From the NCBI RefSeq assembly GCF_041521385.1, contig NZ_CP168006.1, positions 3,659,590-3,723,589 on the forward strand: a stretch of 64,000 bases of DNA. Direction: 5' to 3'. The translations under genes and the position numbers were made by a program. This DNA comes from Alcaligenes faecalis. GTDB lineage: Bacteria > Pseudomonadota > Gammaproteobacteria > Burkholderiales > Burkholderiaceae_B. The notes under the pieces were generated by a model, which was given only the letters and a program-made list of their open reading frames with translations, did no database searches and was not told the DNA's origin. Shown in pieces: positions 1 to 64,000 of the stretch (position 1 is the first letter of the stretch; every line of letters starts with the position of its first letter).

Positions 1-2
1 GC

Positions 3-1013
3 CGCATACAGAGCACTCAGAATGCTTACGTGAAATCCGACTTTGCGGTGCTCAGTGCCAAGGTTTCGGGCTACGTGAAAGCCTTGCCCTTGGGGGATTA
101 TGAGCAGGTCAAGGCGGGGGATCTGATTGCGCAGATTGATCCGGCCGATTACGAGCTGGCCGTAGCGGCAGCGCAGGCGGAACAGTCCAAGGCGCAGGCC
201 CACCTGGAAAATCTGGACGGTGAAATTGCACAACAACAGGCGCGTATTAAAGAGGCGCAAGCCAAGTTGCGCTCCGTGCAGGTGCGCGTGCGGCAATACC
301 GTAATAATCCTTCGCGTCAGGCATGGCTGGTCAAGGAAGGTGCCTTGTCACGTCAGGGCTATGAAAATGCCCAGGCCGATCTGGATGAGGCAATCAGCCA
401 AGGGGAGGCTGCTACCGCGCAAGTGGAGCTGGCGAAAAACTCCCAGAAGGTTCTGCTGGGGCAACGTGCGATTCGTACCGCGGATTTGAAATCGGCTGAA
501 GCTGCCTTGGAGTCTGCTCGTCGCAATTTGGGCTATACGCGGATTGTGGCCCCTTTTGACGGGGTCTTGAACAAGCGTCATGTGCAAGTTGGCAGTCTGT
601 TGAACCAGGGTACGCAGATTGTTTCCATCGTCCCCCTGGAGCAGGCCTACGTCATTGCGAACTATAAGGAAACGCAGCTTGCCCGCGTACAGCCGGGGCA
701 GCCGGTGGAGTTGTTTGTGGATGGCCTGCCTGGGGGGAACTGGCGGGGACGTGTGGTCGAGATTGCACCCATGAGCGGGGCCGAATCCTCCTTGTTGCCG
801 GCCGATAATGCCTCCGGGAATTTCACCAAAGTGGTGCAGCGCATACCGGTGCGTATTGAGCTGGAGCCGGGTCAGGCACAGTTGGAGCGCCTGCGTCCTG
901 GCATGTCGGCCCAGGCCAGAATCGATACGGCGGGTTCCCCTGTTGCGGCTTATGACATGCCTGGCTTGAAACAGACTCGTCAGTTGGCTGTCATTCGGGC
1001 GCAGGAGGGCTGA
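3..1013 (+). CDS. HlyD/EmrA-family efflux adaptor (5' end outside window)
   Basis: This is the periplasmic adaptor (membrane fusion protein) of a multidrug or small-molecule export pump. The reading frame is already open at base 3 and its first residues read like the EmrA biotinyl-lipoyl half-motif (NAYV..DF..L.A.VSGYV), so the true start and the N-terminal membrane anchor lie upstream of the window. A GTG at 30 would cut into this conserved domain and is not the start. After the first lipoyl half come a long alpha-helical coiled coil, the second lipoyl half (Y.RI.APFDG.L..R.V..G) and a beta-barrel domain. The stop lies 2 bases before the ATG of an EmrB-like permease, so the two form one operon and one pump. 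The substrate cannot be read from the sequence. Confidence 0.9.
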   Translation, partial: RIQSTQNAYVKSDFAVLSAKVSGYVKALPLGDYEQVKAGDLIAQIDPADYELAVAAAQAEQSKAQAHLENLDGEIAQQQARIKEAQAKLRSVQVRVRQYRNNPSRQAWLVKEGALSRQGYENAQADLDEAISQGEAATAQVELAKNSQKVLLGQRAIRTADLKSAEAALESARRNLGYTRIVAPFDGVLNKRHVQVGSLLNQGTQIVSIVPLEQAYVIANYKETQLARVQPGQPVELFVDGLPGGNWRGRVVEIAPMSGAESSLLPADNASGNFTKVVQRIPVRIELEPGQAQLERLRPGMSAQARIDTAGSPVAAYDMPGLKQTRQLAVIRAQEG

Positions 1014-1015
1014 TC

Positions 1016-2542
1016 ATGCGCTTCTCCCGACTGATGGCCAATACACAAACTGCACGTCCTGTCTTGACGGTGATTGCGATTTTTCTGGGTGCGGTCCTGA
1101 CTACCGTGCAAGGGCGGCTTTTTTCTGCAGCCTTACCGGATTTGCGTGGTCAGTTTGGCTTGGATGTGCTGGAAGCTGCCTGGTTGGGGACCGCCTTGAA
1201 TGCGGCGCAATTGATTTCCATGCCGATTGCGCCATGGCTAGCGACCGTCATCGGGCCGACTCGGGTTTTGCTGGCCCCAAGTCTGCTGTTGGGCTTGGTC
1301 GCCTTGTTGATTCCTTTCTTTGCCCATCATTATCCCGTTCTGCTAAGTCTGCATGCCTTGGCTGGACTGTGTCTGGGAATCTATCTGCCTTTGACGATGT
1401 CCCTGGCTTTGCGCAGCGTTCACCCTCGGTTGTGGCTGGCTGTCATGGCGGCGTACAGCTTGCGTGTGTCAACCGGCATGGATGCAGGGTATGGCACATC
1501 CGGTTTTCTGCTGGAAGAAATCAGTTGGCATTGGGTTTACTGGCCCACTGCTTTTGTAGGGCCATTGATTGCGTTGCTGGCCTGGAAGGCCATGCCATTG
1601 GCTCCAGTAGACCGGCCGCAACTGCAAAACGCGGACTGGGGGGGTATGGCCCTGTTTTGCACCGGCCTGGTCCTGGCTTTTGTGGGGATCGAGTCGGCTG
1701 AACGCTTGGGCTGGAGCGACTCTGGTCTGGTTGTTTCAGCCTTGTCTGGGGGCGCGCTGCTTGTCGTGGCCGCAATAGGGCGTGGCATGCGCAGGCAAAA
1801 CTCCTTTGCCAGCCTGATGGCGCTGGGCAATCGCAATATCCGTATCTGTCTGATGATTGCTTGTCTGTTCGGTGTACTGATGACGCCAACGTCCTTGCTG
1901 ATTCCCAGCTTTCTGGTGCAGATGGGCGACTTGAAGCCGCTGCAAGCAGGCGCCGCCACCTGGATAGCGTTTTGGGCTTATCTGGCCTCGACCCCCTTGG
2001 CAATTTATCTGGGTCGCCGTCTTGAGCCACGCCTGATGATGATTATCGGTTTAAGCATTATTGCGTTCACGGCCTGGTTGGGAACTCATATCAGCCACGA
2101 TTGGCGGGTAGAACAGTTTGTCTCGATGCTGATTCTACAGTCCGTGGGCGAGAGCACCATGTTGATTGGTTTGATTGCTGCCTTTGTGACCAATCTGAAT
2201 CCCCAACATGGAGTGGCATTGGGCGTGTATGTCCCCATCGCACGTGTCTTTACGCCCGTCGCCGCAGCCACGTTGGTTTCCACTTGGCTGCGCATGGCCG
2301 GCGATATCAGCCGTAGCAGCCTCAGCAGTCATCTTGTAGAGGGTGACCCTTTGGTCATGGAGCGAGCCTCCGCAGGTTTGGCCGGTCTGGCTCGCACTTT
2401 GGCTCGTGAATCACAGGTGGCAGCACAAATCAGCGCCTACATCCTGGTGTTTTGGTGCAGCTTGCTGGCCTTGTGTCTGGCTGTGCTGCTGCGTTCTTCG
2501 CCACCCAATCCCATCGCGCCTCCCTTTGCTCAGTCTGTGTAG
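1016..2542 (+). CDS. MFS permease of the DHA2 (EmrB/QacA) type
   Basis: A 508-residue inner-membrane protein with about 14 hydrophobic segments, the length and layout expected of DHA2-family drug:proton antiporters. It starts 2 bases after the adaptor stop, which indicates translational coupling and a shared function as an EmrAB-like exporter. The loop after TM2 lacks a clean G-x-L-a-D-r-x-G-r-r-x-l motif A, as is common in this subgroup. The C terminus is short and polar (SSPPNPIAPP). An outer-membrane partner is not encoded in the visible part. Family assignment is firm; the transported compound is unknown. Confidence 0.9.
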   Translation: MRFSRLMANTQTARPVLTVIAIFLGAVLTTVQGRLFSAALPDLRGQFGLDVLEAAWLGTALNAAQLISMPIAPWLATVIGPTRVLLAPSLLLGLVALLIPFFAHHYPVLLSLHALAGLCLGIYLPLTMSLALRSVHPRLWLAVMAAYSLRVSTGMDAGYGTSGFLLEEISWHWVYWPTAFVGPLIALLAWKAMPLAPVDRPQLQNADWGGMALFCTGLVLAFVGIESAERLGWSDSGLVVSALSGGALLVVAAIGRGMRRQNSFASLMALGNRNIRICLMIACLFGVLMTPTSLLIPSFLVQMGDLKPLQAGAATWIAFWAYLASTPLAIYLGRRLEPRLMMIIGLSIIAFTAWLGTHISHDWRVEQFVSMLILQSVGESTMLIGLIAAFVTNLNPQHGVALGVYVPIARVFTPVAAATLVSTWLRMAGDISRSSLSSHLVEGDPLVMERASAGLAGLARTLARESQVAAQISAYILVFWCSLLALCLAVLLRSSPPNPIAPPFAQSV

Positions 2543-2583
2543 GTCCAGGCAGAGAGGCGTTTTTTTAACCAAGGAGATTCATC

Positions 2584-2967
2584 ATGAAATTAGGTTTGTG
2601 GACATTGGCTTGCACGGCTTTGCTGGCCTCGACATCGGCTTGGGCTGTTGACGGTTCTGCCTCTGTACAGGAGCAGGCCTACAGCAAGAGTCGTGCCCAG
2701 GTTGTGCAGGAATTGGAGCAGGCACGTGAGCAAGGGCTGATCAGCGTAGCGGCGCATGGCTATCCCAACGTGCCGCGAGGCTCTGTTAAAACTCGTGCTC
2801 AGGTTGTTCAGGAGTTGCAAGAAGCGCAACAAGTCGGTTTGCTGGACTTCGCAGACGATGAGTATCCCGTCTTGCCTGCCGATGGTACTCATAAGACGCG
2901 CCAGCAAGTTGTGCAGGAGCTGGAACAAGCCAGAAAGCAGGGCCGTCTTTTGTATGTAGCCCCATAA
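2584..2967 (+). CDS. DUF4148-type exported protein with three internal repeats
   Basis: A 127-residue secreted protein. An N-terminal signal peptide (hydrophobic core at residues 4-20, cleavage probably after AWA) is followed by three copies of a 34-35 residue unit that starts K-(S/T)-R-(A/Q)-Q-V-V-Q-E-L at residues 35, 69 and 104; the last copy is incomplete. This is the DUF4148 pattern, common in Burkholderiales periplasmic proteins of unknown function. A strong ribosome-binding site (AAGGAG) sits 7-8 bases before the ATG. It follows the efflux operon by about 40 bases and ends at a strong terminator, so it may be cotranscribed with the pump. Confidence 0.85.
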   Translation: MKLGLWTLACTALLASTSAWAVDGSASVQEQAYSKSRAQVVQELEQAREQGLISVAAHGYPNVPRGSVKTRAQVVQELQEAQQVGLLDFADDEYPVLPADGTHKTRQQVVQELEQARKQGRLLYVAP

Positions 2968-3012
2968 GGTTGTACCGAGTTGCCGTTGAGGACGGTGTCT
3001 AGCTTGTAAAAA

Positions 3013-3046
3013 GGGACTGAGGCTGCCTTTACGCAGCCTCAGTCCC
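3013..3046. terminator. Bidirectional intrinsic terminator
   Basis: A perfect 14-bp stem (GGGACTGAGGCTGC with its complement) and a 6-base loop. It is followed by a short pyrimidine tract on the plus strand and by five T on the minus strand. It lies between the converging DUF4148 gene and the MFS remnant. Confidence 0.85.
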
Positions 3047-3083
3047 TCTTGTTATGACGAAGTTGCTTCGGGGGGGGCGGGCT

Positions 3084-3812
3084 TCAAGCCTGGGTCTGAG
3101 GACGACGCATCAAACGCAAGGCCACCAGTACCGACAAGCTGACTACCACGGCACTGAGCAGATAAATCGCTTCCAGCCCCCAGGTTCTTGCTACGGCGCC
3201 CAAGGCGGGCCCGGTGATCCCTAAAGAGATGTCCAGAAAGGCAACATAGGCACCCATGGCGACACCTCGGCTCTCGGGTGGGGCGCGGCGCACGGCTTCC
3301 ACACCAAAACCCGGGAAGGCCAGGGAGTAACCCCATCCGGTCAAGGCGGCCCCCAGGTAGGCAAGGGCAGGGCTGTGGGCGCCCCAGATCAGCAAGAGGC
3401 CAGCAGCTTCCACCAGCACGCATAGCAAAGCGACGCGTGCCCCGCCCAGTTTGTCGGGAAGATGACCAAAGAACAGGCGTGCCGCAATGAAGGCGACCCC
3501 AAAGGCAGTGAATGCCAGCGAAGCATTGCCCCAGTTGCGATCGGCAAGGAGCAGGGCGATAAAGGCGGTCAGACTACCAAAACCGACACTGCACAGCAGC
3601 AAGCCCATACCAGCGCCCCAGACCAGCCCCAGAACTTGGTAGAAAGGGGTGCGACGCAGCGCAGTGGGGGCGGTGGTGCGAAACTTGAGCAACATCAGCA
3701 GGGAAATCAACGGCAACAGCGTGACGGCGACCGAGATACCGTTAAAGCCGTAGTCCTGGTTGACCGCGACACCTAAAGGGGCCCCAACGGCATAGGCACC
3801 GTATCGCCCCGC
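3084..3812 (-). pseudogene. 5'-truncated MFS transporter (C-terminal ~60%)
   Basis: The frame encodes the second part of an AraJ/YfcJ-like MFS exporter: a TM4-5 signature GAYAVGAPLG, then about seven membrane segments to a normal C terminus. Only a TTG (3714-3716) could serve as a start, and it lies inside a membrane segment; the open frame continues upstream to about 3805-3812 with good family similarity and then breaks off. At that point the C-terminal part of a TetR regulator begins on the opposite strand. Roughly the first 130-150 residues and the promoter are missing. I read this as a deletion remnant. A 210-residue protein could in principle still be made from the TTG. Confidence 0.8.
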
Positions 3813-3982
3813 AGGATCTGGATTTGGCCACCTGGGTGGTGATGCAAAGTCTAGAGTCCCTGATTCATGGCGCGATCATTCCGCCTGGTGTGCCGTATCC
3901 ACCGGAGCAGGTGGAAGAAGCCATTGTGGATTTGCTGTGTGGGTATTTGGGCTGTGCGAGCCCTGGGAAAGCGGGGAAGTGA
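3812..3982 (+). pseudogene. C-terminal fragment of a TetR-family regulator
   Basis: About 55 codons ending at the TGA of 3980-3982 read D-L-D-L-A-T-W-V-V, then S-L-E-S-L-I-H-G-A, and end ..L-L-C-G-Y-L-G. This is the pattern of the TetR C-terminal ligand-binding domain (W-x-h-hhxxhEGhhHxA ... hhxhhxxYL). No DNA-binding domain precedes it; upstream of about 3812 the sequence belongs to the oppositely oriented MFS remnant. The pair was probably a divergent regulator-exporter unit whose shared middle has been lost. Confidence 0.75.
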
Positions 3983-4310
3983 GCGGAGTTGGCGAGCCGG
4001 TTTTCGAGTGAGTTTTGGCTCACATGAGTTTGTTGTTGTTTGTTGGTCGGAATCACCTTAGCTACCGTATGCACTGAATGATGTACTGCAGCAGAACAAA
4101 GAATAGGATGTCATAGCCTGGTTTAAAAGTGCATATACCCTGTGCTCATAGTCCGGCCTCAGATTCTCAGATCCCCAGGTGTCAGCAATCTCGTAAGGCT
4201 TTGGTGTGTGTTTTACAGACCATCAAGAGCTTCCAACAAAAAGGCGCCAATCTTTGTAGATATGGCGCCTTTTTTCTCAGGAGTTCACGAGCAGAACGGA
4301 GTTGATGGGC
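3983..4310. other. Intergenic stretch without a gene
   Basis: Apart from the terminator at 4238-4274, I see no coding signal here; the open frames lack ribosome-binding sites and family resemblance. It sits just downstream of the TetR/MFS deletion scar. Confidence 0.5.
4238..4274. terminator. Bidirectional intrinsic terminator
   Basis: AAAAAGGCGCCA pairs with TGGCGCCTTTTT over 12 bp around a 13-base loop, with T-runs on both strands. It ends the minus-strand dapD-dapE-prmB-ABC-F operon and blocks read-through from the left. Confidence 0.85.
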
Positions 4311-6232
4311 TTAGATCTGTCGCCCGATCTCTTCCATCGCTTCCTGAATTTCCAGCCACTCTTCTTCCAGCGTTTGATGCGTTTTGGTGAGTTCACCATG
4401 TTCAGTCATCAAGGTGGGACGTTGGTCTTTGTAGCTGTCCGAGTAAAAGTCGGGGTCCTGCATCAGGGTATCCAGCTCCTGCAAACGAAGTTGAGCTTTC
4501 TCCATGGCCGACTCTACTTTCTTCAAGCGGCTTTCCAGAGGCTTGCGTTGCTGGGCCTGACGTTGGCGCAGCTCGGCTTCCTGACGGCGTTGCGTCTTGC
4601 GGTCTGTGCCTTCGCCACCCGTATCAGCACGGGCTTCCTGGCGAGCTTCCGAGCGCGATTGCGCGCTGCGGGCCAGTAGCCAGTCGCGGTAGTCTTCCAG
4701 GTCGCCGTCAAACTCCTGCACCTGGCCATCGGCCACGATCCAGAAAGAATCAACGGTAGAGCGCAGCAGGTGGCGATCGTGCGAGACCAACAATACGCTG
4801 CCACCGTAGTCAGCCAAGGCTGTTGCCAGGGCTTCGCGGGTATCCACGTCCAAGTGGTTGGTTGGCTCATCCAGCAGGAGCAGGTTGGGTTTTTGCCAGA
4901 CAATCAGGGACAGGGCCAGACGCGCCTTTTCACCCCCGGAGAAGGGGGCGGTCAGGCTGGTGACCATATCACCGCTAAAACCGAAAGAGCCCAGGTAATT
5001 GCGTAACTCCTGCTCGCGTACATCCGGAGCCAGACGCGCCAGATGTTGCAAGGGTGTGGAGTCCGGGTCAATGGAGTCCAGTTGGTGCTGAGCAAAGTAG
5101 CCGATCACCAGACCTTTGGACTCCAGGCGTTCGCCCCTGATAGGTTCCAGCTTGCCAGCCAGGGTTTTGACCAGTGTGGATTTACCTGCGCCGTTCATCC
5201 CCAAAATACCCACACGGGCACCGCCGCGTACCATCAGACGGACCTGGCTCAAAATCGCCTTGTCCTGACCGGGGTAACCCAGATCGGCCTGATCCAATGT
5301 CAGCAAGGGATCGGGTGTGTATTCGGGCGAGGGCAGGCGAATGGAAACGCTTGAGTCGTCGCGCAAGAGCGTCACGGTTTGCATGCGGGCCAAAGCCTTG
5401 ACGCGGCTTTGTGCCTGCTTGGCCTTGGTGGCCTGGGCCTTGAAGCGGTCAATAAAGCTTTGCAGACGCGCAGCTTCACGGGTTTGACGCTCGTAGGCGA
5501 TCTGGCTTTGTTGCACGCGCTCGGCACGCTGCACCAGAAAGTCGTTGTAGCCGCCTTTGTAGCGAACCAACTTTCCTTGGTCCACGTGCAGAATCGAACG
5601 GGCCACCGCATCCAGAAACTCGGTGTCGTGCGAAATCAGCAGGACCGTTCCGGGGTAGGAGCCCAACCAGCGCTCCAGCCAGAGCATGGCGTCCAAGTCC
5701 AGGTGGTTGGTGGGTTCGTCCAGCAAAAGCAGGTCAGAAGGTGCCATCAGGGCGCGGGCCAGGGACAGGCGCATTTGCCAGCCACCGGAGAACTCGCGCA
5801 CAGGCAGCATCCACTGATCGGGGCGGAAACCCAGGCCAGCCAGCAATTGCTCGGCACGCGAAGGGGCGGACCAGGCGTCGGCTTCGATCAGGGCGTTTTC
5901 CAGCTCGGCAATGGCTTGCCCGTCGCTATCGGGTGTATTGGCGCGTTTTTCCTGCAAGGCACGCAGGCGTTCGTCGCCATCGATAACAAATTCGCGGGCA
6001 GGGCGGTCACGGTCCGGAATAGTCTGGCGCACACTGGCCACTTCCCAGGCATCGGGGATGCTCAGGTCCCCCCCGTCCAGATCCAGCTCGCCTTGCAGCA
6101 AGGCAAACAGCGAGGATTTGCCTGCGCCGTTCTTGCCCACAATGCCCAGGCGTTCGCCCGGATTGACGATGAAATCCGTATTGTCCAGCAGGACTTTGAC
6201 GCCGCGACGCAGCGTAATTCCAGTTGCGCGTA

Positions 6233-6236
<4 letters not shown>
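4311..6236 (-). CDS. ABC-F family ATPase (YheS/Uup-like)
   Basis: A 641-residue soluble protein with two ABC ATPase domains and no membrane domain. Walker A motifs lie at about residues 34-41 and 346-354, signature FSGG at 149-152 and 432-435, and LLDEPTNHLD at about 171-180 and 454-463, the last being the ABC-F hallmark. A basic linker (about 240-290) and a C-terminal Arg/Gln/Glu-rich coiled coil (about 530-641) match YheS/Uup. ABC-F proteins act on ribosomes to relieve stalled states; the exact role of this member is not settled by sequence. Its ATG overlaps the prmB stop by 4 bases, so it is translationally coupled as the last gene of the dapD operon. Confidence 0.93.
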
Positions 6237-9107
<2,871 letters not shown>

Positions 9108-9300
9108 AGGCTAGGCTCTGTGAATGCAGGCCGTCATGGGCAGTACCGGAATACAGAAGGCGCATGATGCGCGGTTAACTACCGCAGCGGCCGTGCTTGA
9201 ATGGAGGCAACAGGATAACCGAGTCTGCCCCATCCATGCACGGTTTTATGGCTTTCTTTGTCGCATTTGCCTCAAGGGGCATCCTGTTTTGCTGATGTTT

Positions 9301-10068
9301 TCAGGGGGGCAGAATAAAGTGGCTAGGTGCCTGTCCCAAGCAGCGACGGAACATGGTGGAAAAAGCACTGGAGCTGTCATAACCCAGATCCAGCGCGATC
9401 CGGGTGACGGATTGGCCGGCAGACAGCTTGGTCAAGGCTGTCAGTAAACAGGCCTGTTGCCGCCACTGGCTAAAGCTCATGCCGGTCTGCTGTCGAAAAA
9501 AACGCGTAAAACTGCGCAGACTTTTATTCAATTGCATGGCCCACTGTTCTGGCGTGCTCTGGATATGAGGCTGGCCCAAGAATGCTTTGCAAAGTGCGGC
9601 CAAGGACGAATCTTGAGGGATGGGCGCAAAGAGTGGCATGGTGTGTGCCAGGCCAACTTCATGCAAGAGCAACTGAGCCAAGGCACCGTCGCGACCATTT
9701 TCCTCGTACAGGGCGGGCAAGGCCAGGGAGGCCAGCAGCAAGTGATGCAGCAAGGGCGTAATGACCAGCACTTCGCAATGGGCGCTGCTGCGGGGGACTG
9801 CCCCTGGTTCTATATACAGACTGCGCGTACTGGCGCTGTGCATGCGTACACGATGGCGCTTGCCGGCTGGAATCCACACACCGCGATAAGGCGGGATGAC
9901 CCAGGCGCCATCGTCAGTGTCCACTTCCATCAAACCCGTCATGGCATAGAGCATCTGTGCCCGCCGGTGGGCATGAAAATCCAGCAAGGTACCCGGTGCG
10001 TAATCTGTGCCAATGGCCAGCAAGGGGCGCGGGGTTGTATCCACGCGATCCAGTCGTACATTGTGCAT
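9301..10068 (-). CDS. AraC-family transcriptional regulator with N-terminal cupin
   Basis: A 255-residue regulator if started at the ATG of 10068, which has an AGAGG element just upstream. The open frame extends 51 codons further but that part has no family similarity and would run into the divergent transporter gene. The N-terminal cupin-like sensor is followed by two helix-turn-helix units in the last ~100 residues, with A-L-D-L-G-Y-D-S-S-S-A-F in the second, diagnostic of AraC/XylS proteins. It is divergent from a TauE/SafE exporter about 100 bases away, its likely target. The ligand is unknown. Confidence 0.85.
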   Translation of the reverse strand: MHNVRLDRVDTTPRPLLAIGTDYAPGTLLDFHAHRRAQMLYAMTGLMEVDTDDGAWVIPPYRGVWIPAGKRHRVRMHSASTRSLYIEPGAVPRSSAHCEVLVITPLLHHLLLASLALPALYEENGRDGALAQLLLHEVGLAHTMPLFAPIPQDSSLAALCKAFLGQPHIQSTPEQWAMQLNKSLRSFTRFFRQQTGMSFSQWRQQACLLTALTKLSAGQSVTRIALDLGYDSSSAFSTMFRRCLGQAPSHFILPP

Positions 10069-10174
10069 ACACAAACCTCTGGCTGAAATGAAAGTATTGT
10101 TGACTGGTTTTAGCATGTCAGCCACAGTGGGGCGACCTATCCTTGGACGTTGGCAACTCTTTTGATGGATAGGT

Positions 10175-10981
10175 ATGTATTTTCTATTGCTGTTTTTTGG
10201 CTTGCTGGCTGGGGTGAGCACCGTGCTATTTGGCTTCGGTGGTGGGTTTGTGGTGGTCCCCGTGCTGTATTCGGTGTTGATTGCTAGGTATGGCGTGGAC
10301 AGTCAGATGGGGCAGGCGGCCATGCATATTGCGGTAGCGACGTCCACCTGCGTCATGATCTTTGGAGCTGGCTTGTCCAGTTGGCGTCATCACCAGGCTG
10401 GCACCGTGCCTTGGGGGCAACTGCGCCCTTTGCTCGGGTTTATCGCTGTGGGGGCGATTCCCGGGGCGGTAACGGCCATGGCCTTGAGCGGGTCCTGGGT
10501 GCGTTGGGTTTTTGTGGTGTATCTGGGCCTGACGATTCTCGATAGCCTGTTTCGATCGGGTTTTACCCAGGAGGCAAGCACGGTCATGCGCCCGTTGAGC
10601 AGGGCAAGTAGCGCCGGGGCCGGCGTTCTTGTTGGTGCGATCGCCGCCTTGTTGGGCGTAGGCGGAAGCGTGATTACTGTACCCTTGATGCGCCGACGCG
10701 GCGCCAGCATGACGGCAGCCACAGCGGCAGCAAACCCCTTGTCCTTGCCTATGGCGGTGATGGGGAGCCTGAGCTACGCCATGCTGGCCTGGAACGCAGA
10801 TTCATTGGGGCCTTGGCATGTGGGGTATATCGACCTGCGAGCCTGTCTGGTGCTGGTGCTGGGTTCCTGCCTGGGGATTCGCTTGGCTTCACGCTGGATC
10901 GGCAAGATCCCCGACCGTATTCACGCCCAAGCCTATATCGTTTTGTTGGGCGTGGTGTTTTTGCTGATGTTGCTGATCTAG
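10175..10981 (+). CDS. TauE/SafE-family inner-membrane anion exporter
   Basis: A 268-residue membrane protein with about eight hydrophobic segments and two inverted-repeat signatures, GFGGGFVVVP near the N terminus and GVGGSVITVP near the middle, which are the marks of the TauE/SafE (sulfite/organosulfonate exporter) family. Divergent from the AraC regulator, which probably controls it. The substrate cannot be told from sequence; sulfite or a sulfonate is possible by family. The next gene starts about 165 bases downstream without an obvious terminator. Confidence 0.85.
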   Translation: MYFLLLFFGLLAGVSTVLFGFGGGFVVVPVLYSVLIARYGVDSQMGQAAMHIAVATSTCVMIFGAGLSSWRHHQAGTVPWGQLRPLLGFIAVGAIPGAVTAMALSGSWVRWVFVVYLGLTILDSLFRSGFTQEASTVMRPLSRASSAGAGVLVGAIAALLGVGGSVITVPLMRRRGASMTAATAAANPLSLPMAVMGSLSYAMLAWNADSLGPWHVGYIDLRACLVLVLGSCLGIRLASRWIGKIPDRIHAQAYIVLLGVVFLLMLLI

Positions 10982-11147
10982 GTTTGGTCGGCGCGATGCG
11001 GGATTAGCGTCCGCCTGACGTAGCGGGTGTCACTTTGTCTGTTTGGAAAAACTTGTGTTTTTTTGTTGAGTACGGCGAAATGCAGAGCTTGGGATGCTGC
11101 ATTTTTACCTATACTTGGCAGCACAGAACAAACAGGAGTGGGGCAAC

Positions 11148-12923
11148 ATGACAACAGAGATTGCAGTGGTTTTGGGCTTGGCTTTCGTTGCGATTGTCTT
11201 GTTTGCCACAGAAAAACTCCGAATTGATGCGATTGCTTTATTGGTGCTTGGCACCTTGGCTATTTTGGGCTTGGTGACTCCGGAGCAGGCTGTAGGCGGC
11301 TTCAGTAATCCGGCCACAGTCACTGTCGCCGCCATGTTTGTATTGGCTGCCGGGCTGCAAAATAGCGGGGCTTTGTCCGGGATTGGGGATTTGCTGGGCA
11401 AGGCCCGCTCCCCGGTCCAGTTTCTGTTGCTCTTGTTTCTGGTTCTGGCGGTAATCGCCCCCTTTGTCAATAACACGGCAGTGGTGGCGGTATTCATTCC
11501 TATCGTGATGGCCGCTAGCACACGGATAAGCATGTCGGCCTCCAAGGCCTTGATTCCCTTGTCGTATGTCTCGCAAATGGCCGGGGTCTGTACTTTGGTC
11601 GGGACCTCTACCAACCTGCTGGTCAATGCCATTGCCCGTGATATGGGGCATCCGGGCTTCACCATGTTTGAGTTCACCAAGCTGGGTGTCATTTGCATGG
11701 CAGTCGGTTGTGTTTATTTGCTGACAGTCGGGCGGTGGTTGCTGCCTGCTGCGCGCGGTGGCGAGTTGGTCGAACAATATGAGTTGGGCAAGTACATAAC
11801 CGAACTGCGTGTCATGCCGGATTCTTCCTTGATTGGTCAGTCTGTTGGCGAAGCAAAGTTGGGTGAGCAATACGGCGTCTTTGTTCTGGAACTGTTGCGT
11901 GGTGATATCAAAGTGTGGGGGCCGCGCGAGCAGAAGATTGAGCAGGATGATGTGCTGTTGGCGCGTGGAGATTGGACCAAGCTGGATGAGTTGCGCAAAG
12001 AAGCCGGCCTGGAGGTAGATCCGCAGTTCAAGTTGGAGCAACGGTCTTTTGAACAGGTCGACCAGGTGTTGACGGAGGTCATGATTGCGCCGCGTTCGCG
12101 TATTAGTGGACGTACCTTGGGCAGTTTACGGGCGGGTTGGCACAGGAACGCTACCGTACTGGGGATTCATCGCCGTGGTCAGGTCTTGCGTGAGCAATTG
12201 CGTGCGGTACGCTTGCAGGTGGGGGATATTTTGTTGATGTTGACCCCCGCTTCCGAGGCGGCCGATTTGCGGGCGGATAGCAATATTATCGTGCTGTCCG
12301 AGCGTGAGGCTGAAAAAGAAATGGGTTGGCGCGCACCTTTTTCCTTGCTCACCATGGCCTTGGTGATTGTGGTGCCTGCCTTGGGCTGGGTCCCTATCAG
12401 TATTACCTCATTGCTTGGTGCCGTCGCCATGACGCTGGCCGGCTGCCTGAAGGCGGATGAGGTTTACGACGCCATTGATTGGCGCATCATTATCTTGATG
12501 GCGGGTTTGTTGCCCTTGGGATTGGCCATGAGCGAGACGGGGGCCGCCCAGTTTCTGGTGGAAAACACGGTTGGTCTGGTCGATTCGTTTGGACCGTTGA
12601 CGGTGTTGGCGATGGTCTATCTGATGGCCTTGGTCTTGACCGAGTTTATGAGCAATGCCGCCGCAGCGGTGCTGCTGGCGCCCATAGGGATGTCCACGGC
12701 CAATATGATGGGCGTTGATCCCACGCCTTTTTTGATCGCGGTGACCTTTGCCGCCTCCACCAGTTTCGCAACCCCTGTGGGCTATCAAACTAACACCATG
12801 GTTTACGGCGCGGGTGGCTATCGGTTTGTTGATTTTCTGAAAGTTGGTTTGCCCTTGAACTTGATTTTCTGGGTCTTGGGCGTCCTGTTGATTCCCGTTT
12901 TCTGGCCGTTCAATCCCGTTTGA
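11148..12923 (+). CDS. SLC13/DASS-type permease with two RCK_C (TrkA-C) domains
   Basis: A 591-residue inner-membrane transporter starting at the ATG of 11148, preceded by AGGAGTGGGG; an upstream ATG in the same frame has no such site. N-terminal membrane segments (about 1-190, with NNTAVVAVFIPI and SYVSQMAGVCTLVGTSTNLL typical of the SLC13/ArsB clan) are split from C-terminal segments (about 395-590, with MSNAAAAVLL and FATPVGYQTN) by two cytoplasmic TrkA-C domains (about 205-285 and 295-380). This architecture occurs in anion symporters for sulfate, dicarboxylates or related ions. Its position after a TauE/SafE exporter makes a sulfur anion possible, but this is only inference. Confidence 0.85.
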   Translation: MTTEIAVVLGLAFVAIVLFATEKLRIDAIALLVLGTLAILGLVTPEQAVGGFSNPATVTVAAMFVLAAGLQNSGALSGIGDLLGKARSPVQFLLLLFLVLAVIAPFVNNTAVVAVFIPIVMAASTRISMSASKALIPLSYVSQMAGVCTLVGTSTNLLVNAIARDMGHPGFTMFEFTKLGVICMAVGCVYLLTVGRWLLPAARGGELVEQYELGKYITELRVMPDSSLIGQSVGEAKLGEQYGVFVLELLRGDIKVWGPREQKIEQDDVLLARGDWTKLDELRKEAGLEVDPQFKLEQRSFEQVDQVLTEVMIAPRSRISGRTLGSLRAGWHRNATVLGIHRRGQVLREQLRAVRLQVGDILLMLTPASEAADLRADSNIIVLSEREAEKEMGWRAPFSLLTMALVIVVPALGWVPISITSLLGAVAMTLAGCLKADEVYDAIDWRIIILMAGLLPLGLAMSETGAAQFLVENTVGLVDSFGPLTVLAMVYLMALVLTEFMSNAAAAVLLAPIGMSTANMMGVDPTPFLIAVTFAASTSFATPVGYQTNTMVYGAGGYRFVDFLKVGLPLNLIFWVLGVLLIPVFWPFNPV

Positions 12924-12963
12924 TACCGCTGTATCCAGGATAAAAATAAAGGAGACATCAGTG

Positions 12964-13431
12964 ATGAATTCAGCCCGCGCTTCCGCTAATCCCGTCTTGG
13001 ATCCGCAAGTGCTGCAAGCCGTGCAAGACAGTTTTTCCCGCCAGCAGGCAATGAGCCTGATTCGCGCCACCATGCCGCTGGTTCAGACAGGCTTGGTCGA
13101 GATTCATTTGCCGCATTGGGAGGGGGTGCAGCAACAACATGGTTTTGTGCATGGTGGTGTTGTCGGCATGATTGCAGATTCGGCCGGAGGATATGCCGCC
13201 ATGACGTATACGCCTTTGGGCGCCAGTGTGCTCAGTGTGGAGTACAAGCTGAATTTTCTGGCGCCGGCCAAGGGGGAGTCTTTGTTGGCCCGAGGGGCTG
13301 TGGTTCGTCAGGGCCGCAGTTTGATCGTGACACAGGCCGAGGTATTTGCCGTGGAAGAAGGCAAGCAGACGTTATGTGCGTTGATGCAGCAAACGATTAT
13401 GGTGATGCAGGGGCGGGCGGAGAAGGCTTGA
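12964..13431 (+). CDS. PaaI-like hotdog-fold thioesterase
   Basis: About 155 residues with a single hotdog domain. The motif G-F-V-H-G-G-V-V-G-M-I-A-D-S-A-G (about 60-75) is the PaaI/4HBT signature with the catalytic Asp. Such enzymes hydrolyse acyl- or aryl-CoA thioesters in the cytoplasm. A good AAGGAG site precedes it; GTG at 12961 and ATG at 12964 are adjacent candidate starts. It lies about 40 bases after the permease and may be cotranscribed with it. Confidence 0.87.
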   Translation: MNSARASANPVLDPQVLQAVQDSFSRQQAMSLIRATMPLVQTGLVEIHLPHWEGVQQQHGFVHGGVVGMIADSAGGYAAMTYTPLGASVLSVEYKLNFLAPAKGESLLARGAVVRQGRSLIVTQAEVFAVEEGKQTLCALMQQTIMVMQGRAEKA

Positions 13432-13450
13432 GGCCGGGGGCGGGGCTATC

Positions 13451-13864
13451 TCAGAAACCGGGCCGCTCTTTAGGACTTTTCCAGCGATAGATAAGCAGCA
13501 GTATCCACAGCGTTGTCATACCCAGTCCATACAGGATAGCTCCGTAAGAAACAGAAACGTCAATACCGCATACGTGCGAGAAACGGTCGGCGGTATCGCA
13601 GATATTTTTGATCGCCAGTAAAAACAAGACAGTATTGACGGCCAGGGCCAGGCAGGCGGACACCGCTTTGTCTGCCCAGATCAAGCTGGCAACGGCCAGG
13701 ATTGATAACGGCATCAAGGAGTTGAGCACACTGGTGTGCCAGGCGGAATACGCCTGTGAGGAGTTGAGCAAACTTTCGTTGATGTGCGCAAAGGGAAAGA
13801 GCCACACGACAATCAAAGCAGCGCACAGGAAAAAAATCCATTTCCTGATGGTGATGTTGGACAC
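13451..13864 (-). CDS. Small four-helix membrane protein, unknown function
   Basis: 137 residues with four hydrophobic segments (about 9-26, 48-64, 68-87 and 108-127) joined by short loops, and a basic C-terminal tail. I do not recognise the family. The start is a GTG without a clear ribosome-binding site, so the N terminus is uncertain. It converges on the thioesterase gene with a 19-base gap and is read away from the DUF1090 gene. Confidence 0.6.
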   Translation of the reverse strand: MSNITIRKWIFFLCAALIVVWLFPFAHINESLLNSSQAYSAWHTSVLNSLMPLSILAVASLIWADKAVSACLALAVNTVLFLLAIKNICDTADRFSHVCGIDVSVSYGAILYGLGMTTLWILLLIYRWKSPKERPGF

Positions 13865-14121
13865 GATGAAAAGTAAAAGTTTGCTTTATGAGGATTTTGA
13901 GTGTAACTGAACTGTTTTATGCTTAAAGACACGTTGTGTAAGTTCTTTGACACAAATCGCGACAATTATGTTGCTTGCACATGACATAAACGAAGGAATA
14001 GACGAATTTAATCACGTTCTTGTGACAAATCGGCGAGGTTTGTTGTAGGCGTCCATTCCGGATAAATAGAAAATGCGCTGGTAGGATGGAAGTCCGAATG
14101 AACACAAGGGGAGTAATCAGG

Positions 14122-14520
14122 ATGAAAAACTCGGTATGGTGTTTGAGTGTCATGTTAGGTGTGATGGCTTTGCCTGTCTGGGCGGATAACCCGGCTTGCC
14201 AGTATCGGGCTGCCGAGATCCAGCATCAGATCGACTATGCTCGCCAGCATGGTAATGTGCATCGCGAGCGTGGTCTGCAGCGTGCATTGGCGAATCTGCA
14301 AATGCATTGTCAGGATGCTGACTTGCTGCGCGATGTGCAGGACGATATCCGAGAGCAAGAAGAGGACATTCAGGACCGTATCGAAGAGATCGCTGAAAAG
14401 CGTTCTGAAGGGCGCCAAGATAAGGTGCAGGAATTGGAGAAAAAGCTGGAGCGCGATCGCGCCAAGCTGGGGCAGTTGCAAGAGGAATTGAAAGAGCTAC
14501 AGGCCTTGAGCGTGAAGTAA
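14122..14520 (+). CDS. DUF1090 (YqjC-like) periplasmic protein
   Basis: 132 residues starting at the ATG of 14122, which follows AGGGGAG; an ATG 36 bases upstream lacks spacing to any such site. The signal peptide is about residues 1-20 (..LPVWA/DN). The mature part has the DUF1090 layout: Cys near the start, A-R-Q-H-G-N, L-Q-M-H-C, then a long acidic/basic coiled coil. The two cysteines may form a disulfide in the periplasm. Function is unknown; E. coli YqjC is the model homologue. Transcribed alone, with a hairpin downstream. Confidence 0.85.
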   Translation: MKNSVWCLSVMLGVMALPVWADNPACQYRAAEIQHQIDYARQHGNVHRERGLQRALANLQMHCQDADLLRDVQDDIREQEEDIQDRIEEIAEKRSEGRQDKVQELEKKLERDRAKLGQLQEELKELQALSVK

Positions 14521-14594
14521 ACGTGCGCTCAAGCTTTTGAATTTGCTTCTGTCCAGCTCATCAAATTGGTTGAACAGGACAGGATTCAGAAGGA

Positions 14595-14626
14595 AGTACG
14601 TGCTCCCGATGGGGGCACGTACTGTT
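14595..14626 (+). terminator. Probable intrinsic terminator after the DUF1090 gene
   Basis: AGTACGTGC pairs with GCACGTACT, extended by TCCC/GGGG with one wobble, followed by a short GTTT. The T-run is weak. Confidence 0.55.
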
Positions 14627-14705
14627 TAAACAGAAAGGACTGCTTATAATCACAGGTGCAGTCGGCGCAATGATGTAGGCCGACCAAGCATAAAACAAGA
14701 GTGGT

Positions 14706-15629
14706 ATGAGTAGAAAAAGCACAGGTCGTCGCGTTACAAAAACCAGGAGTAGAAAGAAGGCAAGGCAGACCAGTCTGTCCCGATTCTTGAAATCAGTCAT
14801 CGCTGCGGCCCTGACCAGTTTCGGGATTGCGACGGCCTGGCTTCATCCTCAGGGGGTGAACTGGCAAAGTCTTGAGCCGTTTCTGGTATCGCTGGGTTGG
14901 CCCACAGCGGTTCAGCAAGACAGTTCCCCCGTCCCTGCTGCCATTGATGGGTATGTTCAGACCTCTTTTGCGCAATGTCCCCAGTTCTTCCCCGGTTCAC
15001 GGCCCGTTGTGCCTGCGGCCTATACGCAACGAGAGTTGTGCTTTAGCTCTTTTGCGATTTTGCATAGCGGCCAAACCAAAACCCCGGTGTTTGTTGTGCA
15101 GCGTCTGAATCGGCAACAGATTCAGTCGGCCAAGGGCGTCAAGCGTACGGATCGATTTTATGCCGAAGGTCGTTTGCCTCGGGCGGAACGAGCCGAACTG
15201 AATGACTACCGGGGCTCAGGCTTTTCACGTGGGCATATGGCCCCGGCAGGGGACATGGCCTCTGAGCAGAGTATGGCTCAGAGCTTTTCTTTGGCTAATA
15301 TGGTGCCGCAAAACCAGACTCATAATGCCGGTCCCTGGAACAAGATTGAAGCGGATACTCGTAAATACGTCGCCCGTGCGGCAGGGAGTGTCTTTGTTTT
15401 TACCGGACCAGTGTATGAGCGCAGTGCGGCAAGCATTGGCTCCGGTCAGGTTGCCGTTCCCAGTTATTTATTCAAGCTGGTGTATGACGCCACCACTCGC
15501 CGTTCCTGGGTCCATTGGCAAGCGAATCAGGCGTCTACGCGCCTTAGCCCGCCTATCAGCTACGAGGAGTTTGTCCGTCGGACTGGACTGCATTTGTTAC
15601 CGGATTCCAGTGTGAAAACCTCGGAATAG
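14706..15629 (+). CDS. DNA/RNA non-specific endonuclease (NUC1/NucA type), membrane-anchored
   Basis: 307 residues. A very basic start (about residues 1-27, many Arg/Lys) precedes one hydrophobic segment (about 28-46), which suggests a signal anchor with the enzyme in the periplasm or outside. The beta-beta-alpha-metal nuclease core has S-R-G-H-M-A-P-A-G-D (175-183; catalytic His177) and N-Q-T-H-N-A-G-P-W-N-K-I-E (203-215) with the metal-binding Asn and Glu. The family motif is D-R-G-H; here the Asp is Ser. Such enzymes degrade DNA and RNA without sequence preference, for nutrition, DNA turnover or toxin roles. No immunity gene is evident beside it. Confidence 0.9.
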   Translation: MSRKSTGRRVTKTRSRKKARQTSLSRFLKSVIAAALTSFGIATAWLHPQGVNWQSLEPFLVSLGWPTAVQQDSSPVPAAIDGYVQTSFAQCPQFFPGSRPVVPAAYTQRELCFSSFAILHSGQTKTPVFVVQRLNRQQIQSAKGVKRTDRFYAEGRLPRAERAELNDYRGSGFSRGHMAPAGDMASEQSMAQSFSLANMVPQNQTHNAGPWNKIEADTRKYVARAAGSVFVFTGPVYERSAASIGSGQVAVPSYLFKLVYDATTRRSWVHWQANQASTRLSPPISYEEFVRRTGLHLLPDSSVKTSE

Positions 15630-15872
15630 TGGGAGGTCCTTGGGTCAGGGATGTCACCTGCCTCGATGTCGCACTTCCTGCGCTGTCTTCGGGCTGGGTG
15701 ACAAGGGCAAGATTTGGGTCAATTGCAGAAATTGCTCTTGAGTTATCAATTGCAAATTAACAGGAAAGGGAATCGACGAGCTTTCAGGCCTCGGGGTACA
15801 GTGCTTGTATGGGCCGCGATTGGTTGTCGTTTCGATTCGCGGTAAGAAAAGATTTTTTGTAGGAAAGACGGA

Positions 15873-16115
15873 ATGATGCTTCGACGACTGATTCAAGGTG
15901 TGGTGGTCATAGGCTTGACAGCCTTGATGGCGGCGTGCTCTTCGGCCAAGCCAGGCGGTGGCCCCGTCTCAAAACTCTTCAATGAATGTACCTGGGACCG
16001 TGAGTCCTGCATGCATGAGGGTCGCTACGAGGCCGGTGAAAGCGAATATGCCGAGCGCGAGGCTCGGGACTTGAATCGTCAGTCTGCCGCACGTTTGCGC
16101 CGTAGCGGTCTGTAA
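15873..16115 (+). CDS. Small predicted lipoprotein
   Basis: 80 residues. Two Met, two Arg, then a hydrophobic segment ending in L-M-A-A-C at residues 18-22, a usable lipobox, so lipidation at the Cys and anchoring in the inner or outer membrane is likely. The mature part is short and charged, with two more Cys (C-T-W-D-R-E-S-C). I do not recognise the family; similar short lipoproteins occur in Alcaligenaceae. An AGGAAAGACGG element precedes the ATG. The SBF transporter starts 20 bases downstream. Confidence 0.7.
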   Translation: MMLRRLIQGVVVIGLTALMAACSSAKPGGGPVSKLFNECTWDRESCMHEGRYEAGESEYAEREARDLNRQSAARLRRSGL

Positions 16116-16135
16116 GGTTTTGTCACGGCGGTGCC

Positions 16136-17125
16136 ATGGGCTTGCTGCCAAGCGAGGTGCTGACTGTGATTCGTGATGCGTTGGAAAGCCGGCAAATCGT
16201 CATTTATGTTGTGGCGATGTTGCTGGCCGGTTTGATGGCCAGTGTCTGGGTGATGCCGGCCGGTCTGGTCGACTGGATCAACCCGGCTCTGGCTTTGATG
16301 CTGTATGTCACTTTTTTGCAGGTGCCTGTTTCTCGACTGGGTAAGGCACTGACTCAACTGCGCTTTTTGGTCGTGCTGCTTGTGGCCAATTTTTGCCTGG
16401 TTCCTCTCTTTGTCTTTGCGCTGCTGCCTTTGCTGCCTGACCACACGATGCTGCGTCTGGGCGTGTTGCTGGTTTTGCTGAGCCCTTGCATTGACTACGT
16501 CGTCACGTTTGCTCAATTAGGCCGGGCGGATGCGCGAACGCTTCTGGCGGCCACGCCGGTGCTGCTTGTAGTGCAAATGCTGCTTTTGCCCTTGTTCCTC
16601 AAGTTGGCGCTGGGAGAACAGTTTGGCCTGTACATCAAGGCTGGCCCTTTTCTGGATGCCTTCTTTTTTCTGATTTTGATTCCACTGCTATTGGCGGGGG
16701 CGACTCAGTATCTTGCTGGGAAAAGTCGCGCCTGGGCGCAGGTCCAGGCGGGTTTGGGTCTGGCGCCTGTTCCGGCTACTGCCCTGGTACTGTTTATCGT
16801 GGTGGCAGCCGTTTTGAGGCAGTTGGAACCTGCTCTGGATGTTTTGTGGCGCGTATTGCCGGTGTATGTGCTGTTTGCCTTCCTGGCTCCTGTCATTGGC
16901 TGGGTGCTGGCGCGACAAGTACGTTTGGAGGTCCCTTTGCGACGAGCCGCGGCCTTTAGCAGTGCGACTCGTAACTCCCTGGTTGTTCTGCCTTTGGCCC
17001 TGGCTATTCCAGGTGCCTCGCCCTTGTTGCCCGCCGTTATTTTGACCCAGACCTTGGTGGAGTTGCTGGCGCAACTGGTCTATGTGCGTGTATTGGCTCG
17101 CTGGGGACAACACGAGCAGGCTTGA
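16136..17125 (+). CDS. SBF/ACR3-like arsenic-resistance family transporter
   Basis: 329 residues with about ten membrane segments, of the bile acid:sodium symporter superfamily. The stretch L-L-S-P-C-I-D-Y-V-V-T-F and the C-terminal F-S-S-A-T-R-N-S-L-V-V-L-P-L match the bacterial arsenic-resistance (ACR3-like) branch, including its conserved membrane Cys. No arsR, arsC or arsH lies nearby, so an arsenite role is not supported by context. It starts 20 bases after the lipoprotein gene with a weak ribosome-binding site, which suggests coupling. Confidence 0.8.
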   Translation: MGLLPSEVLTVIRDALESRQIVIYVVAMLLAGLMASVWVMPAGLVDWINPALALMLYVTFLQVPVSRLGKALTQLRFLVVLLVANFCLVPLFVFALLPLLPDHTMLRLGVLLVLLSPCIDYVVTFAQLGRADARTLLAATPVLLVVQMLLLPLFLKLALGEQFGLYIKAGPFLDAFFFLILIPLLLAGATQYLAGKSRAWAQVQAGLGLAPVPATALVLFIVVAAVLRQLEPALDVLWRVLPVYVLFAFLAPVIGWVLARQVRLEVPLRRAAAFSSATRNSLVVLPLALAIPGASPLLPAVILTQTLVELLAQLVYVRVLARWGQHEQA

Positions 17126-17492
17126 GTGGTTCCTTGTGTAAGCCGATTGTTGACTGGCAAACATCATTTTCGGCGCACTTGTCCTGAATTTGATTGGCTT
17201 TTCTATGCATTGATGGAGAACGCTTTTCTTGTTTTCGGCCAGGTTTCGTTTTCAAGATGGACAAGGGGCGATCTGGCCAGTTGATGTCTGTGCATAGCTT
17301 TTATTTCTTAGCCTGATTGCTCACCAGAAAACTGCCGTCAAAATATGTGGTTTTTTCTTATAGAGCTTATAAAAAAACATACATGGTGATAGAGCTGCCA
17401 AGCTCTATGATCTGCTCCGCCTCGGCTCTGAGTGCAACATCATGTTGCGGGCATGTTCTGTGCTCGCTTTTTATTATTTAGGAACCCTCAAA
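17126..17492. other. Intergenic leader region of the AmiS/UreI gene
   Basis: No coding signal. The last ~130 bases are A/T-rich and contain an 8-base element present twice direct and once inverted (17360-17408, listed separately), probably a regulatory leader. Confidence 0.5.
17360..17408. repeat. ATAGAGCT direct and inverted repeats upstream of the AmiS/UreI gene
   Basis: ATAGAGCT occurs at 17360-17367 and 17389-17396, and its inverse AGCTCTAT at 17401-17408. The second and third copies can form a perfect 8-bp hairpin with a 4-base loop. The location, 85-133 bases before the start codon, suits an operator or an RNA leader element. Confidence 0.5.
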
Positions 17493-18029
17493 ATGCTAGT
17501 TGCCGCTTTTCTGGCGTTTGCAGGCCTGTGCCTGTTCGTTAATGGTGTTCGTCTCTACTACTCTGAAGGTCATCGCGCGGGTAGGGTGGTGGAGGCTAAA
17601 GATGCTGCCATCGTCAATTTATTCACCGCCGTGTTGGGGTTTATCTGCATGTCCCACATCCTGAACCCGGCCAACAGCGTGGTCTACTCCCCCTTGTCTG
17701 CCCTTTATCTGGGCCTGTTTGCCTTGACCTATTTTTGGGTGGGCGTGAACGCGTTTACAGGAAGTGATGGGCGTGCTTTGGGTTGGTATTCCTTGGTGGT
17801 TGCCTGCATCGCGGTCCCTGCTGCGATTACCAACTTGAGCCTTGCCGAGCGGATTTTTGATTATTGGCAAGTGTTGAGCTGGTTGTCTTGGGCCGTCCTA
17901 TGGTTCCTGTTCTTCTTGCTGCTTGTCCTGAACAAGCCCATTGCTCGCCTGACAGGCATGGTGTCTGCTGTGCAGGGCGTGCTGACGGCATTGCTGCCTG
18001 CCTTATTGTATTTTTGGGGGGCGATTTAA
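17493..18029 (+). CDS. AmiS/UreI-family amide/urea channel
   Basis: 178 residues from the ATG of 17493, which has AGGAAC upstream; the frame is open 17 codons further without a usable site. Six or seven hydrophobic segments and the family pattern F-V-N-G at the N terminus, an N-L-F-T-A-V-L-G segment and Y-F-W-V-G identify AmiS/UreI proteins, inner-membrane channels for urea or short-chain amides. These genes normally sit beside amidase (amiE) or urease genes; neither is present here, so it stands alone. Confidence 0.85.
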   Translation: MLVAAFLAFAGLCLFVNGVRLYYSEGHRAGRVVEAKDAAIVNLFTAVLGFICMSHILNPANSVVYSPLSALYLGLFALTYFWVGVNAFTGSDGRALGWYSLVVACIAVPAAITNLSLAERIFDYWQVLSWLSWAVLWFLFFLLLVLNKPIARLTGMVSAVQGVLTALLPALLYFWGAI

Positions 18030-18324
18030 TTGCAGGGGCGGTTTTTGTTTTTCCGGACTGTGCGTGACGCTAGTCAGTAGCACGGCTTTCATCGATTGTG
18101 TTGGCAGGGAACTACAAGTGCTGAACGTGGTCTTATAAAAAGGTGCAGGCCTGTCCTTTATTTTGGTGGTAAACGTCTTTTTGGGATGTTGGCTTGAGCA
18201 GCGGCATATATTTCTCCGGGTTTGAGGCCAGGGGATTTGCCAGGATCTGATATTGTTATGATATTTAGTGCAATTTGCGCTTGGCGCTGCACCTCTATGA
18301 TTATCCAGTGAAGGAGGTTAGGAC

Positions 18325-18435
18325 GTGAATCGTGCTCACACTCCCTGTCCAGCTCCTCAGCCCGAACCCAGGCCGATGCGTTGGCCTAGTGATTTTCCGG
18401 GCAAGCATGACAGGCCGGAATCAAATCCTCATTAA
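18325..18435 (+). CDS. Candidate 36-residue proline-rich small protein
   Basis: A GTG-started frame of 36 codons, preceded by a full AAGGAGG Shine-Dalgarno (18311-18317) with 7 bases of spacing and closed by TAA only 3 bases before a strong terminator. This compact gene-like layout argues for translation. Ten of 36 residues are Pro; residues 6-17 alternate as T-P-C-P-A-P-Q-P-E-P-R-P. There is no signal peptide or membrane segment and one Cys. I do not recognise the family. It could also be a leader peptide, but no gene follows in the same direction for more than 2 kb. Confidence 0.5.
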   Translation: MNRAHTPCPAPQPEPRPMRWPSDFPGKHDRPESNPH

Positions 18436-18438
18436 TAT

Positions 18439-18465
18439 GGCCGCCCTAGGATGGGCGGCCTTTTT
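18439..18465 (+). terminator. Strong intrinsic terminator after the proline-rich ORF
   Basis: GGCCGCCC pairs with GGGCGGCC (8 bp, all G/C) around a 6-base loop, followed by five T. Confidence 0.85.
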
Positions 18466-18668
18466 GTACGCCAAATGTGAGCCCATAAAGGAGTCTGTTG
18501 TTGGGCAGTTGATTTCGATTTGGAAAGCGTTCCGAGCGGGGTCTGTGTTGTGCAACTGGTTTCTGGCCGCCAGCATCTGAGCTGGCTCAGTGATGTCCCC
18601 AGGGAAACACGAGCGACAAACTTTGTGTTTGCTTAAGGATAGGTGCCCTGTTTGGAGGTGCCTTGACG

Positions 18669-18797
18669 ATGTTTCTTCTCTGGCCCGCTTTTTTACTCAA
18701 GCGCCGACTTGCCAATCCACTAATGCTACGTGTTGTCGGTCTTTTTAAGGCCGGCTATGTGGGAGTAAATCTGCGAGCAAATTGCTGGAAAAATTGA
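18669..18797 (+). CDS. Possible 42-residue basic small protein
   Basis: ATG preceded by GGAGGT at 9 bases of spacing. The product begins M-F-L-L-W-P-A-F-L-L-K-R-R and is basic and moderately hydrophobic, perhaps membrane-associated. There is no clear terminator or family resemblance, so it may be a chance frame. Confidence 0.25.
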   Translation: MFLLWPAFLLKRRLANPLMLRVVGLFKAGYVGVNLRANCWKN

Positions 18798-18886
18798 TTT
18801 TAAGGGGTCAATTGATTTCAAATCATACTCGTAAGCCGTTGATTTTGTTTAAAATTGATTTTTTTGAATCAACGGTTTTCATGCTT

Positions 18887-18971
18887 TGGTGCGAACGGAG
18901 AGACTCGAACTCTCACACCTCTCGGCGCCAGAACCTAAATCTGGTGCGTCTACCAATTCCGCCACGTTCGC
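18887..18971 (-). tRNA. tRNA-Leu (anticodon UAG)
   Basis: 85 bases on the minus strand. The 7-bp acceptor stem GCGAACG/CGTTCGC, the D-arm (GGCGGAATTGGTAGACGC), the anticodon stem CCAGA/TCTGG with loop TTTAGGT (anticodon TAG), a long variable arm of class II type, the T-arm GAGTTCGAGTCTC and an encoded CCA end are all visible. It reads CUN leucine codons. Confidence 0.95.
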
Positions 18972-19094
18972 AGCACGAAAGAAGTAGATTCTAGCGTGGA
19001 TTTTCACGCTAGGCAAGTAATTGGCCTTATGGATAAGCAAATTGATTAGGGGCCATCTTGAGGTGGCTCTCAGCCGCTTTTGTCGTGTTTTGTT

Positions 19095-20312
19095 TTACGT
19101 GCGTTTTGGGTTTTTGGCGATCAGTCCACGAGCCTGCCAGTTGGCCTGTTGCTCGGCGCTGATGCCCAGCTTATCCAGAATTTCCTCGGTGTCCTGGCCC
19201 AGATGGGGGGCAAGGCGGTAGATACCGCCAGGGGTGTCACTTAGCTTGGGAACAATGCCCGGAACCTTAAGCGGTGTGCCGTCCGGCAAGCGGCTGTCCA
19301 ACAGCATCTCGCGGGCCTGGTAGTGGGGATCGGCTGCAATATCGGCGATGTCGTACACACGGCCTGCGGGCACACCAGCCTGGTCCAGAATTTCCAGCAC
19401 CTTGTCTAGCTCCAGGGCACTGGCCCAGTGACCGATGGCAGCATCAATCACGCCTGCATTCCGGGCACGCCCGTCATTGTGCGCGTAGTCGGGATGGTCA
19501 GCCATATCAGCTCGGCCAATCGCGTTCATCAGGCGCTTGAAGATGCTGTCGCCATTGCCCGCGATCAGGGCATATTTACCGTCCTTGCAGACATAGGCGT
19601 TGCTAGGAGTGATGCCAGGCAGGCTACTACCCGCAGGCTCTCGTATCGCGCCAAATGCGGAGTACTCCGGCAGCAGGCTTTCCATCATGTTGAAAACGGA
19701 TTCATATAGGGCCACGTCAATATATTGGCCTTCGCCCTGGTTCTGTTCACGCTGGCGCAAGGCCATCATGATGCCGATGACACCGTGCAAAGCAGCCAGG
19801 GAGTCGCCGATGGATACGCCGACGCGTACGGGTGGCCGTCCAGCTTCACCGCTGAGATGTCGCAAGCCACCCATGGCCTCGCCAATGACGCCAAAACCAG
19901 GTTTGTCCTTGTACGGGCCGGTTTGGCCGTAACCGGATACGCGCAGCATGATCAGACCGGGGTTGATGGCGTTCAGGTCTTCCCAACCCAGTCCCCATTC
20001 TTCCAGAGCGCCGGGGCGGAAGTTCTCGATCAGAATGTCACACTCTTTTACCAGTGCGCGCACCACGCTCTGGCACTCAGCCTGTCGCAGGTCCAGAGCC
20101 AGAGACTTCTTGTTACGGGATTGCACCTCCCACCAGACCGAGTTACCGTCATGCAGCAAACGCCACTTACGCAAGGGGTCGCCACCCTTAGGGGATTCGA
20201 TCTTGATCACGTCCGCGCCAAATTCGCCCAGAATCTTGGCGGCAAAGGGGCCAGCGATCAATTGGCCCAGTTCCAGGACCCGGATGCCGCCCAAAGGGGT
20301 AGTCATGTGCAT
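19095..20312 (-). CDS. CaiB/BaiF-type (class III) CoA-transferase
   Basis: About 405 residues (start at 20312, or 20306 for the second Met). Family marks are V-L-E-L-G-Q-L-I-A-G-P-F near the N terminus, G-A-D-V-I-K-I-E, L-D-L-R, and S-I-G-D-S-L-A-A-L-H-G with the catalytic Asp that forms the aspartyl-CoA anhydride. Such enzymes move CoA between organic acids in catabolic routes. It stands alone and divergent from tig, so the substrate cannot be inferred. Confidence 0.92.
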   Translation of the reverse strand: MHMTTPLGGIRVLELGQLIAGPFAAKILGEFGADVIKIESPKGGDPLRKWRLLHDGNSVWWEVQSRNKKSLALDLRQAECQSVVRALVKECDILIENFRPGALEEWGLGWEDLNAINPGLIMLRVSGYGQTGPYKDKPGFGVIGEAMGGLRHLSGEAGRPPVRVGVSIGDSLAALHGVIGIMMALRQREQNQGEGQYIDVALYESVFNMMESLLPEYSAFGAIREPAGSSLPGITPSNAYVCKDGKYALIAGNGDSIFKRLMNAIGRADMADHPDYAHNDGRARNAGVIDAAIGHWASALELDKVLEILDQAGVPAGRVYDIADIAADPHYQAREMLLDSRLPDGTPLKVPGIVPKLSDTPGGIYRLAPHLGQDTEEILDKLGISAEQQANWQARGLIAKNPKRT

Positions 20313-20371
20313 ATCAGTCTTGCGTAGGGAAGGTAAAGTAAGGGATCATAGTCCGGCACGGCTGTATTGTC

Positions 20372-20400
20372 TTGACAGGAAATTATGATTCAAAATACGT
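20372..20400 (+). promoter_or_regulatory. Possible sigma-70 promoter of tig
   Basis: A perfect TTGACA (20372-20377) is followed after about 17 bases by a poor -10 (ATACGT region). It lies 80 bases before the tig start. Confidence 0.35.
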
Positions 20401-20479
20401 TTGTTTGGATTTACCGTGCCAGTTTCCGGTAAAATGCCGGATTACTCTTATCAATTACTCAATTTAATATAGGTCTTCA

Positions 20480-21790
20480 ATGCAGCCCGAGGTTGAAATT
20501 CTGTCCGGCTTGGAGCGCCGAGTCGATGTGGTCGTTTCGGTGGCCGACGTAGAAAAACAAGTCCAGGCCCAGCTCAAGCGTGTGGCTCGCACGGCCAAGG
20601 TACAGGGCTTCCGTCCCGGTAAAGCGCCTTTGTCCGTTGTCGAGCGCAGCCACGGCCCTGGTATTCGTTACGACGCCATCAACGAAGAAATCGGCAAAGC
20701 CCTGGACAAAGTGATCCAGGACTCCAAATTGCGCGTAGCCGGCACTCCTAATCTGGAAGCCAAAGAAGGCGAGCCAGTTGAAGGCACGATGGCCTTTACC
20801 GCGACCTTCGAAGTCTACCCAGAAGTGGCTTTGCCCGATCTGTCCAAGCTGGAAATCAAGCGTGCCAATACGCCTGTAACCGACGAAGACATCCAGCGCA
20901 CCGTAGACGTGTTGCGTAAGCAACGCGCCAACTACGAGTCCAGCGCCGAGCGCGAAGCTCAAGAAGATGACCGTATCACTCTGGACTTTGTGGGCACCAT
21001 TGACGGTGTCGCCTTTGAAGGCGGTAGCGCCGAAGGTTTCCAGTACCTGCAAGGTCGTGGCCGCATGCTGCCCGAGTTCGAGACTGCCGTTGCCGGCATG
21101 AAAGCAGGCGAAACCAAAACCTTCCCTCTGGAGTTCCCTGCCGACTACACCGGCAAGGAAGTGGCTGGCAAAACTGCCGAATTCAAGATCACCGTGACAG
21201 ACGTGGCCCAGCCTGTTCTGCCCGAGCTGGATGCTGAATTCGCCAAGTCCCTGGGTCAGGCCGAAGGTGATGTAGCCGCTTTGCTGGCTGATATCCGTGC
21301 CAACATCGAACGCGAAATCAAGGCGCGTGTGCATGCCCGCAACAAGTCCGCTGTCATGGATGCGTTGCTGTCCGCCAGCGAATTTGACGTACCCAAGTCC
21401 TTGGTGGACAACGACGTGCAAGGTCGTATCGCTTCGGCTCGTGCTGAACTGAAAGACCGTGGCGTGCCCGACGCAGACAAGATGCCTATCCCTGCCGAAG
21501 CTTTCCAGGAAGAGTCCACCCGCCGTGTGCGTTTGGGTCTGTTGGTCTCCGAACTGGTCAAGGCTGCTGAACTGCAAGCCAAGCCCGAGCAAGTGCGTAC
21601 CCGCATCGAAGAATTTGCCCAGAACTACGAACAGCCCGCCCAAGTGGTGGCCTACTACTTGTCCGATCGCCAGCGTCGCGCCGAGATTGAGGCAGTGGTA
21701 CTCGAAGACAACGTCGTCGAGCACGTACTGTCCCAGGCCAAGGTGTCCGACGAGGAGGTGGCGTTCGACCAAATCATGGGAACCAACTAA
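20480..21790 (+). CDS. tig: Trigger factor, ribosome-associated chaperone and prolyl isomerase
   Basis: 436 residues. The N-terminal ribosome-docking domain carries G-F-R-P-G-K-A-P (about residues 44-51), the contact with ribosomal protein L23; a central FKBP-type PPIase domain (about 155-245) and a helical C-terminal chaperone cradle follow. It binds nascent chains at the tunnel exit. Its TAA overlaps the clpP ATG by one base (TAATG), so the two are coupled, the conserved tig-clpP-clpX-lon order. Confidence 0.97.
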
Positions 21791-22443
21791 TGTCGTCAAC
21801 CTTTGTCGACTTCTACGCCTCAATGCATGGGGGGCAATCCGTTGCCCCTACGGGTTTGGGCTACGTGCCTATCGTGATCGAGCAGTCTGGTCGTGGAGAA
21901 CGGTCTTACGACATCTACTCCCGCCTGCTGCGCGAGCGCATCATCTTTCTGGTGGGCCCGGTTCATGACAACTCGGCCAACCTGATTGTGGCCCAGCTGC
22001 TGTTTCTGGAGTCGGAAAACCCTGAAAAGGATATTTCGCTCTACATCAATTCGCCCGGTGGCTCGGTTTACGCAGGCTTGGCCATCTACGACACGATGCA
22101 GTTCGTCAAGCCGGAAGTCTCGACATTGTGTACCGGCATGGCTGCCAGCATGGGCGCCTTCTTGCTGTCTTCGGGCGTCAAGGGCAAGCGCCTTGCCTTG
22201 CCTAACTCGCGCATCATGATTCACCAGCCTTCGGGCGGTGCGCGGGGCCAGGCCTCTGATATCCAGATTCAGGCCAAGGAAATCCTGAGCCTGCGCGAAC
22301 GCTTGAACAAGATCCTGGCCGAAAACTGCGGTCAGCCTGTCGAGCGTATCGAGCTGGATACCGAGCGTGATAACTTCATGGCAGCGGAAGACGCTGTGGC
22401 CTATGGCCTGATCGACAAGGTGATGAATACGCGTGACGAGTAA
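21790..22443 (+). CDS. clpP: ATP-dependent Clp protease proteolytic subunit
   Basis: 217-residue S14 serine protease. The triad is visible as Ser120 (G-M-A-A-S-M-G), His145 (M-I-H-Q-P) and Asp194 (D-T-E-R-D). It forms a tetradecameric barrel that degrades substrates delivered by ClpX or ClpA. A short propeptide-like N terminus is typical. Coupled to tig upstream; clpX follows after 100 bases. Confidence 0.97.
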
Positions 22444-22543
22444 TCATCTGTTCCCCACAGGGATCGATCTAAAGCAGTAATATGGCTGTTCGGGGGCGGG
22501 ACTTGTTCCCGTCCTTTTACCATCCTGAAGTGAATTTAAATTT

Positions 22544-23845
22544 ATGTCCGAAAAGAAATCGGCCGACGAGAAAGTTCTGCATTGCTCGTTTTGCAATAAA
22601 AGCCAGCATGAGGTCAAGAAACTGATCGCTGGACCTTCGTCCGTGTTCATCTGCGACGAATGTATTGATCTGTGTACCGATATCATTCGTGACGAAGCTG
22701 CGGGCGCCACTCCTGATGGTGAACGTAAAGAATTGCCCACACCCCAGGAAATCAAAGATTTTCTGGACGGGTATGTCATTGGCCAGGAGACGCCCAAGCG
22801 CACCTTGGCCGTAGCGGTTTACAACCATTACAAACGAATTCGTGGCGGCAAGGCAGGCCGTGACGATGTAGAACTGTCCAAAAGTAATATTTTGTTGATT
22901 GGGCCTACGGGTTCGGGTAAAACGCTGCTGGCTCAAACGCTGGCCCGCATGCTGGATGTGCCTTTTGTGATGGCAGACGCCACCACCCTGACCGAAGCCG
23001 GTTACGTGGGTGAGGACGTCGAGAACATCGTTCAAAAACTGCTGCAGAACTGCGATTACGATGTGGAAAAAGCGCAGCGCGCCATTATCTACATCGACGA
23101 GATCGACAAGATTTCTCGCAAGTCGGATAACCCTTCGATCACCCGCGACGTATCGGGCGAGGGCGTGCAACAGGCACTGCTCAAGCTGATTGAAGGCACC
23201 GTGGCTTCAGTGCCTCCACAAGGTGGCCGCAAACATCCTAATCAGGATTTTGTGCAGGTGGATACCACCAATATCCTGTTTATTGTCGGCGGTGCCTTCG
23301 ATGGTCTGGAAAAGGTAATTCGAGACCGTACAGAAAAATCGGGTATCGGTTTTTCCGCCTCGGTGAAAGCCAAATCCGAGCGGGGCGTTGGCGAGCTGTT
23401 TTCAGAGGCCGAGCCCGAGGATCTGATCAAATTCGGCCTGATTCCCGAGCTGGTGGGGCGTTTGCCTGTGGTCGCTACGCTGGAAGAACTGCACGAAGAT
23501 GCCTTGATCCGCATTTTGACCGAGCCGCGCAATGCCTTGGTCAAGCAGTTCCAGAAGCTGCTGAGCATGGAAGGTGTGGAGCTGGAGGTGCAGCCTGCCG
23601 CACTACGTGCCGTGGCCCAGCGTGCCATCAAGCGTCGTACCGGCGCTCGTGGTCTGCGCAGCATTGTCGAACAGGCGCTGCTAGATACGATGTACGAGCT
23701 GCCCTCGCGCAAGGATGTCAGCAAAGTGGTGTTGACTGAGGACGCTATTGTTGGAAAGAGTAAACCCGAATTGATTTTGGGGCGCACTTTGCCCGATAGT
23801 GAAGCCAGTGACACTGAGTCGCCCCTGAAGAACGCAGTAGCTTAG
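22544..23845 (+). CDS. clpX: ClpX ATPase, unfoldase of ClpXP
   Basis: 433 residues. An N-terminal C4 zinc-binding domain (Cys14, Cys17, Cys37, Cys40) binds adaptors and substrates. The AAA+ module has Walker A G-P-T-G-S-G-K-T (120-127) and Walker B I-Y-I-D-E-I-D (183-189). The I-G-F loop within S-G-I-G-F-S-A docks on ClpP. It unfolds tagged proteins in the cytoplasm. Confidence 0.97.
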
Positions 23846-23931
23846 AGATATATCCTTGTTTGTGCTCTATCTGGCTCTGGTCGGAAGGGCATGGGCAAGA
23901 TAAAGTTCTGTTCTAATGTTCGTGCGGCCTA

Positions 23932-23959
23932 CTTGAAATATCAAAATTCGCCACAATCT
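23932..23959 (+). promoter_or_regulatory. Candidate heat-shock (sigma-32) promoter of lon
   Basis: CTTGAAA (23932-23938), a 12-base spacer and CCACAATCT resemble the sigma-32 consensus CTTGAA-N(11-15)-CCCCATNT. It lies about 70-100 bases before lon, a classic heat-shock gene. The hairpin at 23983-24006 is between this site and lon. Confidence 0.45.
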
Positions 23960-23982
23960 GAGCTACAACAGGTTAAACCGTG

Positions 23983-24006
23983 AAAGGGAAGCCCAGGCTT
24001 CCCTTT
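23983..24006 (+). terminator. Hairpin between clpX and lon (terminator or leader structure)
   Basis: AAAGGGAAGCC pairs with GGCTTCCCTTT (11 bp) with a 2-base centre. The T-run is short (TTTTG), so it may only partly terminate clpX transcripts or act as a leader stem for lon. Confidence 0.6.
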
Positions 24007-24030
24007 TGCGTCTAAGGACATTTATAGGAA

Positions 24031-26502
24031 ATGACTATGTCTGCGAGCCAGATTCTTTCTACGGAACCTATTGAGCTGCCGCTGCTTCCCTTGCGCGATG
24101 TAGTGGTGTTCCCTCACATGGTGATTCCGCTTTTTGTTGGTCGGCCTCGCTCGATAAAAGCCCTTGAGCTGGCGATGGAGTCCGGCAACAACATTATGCT
24201 GGTGGCGCAAAAGTCCGCAGGCAAGGACGATCCTGCTCCCGAGGATCTCTACGAAATTGCGTGTGCGGCCAGTATCTTGCAAATGCTCAAGTTGCCTGAT
24301 GGCACCGTGAAAGTGCTGGTGGAGGGCTTGCAGCGCGCCCGTATCACCCAGGTTCAGGATGCGGAAACCCATTTTATGGCCTCGGTGGTCGAGGTGCCCG
24401 GCGACGCTGGTGATGCGGCTGAAACCGAGGCCTTGCGCCGTGCTGTGCTGGCCCAGTTCGAGCAATACGTCAAACTGAATAAAAAGATTCCCCAGGAAAT
24501 TTTGACTTCCCTGACCGGGATCGATGATGCTGGTCGCTTGGCCGATACCATTGCTGCCCATTTGCCGCTCAAGCTGGAGCAAAAGCAGGGCATGCTGGAA
24601 ACGCCCAAGGCCATGGAGCGTTTGGAAGGCTTGCTGTCGCAATTGGAAGGTGAAATCGACATTCTGCAGGTCGAGAAGCGTATTCGTGGCCGTGTGAAAA
24701 AGCAGATGGAAAAGAGCCAGCGCGACTACTACCTGAACGAGCAGGTCAAGGCGATTCAGAAAGAGCTGGGCGAAGGCGAGGACGGCGCCGATGTCGAAGA
24801 GCTGGAAAAACGCATCGAACAGGCTCAGCTAAGCAAGGAGGCGCTCAAGAAGGCCGAGGCTGAAATGAAGAAGCTCAAGCTGATGTCGCCGATGTCAGCC
24901 GAAGCCACGGTGGTGCGCAACTACATCGAAACGCTGGTTGGCCTGCCTTGGCGCAAAAAGAGCCGTATCAATAATTCCTTGGGCAATGCCCAGGAGGTAT
25001 TGGATGCCGATCATTTTGGTCTGGAAAAGGTCAAGGAACGTATTGTCGAGTACCTGGCTGTTCAGCAACGTGTGGACAAGTTGAAGGCTCCAATCTTGTG
25101 TTTGGTGGGCCCTCCAGGCGTGGGTAAAACCTCGCTGGGTCAGTCCATTGCCAAGGCAACGAACCGCAAGTTCATTCGCATGGCATTGGGTGGTGTGCGT
25201 GACGAGGCCGAGATTCGTGGCCACCGTCGTACCTACATCGGTTCCATGCCCGGCAAGGTGGTTCAGAACATGAGCAAGGTGGGTGTACGTAACCCGCTGT
25301 TCCTGCTGGACGAGATCGACAAGATGGGTGCGGATTTCCGTGGTGACCCTTCCTCGGCGCTGCTGGAGGTTCTGGACCCCGAGCAAAACCACACTTTCCA
25401 GGATCACTACCTGGAAGTGGACTACGACTTGTCTGACGTGATGTTTGTGGCAACCAGCAATACTTTGAATATTCCACCGGCCCTGCTGGACCGTATGGAA
25501 GTGATTCGTCTGTCCGGCTACACCGAAGACGAGAAGGTACGCATTGCGTTCGATTACCTCTTGCCCAAGTTGATGAAGAACAATGGCGTACGTCATGGTG
25601 AGCTGGAGGTGACAGAAGACGCGGTACGGGACATCGTGCGTTACTACACGCGTGAAGCGGGTGTGCGGTCGTTGGAGCGTGAAATCAGCAAGATCTGCCG
25701 TAAGGTGGTTCGCAAACTGCTGGTGGCCAATCCTCAGGCTGGTACGCGTGCGGCCCGCAACAAGACGCTGACCCAGGAAACCTTGGTCGTGAATGCAGCG
25801 AATCTGAACGAGTACCTGGGGGTGCGTCGTTTCTCCTTCGGCCTGGCCGAGAAGGAGAACAAGATTGGGCAGGTGACCGGTCTGGCTTGGACCGAGGTGG
25901 GTGGTGATCTGCTGACCATTGAAGTGGCCGATATGCCCGGTAAAGGCAATGTGCTGCGTACGGGTTCGATTGGCGACGTGATGAAAGAGTCCGTCGAGGC
26001 GGCCCGTACCGTGGTGCGTTCGCGTGCCCAGAAATGGGGTATCCCCAATACGGTGTTCGAGAAGCGTGATCTGCATGTGCACTTTCCAGAAGGCGCTACG
26101 CCCAAGGACGGTCCATCGGCCGGTATTGCCATCACGACCGCTATCGTGTCCAGCCTGACGGGTATTCCGGTTCGTTCCGACGTAGCTATGACGGGTGAAA
26201 TCACCTTGCGCGGCGAAGTTCTGCCTATTGGCGGCTTGAAAGAGAAGCTCTTGGCAGCGCAACGCGGCGGTATCAAAACGGTGATGATTCCAGAGGAAAA
26301 CGTCAAAGACCTGGCCGATATTCCAGATAATGTGAAGAACACGCTGGAGATCATTCCAGTGCGTTGGATTGATCGTGTACTGGAAGTCGCCCTGCAAGAT
26401 GCCGTCACGCCTCTGAGCGACGAGGAAGTCGCTCGCTTGGCGGCAGAGGCCTTGGCTGCTTCTCGTGCTGCTGGTACGGGCTCTGAGTCCTTCAAGCACT
26501 AA
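24031..26502 (+). CDS. lon: Lon ATP-dependent protease
   Basis: About 823 residues (a second in-frame ATG at 24037 has the better spacing to ATAGGAA, giving 821). The N-terminal LON substrate domain, a coiled coil, the AAA+ module with G-P-P-G-V-G-K-T (360-367), and the C-terminal serine/lysine protease domain with P-K-D-G-P-S-A-G (Ser696) and Lys739 are all present. It degrades misfolded and regulatory proteins in the cytoplasm. Expression is probably heat-inducible (upstream sigma-32-like site); it ends at a perfect 16-bp terminator. Confidence 0.97.
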
Positions 26503-26524
26503 GCGTTAGCTTCAGCAAGATGTA

Positions 26525-26558
26525 AAACAGGCCACCTTGAAATCAAGGTGGCCTGTTT
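26525..26558 (+). terminator. Intrinsic terminator of lon
   Basis: AAACAGGCCACCTTGA pairs perfectly with TCAAGGTGGCCTGTTT (16 bp), followed by TAC and TTTTT. Confidence 0.85.
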
Positions 26559-27054
26559 ACTTTTTGGCTGGGCTGTCTAAGTCTTTCCATAGACATAGGC
26601 TACTGCCCACATGCACATTGCAGCAAAGACCTTCATCGTAAATATAGTGGCAACCATAATCGTCGTCGCCGCTGTGCGGTGACTTCAATCTGCAGGGCAG
26701 CATGCGCTCTGGCCAATAAACACTCAGGTTTGCATATCACGCAATGGCAACTGCCTGGACAGTGCCGCGATGAAAAGCTTCTTCGGTACGTTGAAGTCCA
26801 AGTTCTTCTACCTGAACTGTTTCGAGAACATCGAGCAGCTTCAGGTCGGCATCTGCCAATACATTTACTACTACAATCACGAACGTATCAGAACAACACT
26901 AAAAAGCCTGAGTTCAGTGCAATACCGAACTCAGGCCTTGGCTTTCTCATCTATGGCCGTCCAACTGATGGGGGGGGGCAGTTCATAGACGGGGGGGCTC
27001 TCATCAGGTGTACCAAGCGTATAAAACAGGTCTGGTAGCCCAGAGAGACAAGGT
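26559..27054. other. lon-lexA spacer with IS remnant
   Basis: Apart from the IS3-family fragment (26716-26985), the spacer holds a 26-codon minus-strand frame (26577-26657) that reads like a tiny membrane peptide (..F-A-A-M-C-M-W-A-V-A-Y-V-Y-G-K-T) without a ribosome-binding site, which I do not count as a gene, and two runs of 7-9 G. Confidence 0.4.
26716..26985 (+). pseudogene. IS3-family transposase remnant with right inverted repeat
   Basis: The frame from about 26734 reads S-R-N-G-N-C-L-D-S-A, then S-F-F-G-T-L-K, E-N-I-E-Q-L-Q, Y-Y-Y-N-H-E-R-I and Q-Y-R-T-Q-A-L-A, the C-terminal quarter of the IS3/IS150-group DDE integrase, including the region of the last catalytic Glu, which is replaced here by Lys (A-M-K-S-F-F). 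Upstream similarity slips into another frame and then stops. At 26959-26985 a sequence of the form GTCCAACTGAT-G9-CAGTTCA resembles the terminal repeat of IS150-like elements. There is no left end, so this is a dead fragment. Confidence 0.75.
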
Positions 27055-27714
27055 TTAATGCAGCGGGCTGGTACGAATCAGACCTACTGCAATGCCCTCT
27101 AGGGACAGGGATTCCGGGTCGGTAACGATGATGGGTTCAAAATCCGGGTTCTCAGGCAAAAGGATGACCTGATTACTGGAGCGCGACAGGCGCTTGACGG
27201 TGACATCATCACCAATGCGGACCACCACAATCTGCCCATTGCGTGCTTCGCTGGCTTTTTTGACGGCCAGCAGATCGCCGTCAAAAATTCCAGCATCTTT
27301 CATGCTCAGGCCACGTACGCGTAGCAGGTAATCAGGCGTTTGGGTGAACAGCGTAGGGGCAACACCAATTTCACGCTCGATATGCTCGGTGGCCAGAATA
27401 GGGCTACCGGCAGCCACGCGACCAATAATGGGCAGCAAGAGAGCGTCAGCCAGATTGGCTAATGCGCTGTTGCTAGGCGCTGTGCTTTCGCGTGTCTCCG
27501 TGCCGAGCAGGCGTATGCCACGCGAGGCGCCGGCGGTCAGCTCGATAGCGCCTTTGCGGGCCAGAGCTTTCAAATGATCTTCGGCCGCATTGGCGGATTT
27601 GAAACCCAGCACTTGAGCAATTTCTGCGCGAGTGGGGGGGAAACCCGTCCGTTCGATTTCAGAACGGATAATGTCCAGCACTTGTTGCTGGCGTGCAGTG
27701 AGCTTGGCGGTCAT
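27055..27714 (-). CDS. lexA: LexA repressor of the SOS response
   Basis: 219 residues. An N-terminal winged helix-turn-helix (about 1-70) precedes the S24 autoprotease domain with cleavage bond Ala102-Gly103 (V-A-A-G-S-P), nucleophile Ser137 (G-L-S-M-K-D) and Lys174. It represses DNA-repair genes until RecA-stimulated self-cleavage. An SOS box 12 bases upstream of the start indicates autorepression. It is longer than E. coli LexA (202) because of an insertion in the linker. Confidence 0.97.
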
Positions 27715-27725
27715 AGTATTGTCTG

Positions 27726-27741
27726 CTGAATATATATACAG
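27726..27741 (-). promoter_or_regulatory. LexA-binding site (SOS box) of lexA
   Basis: On the lexA strand CTGTATATATATTCAG matches the E. coli consensus CTGTATATATATACAG at 15 of 16 bases. It lies just before the lexA ATG. Confidence 0.88.
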
Positions 27742-27821
27742 TAAAGATTGTGCGTTACAGTTGGCGTTTTTGCAAGCACTGCGGGCCGTGAAGGCTTAAT
27801 TTTTGAGCCCTCGGACCCTGT

Positions 27822-28382
27822 TCAGACAGACCGGGGCCAATCTTTGCGGTCCTGCGTGTACAACACGTGAGGGACAAGTGGGTGGCCCGCAGGTACGCCA
27901 GGGTGTGCAAAGGTGCCGGCTTGCTTTGTCATGCCCAGGCGCTGCATGACGGTTTGTGAAGGCAGGTTCAACTGCGCGGTGTATGCCACAATTTGGTCCA
28001 GGCCCAGCTCGTCAAAGCCAAAGTCCATGCAGGCGCAAGCCGCTTCGGTGGCGTAGCCTTTACCCCAGTATTCGGGAAGCAGGCGCCAGAGCAGTTCTAC
28101 GCAAGGCTGAAAGTACAGCGCAGCAGTCGGGCGGTTCAAGCCGATCATACCGATGAAGGCGCCATTTTCTTTCAGCTCCACCGCCCAAGGGCCCCAGCCA
28201 TGTTCTTCGATCAGGCTTTGACTGCGGTGGGCGATGGCGTCGCTTTGCTCGCGCTCCAGAGTGGCTGGATAAAAGCGCAGCGCGTGGGGGTCGCTATTTA
28301 ATCGGTAAAAGGGTTCCAGGTCTGTCTTTTTCCAGGGGCGCAGGATCAGGCGTTCGGTGTTCAGGGAAATAGTGTCTGTCAT
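27822..28382 (-). CDS. GNAT N-acetyltransferase (RimJ/RimL-like)
   Basis: 186 residues from the ATG of 28382; a TTG nine codons upstream falls inside a terminator stem and is unlikely. The opening L-N-T-E-R-L-I-L-R-P-W and the E-L-L-W-R-L-L-P-E-Y-W-G-K-G-Y-A-T-E-A acetyl-CoA loop are typical of the RimJ/RimL branch, which acetylates N termini, amino acids or antibiotics. The substrate is unknown. It follows tyrB but is separated from it by a terminator. Confidence 0.85.
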   Translation of the reverse strand: MTDTISLNTERLILRPWKKTDLEPFYRLNSDPHALRFYPATLEREQSDAIAHRSQSLIEEHGWGPWAVELKENGAFIGMIGLNRPTAALYFQPCVELLWRLLPEYWGKGYATEAACACMDFGFDELGLDQIVAYTAQLNLPSQTVMQRLGMTKQAGTFAHPGVPAGHPLVPHVLYTQDRKDWPRSV

Positions 28383-28408
28383 GGGGGATTCCAAGGGCCG
28401 GAACGACA

Positions 28409-28430
28409 ACGCCCTTCCGAAGAAGGGCGT
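28409..28430 (-). terminator. Intrinsic terminator of tyrB
   Basis: On the minus strand ACGCCCTTC-TTCG-GAAGGGCGT forms a 9-bp stem with a stable TTCG tetraloop 23 bases after the tyrB stop. The T-run is weak (TGTCGTT). Confidence 0.65.
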
Positions 28431-28452
28431 CAGGGCTGTAGCGCGAGATAGC

Positions 28453-29655
28453 TTACTTCAGGACTTGAGCGATGGCCTTGGCCACGACGTCAATGTTCTG
28501 GCTATTGAGTGCAGCAACGCAGATACGGCCGCTGCTGACAGCGTAAATACCGTGTTCCTGGCGCAGGCGCTCTACTTGCTCGGCGGTCAGGCCGGAGTAG
28601 GAGAACATGCCGCGCTGTTGCAGTACGAAGTCAAAGTTCTGGGTCGCACCATGTTCTTTCAGCTTGGCAACCAGTTGGGCACGCATGTCACGGATGCGAT
28701 CACGCATACCAGCTAGCTCGGTTGCCCAAGTTTGGAACAGCTCAGGCGAACTCAGAACCGTGGCTACAACTTTGCCGCCGTGTGTTGGTGGATTGGAGTA
28801 GTTGGTGCGAATCACGCGCTTGACCTGGCTCAGCACGCGGGACGTTTCGTCCTTGCTGGAGGTGACCAACGTCAGGGCACCAACGCGCTCGCCGTACAGC
28901 GAGAAGGACTTGGAGAAAGAGGAGCTGATGAACATGGACAGGCCCAGCTTGGCAAACAGGCGCACCACGCTGGCGTCTTCCTCCAGACCGGCACCAAAGC
29001 CTTGGTAAGCGATGTCCAGGAAAGGAACCAGTTGACGTTCTTTGATCAGTTCGGCGATTTGGGCCCATTGCTCCATGCTGGGGTCCACGCCGGTGGGGTT
29101 GTGGCAGCATGCGTGCAAGACCACGATGGACTGGGCAGGCATGGCGCGCAAGGAGGCGATCATGCCCTCAAAGTTCAGGCCATGCGTAGCGGCATCGTAA
29201 TAAGCATAGGTGTTGACGGTAAAGCCGGCGCGCTCAAAGAGGGCTCGGTGGTTTTCCCAGCTTGGATCGCTGATGTAAACCTCGGACTGCGGCAGTATTT
29301 GCTGCAGGAAGTCAGCTCCGATTTTCAGAGCGCCGGTACCGCCCAAAGATTGCACGGTCAAGGCACGACCTTCGGCAATGATGGGGGAATCGGCGCCCAG
29401 CAATAAGGTTTGAGCACCCAGGTTGTAGGTGTTGATGCCTTCGATAGGCAGGTAGCTGCGTGCAGCGGCTTTGCTCATCAAGGCGTCTTCAGCCTTTTGA
29501 ACAGCCTGCAAAATCGGGATACGCCCTTGATCGTCGTAATAAACACCGACCCCCAGATTAACTTTGCCGTTGCGTTCGTCGGCATTGTATTGTTCGTTCA
29601 AACCCAAAATAGGGTCGCGTGGGGCCAGTTCGACGGTTTCGAAGAGCGATGTCAT
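28453..29655 (-). CDS. tyrB: Aromatic-amino-acid/aspartate aminotransferase
   Basis: 400-residue class I PLP aminotransferase of the AspC/TyrB subgroup. The PLP lysine is in S-S-S-F-S-K-S-F-S-L-Y-G-E-R-V-G and the conserved C-C-H-N-P-T-G-V-D-P and S-G-R-I-C-V-A motifs are present. It interconverts aspartate, phenylalanine or tyrosine with their 2-oxoacids using 2-oxoglutarate. TyrB and AspC cannot be separated safely by sequence alone. Divergent from uvrB. Confidence 0.92.
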   Translation of the reverse strand: MTSLFETVELAPRDPILGLNEQYNADERNGKVNLGVGVYYDDQGRIPILQAVQKAEDALMSKAAARSYLPIEGINTYNLGAQTLLLGADSPIIAEGRALTVQSLGGTGALKIGADFLQQILPQSEVYISDPSWENHRALFERAGFTVNTYAYYDAATHGLNFEGMIASLRAMPAQSIVVLHACCHNPTGVDPSMEQWAQIAELIKERQLVPFLDIAYQGFGAGLEEDASVVRLFAKLGLSMFISSSFSKSFSLYGERVGALTLVTSSKDETSRVLSQVKRVIRTNYSNPPTHGGKVVATVLSSPELFQTWATELAGMRDRIRDMRAQLVAKLKEHGATQNFDFVLQQRGMFSYSGLTAEQVERLRQEHGIYAVSSGRICVAALNSQNIDVVAKAIAQVLK

Positions 29656-29730
29656 GATGATATGGGGGCGTTAGCGCAGAAAGGTAGAAAAACAAAGCAT
29701 TAATGTGATAATACGGGCTTACCCTAAAGT

Positions 29731-31761
29731 GTGTCTAGCATGAAATTTGAGCCAGCCTTTCAAGAGTTTCCAGGGAGTTCCTTCAAGCTTTTCCAGCCTT
29801 ATTTGCCCGCTGGCGACCAGCCTGCGGCAATTGAGCAATTGGTCGAAGGGGTGGATGACGGCTTGATGTACCAGACCCTGTTGGGGGTAACAGGGTCGGG
29901 CAAGACCTATACCATGGCGAACATTATTGCTCGCACCGGGCGTCCGGCCATTGTTCTGGCACCCAATAAAACCCTGGCTGCGCAGTTGTATGCCGAGATG
30001 CGCGAGTTCTTTCCACGCAATGCCGTGGAGTACTTCGTGTCCTACTACGATTACTACCAGCCCGAGGCCTATGTGCCATCACGCGATCTGTTTATTGAAA
30101 AGGACTCGTCCATCAATGAACACATCGAGCAGATGCGCTTGTCGGCTACCAAAAGTCTGCTGGAGCGGCCTGACACCATTATTGTGGGCACCGTGTCCTG
30201 CATCTACGGTATCGGTAACCCCGGTGACTACCATGCCATGGTGCTGACCTTGCGCAAGGGTGATCGCATCGCTCGGCAGGAGCTGCTGGCGCGTCTGGTC
30301 GCCATGCAGTACGAGCGCAACGACCTGGATTTCCAGCGCGGTGTGTTCCGCGCTCGTGGTGAAGTGGTTGATATCTTCCCGGCAGAAAATGCGGAGCTGG
30401 CCTTGCGGGTCAGCCTGTTTGATGACGAGATTGAAGAATTGGAGTTGTTCGATCCGCTGACAGGCAAGGTCGTGCAAAAGCTGAACCGCTTTACCGTGTT
30501 CCCCAGTTCGCACTATGTGACACCACGAGAAACCGTGTTGCGGGCGATTGAAACCATCAAGCTGGAACTGCGTGAGCGTCTGGAGTTTCTGACACGGGAA
30601 GGGCACTTGGTGGAGGCGCAACGCCTGGAGCAGCGCACCCGGTTTGATCTGGAAATGCTGCAGGAGCTGGGTTTTTGCAAAGGCATTGAGAACTACTCCC
30701 GTCACTTGTCAGGGGCGGCGCCCGGCGATCCGCCACCGACACTGATCGACTACCTGCCGCGTAACTCCCTGATGTTTATTGACGAAAGCCACGTCACCAT
30801 CGGGCAGTTGGGCGCCATGTATCGCGGCGACCGCTCGCGTAAAGAAACGCTGGTGCAGTTCGGTTTCCGCCTGCCTTCGGCTATGGATAATCGCCCTTTG
30901 AAGCTGGAAGAGTTCGAGCGCCGCATGCCGCAAACCGTGTTCGTATCGGCCACGCCCGCTGCCTACGAGCAAGAGCATGCCGATAATGTGGTTGAACAGG
31001 TGGTGCGGCCTACTGGCCTGGTGGATCCGGAAATTGAGGTTCGTCCTGCCACCACGCAGGTGGATGATTTGCTGGGTGAAATCAAGTTGCGTACCGCGCA
31101 GGAAGATCGTGTGCTGGTGACAACGCTCACCAAGCGCATGTCTGAAGATCTGACCGAATATTTGTCGGAGAACGGTATCCGTGTGCGCTACTTGCACTCG
31201 GACATTGATACCGTGGAACGGGCCGAAATTATCCGAGATCTGCGTCTGGGCGTATTCGACGTACTGGTCGGGATCAACTTGTTGCGCGAGGGTCTGGATT
31301 TGCCCGAAGTGTCTCTGGTGGCGATTCTGGATGCAGACAAGGAAGGCTTCCTGCGTTCCGAGCGCAGCCTGATTCAAACCATAGGCCGGGCAGCGCGTAA
31401 TCTGAACGGGAAAGCCATTCTGTATGCCGACAGAATGACGGATTCCATGCATCGCGCCATTGAAGAAACCGAGCGCCGTCGTGCCAAGCAGATCGCCTTT
31501 AACGAAGAGCATGGCATCACGCCGCGCGGCGTGAACAAGGCCGTCCGTGAGTTGATTGATGGTGTTGTTGCTTCGGACCCAACCGCCAGCTTGCGCGAGG
31601 ATGTGCCGGACGCCTTGATTCGCGACGAGAAGGCCGCTGCACGCGAGATCAAGCGTCTGGAAAAAGAGATGATGGATCACGCTCGCAACCTGGAGTTCGA
31701 GCAAGCCGCGGCTGCGCGCGACAAGTTGCAAAGGCTCAAGGCCAAGCTGCTGATGGCTTGA
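29731..31761 (+). CDS. uvrB: UvrABC nucleotide excision repair subunit B
   Basis: 676 residues from a GTG at 29731 (ATG at 29740 is an alternative). Helicase motif I G-V-T-G-S-G-K-T (52-59), the damage-probing beta-hairpin [12 protein letters not shown] (about 105-116), D-E-S-H, R-A-A-R-N in motif VI, and the C-terminal UVR helical hairpin that contacts UvrC are present. It loads on damaged DNA with UvrA. I find no SOS box in the 75-base spacer to tyrB. Confidence 0.97.
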
Positions 31762-31767
31762 TGGCTT

Positions 31768-31802
31768 GGGCGTGGTGTTTCTGGCGTAGAGACGCCCTTT
31801 TT
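31768..31802 (+). terminator. Intrinsic terminator of uvrB
   Basis: GGGCG...GCCC with an inner GTTTC/GAGAC stem, followed by TTTTT, directly after the uvrB stop. Confidence 0.6.
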
Positions 31803-31920
31803 GGAGTCGGTCTTGAACTGAGGTGGCGACCTTCGCCTGGAACCGGATTACATGTTCGGATCTACTCGTGCTTGACGCCCCTCCAGTAAAAGTGGGGCAA
31901 TTCCATTTTTGATGATGTTT

Positions 31921-31936
31921 GTTGCATAATTGCAAC
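31921..31936. promoter_or_regulatory. Candidate operator palindrome
   Basis: GTTGCA-TAAT-TGCAAC, two perfect 6-base arms in an A/T-rich setting, about 280 bases before the phosphatase gene. No regulator gene is adjacent. Confidence 0.3.
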
Positions 31937-32215
31937 TAAGTCTGGACGAAAGTACAGAAAAAACACAGTTCTACTACCGGCTTTCATTGCTCAGGTGTAT
32001 TGCTTGATTTATCTCATCGTGGGAAGTCGCGGTATCCGCTAAGCAAAGGGTGCTGCGCCTTTGGTTTATTCCAAACTTCAAGCAGCTGCGTACTGTTCTT
32101 ATTTGCAGCCCCCAAACGATACGGCTTTGCTGTTTCCCGAGCCGTTTCGAGGCTCTGTTTGGGCCCTTGTTCTGTCTTGCCTTATTTGGGGTTTTCCCGC
32201 AGACTTTGACGCATT

Positions 32216-32704
32216 ATGAGTAAGGTTTTGTTTGTCTGTACAGGGAATATTTGCCGCTCCCCCAGCGCCGAGGGCGTCTTGCGCCAACTGGTTGACCAAG
32301 CCAGTTTGTCGGAGGCTATTTTGGTGGATTCAGCCGCCACGCACGGCTTTCATGTTGGCGAGCATCCGGACACACGCGCACAAATAGCCGCTCGTAAACG
32401 CGGTTATGACATTTCTACCTATCAGGCCCGACAGGTCCAACGCGAGGATTTTCGCAGCTTTGACCTTATCTTGAGTATGGACTGGGAAAATCATGCTGCC
32501 TTGCAGCAAATGTGCCCTCCCATGTACCGTCACAAGCTCATGTTGCTGATGCGCTTTGCCACTGATTACGAAGCGGCGACTGTGCCCGATCCTTATTATG
32601 GTGGTCAGGATGGCTTCAATAAGGTCATGGACTATATTGAAGATGCCTGTCAGGGCGTATTCGAGTTGGTTTGCAAGCGCGTACCTAATTACCGTGCTGC
32701 CTGA
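32216..32704 (+). CDS. Low-molecular-weight protein-tyrosine phosphatase
   Basis: 162 residues. The P-loop V-C-T-G-N-I-C-R-S (Cys8 nucleophile, Arg14) and the general acid Asp124 in D-P-Y-Y-G-G define the LMW-PTP family. It removes phosphate from phosphotyrosine or small phosphorylated substrates in the cytoplasm. In bacteria such genes often join exopolysaccharide kinases; none is here. It lies 140 bases upstream of iscR, an arrangement seen in several betaproteobacteria. Confidence 0.92.
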   Translation: MSKVLFVCTGNICRSPSAEGVLRQLVDQASLSEAILVDSAATHGFHVGEHPDTRAQIAARKRGYDISTYQARQVQREDFRSFDLILSMDWENHAALQQMCPPMYRHKLMLLMRFATDYEAATVPDPYYGGQDGFNKVMDYIEDACQGVFELVCKRVPNYRAA

Positions 32705-32776
32705 GCGACTAAAATAACACGTCAGTATAAGTGTAAAAACACACGCTCAAGCACGGTAGTTTCCCCTGTATTTGCT

Positions 32777-32796
32777 ATACTGGACCAAATTGGTCG
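32777..32796 (+). promoter_or_regulatory. Putative iscR promoter and overlapping dyad operator
   Basis: TATACT (32777-32782), a good -10 element, abuts the dyad GACCA-AAT-TGGTC (32784-32796). The site is 50-70 bases before iscR and is the natural place for IscR autorepression, although it is not a clear match to the E. coli type 1 motif. Confidence 0.45.
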
Positions 32797-32846
32797 GATT
32801 TGCCTTTGGCAGTCCGGCCGCTTTCGCCTTTGGCAAGGAAACTATC

Positions 32847-33323
32847 ATGCGTTTGACGACAAAAGGGCGTTTCGCCGTAACCGCGATGATCGATCTTGCG
32901 CTGCGCCAGCAAAGTGGACCGGTGACGCTCGCAGGCATCAGCCAGCGACAGGGTATCTCACTCTCCTATCTTGAACAGTTGTTTGGCAAGTTGCGCCGCC
33001 ATGAACTGGTCGATAGTGTGCGTGGTCCGGGTGGTGGCTATACGCTTGCGCGTCTGGCCCGCCACATTACTGTTGCTGACATTGTGTTTGCGGTCGATGA
33101 GCCCGTTGATGCCACCCAGTGTGGTGGCAAGGGTAATTGCAAGCAGGGCACAAACGGGCAGAAAGGCGAGTGCATGACTCACGAGCTTTGGGCGACGCTT
33201 AGTCGTAAAATGGTCGATTATCTGGACTCTGTCTCGCTACAGGACTTGGTTGATCAGCAACGTCTGCGTCAGCTCAAGTTGGCCGCTCAGGAAGCCGGTC
33301 AGCCAGAAGAATGTACTTTGTAG
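32847..33323 (+). CDS. iscR: IscR-type Rrf2-family Fe-S regulator
   Basis: 158 residues from the ATG of 32847 (AAGGAA upstream; the longer frame has no site). The Rrf2 winged helix is clear (R-L-T-T-K-G-R-F-A-V-T-A-M, S-L-S-Y-L-E-Q-L-F). Cluster ligands Cys92, Cys98, Cys109 and His112 are present, but the spacing between the second and third Cys is 10 residues, whereas E. coli IscR has 5. IscR senses cluster supply and represses its operon. It is followed by iscS after 33 bases. Confidence 0.9.
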   Translation: MRLTTKGRFAVTAMIDLALRQQSGPVTLAGISQRQGISLSYLEQLFGKLRRHELVDSVRGPGGGYTLARLARHITVADIVFAVDEPVDATQCGGKGNCKQGTNGQKGECMTHELWATLSRKMVDYLDSVSLQDLVDQQRLRQLKLAAQEAGQPEECTL

Positions 33324-33356
33324 TAGGCAGTCGCCACTACTGACCCGGAGTTTTGT

Positions 33357-34550
33357 ATGAGTCGCGCTCAGCGTATCTATATGGATTATGCCGCCACCAC
33401 ACCGGTAGACCGGCGTGTGGCCGACAGCATGATTCCCTGGTTGACGGAACGATTTGGCAATCCTGCCTCCAGTAGCCATCCTTATGGGTGGGATGCGGAG
33501 GAAGCCGTGGATCAGGCGCGTCGTCAGGTCGCCTCCCTGGTCGGGGCGGAGCCGCGAGAAATCGTCTGGACTTCCGGTGCTACCGAAGCCATCAATCTGG
33601 CCTTGAAGGGTGCCGCGCAGTTTTATCAGTCCAGGGGCCGCCATATTATTACCGCCCGTACGGAACACAAGGCTGTGTTGGATACCTGTTTGGCCTTGCA
33701 GGACGAGGGGTTTGAAGTCACCTTTCTGGATGTCCTGCCCAGTGGTCTGATTGATCCGCAGGCGTTTGAACAAGCCATTCGTCCTGATACCATCCTGGCC
33801 TCGGTCATGTTGGTGAATAATGAAATTGGCGTGATTCAGGATGTGCAGGCTTTGGGGGCAATGTGTCGTGAGCATAAGGTACTGTTCCATGTGGATGCTG
33901 CCCAGGCCACCGGCAAGGTGGCGATCAATCTGCAGGAATGGCCGGTGGATTTGATGTCCATGTCGGCGCACAAGACCTACGGGCCCAAAGGGATTGGTGC
34001 CTTGTATATCCGTCGCAAACCGGCGGTGCGTCTTAAAGCGCAGATTCATGGTGGGGGGCACGAACGCGGGTTTCGTTCCGGTACGCTGGCTACGCATCAA
34101 ATTGTGGGAATGGGGCGTGCCTTTGAGTTGGCTGGCGCGCACATGGATGAAGAGCACCAGCGCATCACCGCGCTGCGTGATCGTCTGTGGGCGGGCTTGC
34201 AGCAGATTCCGGACTTGTTCCTGAACGGCACCCTGGAACAGCGTGTTCCCCATAACCTGAATATCAGTGTGGATCACATCGAGGGCGAAGCCCTGATGAT
34301 GGCCCTGACGGATCTGGCCGTGTCCAGTGGTTCGGCCTGTACGTCGGCCAGCCTGGAACCGTCCTACGTATTGACGGCCTTGGGTCGCAGCGATCAGTTG
34401 GCGCACAGCTCCTTGCGCTTGAGCCTTGGCCGTTTCACGACCGAGCAGGACATTGATGACACGATTGCGGCCATCCGTCGTGTGGTTGAACAATTGCGGG
34501 CCATCTCTCCCTTGTGGAGCGAGCCTGCTTCGGAGCCGTTCGCACAATGA
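33357..34550 (+). CDS. iscS: Cysteine desulfurase IscS with altered C terminus
   Basis: 397-residue PLP enzyme that takes sulfur from cysteine and passes it to scaffold proteins. The PLP lysine Lys206 ([10 protein letters not shown]) and the persulfide Cys328 (S-S-G-S-A-C-T-S-A) keep the E. coli numbering. After S-P-L-W the chain ends in [10 protein letters not shown]; the E. coli tail with S-I-E-W-A-H-H, part of the IscU-docking surface, is missing. Its stop overlaps the next ATG by 4 bases, so it is coupled to the IscU-like gene. Confidence 0.93.
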
Positions 34551-34930
34551 TATATAGTGACGCTGTCATGGAGCATTTTCTGCACCCGCGTCATGTGGGT
34601 GTCATGAACAGCAGTGATGCTGACGTAGGTACAGGGGAAGCAGGAAGTCACGAAACCGGGGCCTTGATTCGGATCCAGCTCAAGGTATCGGAGCAGGGCC
34701 AGATTCAGGATAGCTGTTTCAAGGCTTATGGCTGTGGCTGTACCATCGCTGCCGCTTCCTATGCGGCGCAATGGCTACAGGATCGCAGTCTGGAGCAAGC
34801 GGCCCGGTTCTCGTCCACGGATGTACAGCAAGCGCTGGAATTGCCGCCGGTCAAAGTGCATTGTGCGTTGTTGGCCCAGGAGGCGGTTCAGGCGGCCATT
34901 GCCTCGGTACAGAACAAAGGCGCGTTTTAG
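34547..34930 (+). CDS. Divergent IscU-like Fe-S scaffold protein
   Basis: 127 residues from the ATG of 34547 that overlaps the iscS stop. It aligns without gaps to E. coli IscU as recalled: M-I-Y-S-D-A-V at the start, Y-G-C-G-C at 61-65, and L-P-P-V-K-V-H-C at 99-106. Cys63 and Cys106 are kept, but the first ligand region (A-C-G-D in IscU) reads E-T-G-A, so Cys37 is Thr and the key Asp39 is Ala. Two new cysteines appear, Cys57 and Cys65. The L-P-P-V-K motif used by HscA is retained although hscA is not in the operon. Cluster binding is therefore likely altered; I give no iscU symbol for that reason. Confidence 0.85.
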
Positions 34931-34983
34931 TTGTCCAAGCCTGAAGGCTGACTACTCTTCAGGTTTATAGAAAGGAAAAGATC

Positions 34984-35307
34984 ATGTCTATTTCTCTTAC
35001 TCAGCCCGCCGCAGAACATATCCAGCGTCATTTGAAAAAACGCGGGGGCGGTTTGGGGCTACGTTTGGGTGTACGCCTGACCGGTTGCTCGGGTCTGGCC
35101 TACAAGCTGGATTTTGTTGATGAGCCGGTTGAAGGCGATCAACTGTTTGAAGAGCACGGCGTTAAACTGTTTGTTGATCCGAAAAGCCTGCCCTTTATTG
35201 ATGGCACGCGTCTGGATTATGGCCGTGATGGCCTCAATGAAGGTTTCAAGTTCATCAATCCAAACGAGAAAGCCTCCTGCGGGTGTGGCGAATCGTTTAC
35301 CGTGTAG
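34984..35307 (+). CDS. iscA: IscA A-type Fe-S carrier
   Basis: 107 residues. All three ligands of the HesB/IscA family are present: Cys35 (T-G-C-S-G-L-A-Y) and Cys99/Cys101 (S-C-G-C-G-E-S-F). It carries and delivers Fe-S clusters, mostly 4Fe-4S, to target enzymes. A good AAAGGAAAAG site precedes it. It is the third structural gene of the isc operon; the next gene begins 6 bases after its stop. Confidence 0.93.
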
Positions 35308-35313
35308 GAACTC

Positions 35314-36192
35314 ATGTCATTACGTTTCGGTTTGGCGGCCAATCAATTGCACCATGATTCGGCAGATGCGGCTTTGTTTCAGTGGTTGCGGCGCTCAGCC
35401 AGCGGTATTCGCGAGTTGGAAGTTGAGCTTTATACGGTGGGTCGTACCTGTAATGCCATCGAGCGTTCGGGCCTGCTGGAAGGCTATGGCGGCTTGGTTC
35501 GCTATCCTTATGGTCGTGATGGCGGCTTGATGAAGCTGGTGGCCCGGGTCACTCAAAGCCCGGACGGCACGCCGCCTTTTGATGGTGCCATTTACCTGAT
35601 TGACCCGGTAGACCCTTCCTCCATTTTCCCGGAAGCACTGGCACTCAAGCGCCAATGCATCACGCATGGCCGTCCTTTCATCTCGACTCTGATGGGCGCG
35701 ATTGAATGGATTGAAGTAGAACGTGTCAGTCGTGGCCTGTGGCCCGATTCCAGCTGCAAACGTATTTTTGACTTTCCGAATCAAACCCTGGCCTTGATTG
35801 CGCACGATGCGCTCAAGGAAAAAATGGTTGAGTTCGCTGACAAGCATTTTGATTTGCTGTCCCGTTTCGGCCAACGCGTGGGAACGGGCACGACCAGCCG
35901 CTTGTTGAACGAGCTGGCCTGGTCCAAGGGCTGGCCCAAGGAGACCTCCTGGATTCAATCTTATTTAAGTGGTCCTTTGGGTGGCGATGCGCAAATTGCC
36001 GAGCTGGTGCTGGAAAATCGTTGTCAGCGTGTGATCTTCTTCGAGGACCCGCACGTCGCCCGTCAGCACGAGGCCGACATTCAGTTGCTGGAACGGGCTG
36101 TTCGTGTGGTGGCGGACAAGGCGTCGTGTTTTTCTTCGCCCGAAGTGGCCCATAAATGGGCGCAGGCGGTGATGCGTTTGCCGGTGGATTGA
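35314..36192 (+). CDS. Tandem methylglyoxal-synthase-fold protein
   Basis: 292 residues with two copies of the MgsA-like fold. The C-terminal copy (about 157-285) keeps the catalytic pattern of methylglyoxal synthase: I-A-H-D (His164, Asp165), G-T-G-T-T (190-194), S-G-P-L-G-G-D (Asp225), F-F-E-D-P (Asp245) and Q-H-E-A-D (His252, Asp255). The N-terminal copy (about 5-135) shows the same order, H-H-D-S, Y-T-V-G-R-T, Y-P-Y-G-R-D-G-G, L-I-D-P, but lacks the second His/Asp pair. Methylglyoxal synthase turns dihydroxyacetone phosphate into methylglyoxal; usual enzymes are ~150 residues. The gene is 6 bases after iscA and probably cotranscribed with the isc genes. Confidence 0.8.
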   Translation: MSLRFGLAANQLHHDSADAALFQWLRRSASGIRELEVELYTVGRTCNAIERSGLLEGYGGLVRYPYGRDGGLMKLVARVTQSPDGTPPFDGAIYLIDPVDPSSIFPEALALKRQCITHGRPFISTLMGAIEWIEVERVSRGLWPDSSCKRIFDFPNQTLALIAHDALKEKMVEFADKHFDLLSRFGQRVGTGTTSRLLNELAWSKGWPKETSWIQSYLSGPLGGDAQIAELVLENRCQRVIFFEDPHVARQHEADIQLLERAVRVVADKASCFSSPEVAHKWAQAVMRLPVD

Positions 36193-36283
36193 TTGCACAG
36201 GGGCGTGTTAGCGAGAACGAACCAATAAAGTCGTGCTATCAGCATAGGCGAAGATGTATATAGTAGTGCCGGTATTGGCAGTT

Positions 36284-36311
36284 AAAAAGGACGTGTAAAA
36301 ACGTCCTTTTT
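36284..36311 (+). terminator. Intrinsic terminator of the isc operon
   Basis: AAAAAGGACGT pairs with ACGTCCTTTTT (11 bp) around a 6-base loop, followed by GATTTTT. Confidence 0.85.
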
Positions 36312-36502
36312 GATTTTTGCATACTGTTTTCTGGACAAGTCCCCAGACTGTGCAAGAGACCGATACAGAGGCTTGATCAATGACTTGGGCAAGCTCTGCT
36401 TGATTTGCAGTAGAGGGTTCGCTAGATTAGGGATCGTAATTTGCAGGCGCTGTGACACAAGGTCGTCCGATCAATTGGGTAGGATAGATACTGGAGGTCG
36501 GT

Positions 36503-37510
36503 TTGAATCGCCGCATGATCTTGAAAGCCTCTGGAGCGGGTATCGCCACACGTCTTGGAACTGCGGTCTCTGCGCTTGGTGTTGTTGTTCCGGCTCGGGC
36601 GGAGCAGACCACTCCTTTTCCGTCGAGTCCGGTGCGCCTTGTTGTCCCGGTGAGCCCAGGTGGCAATGCTGACCGTATCGCCCGTATGCTTGCGCAGCGT
36701 CTTGCCGAGTTATGGCGCCAAATAGTGATTGTGGATAATGTGCCTGGCGCGCACACTAGTCTCGGTGTCAACCGTGTGGTGCGCGCGGCGCCGACTGGCT
36801 ACACTTTGCTCTCCAGCGGGGATCAGCTTGCGATCAACGCGGCCCTGGGTCGCACGTTACCTTATAGCGAGACCGACGTTCGCGGAGTGACTCGTACTAT
36901 TGTTAATTCGCAGGTCTTGGTGGTTCGCCCTGGCTTGGGTATTAGCCACTTCAAGGACTATGTGGCGCTACTCAAGCGGCAGCCGGGCGCCGTATCCCTG
37001 GCACTGGCGATTGGCTATGGCAGCATCTATCATCTCGCTGTGGAGATGCTTAATCAGCGTTTGGGTACGCAAACCAATAACATTCCCTATGCGGGAGGCG
37101 CTCCGGCCGTTCTGGATATATTGGGCGGGCATGTGGACGGCGCGCTGATGGATATTTCGGGGGCAACTCAGAATATTCAGGCTGGTGAGCTGGTACCTCT
37201 GGCCGTAACGTTGCCACAGAGGTCAAAGGTTTTGCCGGATGTCCCCACCTTTCATGAGCTGGGCGTGTCTGATTTCGTGATCGAAAGCTGGCAGGGCATC
37301 TTTGTGCCACGAGCCACACCCGATGAAGTGGTAGTAAGCCTGAATCACGATATTACGGCTGTACTGCGTTCGCGCGAATTTGCAGCGCCATTGGAGGAGC
37401 AGGGCTTTGTGATCGCTCCCAGCTCGGCTGAGTCGCTGGATCAGATCGTGGCACGGGATATTGCCTTGTTTCGTGACGTGGCGGCAGTTGCTGGTATCAA
37501 GCCTGAGTGA
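36503..37510 (+). CDS. Bug/TctC-family tripartite tricarboxylate-type binding protein
   Basis: 335 residues from the TTG of 36503, which has GGAGGT 4 bases upstream; the ATG at 36515 is too far from it and would cut the N-R-R-M-I-L-K twin-arginine-like motif. A signal sequence ends at about A-R-A-E. The mature protein has the Bug hallmarks P-V-R-L-V-V-P near the start, P-Y-A-G-G-A-P-A and Y-G-S-I-Y-H-L in the middle, and S-W-Q-G-I-F-V-P. Bug proteins bind carboxylates in the periplasm for TctAB transport or signalling; no tctAB genes are beside it, so it is an orphan receptor. Confidence 0.9.
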   Translation: MNRRMILKASGAGIATRLGTAVSALGVVVPARAEQTTPFPSSPVRLVVPVSPGGNADRIARMLAQRLAELWRQIVIVDNVPGAHTSLGVNRVVRAAPTGYTLLSSGDQLAINAALGRTLPYSETDVRGVTRTIVNSQVLVVRPGLGISHFKDYVALLKRQPGAVSLALAIGYGSIYHLAVEMLNQRLGTQTNNIPYAGGAPAVLDILGGHVDGALMDISGATQNIQAGELVPLAVTLPQRSKVLPDVPTFHELGVSDFVIESWQGIFVPRATPDEVVVSLNHDITAVLRSREFAAPLEEQGFVIAPSSAESLDQIVARDIALFRDVAAVAGIKPE

Positions 37511-37585
37511 AATCTGCGCTTACAGGCGTAGGGCAGGCTAATGATGAGATTGGAGTGGAGTTTGTTCCCGAACGGGCAGAATAGC

Positions 37586-37617
37586 TGCGTATGTGCGTAT
37601 GTGCGTATGTGCGTATG
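37586..37617 (+). repeat. Four tandem copies of TGCGTATG
   Basis: Four exact, contiguous copies of an 8-base unit between the Bug gene and the shared terminator. Not inside any supported gene. Confidence 0.8.
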
Positions 37618-37642
37618 GGTATTCGGGGGCGCGGATGCATAA

Positions 37643-37675
37643 AAAAACGCGCGGTCAAGAAGGCCGCGCGTTTTT
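37643..37675. terminator. Bidirectional intrinsic terminator
   Basis: AAAAACGCGCGG pairs with CCGCGCGTTTTT (12 bp) around a 9-base loop, with T-runs on both strands, between the converging Bug and lysS genes. Confidence 0.88.
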
Positions 37676-37690
37676 CCGTCTTGAGATTGA

Positions 37691-39214
37691 TCAGTCCTCG
37701 CGACGCAGGTGCGGGAACAGGATTACGTCACGGATAGCCGGGCTATCAGTCAGCAACATGACCAGTCGGTCGATACCAATACCGCAGCCGCCTGTAGGGG
37801 GCATACCGTATTCCAGCGCACGGATGTAGTCGGCGTCGTAGAACATGGCTTCTTCGTCGCCAGCGTCCTTGGCCTGAACCTGGGCCTGGAAACGTGCGGC
37901 CTGATCTTCAGGGTCGTTCAACTCCGAGAAACCATTGGCAATTTCGCGGCCGGTGATGAATAGCTCAAAACGCTCGGTAATTCCTTCCTGGGTATCCGAG
38001 GCACGTGCCAGCGGTGAGACCTCGACAGGGTAGTCGATGATGAACGTAGGGTGCCACAGCTTGGACTCGGCTGTTTCTTCAAACAGAGCCAGTTGCAAAG
38101 CGCCCAGGCCGGCATCACGCAGTGGGGGCGAATTTACGTCCACTTTCAGGCGCGCCAGTTCGGTACGCAGGAACTGGATGTCCTCCAACTGTTCGATCTG
38201 GTAGGAAGGAGCGTACTTCATGATGGCGCCGGTAATGGTCAGGCGATCAAAAGGCAGGCTCAGATCCAGCTCGCGTTCCTGGTATTGCAGGGTAGCCGTA
38301 CCACGGGCGCTGATCGCGGCTTCGCGTATCAGGTTTTCGGTGAAGTCCATCAGCCACTGGTAATCCGTGTAGGCTGCGTAGAACTCCATCATGGTGAATT
38401 CAGGGTTGTGACGAGGGCTGACGCCTTCGTTACGGAAATTGCGGTTGATCTCGAACACGCGCTCGAAACCGCCGACGATCAATCGTTTCAGGTACAGCTC
38501 GGGCGCAATGCGCAGGTACATTTCCATGTCCAGCGCATTGTGGTGGGTTACAAAGGGTTTGGCCGATGCACCGCCCGGAATGGGGTGCAGCATGGGGGTT
38601 TCCACTTCCAGGAAATCGGCCTGGGCCATGTGCTGGCGCAGGCTGCTCATGACCTTGCTGCGAGCCAGAAAGGTTTGACGGGTGTCTTCACCCATGATCA
38701 GGTCGACGTAACGCTGACGGTACTTCAACTCCTGGTCGGCCAGACCATGGAATTTATCAGGCAGGGGCCGCAGGGATTTAGCCAGCAGGCGCACACGGGA
38801 GGCGTGTACGGACAGCTCGCCCTTATTGGTTTTGAAGACGGTACCTTCCACGGCCAGGATGTCACCGATATCCCAGCCCTTGAATTCCGCGTAGTTCTCT
38901 TCGCCCAGTGCGGCTTTGTCCAGGTAGATCTGGATACGGCCAGAGGCATCTTGCAACGTAGCAAAACTGGCTTTACCCATGACACGCTTGAGCATCATGC
39001 GGCCAGCCACTTTCACAACTTTATTGGTTGCGGCCAGGGCATCCTTGTCCTGCTCGCCGTATTGGCTGTGCAGCTCGGCAGCATGGGCGTCAGGGCGGAA
39101 ATCGTTGGGGTAGGCGATGCCGTTTTCGCGCAGGCGGTCCAGCTTGGAACGTCGCTCGGCGATCAGGCGGTTTTCGTCTACGACGGGTGCAGAAGTGTCT
39201 AGCGGTTCAGTCAT
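37691..39214 (-). CDS. lysS: Lysyl-tRNA synthetase (class II)
   Basis: 507 residues. An N-terminal OB-fold anticodon-binding domain (about 60-150) is followed by a class II catalytic core with motif 2 [14 protein letters not shown] and motif 3 G-C-G-I-G-I-D-R-L. It charges tRNA-Lys in the cytoplasm. It lies downstream of prfB on the same strand with an SDR gene between, whereas prfB-lysS are direct neighbours in many proteobacteria. Confidence 0.97.
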
Positions 39215-39225
39215 TGTGTCAGTAC

Positions 39226-39963
39226 TTATTCGTAGTGGCGGATGTCATCCAGAACGTGCTGGCCAAAATCCGGGCTGTTCAGGAGGCGCAAAATTCGCTC
39301 GGCCGCCTCGTGTGGGCTGCTTAACTGCCCTTGCTGGTGCAGGTCGATAAAGCGGCTCAGGTTCGGGAACTGGTCGCGGGACTGGTTACGGATATGACCT
39401 TGCATATCGGTATCGACCACGCCAGGGGCCAGAGAGCAAACGGCCAGCTCGGGATTTTCCAGTTTCAGGGTTTGTGTATAGAAGTCCAGTGCTGCCTTGC
39501 TGGAGCCATACACGGCCCAGCCCGAGACGGGCTTGCGGCCAGCACCCGAGGAGATATTGAGCACCTGGCGCTGGGCATCCTTGGGGGCGCCTTGCAAAAA
39601 GGCGGCGGTCAGGCTCATGACACTGGCAAGGTTCAACTGCAGCGCCTGTGTAATGGCCTGGGCATTGAGCAGGTGGCTGGCTTGCCCAACGGGATCAACG
39701 GTGCCTGCATTATTGATGAGGACGTAGCGTTGAGCCTGTGTCTGGCTGATCAAGGCCTGTAGAGCCTTGGCTGCCTGTTGCGCACCTTCCACGCTGGCCA
39801 GATCCACTTGCAGATGGTGATGCGCCCCTTGGGGGGCCTCCAGTTGCAGGTCACTGCGGGCCAGAGTGATCAACTGATGGCCAGCGGCCAGTGCCTGACG
39901 TGCCAGGGATAAGCCCAGGCCGCGCGAGGCACCGCTTAGAACAGTCAGCGTGGAAGTGTGCAT
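39226..39963 (-). CDS. Short-chain dehydrogenase/reductase
   Basis: 245 residues, Rossmann fold. The cofactor motif is S-G-A-S-R-G-L-G (about 10-17), N-N-A-G-T follows, and the catalytic Ser and Y-G-S-S-K are present. Closest in style to the sepiapterin-reductase-like YueD/BzrB group that accepts NADPH. It sits between prfB and lysS with 1- and 11-base gaps, so it is transcribed with translation genes; the substrate is unknown. Confidence 0.87.
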
Positions 39964-39964
39964 A

Positions 39965-41069
39965 TTAAATACCTTGTTTCAGGCTGGCCTGAATAAAGGG
40001 ATCCAGGTCGCCATCCAGAATCTTTTGCGTATTGGAGCTTTCGTAGTTCGTACGCAAGTCCTTGATGCGGCTTTGGTCCAGCACGTAGGAGCGGATCTGG
40101 TGACCCCAGCCCACATCGCTCTTGGAGTCTTCCAGTTTTTGCTGCTCGGCCATGCGGTTGCGCATTTCCAGCTCGTACAGACGGGACTTCAGCATTTGCA
40201 TGGCCTCAGCCCGGTTACGGTGCTGCGAGCGGTCATTCTGACATTGCACCACAATGCCGCTGGGTTCGTGCGTAATACGAACGGCCGAGTCGGTTTTGTT
40301 AATGTGCTGACCACCGGCACCACTGGCGCGGTAGGTGTCAATACGCAGGTCGGCCGGATTGATTTCGACCTCGAAAGAGTCGTCAATCTCTGGGTAGACA
40401 AACACGCTGGTAAAGGATGTGTGGCGGCCGTTGGACGAGTCAAAGGGGCTTTTGCGAACCAGGCGGTGTACGCCGGTTTCTGTGCGCAGAAAACCATAGG
40501 CGTAATCGCCTTCAATCTTGATGGAAGCCGATTTGATGCCGGCGACATCACCGTCAGACTGCTCCAGGATTTCAGCCTTGAAGCCTTTGTGTTCGGCGTA
40601 GCGCAAGTACATGCGCAGCAGCATGGAGGCCCAGTCCTGGGCTTCGGTCCCCCCCGCGCCGGCCTGAATATCCATAAAGCAATTCAGCGGATCGGCAGGG
40701 TTGGAGAACATGCGGCGGAATTCCAGCTCTTCAATACGGCTGGCCATGGCGGCACAATCTTCTTCGATGGCGGCGATCGTGGCATCGTCATCGTCCATCG
40801 CGGCAAGCTCGAAGAGGTCCTGCGAATCTTTCAGGCCCGTGTGCAAGGCGTCCAGCACATGCACCACGTTTTCCAGACTTTTCTTTTCGCGGCCCAGATC
40901 CTGAGCGTGTTGAGGGTTGTCCCAGACGTTGGGGTCCTCGAGTTCGGCATTGACTACGTACAAACGATGCGCTTTGTCATCGTAGTCAAAGATACCTCCG
41001 TAAGGCATTTTCCCGCTCCGAATAATCGGCAAGGCGGGCTTCCAGTTGATTAAGTCGTTCCGATTCCAT
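39965..41069 (-). CDS. prfB: Peptide chain release factor 2 with programmed +1 frameshift
   Basis: RF2 recognises UAA and UGA and releases the finished chain; the G-G-Q motif lies in A-G-G-Q-H-I-N-K. Translation begins at the ATG of 41069, runs 27 codons to CTT and meets an in-frame TGA (40986-40988). Shifting by one base (CTT-T-GAC) joins the long frame to the stop at 39965, giving 367 residues. The internal Shine-Dalgarno GGAGGT (40994-40999) two bases before CTT is exactly as in E. coli. This is autoregulation: scarce RF2 lets the ribosome pause at UGA and shift. Annotating only the long frame from 41101 would give a false N terminus. Confidence 0.95.
40985..40991 (-). other. prfB frameshift site CTTTGAC
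   Basis: The slippery CTT-TGA-C heptamer with an upstream GGAGGT at 40994-40999. Reading in frame 0 stops after 27 codons; the +1 frame is open for 340 further codons. Confidence 0.93.
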
Positions 41070-41179
41070 GATTCAGCGGCTTTCCTATATTTGAGGGCCA
41101 TCCGCGCCAGCCAGCAGGGCGGCGCGCGGCAAACTTCCGATTTTACCCTTATCGGAGGTCTATGGCACGTATTGGCCGC

Positions 41180-42889
41180 TCAGGAACCGGACATTGTGCA
41201 TGTGGCGGTGCGATAGGCGGATGCAGAGCGGTAAGGAGGCCGCTTGGAGGCGGCTGGCAGGGCGGGAGTATCGGGTTTGGTAAGATCGCTGTCCAGGCTG
41301 AAATGGGCCACTACCTGGGCTAGCAAGGTCGTTTGTTCTAACTGTTCCTGGGCCGTGTGGGCGCTGTGTTCAACCAACTGCCGGTTGGACTGGCCTTGCT
41401 GGTCCAGACGTGTCATGACCTGGTTCACGTACTCAATATGTGTGGCCTGCTCCTGAGAGGCCTGGGCAATGTGGGCCACGATACTGCGCATCTTATTGAC
41501 CTTGTGCTGTGTGTTGGCCATGACCTCTACCATACCGCGCGCAGCCGTCGAGCTTTGTTCAGTTTGTTCGACTGAACTGGAGATCAAGGTGGAAATCTGC
41601 TGCAAGGCATCGGTAGAGCGCAAAGCCAGGTTACGTACTTCGGCGGCAACCACGGCAAAGCCATGACCGTGTACGCCAGCGCGGGCGGCCTCCACGGCAG
41701 CATTCAGGGCCAGGATATTGGTCTGGAAGGCAATGCTGCGAATCAGTTGGGTGATCTCGCTCATTTTGTGCGAGCTGTCGGCAATGGCGTTGATGGTATC
41801 GAGCAGGCTGTGCACGGCCTGATTGCCTTGGGCCACCTGGCTGGAGGTGTCCTGCGCCAGGTGGTCGGCGGTTTGGGCTTGTTCGGCATTCTGGCGCACA
41901 GTGTCGGCCAATTGATTCATCGCCTTGACGGTCTGATTCAATTCGGTGGATTGATCCAGAATTTGTTCACTCAAGTTTTGACTGCCCAACACAATCGCGT
42001 GCGAGCCATCGCGTATCAAGCCGGTTTGTTCACGGATTTGATGCACCACCGTTTGTACGCCTTGGCCGATACCATTGAGCGCCGTCAATAGTGTTCCGAA
42101 TTCATCGTGACGGCGCACGCTGAGTTGGGCATTGAGCTTGCCCTGGGCCAGCTCCTTGGCCAGATTTGCCCCTTGATCCAGTGGCTGTTTGATCGAGCGA
42201 TACAAAAGGCGCAGAGCAAGGGTGCTGGCGATGAAGAACAAGGCCAGGGCCGCCAGTGCCAGGCTGAATGCCCGGTCGCTGCTGCGGCCTGCCTGATCCA
42301 GAGAGCTGTCCAGGCGGTCGCTGAACTGGTGCTCGAACTGATCCAGTGTGTTCGTGATCTGGGTAGAGGCTTGAATGTATTGCTGGCTGAACACCAGCAC
42401 TTTAGCCATCAAGGCATTGGGCAGGGCGATACGGATCGCGCCGCTGCCATCTTCAAACTGGCCGCTGGCGGTTTGGATGGCCTCGGATTGGACCTGGCTG
42501 AGTGCCAGAGTCTGCTCATAGGCAGAGCGCAGCAAATCCTGTTCGGCTGGCGCCAGTTCCAGATCCCTGAAGCGGTCCAGCATTGTCAAGGTGACCCCCT
42601 CCTGATCCGCCTGGGCACCCGTAAACACCGCCAGCAGATGGCGGAAAGTATCCTGAAATTCAACTTGCTCGCTGGAGACAAAGGCGATGGCCTGACGGCT
42701 GAGCAATTCGCTGATGCGCTTGAAGTCTTTGCTAAGCGCCGTCGTTTGGTGGCGCTGGGCTTCCAGGTGTTTGCGTTGTTCGATGCTGCTGCTTAAATGC
42801 TGCAGGGCAATCAGCATCAGGACTAAAAACAGACTCAGGATTGCAAAATAGGCGATGAAGCCGGTTTTGAGCGTCAGTAGTTTTTTCAA
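41180..42889 (-). CDS. Methyl-accepting chemotaxis protein
   Basis: About 569 residues from a TTG at 42889 that follows GGGAG and gives the usual start (Lys-Lys then a membrane segment); a GTG 18 codons upstream is possible. It has TM1 (about 9-28), a ~190-residue periplasmic helical sensor, TM2 (about 212-232), HAMP, and a cytoplasmic signalling domain with the hairpin tip [21 protein letters not shown]. It modulates CheA activity. The ligand is unknown and no che genes are nearby. It ends without the NWETF-like CheR tether. Confidence 0.93.
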
Positions 42890-43000
42890 GGCGACTCCCA
42901 CAAAGAGTGGGGTGCCCCCGAGCACTGATGGCTCTTGTCGCACCCCTGTCAGGCGCGCCTATCTTTGCATCTAATTGTGACAGGGGTGTGGCGATATGTC

Positions 43001-43273
43001 TTAACGACGCTGGGGGCTGCGGCGAGGGGCCGACGTGGGGGCGCCAACACGCTTGGGCAAGTGGCGGAAAATGATGCGGCCTTTGCTCAGGTCGTAAGGC
43101 GACATTTCCAGGGTGACGCTGTCGCCAGCCAGAATACGGATGTGGTGCTTGCGCATTTTGCCGCCCGTGTAGGCGATCACGGCGTGACCGTTGTCCAGGG
43201 TGACACGAAAGCGCGAATCAGGCAGGATTTCGGTGACGGAACCTTGCATTTCAAGTAGCTCTTCTTTGGCCAT
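43001..43273 (-). CDS. infA: Translation initiation factor IF-1, stand-alone copy
   Basis: 90 residues, one S1-like OB fold of IF-1 (M-A-K-E-E-L-L-E-M at the start, [20 protein letters not shown]). It binds the ribosomal A site in initiation. The chain exceeds the usual ~72 residues by a basic tail (A-P-R-R-S-P-Q-R-R). It has a good AAAGGAG site. It is not in a ribosomal-protein cluster, so it may be the second infA often found in betaproteobacteria. Confidence 0.93.
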
Positions 43274-43819
43274 AAATCGGGACTCCTTTAAAAATAATCA
43301 TTCCCGTCTGGCCCTGCTGGGCGGGACGGGGACGGGCTTGGCAACAAGACAGACCGACAAACCGTACAAACGGTGTCTAAAGTCCAGCCTGGCACTAGGC
43401 CCATAAAAATTGGGGTGAATCGGTATCTGTCAGGACTGTTGGAGGCCAGACAGGGCCGGGTTGATCAAATTGAAAACACGCCTGCCGTTCGTGGGAAGAA
43501 CCGGCCAGGGCAGACAAGGTCTGTCTACCTGAGAAACGGGCAAAAACACGAATACTTGCCAGGAACGTAGACCTGCATAACGACGCGCGGGATAATCCCT
43601 TGCGGTTAAGAGTACTGGTTGTGGTGCCAAGTAATGCACTTGGGGTGCTTGATTGGGTCAAGCTTTATTCCCAAAAGTGGGGGTGTTTCAAGGTCGATTT
43701 ACCCTGGGTAGCTGCATCTGATGTTGCTAAAGCCAGACGAGCGTGGATGGGATGGGCCAATAAAACTCAATCAGCACCATGACGTGACAATTCCATGATT
43801 ATAAATAATATTTATGGAT

Positions 43820-43836
43820 TGGTCAAAGATTGACCA
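43820..43836. promoter_or_regulatory. Candidate operator dyad
   Basis: TGGTCAA-AGA-TTGACCA, two perfect 7-base arms, in the A/T-rich region upstream of the EamA gene. Confidence 0.35.
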
Positions 43837-43910
43837 GCTCGCAGCGTGACAAGCAGACGGGGAAAGGCATAGAGGGCTGAGCATGCTTGCCTATATACTA
43901 GGCCCATCGT

Positions 43911-43962
43911 AACGGCGCCGTGTTGACCTGAGGAGGGATCACACGCGCCGTTGCCGTTTTTT
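43911..43962 (+). promoter_or_regulatory. Terminator-like leader hairpin directly before the EamA gene
   Basis: AACGGCGCCGTGT pairs with ACACGCGCCGTT (12 bp with one bulged C) around a 17-base loop that contains GAGGAGGGA, then GCCG and six T, then AGGAC and the ATG at 43968. The structure is that of an intrinsic terminator 5 bases before the start codon, so it could act as an attenuator. Which signal would control it is not visible. Confidence 0.55.
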
Positions 43963-43967
43963 AGGAC

Positions 43968-44879
43968 ATGCTTGTGAACACTCAGAAATTGACCCCTGGC
44001 ACGACGGCTTTACTGGTTTTACCCACGATCTTGTGGGCAAGTAATGCCATTGTGGGGCGCCTGATTCATGATCAGGTTCCTCCCATTACCCTTAACTTTT
44101 TCCGTTGGCTGGTGGCTTTCACCATCTTGCTTTTTGTGGGGCGACAAGTTCTGCGGCGCGGCAGTAATTTGTGGGCTAACTGGAAGCGTTACTCTATTTT
44201 GGGTTTGCTGGGCATAGGGATCTATAACGCGTTGCAGTACCTGGCACTGCAAAGTTCTTCCCCCATTAATGTGACACTGGTTAATGCCAGTTTGCCGTTC
44301 TGGATGCTGGTCATTGGTCGCTTGTTCTTCAAGTCCACCGTCAATGGGCGCCAACTGATCGGGGGACTGATGTCCTTGCTCGGTGTGGTGCTGGTATTGA
44401 CACGTGCCGATTGGCAAGAGCTGATGGCTTTTCGTTTTGTGCCGGGCGATGTCTATATGGTGATTGCCACCATTGCCTGGGCGATTTATAGCTGGATGCT
44501 CAGTACGCGTCGCCATGAGGGCGTTATCGCAGAAACCTGGGCCACCGTTGTGATGGCACAGGTGTTTTTTGGCTTGATCTGGTCCGGCGCATTTGCCGCG
44601 ATGGAGTGGACGTTTACAGACTGGCATATTGACTGGTCCTGGGGCTTGCTGCTGGCGATTTTGTATGTGGGTACTGGCCCCGCCTTGATTGCCTTGCGCT
44701 GCTGGGGTGTGGCAGTCCAGCGAGTAGGTGCTGCAACTGCGGGTTTCTTTGTGAACCTGATGCCTGTATTTGCAGCCTTGATGTCCGTGTTTATTCTGGG
44801 TGATAGCCCCAAGCTCTATCACGGCGCGGCTTTTTTGCTGATTGTGGGTGGGATTTATGTGTCTTCGCGTAAGTGTTGA
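43968..44879 (+). CDS. EamA-family (DMT) transporter
   Basis: 303 residues with ten hydrophobic segments in two EamA repeats of five (about 10-140 and 155-295). The family exports amino acids, nucleosides or other small metabolites; the N-terminal P-T-I-L-W-A-S-N-A-I-V-G-R pattern is typical. It starts just after a terminator-like hairpin (see 43911-43962), which suggests control at the level of transcription elongation. The substrate is unknown. Confidence 0.9.
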   Translation: MLVNTQKLTPGTTALLVLPTILWASNAIVGRLIHDQVPPITLNFFRWLVAFTILLFVGRQVLRRGSNLWANWKRYSILGLLGIGIYNALQYLALQSSSPINVTLVNASLPFWMLVIGRLFFKSTVNGRQLIGGLMSLLGVVLVLTRADWQELMAFRFVPGDVYMVIATIAWAIYSWMLSTRRHEGVIAETWATVVMAQVFFGLIWSGAFAAMEWTFTDWHIDWSWGLLLAILYVGTGPALIALRCWGVAVQRVGAATAGFFVNLMPVFAALMSVFILGDSPKLYHGAAFLLIVGGIYVSSRKC

Positions 44880-44918
44880 GGCTTGAGCGTGCTGGGTATT
44901 TGACCCTGTTCCAGATAC

Positions 44919-44952
44919 AAAAAGGGACGCCCGGTAGAGCGTCCTTTTTTAT
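44919..44952. terminator. Bidirectional intrinsic terminator
   Basis: AAAAAGGGACGC and GCGTCCTTTTTT form a long stem with one offset base around an 8-base loop, then ATTTTTT. It lies between the converging EamA and SBF genes. Confidence 0.8.
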
Positions 44953-44992
44953 TTTTTGGACTCGGATTCAAGTCCCTGGGCGTGGTCATTGA

Positions 44993-45928
44993 TTATTGTT
45001 TGCCATCACCCATGCGGCGGAAGATTGTCGCGACCAAAGGGCCGGAAATATTGTGCCAGACACTGAAAATGGCGCTGGGCACGGCAGCCAGAGGCGAGAA
45101 GTGGGCGCTGGCCAGAGCCACGCCCAGACCGGAGTTTTGCATACCTACTTCAATGGCCAGGGTTTTGCGTTGTGCCAAAGGCATGCCGCTTAAACGTGCC
45201 AGTACGTAGCCCAAGAGGTAGCCCAAGGTGTTGTGCACGACCACGACCGAGAACACCAACAAGCCGCTGCTCGCAATCTTGGCCTGGTTGCCGGCGACAA
45301 CAGCGGCCACGATAGCCACAATCGCCACGACCGATACCAGGGGCAGCGCGGCCACCCCCGCTTTAATTTTCTCGCCCAGTAGAGATTGCACGATCACTCC
45401 GAGTGCAATGGGCAGAATCACGACCTGCACAATGGACCAGAACATGGCCCAGGCACTGACCTCCAGCCATTGGCTGGCCAGAAAATAAATCAGGGCCGGG
45501 GTGACGATAGGTGCCAACAAGGTGGAGACCGAGGTAATGGCAACCGACAGGGCCAGGTCACCACGAGCCAGAAAAGTCATTACGTTGGACGAGGTCCCGC
45601 CAGGGCAGCAACCGACCAGAATGACGCCAATGGCCAATTCGGGCGGTAAGGAGAACGCATAGGTCAGGAACCAAGCCAGGACGGGCATGATAAGGAATTG
45701 CCCCAGAACGCCGATAGCCACTCGGCCCGGGCGTACGAACACTTCGGCAAAGTCCTGGCGCGACAAAGTCAGCCCCATACCGAACATGATGATGCCCAGA
45801 AGTGGAACAATATAAGCGCCTAACCAGCGGTAGTGGTCGGGAAAGTAAAAGGCCAAAATGGCAAACAGTAGAACCCAGATGGCAAAGGTGTTGCCAACAA
45901 AACGGCTCAGGCGGGCGATAGCCTGCAT
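44993..45928 (-). CDS. Bile acid:sodium symporter (SBF/BASS) family protein
   Basis: 311 residues from the ATG of 45928, preceded by AAGGATATTT; the longer frame has no site or family similarity. About nine or ten membrane segments with F-G-M-G-L-T-L near TM2, G-C-C-P-G-G-T-S-S-N-V-M-T-F in the core (sodium-binding region) and I-E-V-G-M-Q-N-S-G-L-G-V-A-L mark the BASS family. Bacterial members import organic anions such as 2-oxoacids or pantoate with sodium. The substrate is not deducible here. Confidence 0.9.
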   Translation of the reverse strand: MQAIARLSRFVGNTFAIWVLLFAILAFYFPDHYRWLGAYIVPLLGIIMFGMGLTLSRQDFAEVFVRPGRVAIGVLGQFLIMPVLAWFLTYAFSLPPELAIGVILVGCCPGGTSSNVMTFLARGDLALSVAITSVSTLLAPIVTPALIYFLASQWLEVSAWAMFWSIVQVVILPIALGVIVQSLLGEKIKAGVAALPLVSVVAIVAIVAAVVAGNQAKIASSGLLVFSVVVVHNTLGYLLGYVLARLSGMPLAQRKTLAIEVGMQNSGLGVALASAHFSPLAAVPSAIFSVWHNISGPLVATIFRRMGDGKQ

Positions 45929-46275
45929 GATGAAATATCCTTCAAGGAGCACGGCTGGCCGGTAGGCCGGCGTGGTGCGGATTAGTCTGTTATGGGGAGC
46001 AGCATGGGGCGGGCCAGGTGTAGGGCCGTCCATCGCAGACCTGCTTAAGGACTGGCGATACGACTTTCCGGTAGGGTGGGATAAAGCACTGGCAGCACAG
46101 GGCTGTACGGGCAGATCTGGGTAAGGTCAGTTGTACAGGCGGTAGTGAGCGAAACGGGCAGCATGGCAGAGCATGCTTTTTATCCTGGAAGGCCGGGCTC
46201 GGGCGTATTGTAGACCCTGGCCGTCATGGTATTTTGATTAGCTTGCTTGCAAGTGTGTGTATTGGGAGAGGGTGG
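45929..46275. other. Divergent spacer between the SBF and EamA genes
   Basis: About 350 bases without a gene. A small hairpin AGCATG/CATGCT followed by TTTTTA at 46160-46182 looks like a weak plus-strand terminator of a short transcript. I see no clear promoter. Confidence 0.4.
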
Positions 46276-47190
46276 GTGAATAGAGCGGGATCACGTTTGG
46301 CGGCCTACGCCTGTTTGGCCTTGTCCATGTCTTTGGTGGGCAGTTATATCGCCCTGACACGGCCTTTAGTAACGGCACTGCCGGTGTTCTTGCTGGCCTG
46401 GCTGCGTTTTGGTATTGGTGGGCTAGCCATGCTGCGCTGGCTACGTAAACCTGCCAATGAACCCACGTTGGACCTGCGCACCCGTGGCCTGATTTTTCTG
46501 GAATCCTTCCTGGGCAACTTCTTGTTCACCCTGTGCATGGTGACGGGCATCAGCATGACCAGCGCGGTTTCTGCAGGCGTCATTTTGTCTGCCATTCCCG
46601 GCATGGTGGCTTTGTTCAGTTGGTATTTCCTGAAAGAAAGCATAGGCCCACGTACCTGGGCGTCTTTGGCCTTGGGCATGGGCGGTATTGCCTTGCTGGC
46701 TTTAGTGCAGGCTGAAGACCACGGTGTGGATCAACTGGACCCCGGGAAAATGTGGCTGGGCAATGCGCTGATCTTTGGTGCCGTCTTGTGCGAATCAGCC
46801 TATGCCGTCATTGGCAAGCGTTTGACCGCCGTGCTTAGCCCTAAACGTATCAGCGCCATTATCAATCTGTGCAGTCTGGCCCTGATTACGCCATTAGGTT
46901 TGTACGCCGCTTGGGATTTTGACTTTACGGCACCGGCAGGCTGGATCTGGCCTTTATTGGTGTTTTATTCCTTGGCGGCCAGCGTCTGGACGGTCTGGCT
47001 GTGGATGACGGGCGTGCGTTCCGTACCCGCTTCGCAAGCTGCGGTGTTTATGGTGCTGATGCCTTTAGGCACTGCAGCCGTGGGTGTGCTGGTGCTGGGC
47101 GAGAGCTTTACCACCGTGCATGTTTACGCCTTCATTCTGGCTTTGGCGGGCTTGGTGCTGGCGACTTTGCCCACTCGTGCAAAGTCGTAA
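46276..47190 (+). CDS. EamA-family (DMT) transporter
   Basis: About 304 residues from a GTG at 46276, which follows GGGAGAGG; in-frame TTG codons further upstream are possible, giving 318. Ten hydrophobic segments form two EamA repeats; G-N-F-L-F-T-L and F-M-V-L-M-P-L-G-T-A-A-V-G-V-L-V-L-G-E belong to the conserved ends of the repeats. Exports a small metabolite, identity unknown. It converges on recJ. Confidence 0.87.
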   Translation: MNRAGSRLAAYACLALSMSLVGSYIALTRPLVTALPVFLLAWLRFGIGGLAMLRWLRKPANEPTLDLRTRGLIFLESFLGNFLFTLCMVTGISMTSAVSAGVILSAIPGMVALFSWYFLKESIGPRTWASLALGMGGIALLALVQAEDHGVDQLDPGKMWLGNALIFGAVLCESAYAVIGKRLTAVLSPKRISAIINLCSLALITPLGLYAAWDFDFTAPAGWIWPLLVFYSLAASVWTVWLWMTGVRSVPASQAAVFMVLMPLGTAAVGVLVLGESFTTVHVYAFILALAGLVLATLPTRAKS

Positions 47191-47193
47191 AAA

Positions 47194-47215
47194 AACCGCT
47201 GCGCAAGCAGCGGTT
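47194..47215 (-). terminator. Intrinsic terminator of recJ
   Basis: AACCGCTGC/GCAGCGGTT (9 bp) with a 4-base loop; on the minus strand it is followed by a run of T. It may also slow plus-strand read-through. Confidence 0.8.
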
Positions 47216-47249
47216 CAGGGCAAGGAACGTGGGGCAACAGCGATAATGC

Positions 47250-48962
47250 TTAATTCTGCCCCTGTGCATATTCAATAATGAACTGCACGCTGACGTTCCC
47301 ATTCCATTCGTTCTGGTCCAGACGATAAGCGGCTTCGATATTCTCTGGCAACAAGGTATCGCGGTTGAACCAGATGGCATCGAAGTATTCGCCGTTACGC
47401 TCCAGGCTCAGTTTCAAATGCTTGTTTTTCAGCAGACGTTGTTGGCGCACGAAGAAGTTGTCGCGGAAAACAGGAGCTGGGAAGCCGGCGCCCCAGACTT
47501 GTTTTTGCAGCAGCCCGGCCACCGTAATATTGATGTGCTCAGGCTCCAATGAACCGTCGGTTTCGATGATGGGGTCAAACTGATAGCGGCCCGTCAGTTC
47601 CTGCACGGCTTCCTCAAAAGCTTGTACGAACACATCGTAATTGTCTTCTTCGATCGTCAGACCGGCCGCCATGGCGTGACCACCAAATTTCAGAATCAGG
47701 CCGGGATAGCGTTTGGAGACCAGGTCCAGCGCATCGCGCAGGTGCACGTCGGGAATAGAACGGCCCGACCCTTTGATCTCGCCTTCGTCACCTTGGGCAA
47801 AGGCCAGGGTAGGGCGCCAGTACTTTTCTTTCAGACGTGAGGCGACCAGTCCGACGATGCCTTGGTGCCATTCCGGGTGAAACACGCACACGGTGGCGCT
47901 GGTGTCCGGCTCAGCCAGTTCGGCCGCGCGCAGGGCCTCTTCGCGCATGGACTGCTCAATCGAGCGGCGATCCTGGTTCATGTCCTCCAGTTCGCGGGCC
48001 AGATTCGCGGCTTCGTCTTCATCATCCGTGATCAGGCAGCGTATCCCCAAGGCCATATCGGCCAGTCGACCGGCGGCGTTGATGCGTGGACCCAAGGCAA
48101 AACCCAGATCAAAGGCACTGGCCTGACGGGGATCGCGGCCTGCAACCAAGAACAGGGCGCGCAGTCCGGCTTGCATCTGGCCCTTGCGCATGCGCTCCAG
48201 GCCTTGGGTGACGATCAGGCGGTTGTTGGCATCCAGGCTGACCACGTCGGCCACGGTGCCCAGGGCCACCAGATCGGCCAGCTCGTTCAGGCGTGGGCCG
48301 GCATTGGCCTCATACACCCCGCGCTGACGCAGTTCGGCACGCAAAGCCAGCATCAGGTAAAAAATAACGCCTACACCAGCCAGGTTCTTGGAGGGGAACT
48401 CACAGCCGGGTTGATTGGGGTTCACAATCGCCAGGGCATCGGGCAACTCATCGCCGGGCAAGTGGTGGTCTGTGACCAGAACCTTCATGCCCGCCATATG
48501 GGCGGCTTCCACGCCATCAATACTGGCAATGCCGTTATCCACGGTAATCAGCAAATCCGGCTTGCCCGAAGGGTGTTGTTCTGCCAGTTCGACCACGGCG
48601 GGTGACAGGCCATAGCCGGTTTCAAAACGGTTTGGAACCAGAAAGTCCACGACAGCCCCCATGCTGCGCAGCGCGCGCAGGCCGACTGCACAGGCGGTAG
48701 CGCCGTCGCAGTCGTAGTCGGCAATGATCAGCATGCGATCCCGGCGGGCAATGGCATCGGCCAGCAAGACGGCGGCTTCACGCGCCTGAGTCAGCATATT
48801 GGGCGGAATCATGTTGCGCCAGGCCGGATCGATCTGGGCGGCATCAGTTACACCCCGAGAGGCCAGCAAACGGGCCATTAAGTCATGAACTCCGGCCTGT
48901 TTCAGGGCGTGGCTGGCCGCTTCTTGAGCGGGACGGTTTTTCAGGATAGGGGTGACCACCAC
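47250..48962 (-). CDS. recJ: Single-stranded-DNA-specific exonuclease RecJ
   Basis: 570 residues. DHH-superfamily motifs are visible: I-I-A-D-Y-D-C-D-G-A-T, V-T-V-D-N-G-I, and V-T-D-H-H-L-P-G with the manganese ligands, then the DHHA1 motif (G-G-H-A-M-A-A-G-L) and an OB fold. It degrades ssDNA 5' to 3' in recombination and mismatch repair. Its start overlaps the end of the upstream gene by 22 bases, so both are cotranscribed. Confidence 0.96.
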   Translation of the reverse strand: MVVTPILKNRPAQEAASHALKQAGVHDLMARLLASRGVTDAAQIDPAWRNMIPPNMLTQAREAAVLLADAIARRDRMLIIADYDCDGATACAVGLRALRSMGAVVDFLVPNRFETGYGLSPAVVELAEQHPSGKPDLLITVDNGIASIDGVEAAHMAGMKVLVTDHHLPGDELPDALAIVNPNQPGCEFPSKNLAGVGVIFYLMLALRAELRQRGVYEANAGPRLNELADLVALGTVADVVSLDANNRLIVTQGLERMRKGQMQAGLRALFLVAGRDPRQASAFDLGFALGPRINAAGRLADMALGIRCLITDDEDEAANLARELEDMNQDRRSIEQSMREEALRAAELAEPDTSATVCVFHPEWHQGIVGLVASRLKEKYWRPTLAFAQGDEGEIKGSGRSIPDVHLRDALDLVSKRYPGLILKFGGHAMAAGLTIEEDNYDVFVQAFEEAVQELTGRYQFDPIIETDGSLEPEHINITVAGLLQKQVWGAGFPAPVFRDNFFVRQQRLLKNKHLKLSLERNGEYFDAIWFNRDTLLPENIEAAYRLDQNEWNGNVSVQFIIEYAQGQN

Positions 48963-49888
48963 TGACTCCAGTTAGGGGTTTGTTTGAACAGGGACAGGGG
49001 CCAGATACGGCGCGAGGCGGGACCGACGTGAGCGTAGCGGTCCAGTCCGGTCAGCACCAGTTCTGGCATGGGCCCTGCGGCCAGGGGGGCGAGCACAGTG
49101 CGATCCAGCTCGGCCAGTTGTTGCAGCCAAAGCCCCCAGTCTTGTCGTATCAGGCTGTCTTGCAAATCATCAATAATGCGCAGCTCGGCTGGCTCAGGGC
49201 CTAATTGCTGGGTGGAAGCCCCGCCAAACAGCCACAAGCTGTTCACATTGGGCAGGCCAGCCTGTTCACGCTCCTGGTTATCCGGCAGGGCAAAGGCCAG
49301 CATCTGAAATTCATTGATCAGGCGACGCCAGGGGCGGGTTTGCACATCCTGTGTCCACCAATTATTCAAATTGCTTTGGCTGACCAGTTCTGTGGAGGCC
49401 GCTTGCACCGTAAAATCAGCGGGTGGCGTGACACGCCACAGCTCCGGGCTGAGGTACTCGAACTGAAAGCCGGTGTCGTCCAGATAAGGGCGAACGGCCT
49501 CCAGCAAGGCACGGCTGTAGGACTCGGACAAGGCCAGTTGTTCAGCCGGTATCAGCATGGCGCCCTCACGAGAGGGGGCGATGTGAACCAGCTCGGCCAG
49601 CCAGACCGCCTGGTCCGGTGCCACCGAGTGGATTTGTTTCAACTGGCGTAGCCGCAAAGGGGCCAGACCTGCGCTAAGATGCTGAGCTTGGTGCGCCGTA
49701 AAGCCGTGGGCGTGCAAAAGCCAGGATTGCGCTGGCGTGCACAGGTCCTCGGACGGATCACGTACCGACAGCGTGCCTTTGCCCTGAGTCAGTAACTGAA
49801 CCAGTGACGGGGCCGTTTGGGGCAAGTGTTTAATGAGTTCGCGCGCGATGGCCGGTTCCGGCAGCGCACCGTTGATTACGATCTGCAT
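48941..49888 (-). CDS. RpfE/COG4255-type protein of unknown role
   Basis: 315 residues from the ATG of 49888 (M-Q-I-V-I-N-G-A-L-P-E); the frame extends further but only as a shadow of lolC. Conserved-looking parts include N-S-L-W-L-F-G-G-A and W-R-R-L-I-N-E-F-Q-M. Homologues next to recJ in betaproteobacteria are labelled RpfE-type regulatory protein or phosphoglycerate mutase-like; I cannot confirm either activity. No membrane segment or signal peptide. Overlaps recJ by 22 bases and is divergent from lolC with 42 bases between. Confidence 0.7.
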   Translation of the reverse strand: MQIVINGALPEPAIARELIKHLPQTAPSLVQLLTQGKGTLSVRDPSEDLCTPAQSWLLHAHGFTAHQAQHLSAGLAPLRLRQLKQIHSVAPDQAVWLAELVHIAPSREGAMLIPAEQLALSESYSRALLEAVRPYLDDTGFQFEYLSPELWRVTPPADFTVQAASTELVSQSNLNNWWTQDVQTRPWRRLINEFQMLAFALPDNQEREQAGLPNVNSLWLFGGASTQQLGPEPAELRIIDDLQDSLIRQDWGLWLQQLAELDRTVLAPLAAGPMPELVLTGLDRYAHVGPASRRIWPLSLFKQTPNWSQWWSPLS

Positions 49889-49930
49889 GACAGCGATTGT
49901 AGTGTTTTCTTTGAGGCGATAGCAGCTCGC

Positions 49931-51205
49931 ATGGGATATGAATTTTGGATTGGAGCGCGGTATGCCGGCCTGGCCAAAGGCCGCAAACGGCGTGGGGGGC
50001 GAAAAGACCGTTTCGTCTCCTTTATTGCAGGCAGCTCGATGGCGGGGATTGCCCTTGGAGTCGCCGCGCTGATTGTGGTGCTGTCGGTCATGAACGGTTT
50101 TCAGACCCAGGTGCGTGATCGCATGCTGTCGGTCTTGCCGCATATTGAGCTGATTGTGCGCCATGCCGATCATCAGCAAGTGTTGAATGAGTGGAAATCG
50201 CTGGCCCAAAACGCCCAGACCAATCCGGCGGTGGTGGGCTCGGCCCCCTATGTGGCCGGGCAGGGCATGTTGGTGCGCAGTAATCAATTGATGGGTGTGC
50301 AGGTCCGCGGCATTGAGCCTGACCAGGAAAGCAAGGTGTCCGAACTGGCCCAGCAAATGGTTTTGGGGCGACTGGAGAATCTGCAACCGGGCACTTTTGG
50401 GATTGTGCTGGGAGAGCAGTTGGCTAATCAATTGCGGGTCAGCACGGGCGATACGGTCATGCTGATGGCACCGCAAGGCTCGATCTCGCCAGCCGGTTTT
50501 TCACCGCGCATGCGCCAGTTCACGGTAACGGGCGTGTTTTCCTCCGGCTATTACGAATACGATGCCAGTCTGGCTTTTGTAAACGTGGAGGATGCTTCCA
50601 AGATTTTCCGCGACAGTGGCAATAGTGGTGTGCGTCTACGCATTAAGGATATGCAGCAGGCGCCCATGGTGGCACAGGAGTTGGCCAGCAAAATGCCGCG
50701 TAATGTATTGGTGTCGGACTGGACGGCTAATAACCGCACCTGGTTTGCTGCTGTGCAAACCGAAAAACGCATGATGTTCCTGATCCTGGCCTTGATTGTG
50801 GCAGTGGCCGCGTTCAACCTGCTGTCCTCTCTGGTGATGGCGGTAAAAGACAAACAGTCGGACATTGCGATTTTGCGCACGATTGGGGCCACCCCTAGCG
50901 AGATTGCCCGTATTTTCCTGGTGCAAGGGGCCTTGATCGGCGTCGTGGGGACCTTGTTGGGTGTCGGTTTGGGTACCCTGATTGCCTACAATATCGACGT
51001 GATCGTGCCCTTTATTGAGAACCTGATGGGCCGTAAATTCCTGCCTCAGCAGATTTACTTCATTAGCGAACTGCCTTCCAATCCGCAGGTTTACGACATT
51101 GTGTTGATTGCCATCGTTTCGCTGGTTCTGTCTTTCCTGGCCACGCTGTACCCAAGCTGGCGTGCCTCCAAGCTTCAACCTGCACAGGTGCTGCGTCATG
51201 ACTGA
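49931..51205 (+). CDS. lolC: Lipoprotein-releasing ABC transporter permease (LolC/LolF type)
   Basis: 424 residues from the ATG of 49931. One membrane segment near residues 35-55 (with V-V-L-S-V-M-N-G-F), a large periplasmic domain (about 60-270) and three C-terminal segments are the LolC/LolE layout. With LolD it extracts outer-membrane lipoproteins from the inner membrane and hands them to LolA. Only one permease gene precedes lolD, so it probably works as a homodimer (LolF arrangement). The stop overlaps the lolD start by 8 bases. Confidence 0.93.
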   Translation: MGYEFWIGARYAGLAKGRKRRGGRKDRFVSFIAGSSMAGIALGVAALIVVLSVMNGFQTQVRDRMLSVLPHIELIVRHADHQQVLNEWKSLAQNAQTNPAVVGSAPYVAGQGMLVRSNQLMGVQVRGIEPDQESKVSELAQQMVLGRLENLQPGTFGIVLGEQLANQLRVSTGDTVMLMAPQGSISPAGFSPRMRQFTVTGVFSSGYYEYDASLAFVNVEDASKIFRDSGNSGVRLRIKDMQQAPMVAQELASKMPRNVLVSDWTANNRTWFAAVQTEKRMMFLILALIVAVAAFNLLSSLVMAVKDKQSDIAILRTIGATPSEIARIFLVQGALIGVVGTLLGVGLGTLIAYNIDVIVPFIENLMGRKFLPQQIYFISELPSNPQVYDIVLIAIVSLVLSFLATLYPSWRASKLQPAQVLRHD

Positions 51206-51911
51206 TCTTATCGCTCCAACCGTGCTGCGCGCGCGCGATGTCAGCGTTCATTACGAGGAAGGTGGCAACCGCATCCAAGTGCTTTCCGGGGTGAATCTGG
51301 AAGTGCGTCGTGGCGAGATGGTGGCTATTATTGGTGCTTCCGGTTCGGGTAAAAGTACCTTGCTGCATGCTTTGGGCCTGCTGGACAAACCTAACACGGG
51401 CAGCATTGAGGTCAACGGCACCCAGACGGAAAGCCTGAATGAAAGCGAGCGCAGCCAGCTACGCAATAAGGTGCTGGGCTTTGTGTACCAGTTCCACCAT
51501 TTGCTGCCTGAGTTTGATGCGCTGGACAATGTGGCCATGCCCTTGATCGTGCGCCGCATGAAGCGTGCAGACGCACGCGAGCAGGCTCAGCAGGTTCTGG
51601 AACAAGTGGGTTTGTCGCAGCGTGTGCATCACTATCCGGGGCAGTTGTCGGGGGGCGAACGTCAGCGGGTGGCCTTGGCGCGCGCTTTGGTGACACGACC
51701 TGCTTGCGTGCTGGCGGACGAGCCTACAGGTAATCTGGATCGCTATACCGCTGAAGGCATGTTTGAACTATTAAGCCGGGTCAATGAAGAATTCGGCACG
51801 GCGTTTGTCATTGTGACCCATGACCAGGCCCTGGCTTCCCTGGCCCATCGTCAGTTGGTCATGGACAAAGGCTATCTGACCCAGGAAATCAGGACCGAGC
51901 GCGGGGCCTAA
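51198..51911 (+). CDS. lolD: Lipoprotein-releasing ABC transporter ATPase
   Basis: 237 residues from the ATG of 51198. Walker A G-A-S-G-S-G-K-S-T, Q-loop V-Y-Q-F-H-H-L-L-P-E-F-D (the LolD/MacB-type signature), L-S-G-G-E-R-Q-R-V and L-A-D-E-P-T-G-N-L-D are present. It powers lipoprotein release by the adjacent permease. Translationally coupled to lolC. Confidence 0.95.
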   Translation: MTDLIAPTVLRARDVSVHYEEGGNRIQVLSGVNLEVRRGEMVAIIGASGSGKSTLLHALGLLDKPNTGSIEVNGTQTESLNESERSQLRNKVLGFVYQFHHLLPEFDALDNVAMPLIVRRMKRADAREQAQQVLEQVGLSQRVHHYPGQLSGGERQRVALARALVTRPACVLADEPTGNLDRYTAEGMFELLSRVNEEFGTAFVIVTHDQALASLAHRQLVMDKGYLTQEIRTERGA

Positions 51912-51984
51912 GACTCGGCAGGGGCGAGGGCTGTCATACCGCGTCCTTTCCCTTGATGGGCTGCTGCTTGTGGGGAGTCTCGCT

Positions 51985-52818
51985 ATGCTTATCGATACGC
52001 ACTGTCATCTGGATGCTCCCGAATTTGATCCTGACCGAGAGCGGGTGGTTGAGCGTGCCCGCGCGGCGGGCGTACGTTCGATTGTGGTGCCGTCCGTCGG
52101 TGTGTTTGATTTTCAGGCTGCCCGCCAGACCGCCATGGCTGCACCCGGCGGCGTGTATGCATTGGGTATTCATCCCTTGTTTACGCCTGAGGCGGGGGCA
52201 GCAGATCTGGATGCCCTGGAGCAGGAAATCCAGTTGCGTCTGGATGATCCGCGTTTTGTTGCTCTGGGTGAAATCGGTCTGGATTACTTTGTGCCAGAGC
52301 TGAAAACCGACCAGGCCAGCCGTCATCAGGAATGGCTGTATGAAGCTCAATTGACCATGGCGCACCGTTATGGCTTGCCTGTACTCCTGCATGTGCGTCG
52401 TTCTCAAGATCGGGTGCTGAAGTATCTGCGGCAGTTTCCGGGTGTAGGCGGAATCGCCCATGCGTTTAACGGTAGCGAGCAGCAGGCACAGATGTTTGTG
52501 CGTCAGGGCTGTGCCTTGGGTTTTGGTGGGGCGATGACTTTTGCTCGGGCCAAGCAGATTCGCCGTCTGGCACAGGACATGAGTCTTGCCGATATGGTGC
52601 TGGAGACCGATGCGCCGGATTTGGCCCCGTCCTGGCTGGTGGAGCCGGGAACGCCGCTGGCCTCGGTTCGTAATGAACCGGCCGAAGTGAAGGGCGTTGC
52701 GAAAAGTCTGGCGGAGCTTCGGGGGATGGACGTGGCTGATGTCATTAGCCAGACCGGTGCCACGGCGCGACGAGTCTTGCCAAGGCTGGATACGTTTTTA
52801 GCTAGCCAAGGGCTTTAG
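51985..52818 (+). CDS. TatD-family metal-dependent hydrolase
   Basis: 277 residues from the ATG of 51985, 6-8 bases after GGGGAG; a GTG five codons upstream is less good. A TIM-barrel amidohydrolase with D-T-H-C-H-L-D at the start, G-E-I-G-L-D-Y, H-V-R-R and E-T-D-A-P-D-L supplying the metal ligands. TatD enzymes are DNases/exonucleases linked to repair and DNA turnover. It follows lolD by about 70 bases. Confidence 0.92.
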   Translation: MLIDTHCHLDAPEFDPDRERVVERARAAGVRSIVVPSVGVFDFQAARQTAMAAPGGVYALGIHPLFTPEAGAADLDALEQEIQLRLDDPRFVALGEIGLDYFVPELKTDQASRHQEWLYEAQLTMAHRYGLPVLLHVRRSQDRVLKYLRQFPGVGGIAHAFNGSEQQAQMFVRQGCALGFGGAMTFARAKQIRRLAQDMSLADMVLETDAPDLAPSWLVEPGTPLASVRNEPAEVKGVAKSLAELRGMDVADVISQTGATARRVLPRLDTFLASQGL

Positions 52819-53191
52819 GCTGGATTCAGGTTTTTTCGATGTTGTTGGGGCTGTTTTTCTGCAGTTTGAGGCTGACTTTGCCTTGCGAGCCCAATCGCTT
52901 CATCTCAAGCCATCTGGTTTTCTCGTTTCTTACCTTTTCCTCAGCCCCATCATTTTCCCCGGCCCTATCTCTGCCTCTATTTAGGGCACGCCGCTGGCAT
53001 TAACTCTGCTCCTCTTCTTCTTGCTGCTTTTGTCTGTGTCTTTGCTCGTAGTCCATCTTTTAGTTAAGAGGGTCTTCTTGTCTATGGGTATAAGCCGATG
53101 TGAGCAACGTATCCTTTTGTCTGTTATCTGAAGCAGTCTTGAACTCTACGCTATAGATTTGCATGGAGTTCGCGATGACAGGGCAGTACCC
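52819..53191. other. Pyrimidine-rich spacer before comEC
   Basis: About 370 bases, strongly C/T-rich on the plus strand, with no credible gene, no terminator hairpin that I can see, and only a weak TATAGAT -10-like element near 53149. Confidence 0.45.
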
Positions 53192-55660
53192 ATGATAGGG
53201 CGTGCATGTTTAGCCGCCTTTGTGGTTGCAGCAACCTTTATCCATTTCCTGAAACCGCCTTATCTGACTCTGCCTGTTTGGCTGTGGCTAGGTGGCGCTG
53301 TTTTGAGCTTTTTTCTGGCCCAGCGTTTTTCTTTTGCCTATGTCCTGGTCTTTGCCTGCTTGGGAGCGGGTTACAGCGTTTGGCATATACAGGGCCGGCT
53401 TGCTCAATTTGTCCTGGCAGCGGACACTAATAAAGTCAGCCGGGTAGAGCTGGAAATTCAGTCATTGATACAAGCAGGGCCGAACTACAGGCAGTTTCGG
53501 GCCAAGGTCTTGCGCGCCCAGCCCCCCGGTTTGCCTGAGCAGATCCTGGTTCGCTGGACGGCGGCTCAAGGCCATCGTTCCTTGTATCGTGAGCCGTCTG
53601 AGCAGCGTTTTCCGGAATTGATGCCCGGCCAACGCTGGCGTATGTCTTTAGTCGTACGCCCACCTCAGGGGGCACGCAATCCCCATGGGTTTGATGCAGA
53701 ACGTCATGCCATGATTCAAGGCTGGCGGGCGGTGGGCAGTGTGCGAGGCCAGCCTGAACTTTTGGGCTTCGATCCGGCGCAGTCCTGGTCCACCTGGATG
53801 CAGCGTTTACGTCATCATTTGCGCAGCGTCTTGATGCCCTACGTACAAGAACAACGCTGGGGCGGGGTGATGCTGGCCTTGTCTTTGGGTGATCAGGCCA
53901 GTATTTCCCCCTCGGACTGGCTGGTCTTCAACCGCACTGGCTTGACGCACTTGGTGTCCATCAGCGGCACGCACGTTACTTTCCTGGCTGTATTGTTGGC
54001 AGCCTTAGTGTCCTGGTGCTGGCGACGTGTTTGTTGGGGGCGCTGGGTACTGGCCGAGCAGATCCCCGCTCAGGTCGCCGCGACCTGGGTAGGTATTGCC
54101 GGGGCGGGCGCGTACTGCGTGATCGCAGGCTGGGGTGTTCCTGCCCAGCGTACTTTTTTGATGTTGCTGGTACTGGGTGTCTGCCGTCTTTGGGGATTGC
54201 ACTTGGGCGCCAGCCGGACTTTGCTGATTGCCGCTCTGTGTGTGGTTTTGCACGACCCGTGGGCGGGGCTGACCACAGGTTTTTATCTTTCTTTCGCCGC
54301 TGTTTCGGTCTTGTTGGCGTTCGGTTATCTGATGGGGCAAGTGCCACAGCCGGGATCTGGGGTACGGCGCTGGGGGCGGCGAATCTGGTGTGCGACGCAG
54401 TTGCAGGTGCTGATCACTGTAGCCTTATTGCCAGCATTGGCGCCCTTGTTTCATGAGATCTCCTTGGCCTCCTTGCCTGCGAACGCGTATGCCATCACCT
54501 TGATCGGTTCGCTTGTGACGCCTTTGGTGCTGCTCTTGTTGATTTTGGCGGCACTGCAGGCCCCGCCGGTCTGGTGCGAATCCGTCTCCTATTTGGCGCA
54601 TAGGGTGTTGGACTTCACGATGCAACCTACAGTCTGGTTGGCCGAGCACAGTCTGGCCAGTGTGCCCGTGCCTGCCCAGCATTGGGCGTGGACGGTTCTG
54701 GCCTTGTTAGGCGTCTTGCTGTTGCTCTTGCCCAAAGGGTTTGTGTCCCGTTTGAGTGGCTTGTCTCTGTTGCTGCCTGCATTGGCTCTACGACCCTCCT
54801 TGTTGCAGGAAGGGGATTGGGACTTGTTCGCCCTGGATGTCGGCCAAGGCAGTGCCGTGGTGTTGCGTACTCGCAGTCAGGTGCTCGTATTTGATGTGGG
54901 AAACCGCTATGGCCCTGATTCTGATGAGGGCAAGCGCAGCATTGTGCCTTGGTTGAAAGCCAAGGGAATAGGGCGGATAGATACCTTGGTGCTGTCTCAT
55001 GCCGATATGGACCATGTGGGTGGGACACGTAGCGTATTGCAGGCGGTGCCGGTTGGGCGCGCCTATAGCAGCTTTGATCTGGACGCTCATTTGAGTCGGG
55101 AGGAGCGTTTGCTGGGTGTGTCAACGGGTTCTACTGCCCGTCCGGAGCAGGCTTTGCGTTGTGAGCAGGATGTGAGCTGGGAGGTGGACGGCGTACGTTT
55201 CCGGTTCTGGTGGCCGCCTGCTGACAAGGCCAGCTTCAAGGCCGTCTTTGGTCGCGAGGAAGACAAGAACGCCATTAGCTGTGTGCTGGAGGTTCAAGGC
55301 CCCAGACACAGCGCCTTATTGTTGGGCGACGCAGGCGTGGCGCAGGAGCAGGCCATGGTGGCTGCTGGCCTGAGGTCTATTGATGTGGTGGTGGTCGGGC
55401 ATCACGGCTCCCGGACTTCGTCTGGGGCGTATTTCGTAAAGCAGATGCAGGCAGGCTTGGCTATCGCTCAATTGGGCTGGTGGAACCGTTTCAGTCATCC
55501 GCACCCACTGGTGCAAGCGCGTTGGGAACGCGCCGGTGCTTTATTCTTGCGCACTGATCAATGGGGGGCCTTGACGGTGGAGTCGCGCCCCTCGGCGTTG
55601 TATTACTTTGGTGAGCGTGACCGCTATGCTCGTTATTGGCAATCGCCTGCACCACCCTGA
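53192..55660 (+). CDS. comEC: ComEC/Rec2-type DNA uptake channel protein
   Basis: 822 residues from the ATG of 53192 (a TTG at 53159 is an alternative). N-terminal membrane segments and a DUF4131 domain (about 1-200), the Competence-domain membrane core (about 215-505; L-S-L-G-D-Q, S-I-S-G-T-H) and a C-terminal metallo-beta-lactamase-like domain with L-S-H-A-D-M-D-H-V-G-G and V-V-G-H-H-G-S are present, a complete architecture. It moves single-stranded DNA through the inner membrane in natural transformation. No other com gene is nearby. Confidence 0.93.
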   Translation: MIGRACLAAFVVAATFIHFLKPPYLTLPVWLWLGGAVLSFFLAQRFSFAYVLVFACLGAGYSVWHIQGRLAQFVLAADTNKVSRVELEIQSLIQAGPNYRQFRAKVLRAQPPGLPEQILVRWTAAQGHRSLYREPSEQRFPELMPGQRWRMSLVVRPPQGARNPHGFDAERHAMIQGWRAVGSVRGQPELLGFDPAQSWSTWMQRLRHHLRSVLMPYVQEQRWGGVMLALSLGDQASISPSDWLVFNRTGLTHLVSISGTHVTFLAVLLAALVSWCWRRVCWGRWVLAEQIPAQVAATWVGIAGAGAYCVIAGWGVPAQRTFLMLLVLGVCRLWGLHLGASRTLLIAALCVVLHDPWAGLTTGFYLSFAAVSVLLAFGYLMGQVPQPGSGVRRWGRRIWCATQLQVLITVALLPALAPLFHEISLASLPANAYAITLIGSLVTPLVLLLLILAALQAPPVWCESVSYLAHRVLDFTMQPTVWLAEHSLASVPVPAQHWAWTVLALLGVLLLLLPKGFVSRLSGLSLLLPALALRPSLLQEGDWDLFALDVGQGSAVVLRTRSQVLVFDVGNRYGPDSDEGKRSIVPWLKAKGIGRIDTLVLSHADMDHVGGTRSVLQAVPVGRAYSSFDLDAHLSREERLLGVSTGSTARPEQALRCEQDVSWEVDGVRFRFWWPPADKASFKAVFGREEDKNAISCVLEVQGPRHSALLLGDAGVAQEQAMVAAGLRSIDVVVVGHHGSRTSSGAYFVKQMQAGLAIAQLGWWNRFSHPHPLVQARWERAGALFLRTDQWGALTVESRPSALYYFGERDRYARYWQSPAPP

Positions 55661-55742
55661 CAGCAGGATAGAAACGGCACAGTAAAGCCTTCGTGCTGGG
55701 CTACAATAGTTCTTTATCTGTCAAATTCTGGTCTGAGCGTTC

Positions 55743-56678
55743 ATGACAACTGATCTTCAGGAGCCGCGCCTTAATTGGCTTATGTGTGCCAGTGCCTCCG
55801 GTACGCACCGCATGGCGTACTGGGAGTGGGGCGATCCAAGTAACGACCATGTCTTGATGTGTGTGCATGGTTTGACGCGTACAGGCCGGGATTTTGATCA
55901 ATTGGCCCAGCGCCTGTCCAAGCGCTACCGTGTGGTGGCCCCCGATATTGTCGGGCGAGGTCGCTCGGATTGGCTGATTGATCCGGCCGCTTACGCCATT
56001 CCTCAATACGTCGCTGATATGTTGGTGCTGATTGCCCGCTTGCAGCCAGCGCGACTGGATTGGGTCGGCACGTCCATGGGTGGTTTGATTGCGCTGGGGT
56101 TACACGGAGCACAAACGATGTCAGCCTTGCTGCGTCCGGCTCGCCCCGGCCCAGGACTGGGTGCCGAACCCTTGCAACTGCCCTTGGGACGAGTCGTTCT
56201 GAACGATGTAGGCCCGGCGCTGGATATGACAGGTCTGCAGCGCATCAGCGAATATGTTGGTCAGTCCGTGCTGTTTGATACCTTCGAACAGGCGGTGGAG
56301 TATGTACGTTCCGTCTCGGCTTCCTTCGGCGAGCATTCCGCTGAAGAATGGGCCGATATGTCCCGCCACGTCTTTGTGGAACATGAAGGTAAATGGCGTC
56401 GCCATTATGATTTGCGCCTGTCGCAAGCCTTTGCTCAGCAGGCTGATGTGGATCTGGAGGCTGCACAGGCTTTGTTGTGGGGGGCCTATGAAGGCTTGCC
56501 GGACAAGGTTCTGATTGTGCGCGGGCAGGAGTCGGATCTCTTGACGGCAGAGGTCGTTCAGGAAATGTTGCAACGCAATCCCAATTCGCAATTGGTGACT
56601 ATTCCCAATGTGGGCCATGCGCCCATGCTGCGCAATGCCGAGCAAATCGACCACATCGACTACTTTCTAGCTGGATAG
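55743..56678 (+). CDS. Alpha/beta-fold hydrolase
   Basis: 311 residues. The oxyanion region M-C-V-H-G-L-T-R, the nucleophile elbow G-T-S-M-G-G, an acid in R-G-Q-E-S-D-L-L and the His in V-G-H-A-P complete the triad. The best guess is an esterase or a related C-C/C-O hydrolase; the substrate is unknown. It is followed by the PHP gene after 6 bases, so the two are probably cotranscribed. Confidence 0.9.
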   Translation: MTTDLQEPRLNWLMCASASGTHRMAYWEWGDPSNDHVLMCVHGLTRTGRDFDQLAQRLSKRYRVVAPDIVGRGRSDWLIDPAAYAIPQYVADMLVLIARLQPARLDWVGTSMGGLIALGLHGAQTMSALLRPARPGPGLGAEPLQLPLGRVVLNDVGPALDMTGLQRISEYVGQSVLFDTFEQAVEYVRSVSASFGEHSAEEWADMSRHVFVEHEGKWRRHYDLRLSQAFAQQADVDLEAAQALLWGAYEGLPDKVLIVRGQESDLLTAEVVQEMLQRNPNSQLVTIPNVGHAPMLRNAEQIDHIDYFLAG

Positions 56679-56684
56679 CCCCTT

Positions 56685-57533
56685 ATGAGTGTTCAGGCCC
56701 GCTTGCCCGTTGATTTGCATTGCCATTCCATTTATTCAGATGGTGTGCTCAGCCCAGCGGAGCTAGCTGCGCGTGCATACGCTAACGGTGTGAAGCTGTG
56801 GGCCCTGACGGATCATGATGAAATCGGTGGCTTGAAACTGGCCCGCCACTATGCCGAGGAGTTGGGCATGCGCTTTGTGGACGGGGTGGAAATCTCCGTC
56901 ACTTGGGCGAACAAGACCATTCATATTGTGGGTTTGGGGGTGGACCCGGATCATTCAACCTTGCAGCAGGCCCTGCATGATGTGCGTGCTGGCCGTGAGC
57001 AGCGTGCCCGTCAAATGGGCGAACGCTTGGAAAAACTGGGCTTTCCCAATGCCTATGAAGGGGCCGTCCCATTTGCCGCCAATCCGGAACTGATCAGCCG
57101 CACGCACTTTGCCCGTTTTCTGGTGCAGCAAGGGTATTGCGCCGATATGAATGAGGCCTTTCGCCGCTATCTGGCGGATGGCAAGCCCGCCGCCGTGGAA
57201 ACCGTCTGGGCCAGTCTGGAAGAAGCGGTGAGCTGGATACGTGAATCCGGCGGCAAGGCCATTATTGCCCACCCCGGACGTTATGAATTGGACGGCACTC
57301 GCAGCCATGCCTTGTATACCCAGTTTCTGGAATTGGGTGGTGTGGGGATTGAGGTGCTGACGGGCAGTCACACTCCGCAGGAATACAGCGTGTATACCCA
57401 GGTAGCGCGCAGCTATGGTTTTGAGGTGTCCTGCGGTTCGGATTTTCATGGTCCCAGCGAAGGGCGTGTGGATTTAGGCGGTCTGCCACCTTTGCCCTCG
57501 GGATTGAAACCCGTTTGGCAGGAGTGGCTTTAG
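56685..57533 (+). CDS. PHP-domain nuclease/phosphatase (RNase AM/YciV-like)
   Basis: 282 residues of the PHP superfamily: D-L-H-C-H-S-I-Y-S-D-G at the start, A-L-T-D-H-D, D-G-V-E-I-S, A-H-P-G-R-Y and G-S-D-F-H-G supply the metal ligands. E. coli YciV (RNase AM) matures rRNA 5' ends and hydrolyses 3',5'-nucleoside bisphosphates; the length and motifs fit this group. Placed between a hydrolase gene and greB, with 6- and 17-base gaps, in what looks like one operon. Confidence 0.87.
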   Translation: MSVQARLPVDLHCHSIYSDGVLSPAELAARAYANGVKLWALTDHDEIGGLKLARHYAEELGMRFVDGVEISVTWANKTIHIVGLGVDPDHSTLQQALHDVRAGREQRARQMGERLEKLGFPNAYEGAVPFAANPELISRTHFARFLVQQGYCADMNEAFRRYLADGKPAAVETVWASLEEAVSWIRESGGKAIIAHPGRYELDGTRSHALYTQFLELGGVGIEVLTGSHTPQEYSVYTQVARSYGFEVSCGSDFHGPSEGRVDLGGLPPLPSGLKPVWQEWL

Positions 57534-57550
57534 CAGGAGCCTTGAAAACG

Positions 57551-58144
57551 ATGAATAAAGCTTTTGTGAAAGAGTCCGATCAGGACGACGATGAGGATCT
57601 GGACGCACCGGCCAGTGCGCTACCCAGTGGCACCAAGAATTACATGACGGTTCTGGGTTATCGCCGTTTGCGTGGCGAGCTGACCCATTTAATGAACAAG
57701 GAACGTCCCGAGGTCGTGCAGATCGTCTCGTGGGCCGCCTCCAATGGTGACCGCTCCGAGAACGGTGATTATCTGTACGGTAAAAAGCGCCTGCGGGAAA
57801 TTGACCGCCGTATCCGCTTCCTGACCAAGCGTTTGGAAATTGCCGAAGTGGTCGATCCCGGCTTGCAGCCCAACCCCGATCAGGTGTTTTTTGGTGCAAC
57901 CGTTGTTTATAGCGACAGCCAGGGTGAAGAATTCACCATCACCATAGTGGGCGTGGACGAGGCCGAACCCTTGCAAGGCCGTATCAGCTGGATTTCGCCG
58001 GTGGCCCGGGCCTTGATCAAGGCGCGTGAAGGCGACACCGTGGTGCTGCGCACCCCGGCCGGCAAGGAGGAGCTGGATATTCTGGACGTGTCCTATCCCG
58101 AGCCAGCGCCCGCTCCTGATCTGGATGGAGACAGCCCGATTTGA
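57551..58144 (+). CDS. greB: Transcription elongation factor GreB
   Basis: 197 residues from the ATG of 57551 (AGGAGC upstream). An acidic N-terminal extension (E-S-D-Q-D-D-D-E-D) precedes the Gre coiled-coil (G-Y-R-R-L-R-G-E-L, with the acidic tip N-G-D-R-S-E-N-G-D-Y) and the C-terminal FKBP-like domain. It rescues backtracked RNA polymerase by stimulating transcript cleavage. It has the GreB-specific Y-G-K-K-R-L-R-E-I-D-R-R. Confidence 0.94.
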   Translation: MNKAFVKESDQDDDEDLDAPASALPSGTKNYMTVLGYRRLRGELTHLMNKERPEVVQIVSWAASNGDRSENGDYLYGKKRLREIDRRIRFLTKRLEIAEVVDPGLQPNPDQVFFGATVVYSDSQGEEFTITIVGVDEAEPLQGRISWISPVARALIKAREGDTVVLRTPAGKEELDILDVSYPEPAPAPDLDGDSPI

Positions 58145-58376
58145 ACGCCGTACCGGGTCCGTATTGGAGATTACGGGGCGCCAATCGCTCCGGCCCCTCA
58201 AGACGTCTTGTCGAGCTTGCCGGGTTTGCTGTGTCTCCAGCCCAGCTTGCGGCCCTTTTGTGTGAACTGAATTTTCCCTTTTTGTGCACGCCATTTGCCG
58301 ATGTGACCTCTTGTGTCGCTTCCGGTTAAAATGGCGTGTTTTCTATTTCTCCCACCTTTTTTGCCCCTCCCGTATC

Positions 58377-61300
58377 GTGAGCCAAATCCTGTACTTCCCC
58401 GGTTCGTCCGTGCTCTCTGCATTTCGTCGTGAGCGTTTGCTAGAGCGTGTCGAGCAGCGTCAACTGCCTGTTGCCGACATTCTTGCCTTGCACGAATACT
58501 ATGTCTGGACTGAAGAGTCCGGCCTGGATGCCAGTGCGCGTCAGCACCTCAGCGACCTGCTGGACGATGGTCTGCCTGCGCTGGACCCCGAGCCGCCCAA
58601 AGGCGCCTTGGTTCTGCGAGTCATCCCTCGTTTGGGTACCGTGTCGCCCTGGGCCAGTAAAGCGACTGACATCGCCCATAACTGTGGCTTGCAAGCGGTA
58701 CGCCGTATCGAGCGTGGTGTGCGCTATATCATCACGCCCAAACGTGGCTTGCTGGGTGCCAAGGAACTGGATCAGGCTCAGTTGGAACAGTTGGCTGCCT
58801 TGCTGCACGACCGCATGACTGAAACTGTTGTTGGTCTGGAGTTTGACGGACAGGACCTGTTCACGCAGTTGGAAGGCAAACCTATCCAGACTGTCGATAT
58901 TCTGGGCGGTGGCGTGGCGACCTTGAAGCAGGCCAACGAGGAAATGGGCCTGGCGCTGTCCGAGGATGAAATTGAATACCTGATGGAGGCCTTCACACGT
59001 TTGGGTCGTAACCCGCACGATGTGGAGCTGATGATGTTCGCGCAAGCCAATAGCGAACACTGCCGTCACAAGATTTTTAACGCACAGTGGGTAATTGATG
59101 GCCAAAATCAGGGCAAGACCTTGTTTGGCATGATTCGCGAAACCCACGCGGCTCAACCTGACAATACCGTGGTGGCTTATGCGGATAACGCCGCCATCAT
59201 GACGGGTGGCCCAGCCACTCTGTTCCACGCCGGTATCAACGATCAGGCCAACGAGCCTGTGTATCAGCGTCACGAAGCGTTGGTTCACACCTTGATGAAG
59301 GTGGAAACCCACAATCACCCCACGGCGATTGCACCATTTCCCGGCGCATCGACGGGTGCTGGTGGCGAGATTCGTGACGAAGGCGCAACAGGCCGTGGCT
59401 CCAAGCCCAAGGCGGGTTTGACCGGCTTTACCGTGTCCAATCTGTGCTTCCCTGAACAAATGGAACCTTGGGAAAAAGACTCCCACGGTATTCCTGACCG
59501 TATCGCCAGCCCGCTGGACATCATGATTGAAGGCCCGATTGGTGGTGCCGCCTTCAATAACGAATTTGGTCGTCCCAACCTGCTGGGTTACTTCCGTACC
59601 TTTGAACAAACGGCTGGCGATCAGCGTTGGGGCTACCACAAGCCCATCATGATTGCCGGTGGTCTGGGCTCGATTGACGATCGCCTGACTCATAAAGACC
59701 CACTGCCCGTGGGCGCCTTGCTGATTCAGTTGGGTGGCCCCGGTATGCGTATTGGTATGGGTGGCGGTGCCGCGTCCAGTATGGGCGTGGGTGCCAACCG
59801 TGCTGAACTGGACTTTGACTCCGTGCAGCGTGGCAACCCGGAAATGGAACGCCGTGCCCAGGAAGTGATCGACCGTTGCTGGCAGCAAGGCCAGAACAAC
59901 CCCATTATTGCCATCCACGACGTGGGGGCGGGTGGTCTGTCCAACGCCTTCCCGGAACTGGTGAACGATGCTGAACGTGGCGCTATTTTTGAACTGACTC
60001 GTGTTCCTCTGGAAGAGTCCGGTCTGTCGCCTGCGGAAATCTGGTCCAACGAATCCCAGGAGCGTTACGTCCTGGCCATTCTGCCCAAGGACTTGCCGCG
60101 TTTCGAACGTATTGCTCAGCGCGAGCGTTGCCCCTTTGCCGTCGTAGGTGTGGCTACCGAAGAGCGCCAATTGCGCGTGACTTTCGGTGAAGGTCTGCCT
60201 GGCGTGGACGAAGTACACACCCCCAAGAGCATCGAGGAGCGTCCTGTTGACGTGCCTATGGATGTGATTCTGGGTAAAGCCCCACGCATGGAACGCGACG
60301 TCAAGCGTCTGGACGGTGTGGCCGAACAGTTGGACCTGACCGTTATTCCTTTGACTGAAGCCATGCATCGGGTGCTGCGTCACCCTACCGTGGCCAACAA
60401 GACTTTCCTGATCAGCATTGGCGACCGCAGCGTGGGTGGCCTGTGCAGTCGTGACCAGATGGTTGGCCCATGGCAAGTGCCTGTGGCCGACTGCGCCGTG
60501 ACCCTGGCTGACTTTGAAGGTGTGCGTGGCGAAGCCATGTCCATGGGCGAGCGTAGCCCTAGCGCCATGATCGACGCTGCTGCCTCGGGCCGCATGGCTG
60601 TGGCTGAATCTCTGACTAACCTGGTCGCCAGCGATGTGCGCGACCTGAAAGACGTCAAGCTGTCCGCCAACTGGATGGCCGCTTGCGGCGTAGACGGCCA
60701 GGACGCCGCCTTGTTCGACACGGTTCAGGCTGTTAGTCAGTGGTGCCAGAGCCTTGGCCTGTCCATTCCGGTGGGCAAGGACTCCCTGTCCATGCGCACC
60801 AGTTGGGAGCAGGACGGTGAGTCCCGTCAGGTGATTTCGCCGGTTTCCCTGGTGGTGACCGCTTTTGCTCAAGTGGCCGATGTGCGTCGCACGCTGACCC
60901 CCCAACTGCAAACCCATGTGGGCGACACCGCTCTGGTCTTGATCGACCTGGGGCAGGGCAAACAGCGTATGGGTGCTTCTGTATTGGCTCACGCCTTCAA
61001 TCAGGTTGGTCAGTCCGTACCCGATATGCAGGACGCCGAAGCCATGCTGGCTTTTGTGAAGGTCATTCGCCAATTGGCCGACCAGGATCTGATCCTGGCC
61101 TACCACGATCGTTCCGACGGTGGTCTGGCTGCGACCGTGGCCGAAATGGCCTTTGCCGGTCACACCGGCGTGTCCGTGAACCTGGACATGCTGACCATCG
61201 ATCCGCATGCCGCCGATTGGGGCGATTACAAGATTCGCGCCGAACAGGTGTCCGTGCAACGTGATGAACTTACTTTGCGCGCCTTGTTCAACGAAGAGGC

Positions 61301-62438
61301 CGGTGCGGTTATCCAGGTGCCTTTGGCTCAGCGTGACCAGGTCATGCAAATCCTGCGTGAAGCAGGTTTGTCGGCCTACTCCCATGTGATTGGTGGTTTG
61401 AACAAGACCGATCAGGTTGAGTTCTACCGCGATGGTGCTTGCATTTACCAGGCCCCACGTGTGGAACTGGCGCAACAGTGGAGCGAAGTTAGCCGCCGCA
61501 TCATGGAGCGCCGCGATAACCCTGCTTGCGCTCAGGCTGAGTTCGATCGCTGGGAGGACGTACAGGATCCCGGTATCACGCCGCGCGTCATGTTCAACCC
61601 GCAGGAAGATATTGCCGCTCCTTTCATCGCGACCGGCAAGCGCCCGCGTGTTGCCATCTTGCGCGAACAGGGTTGCAACAGCCAGGTCGAAATGGCCTGG
61701 GCCTTTGATACGGCTGGCTTCGAGGCTGTAGACGTACACATGACCGACTTGCTGTCGGGCCGCGCATCGCTGGAAGGCATGCAGGGTATGGTGGCCGTGG
61801 GCGGTTTCAGCTACGGCGACGTTTTGGGCGCTGGTGAAGGCTGGGCCAAGACTATTCGTTTCAATAATCAGTTGTCCGATCAGTTTGCGGCCTTCTTCGG
61901 TCGCAGCGACACCTTCGGTCTGGGTATTTGTAATGGTTGCCAGATGATGGCCGCCCTGGCTCCCATGATTCCAGGTGCAGAATTCTGGCCACGCTTTACC
62001 CGTAACCAGTCAGAAAAATACGAGGCTCGTTTCTCCAGTGTGGAAATTGCTGCTTCGCCATCCTTGTTCTTCAAGGGCATGGAAGGGACGCGCTTGCCAG
62101 TAGCTGTGGCTCACGGTGAAGGCTTTGCCAACTTCCAGCGTCAGGGCGATGCGTCCAAGGTCGCTGCTGCGGTTCACTTTGTGGATCATCGTGGTCAGCG
62201 CACCGAGCAATACCCCCTGAACCCCAACGGCAGCCCTTACGGTTTGACCGGTGTCACCACGGCAGATGGCCGCTTCACCATCATGATGCCTCACCCGGAA
62301 CGCGTAACGCGCAACGTCATGATGTCCTGGACGCCAGAGCAGTGGGGCGCCGCCGATCAGGGTGCTGATCAGATGGCAAATGGTGGATTTACTCCCTGGA
62401 TGCGGATGTTTCGCAACGCTCGGGTCTGGATTGCGTAA
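58377..62438 (+). CDS. purL: Phosphoribosylformylglycinamidine synthase (large, fused form)
   Basis: 1353 residues from the GTG of 58377 ([10 protein letters not shown]); the frame is open upstream but without family similarity, and the ribosome-binding site is weak. It is the single-chain purine enzyme of proteobacteria: an N-terminal PurS-like domain, FGAM synthase halves with [12 protein letters not shown] and [10 protein letters not shown], and a C-terminal glutamine amidotransferase with G-I-C-N-G-C-Q. It makes FGAM from FGAR, glutamine and ATP. Confidence 0.97.
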
Positions 62439-62481
62439 TTGCTTACGCGTATAATCGATTTTTGGACGGAGTTATAAAAGC

Positions 62482-63942
62482 ATGCGTCTCATCAAGAAAG
62501 CACTAACCTTCGACGATGTGTTGTTGGTTCCCGCTTACTCCGAGGTTCTGCCTCGCGATACATCCTTGCTCACCCGCTTTACGCGGGACATCACCCTGAA
62601 TATCCCGCTGGTTTCGGCTGCCATGGACACGGTCACCGAAGCGCGTCTGGCTATTGCCATGGCACAGGAAGGCGGTATCGGGATCATCCACAAGAACCTG
62701 ACGGCGGATGCTCAAGCACGTGAAGTTGCACGTGTGAAGCGTCACGAGTTCGGTATCGTGATTGATCCGGTTACGGTTACGCCCACCATGAAGGTGCGCG
62801 ATGCCATCAACCTGCAGCGTCAGCACGGTATTTCCGGTTTGCCTGTGGTTGAGGCCGGCAAGCTGGTGGGTATTGTTACCAACCGCGATCTGCGCTTTGA
62901 AGACCGCCTGGATCTGCCGTTGCGTGATGTCATGACGCCTCAAGAGCGTCTGATCACCATGCACGAAGGCGCCACGCTGGACGAAGCGCAGGCCCTGATG
63001 CACCGCCATCGCCTGGAGCGTGTGCTGATCGTTAATGATCAGTTCCAGTTGCGTGGTCTGGCAACGGTTAAGGATATTGTCAAAAACACCGAGCACCCTA
63101 TGGCCAGCAAAGACAGCCATGGTCAGTTGCGCGTCGGCGCTGCGGTTGGTGTGGGTGACGGCACGGAAGAGCGTGTCGAGAAACTGGCCGCAGCCGGTGT
63201 GGACGTGGTGGTGGTGGACACTGCCCACGGTCATTCCCGTGGTGTTATCGAGCGCGTTCGCTGGGTCAAGAAGAATTTCCCTCGTATTCAGGTTATTGGC
63301 GGCAATATTGCTACTGCTGATGCCGCTCGTGCTTTGGTCGAGGCCGGTGCAGATTGCGTCAAGGTCGGTATTGGCCCTGGCTCTATTTGTACGACTCGTA
63401 TTGTGGCCGGCGTGGGTGTCCCTCAAATTACCGCGATTGCTGACGTTGCCAAGGCATTGGAAGGTACGGGTGTACCCCTGATCGCTGACGGTGGTATTCG
63501 CTTCTCCGGTGACGTGTCCAAGGCCTTGGCCGCAGGTGCTTCCGCTTGCATGATGGGCGGTATGTTTGCCGGTACTGAAGAGTCCCCCGGCGAAGTGGTG
63601 CTGTTCCAGGGCCGTTCCTACAAATCCTACCGCGGTATGGGTAGTTTGGGCGCTATGGTCGATGGTTCGGCGGATCGTTATTTCCAGGATCCTTCGAACA
63701 ATGCTGACAAGCTGGTTCCAGAAGGTATTGAAGGCCGTGTGCCTTACAAGGGCAGTGTGATTGCCATTATTTACCAACTGATTGGCGGCATCCGGGCTTC
63801 CATGGGCTACTGCGGTTGCAAATCCATCGAGGAATTGCACACCAAGGCTGAGTTCGTAGAAATTACGGCTGCGGGTGTACGTGAGTCTCACGTGCATGAT
63901 GTGCAGATCACCAAGGAAGCGCCTAATTACCGCGCTGACTGA
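62482..63942 (+). CDS. guaB: IMP dehydrogenase
   Basis: 486 residues. A TIM barrel with two inserted CBS domains (about 90-205) and the active-site Cys303 in G-P-G-S-I-C-T-T-R. It oxidises IMP to XMP with NAD, the first step to GMP. A mobile flap with S-L-G-A-M and a C-terminal [12 protein letters not shown] are present. It follows purL by 43 bases and both serve purine synthesis; a terminator ends the unit. Confidence 0.97.
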
Positions 63943-63967
63943 TCTTAACCAGTCTCTTGCATGCCAG

Positions 63968-63999
63968 AAACCGCCAGCCTTTGGGTTGGCGGTTTTTTT
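63968..63999 (+). terminator. Intrinsic terminator of guaB
   Basis: AAACCGCCAGCC pairs with GGTTGGCGGTTT (12 bp, one G-T wobble) around a 4-base loop, then a T-run up to the window end. Confidence 0.85.
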
Positions 64000-64000
64000 G

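Follow-up and report, generated by a model that had tools for sequence, protein, structure and literature searches.

A degenerate IscU lacking its first cysteine ligand is retained beside IscS in Alcaligenes faecalis and related SUF-bearing bacteria

The isc operon of Alcaligenes faecalis and its IscU protein

The window, by which we mean the whole 64,000-nucleotide stretch of the Alcaligenes faecalis genome that was analyzed, contains an isc operon on its forward strand in the order iscR, iscS, a degenerate iscU and iscA, followed by a methylglyoxal-synthase-like gene. The first gene of the operon, iscR (32847..33323), encodes an Rrf2-family regulator (TIGR02010, 211.8 bits, cut-off 207.55). 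The cysteine desulfurase gene iscS (33357..34550) encodes 397 residues that scored 637.6 bits against NF010611 (cut-off 548) and 632.1 bits against TIGR02006, under the cut-off of 643.2 for that profile; its catalytic cysteine is retained and its C-terminal tail beyond the SPLW motif is diverged and shortened. The degenerate iscU (34547..34930) starts within the end of iscS, as its ATG overlaps the iscS stop codon (ATGA at 34547-34550), and is followed by iscA (34984..35307), which encodes an A-type carrier with its three cysteines retained (TIGR02011, 150.6 bits, at the cut-off of 150.6). This arrangement agrees with the preliminary description of the locus, in which iscU was held to be coupled to iscS and iscA. 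No hscB, hscA or fdx was found after iscA in this operon. The gene that does follow iscA (35314-36192, forward strand) encodes 292 residues, the C-terminal part of which matches methylglyoxal synthase (PRK05234, 96.9 bits, cut-off 84), and profile searches gave no assignment for the first ~155 residues. A relative of this protein is encoded in the fetched isc flanks of 48 of 149 genomes.

Translation of 34547-34930 gives 127 residues and a stop codon. In phmmer searches it gave an ungapped alignment with chains of E. coli IscU, residues 1-124 on 1-124 (2kqk, 1.2e-36; 2l4x, 8.4e-36), and this alignment fixes the residue numbering used here. Relative to E. coli IscU, Cys37 is replaced by Thr, Asp39 by Ala, Arg57 by Cys and Ser65 by Cys, and Cys63, Lys103, His105 and Cys106 are retained; Ser90, Ala107 and Gln111 are also present. 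The gapless alignment, the loss of Cys37 and Asp39, the new cysteines at 57 and 65 and the retained Cys63 and Cys106 had all been proposed from the sequence beforehand and are correct. Close relatives are found in A. faecalis AU14 (97%), A. pakistanensis (94%) and Alcaligenes sp. SORT26 (93%). The protein contains a NifU_N domain (PF01592, 120.1 bits, cut-off 22), and it falls below the curated cut-offs of both the IscU equivalog TIGR01999 (134.5 bits, cut-off 192.4) and the SufU family TIGR01994 (37.8 bits, cut-off 92.5). Changes were present at 40 of the 83 sites that are invariant among the canonical IscUs of our survey. The fold is predicted to be that of IscU: the AlphaFold2 model has a mean pLDDT of 92.6, and its best Foldseek matches are IscU chains bound to IscS or NFS1 (TM 0.95 to 3lvl_A). 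Thus, of the properties by which an IscU may be recognized, the protein has the predicted fold and the gene adjoins iscS and iscA. Among the ligand residues it has Cys63 and Cys106, with Thr and Ala in place of Cys37 and Asp39, and the partners HscA, HscB and ISC ferredoxin were not found in the genome.

The genome is a single contig of 4.15 Mb. In profile searches of it HscA did not exceed its cut-off, ISC ferredoxin had no match, and the best HscB score was 15.5 bits (cut-off 46.75). A SUF locus lies 0.2 Mb outside the window and encodes SufB, a second SufB/D-type match, SufS, a SufU with an intact C-G-D zinc site (T-G-A in the degenerate IscU) and a SufT-like protein, and thus offers an alternative path to clusters. 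A second, canonical IscU is ruled out in this genome, as it has two NifU_N matches and the other one is the SufU-type protein.

Co-occurrence with SUF and repeated loss

We surveyed the window's family with profile searches over 151 genomes in 43 genera, and found matches to IscU in 149, SufB in 63 (62 over the cut-off) and ISC ferredoxin in 95. HscA exceeded its cut-off in 89 of the 151, all of them with the ferredoxin; in the remaining six of the 95, HscA scored lower or was partial. Together with the window, 148 fetched isc regions gave 149 IscUs for comparison. SufB without the ferredoxin was found in 55 genomes, of which 53 had a readable iscU; the other two (G021 and G065, 75% and 82% complete) yielded no iscU. 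Cys37 was kept in none of these 53, versus all 94 readable genomes with the ferredoxin. Among the 87 genomes with the ferredoxin and no SufB, Cys37 and Asp39 were present in 86, the IscU start being missing in the other (G011), which was excluded from site counts, and both residues were present in all eight genomes having SufB and the ferredoxin together. The sole genome with neither SufB nor the ferredoxin (G051, 66% complete, isc at a contig end) kept Cys37 and Asp39. That ISC and SUF are mutually exclusive in bacteria has already been published (PMC10631705).

The 53 degenerate IscUs come from 18 genera and have T, Q, E, L, S, D, N, I, V, A or G at residue 37. Asp39 remains in 10 of them, Cys63 in 43, Lys103 in 47, His105 in 50 and Cys106 in 44, with Cys63 and Cys106 together in 40. 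Their fetched isc flanks contained iscR and iscS in all 53 and iscA in 52, and hscB, hscA and fdx in none. The catalytic cysteine of IscS and the three cluster cysteines of IscR are present in all 53, as are the IscA cysteines in the 52 readable cases. A first ligand that had moved to a nearby position can be ruled out, since none of the 53 proteins has a cysteine within residues 31-44. Among the 61 SufB-bearing genomes with an IscU there was no intermediate, whether one that has fdx and lacks Cys37 or one that lacks fdx and has Cys37, and Cys37 and hscBA-fdx may have been lost in either order.

Within the genus Alcaligenes, Cys37 and Asp39 are absent from all seven sampled genomes, residue 37 being T, L or Q and residue 39 being A, and a sequencing error is therefore unlikely. 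Loss of the new cysteines in close relatives had been named beforehand as evidence that would count against the proposal. Cys65 is present in all seven genomes (7/7), and for Cys57 the objection applies in part, as it is present in six of the seven, with Arg in its place in G044. Beyond the genus, Cys65 without Cys57 was observed in five g13 genomes (L078, L039, L047, L057, L058) and one g10 genome (L041), so Cys65 is not a trait of Alcaligenes alone.

A tree of IscR, IscS, IscA and the neighboring phosphatase from 93 genomes required four changes of fdx state, three of which are forced by supported branches. Cys37 was removed at least three times on well-supported branches in this one family, always together with the loss of hscBA-fdx. 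A single loss inherited by all 53 genomes was rejected by the AU test (p 0.005; 71 rows, tree of the isc-operon genes and the neighboring phosphatase gene). These are trees of the operon, and transfer of the operon between species may be compatible with them. Both states occur in the genera g16 and g28, and the three phylogenetically independent pairs on supported branches were all concordant, although three pairs are too few for significance. One genome (G006, L107) with full ISC, fdx and no SufB was placed within the SUF-bearing part of the tree, and apparently represents the reverse loss, in which SUF was lost instead.

Degenerate IscUs are not confined to the family. In a class-level sample of 281 genomes, IscU was matched at 1e-15 in 155, 130 of them over the cut-off, and we inspected 24 others besides the window genome. 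Ten of the 24, from seven families, have a degenerate IscU (residue 37: R in G334 and G319, S in G310 and G203, D in G388 and G250, N in G153, H in G181, Q in G374 and G290); the remaining sub-cut-off matches were NifU-type, SufU-type, partial, or divergent IscUs with Cys37. As the count covers these 24 genomes, the class sample holds at least ten such cases; another 126 of the 281 genomes had no match at 1e-15, and the 130 over the cut-off were counted by their first match. SufB was present and ISC ferredoxin absent in all ten, whereas 20 canonical controls had the ferredoxin in 19 cases and SufB in one. The fetched 10-18 kb contained iscS in eight of the ten and hscB, hscA or fdx in none. 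Cys106 is replaced in five (G388, G319, G181, G374, G290). In G388 (L264:7814-9436) a single open frame, uninterrupted by a stop codon, runs through iscS and the degenerate iscU. It lies on one contig of a draft assembly and is possibly a natural fusion, and an internal start would also be compatible with it. The tree of these outside genomes has long branches, leaves G388, G334 and others unplaced and omits control G262, which had too little sequence; on this tree the ten may represent independent losses or shared ones. Another genome outside the family (G194, L276), rated 100% complete, has a canonical IscU with Cys37, and neither ISC ferredoxin nor SufB was matched in it.

Purifying selection, site retention and the IscS-facing surface

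None of the 53 degenerate iscU genes has an internal stop. We estimated dN/dS with our own script for the Nei-Gojobori method. For five Alcaligenes genomes (10 pairs) the values were 0.054 for the degenerate iscU, 0.032 for iscS, 0.037 for iscA and 0.007 for iscR. Eight other degenerate groups gave iscU values of 0.072 to 0.302, compared to 0.008 to 0.070 in seven usable canonical groups; group g26 was excluded as saturated, and g4 had no usable iscU pair. This range indicates that constraint on the degenerate iscU is relaxed but strong, and the gene is under purifying selection and not simply decaying. Five of the 53 proteins (G063, G094, G114, G133, G149) have no cysteine at all, and three of these are in pairs with dN/dS of about 0.2. 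A function common to all 53 proteins therefore cannot need a cysteine.

Across the 94 canonical IscUs 83 sites are invariant, and Cys37 is the sole one of these kept in none of the 53. The next most often lost are Asp39 (kept in 19%) and Ser69, Asn90, Met41 and Ser70 (23-26%), and nine sites are kept in all 53 (P14, G18, G33, G38, F58, G62, I67, A68, L97). The least-changed IscUs have three of the 83 sites altered, Cys37 included (C37L, S70T and E96A in G018; M31L, C37D and D39E in G109). A chance figure of 5.7e-6 over four groups was obtained for Cys37 being one of the sites altered in the lineages that have changed least, a value to which we give no weight as it assumes that all sites are equal and all groups independent. 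Four of the eroded residues have a known effect in E. coli IscU, in which exchange of D39, N90, S107 or E111 shifts the protein to its structured state (PMC13423590). They are retained at 0.49, 1% of random sets being as low, and all four are changed in 16 of 53 proteins, including that of the window. This is only suggestive because the set was chosen after looking at the data and includes D39, and because clostridial IscUs with Cys37 also carry Gln111. In one of the 53 proteins the change is N90D, which runs in the opposite direction to the structured-state shift.

The surface that faces IscS has fared better. The contacts of IscU with IscS in 3lvl are Y3, Y11, G38, V40, 59-64 and K103 (PMC2854127). 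Averaged by genus, these residues are retained at 0.85 versus 0.76 for all 83 invariant sites, with 4% of random sets as high, and aromatic residues at 3 and 11, Gly38, Gly62 and Lys or Arg at 103 are all kept in 46 of 53 proteins. Other observations count against a persisting contact. K103 is lost in six of the 53, and IscS sites adjoining the IscU-contact helix are among the least retained in that protein. In the human complex the C-terminal tail of NFS1 wraps around ISCU, and in the human-type complex the loop A34-P35-A36-C37 contacts Trp454 of NFS1 (PMC5668364). This loop is eroded, its four residues being kept in 17, 31, 20 and none of the 53. A Trp within the last 10 residues of IscS was found in all 95 genomes with fdx, versus 39 of 51 readable degenerate genomes; there was none in Alcaligenes and none in the seven readable tails from outside the family. 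Such erosion of the IscS tail could mean that the degenerate IscU docks more weakly.

A possible role as partner of IscS and comparison with known systems

We think that the degenerate IscU is probably a scaffold disarmed for cluster assembly, which owes its retention to a continued ability to dock on IscS. The ISC operon of SUF-bearing bacteria has been reduced repeatedly to iscR-iscS-iscU-iscA. In that process hscB, hscA and fdx were lost, and IscU lost Cys37, usually Asp39, and loop and core residues, its fold and IscS-facing surface persisting. The protein would bind the C-terminal face of IscS, stabilizing it or setting its activity and choice of partners, and IscS would supply sulfur for uses other than clusters, such as tRNA thiolation and cofactors. 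In Alcaligenes, Cys63, Cys65 and Cys106 may additionally receive sulfur, a role that cannot hold generally. Cluster assembly depends on ligands, electrons and release, and of these the first ligand, the dedicated ferredoxin and the chaperones are missing. The fold, the operon position and the surface toward IscS remain, and we therefore read the protein as a partner of IscS that would no longer build clusters.

Three other explanations were weighed. The degenerate IscU could take the persulfide of IscS on Cys106 (or on Cys63 or Cys65) and hand it on without iron, a relay that would fit the frequent retention of Cys63, His105 and Cys106, and the finding of Shi et al. (PMC2854127) that loss of any single IscU cysteine lowers sulfur transfer without abolishing it. 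Such a relay is possible in Alcaligenes and cannot be general, since Cys106 is absent in nine of the 53 proteins and in half of those from outside the family, and five have no cysteine, and we regard it as unlikely. The gene could instead be a relic of the SUF takeover that will eventually be lost, its frame being maintained through the coupled translation of iscS and iscA. The overlap of start and stop codons in the window is as this would predict, and iscU is by far the least retained gene of the operon at the invariant sites (0.68, versus 0.89 for iscS, 0.91 for iscA and 0.99 for iscR, in degenerate genomes). Slow decay may also account for a dN/dS of the degenerate iscU that is generally above that of canonical groups, and for the changes at nearly half of the invariant sites in the window protein. 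It is nevertheless rather improbable, because each degenerate group that was measured has a dN/dS far below 1, all 53 proteins share nine identical sites, and the frame has stayed open, with no internal stops, in 53 of 55 genomes with SufB and no fdx, across deep divergence and with hscB, hscA and fdx all gone.

The preliminary description had proposed that the protein either uses a new ligand set (57, 63, 65 and 106) or has another role. As a working scaffold it could hold a cluster or zinc on these four cysteines, or on 63, 65, 105 and 106, and archaeal IscU variants in which the Asp and the His are replaced do still bind a cluster (PMC13423590). All four cysteines are present in six of the seven sampled Alcaligenes genomes, but these six are the only ones among the 53, which rules out the set as a general rule, and Cys57 also occurs in three of 94 canonical IscUs. 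In the predicted structure residue 57 is in the middle of strand 52-61, and by ordinary strand geometry it would lie far from 63 and 106, although metal binding by 63, 65, 105 and 106 may occur in Alcaligenes. As the window genome lacks the ferredoxin, HscA and HscB and has a full SUF locus, we consider a scaffold with new ligands very improbable. The other half of the proposal, another role, is supported by the loss of Cys37 in all 53 genomes that have SufB and have lost hscBA-fdx, by the cysteine-free proteins and by purifying selection.

Recurrence of this loss across many related bacteria with a different assembly system suggests a second function for the protein, in which it acts as a partner of the sulfur-donor enzyme. 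More tentatively, and with rather less than even confidence, we suggest that this is a general, cysteine-independent role of IscU as a regulatory or stabilizing subunit of IscS, one that the scaffold role would mask in E. coli and in mitochondria and that would be exposed where SUF takes over. The chaperones and ferredoxin would go, with Cys37 the first residue lost and those that tune the switch between structured and disordered states next, leaving a bare partner of IscS that in one case may be fused to it. Cys37 may have been lost for want of further use, or its loss may itself be selected, as loading without unloading would tie up IscS. No description of an IscU that lacks Cys37 and is retained next to IscS turned up in the open-licence literature, although one may exist elsewhere.

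To our knowledge, Cys37 counts as an invariant IscU ligand, and yet some IscUs have no cysteine and are under purifying selection. This natural set of IscUs presumably without a scaffold role could separate the effects of IscU on IscS from its role in clusters, a hard question where both depend on IscU. It also offers a dated order in which parts are lost when Fe-S machinery is replaced, the relative order of Cys37 and hscBA-fdx excepted, and it cautions that a gene annotated as iscU by homology need not encode a working ISC scaffold.

In comparison to known systems, the protein is closest to IscU (TIGR01999; E. coli), with which it shares the fold, length, gapless alignment, position between iscS and iscA, Cys63, Lys103, His105, Cys106 and the LPPVK motif. 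It differs in lacking Cys37 and Asp39, in its score below the cut-off, and in coming from a genome without hscB, hscA or ISC ferredoxin by profile searches. With SufU (TIGR01994), a zinc-dependent sulfurtransferase, it has the NifU_N fold and a desulfurase partner in common; unlike SufU, it lacks the first Cys and the Asp of the zinc site, and the genome has its own, separate SufU adjoining sufS. The best PDB sequence match is E. coli IscU(D39A) (2kqk), which has Ala39 in common with it, and in E. coli IscU the D39A exchange shifts the protein toward the structured state (PMC13423590, Table II). That variant is an engineered single change, whereas the natural protein also lacks Cys37 and carries Ser90, Ala107 and Gln111.
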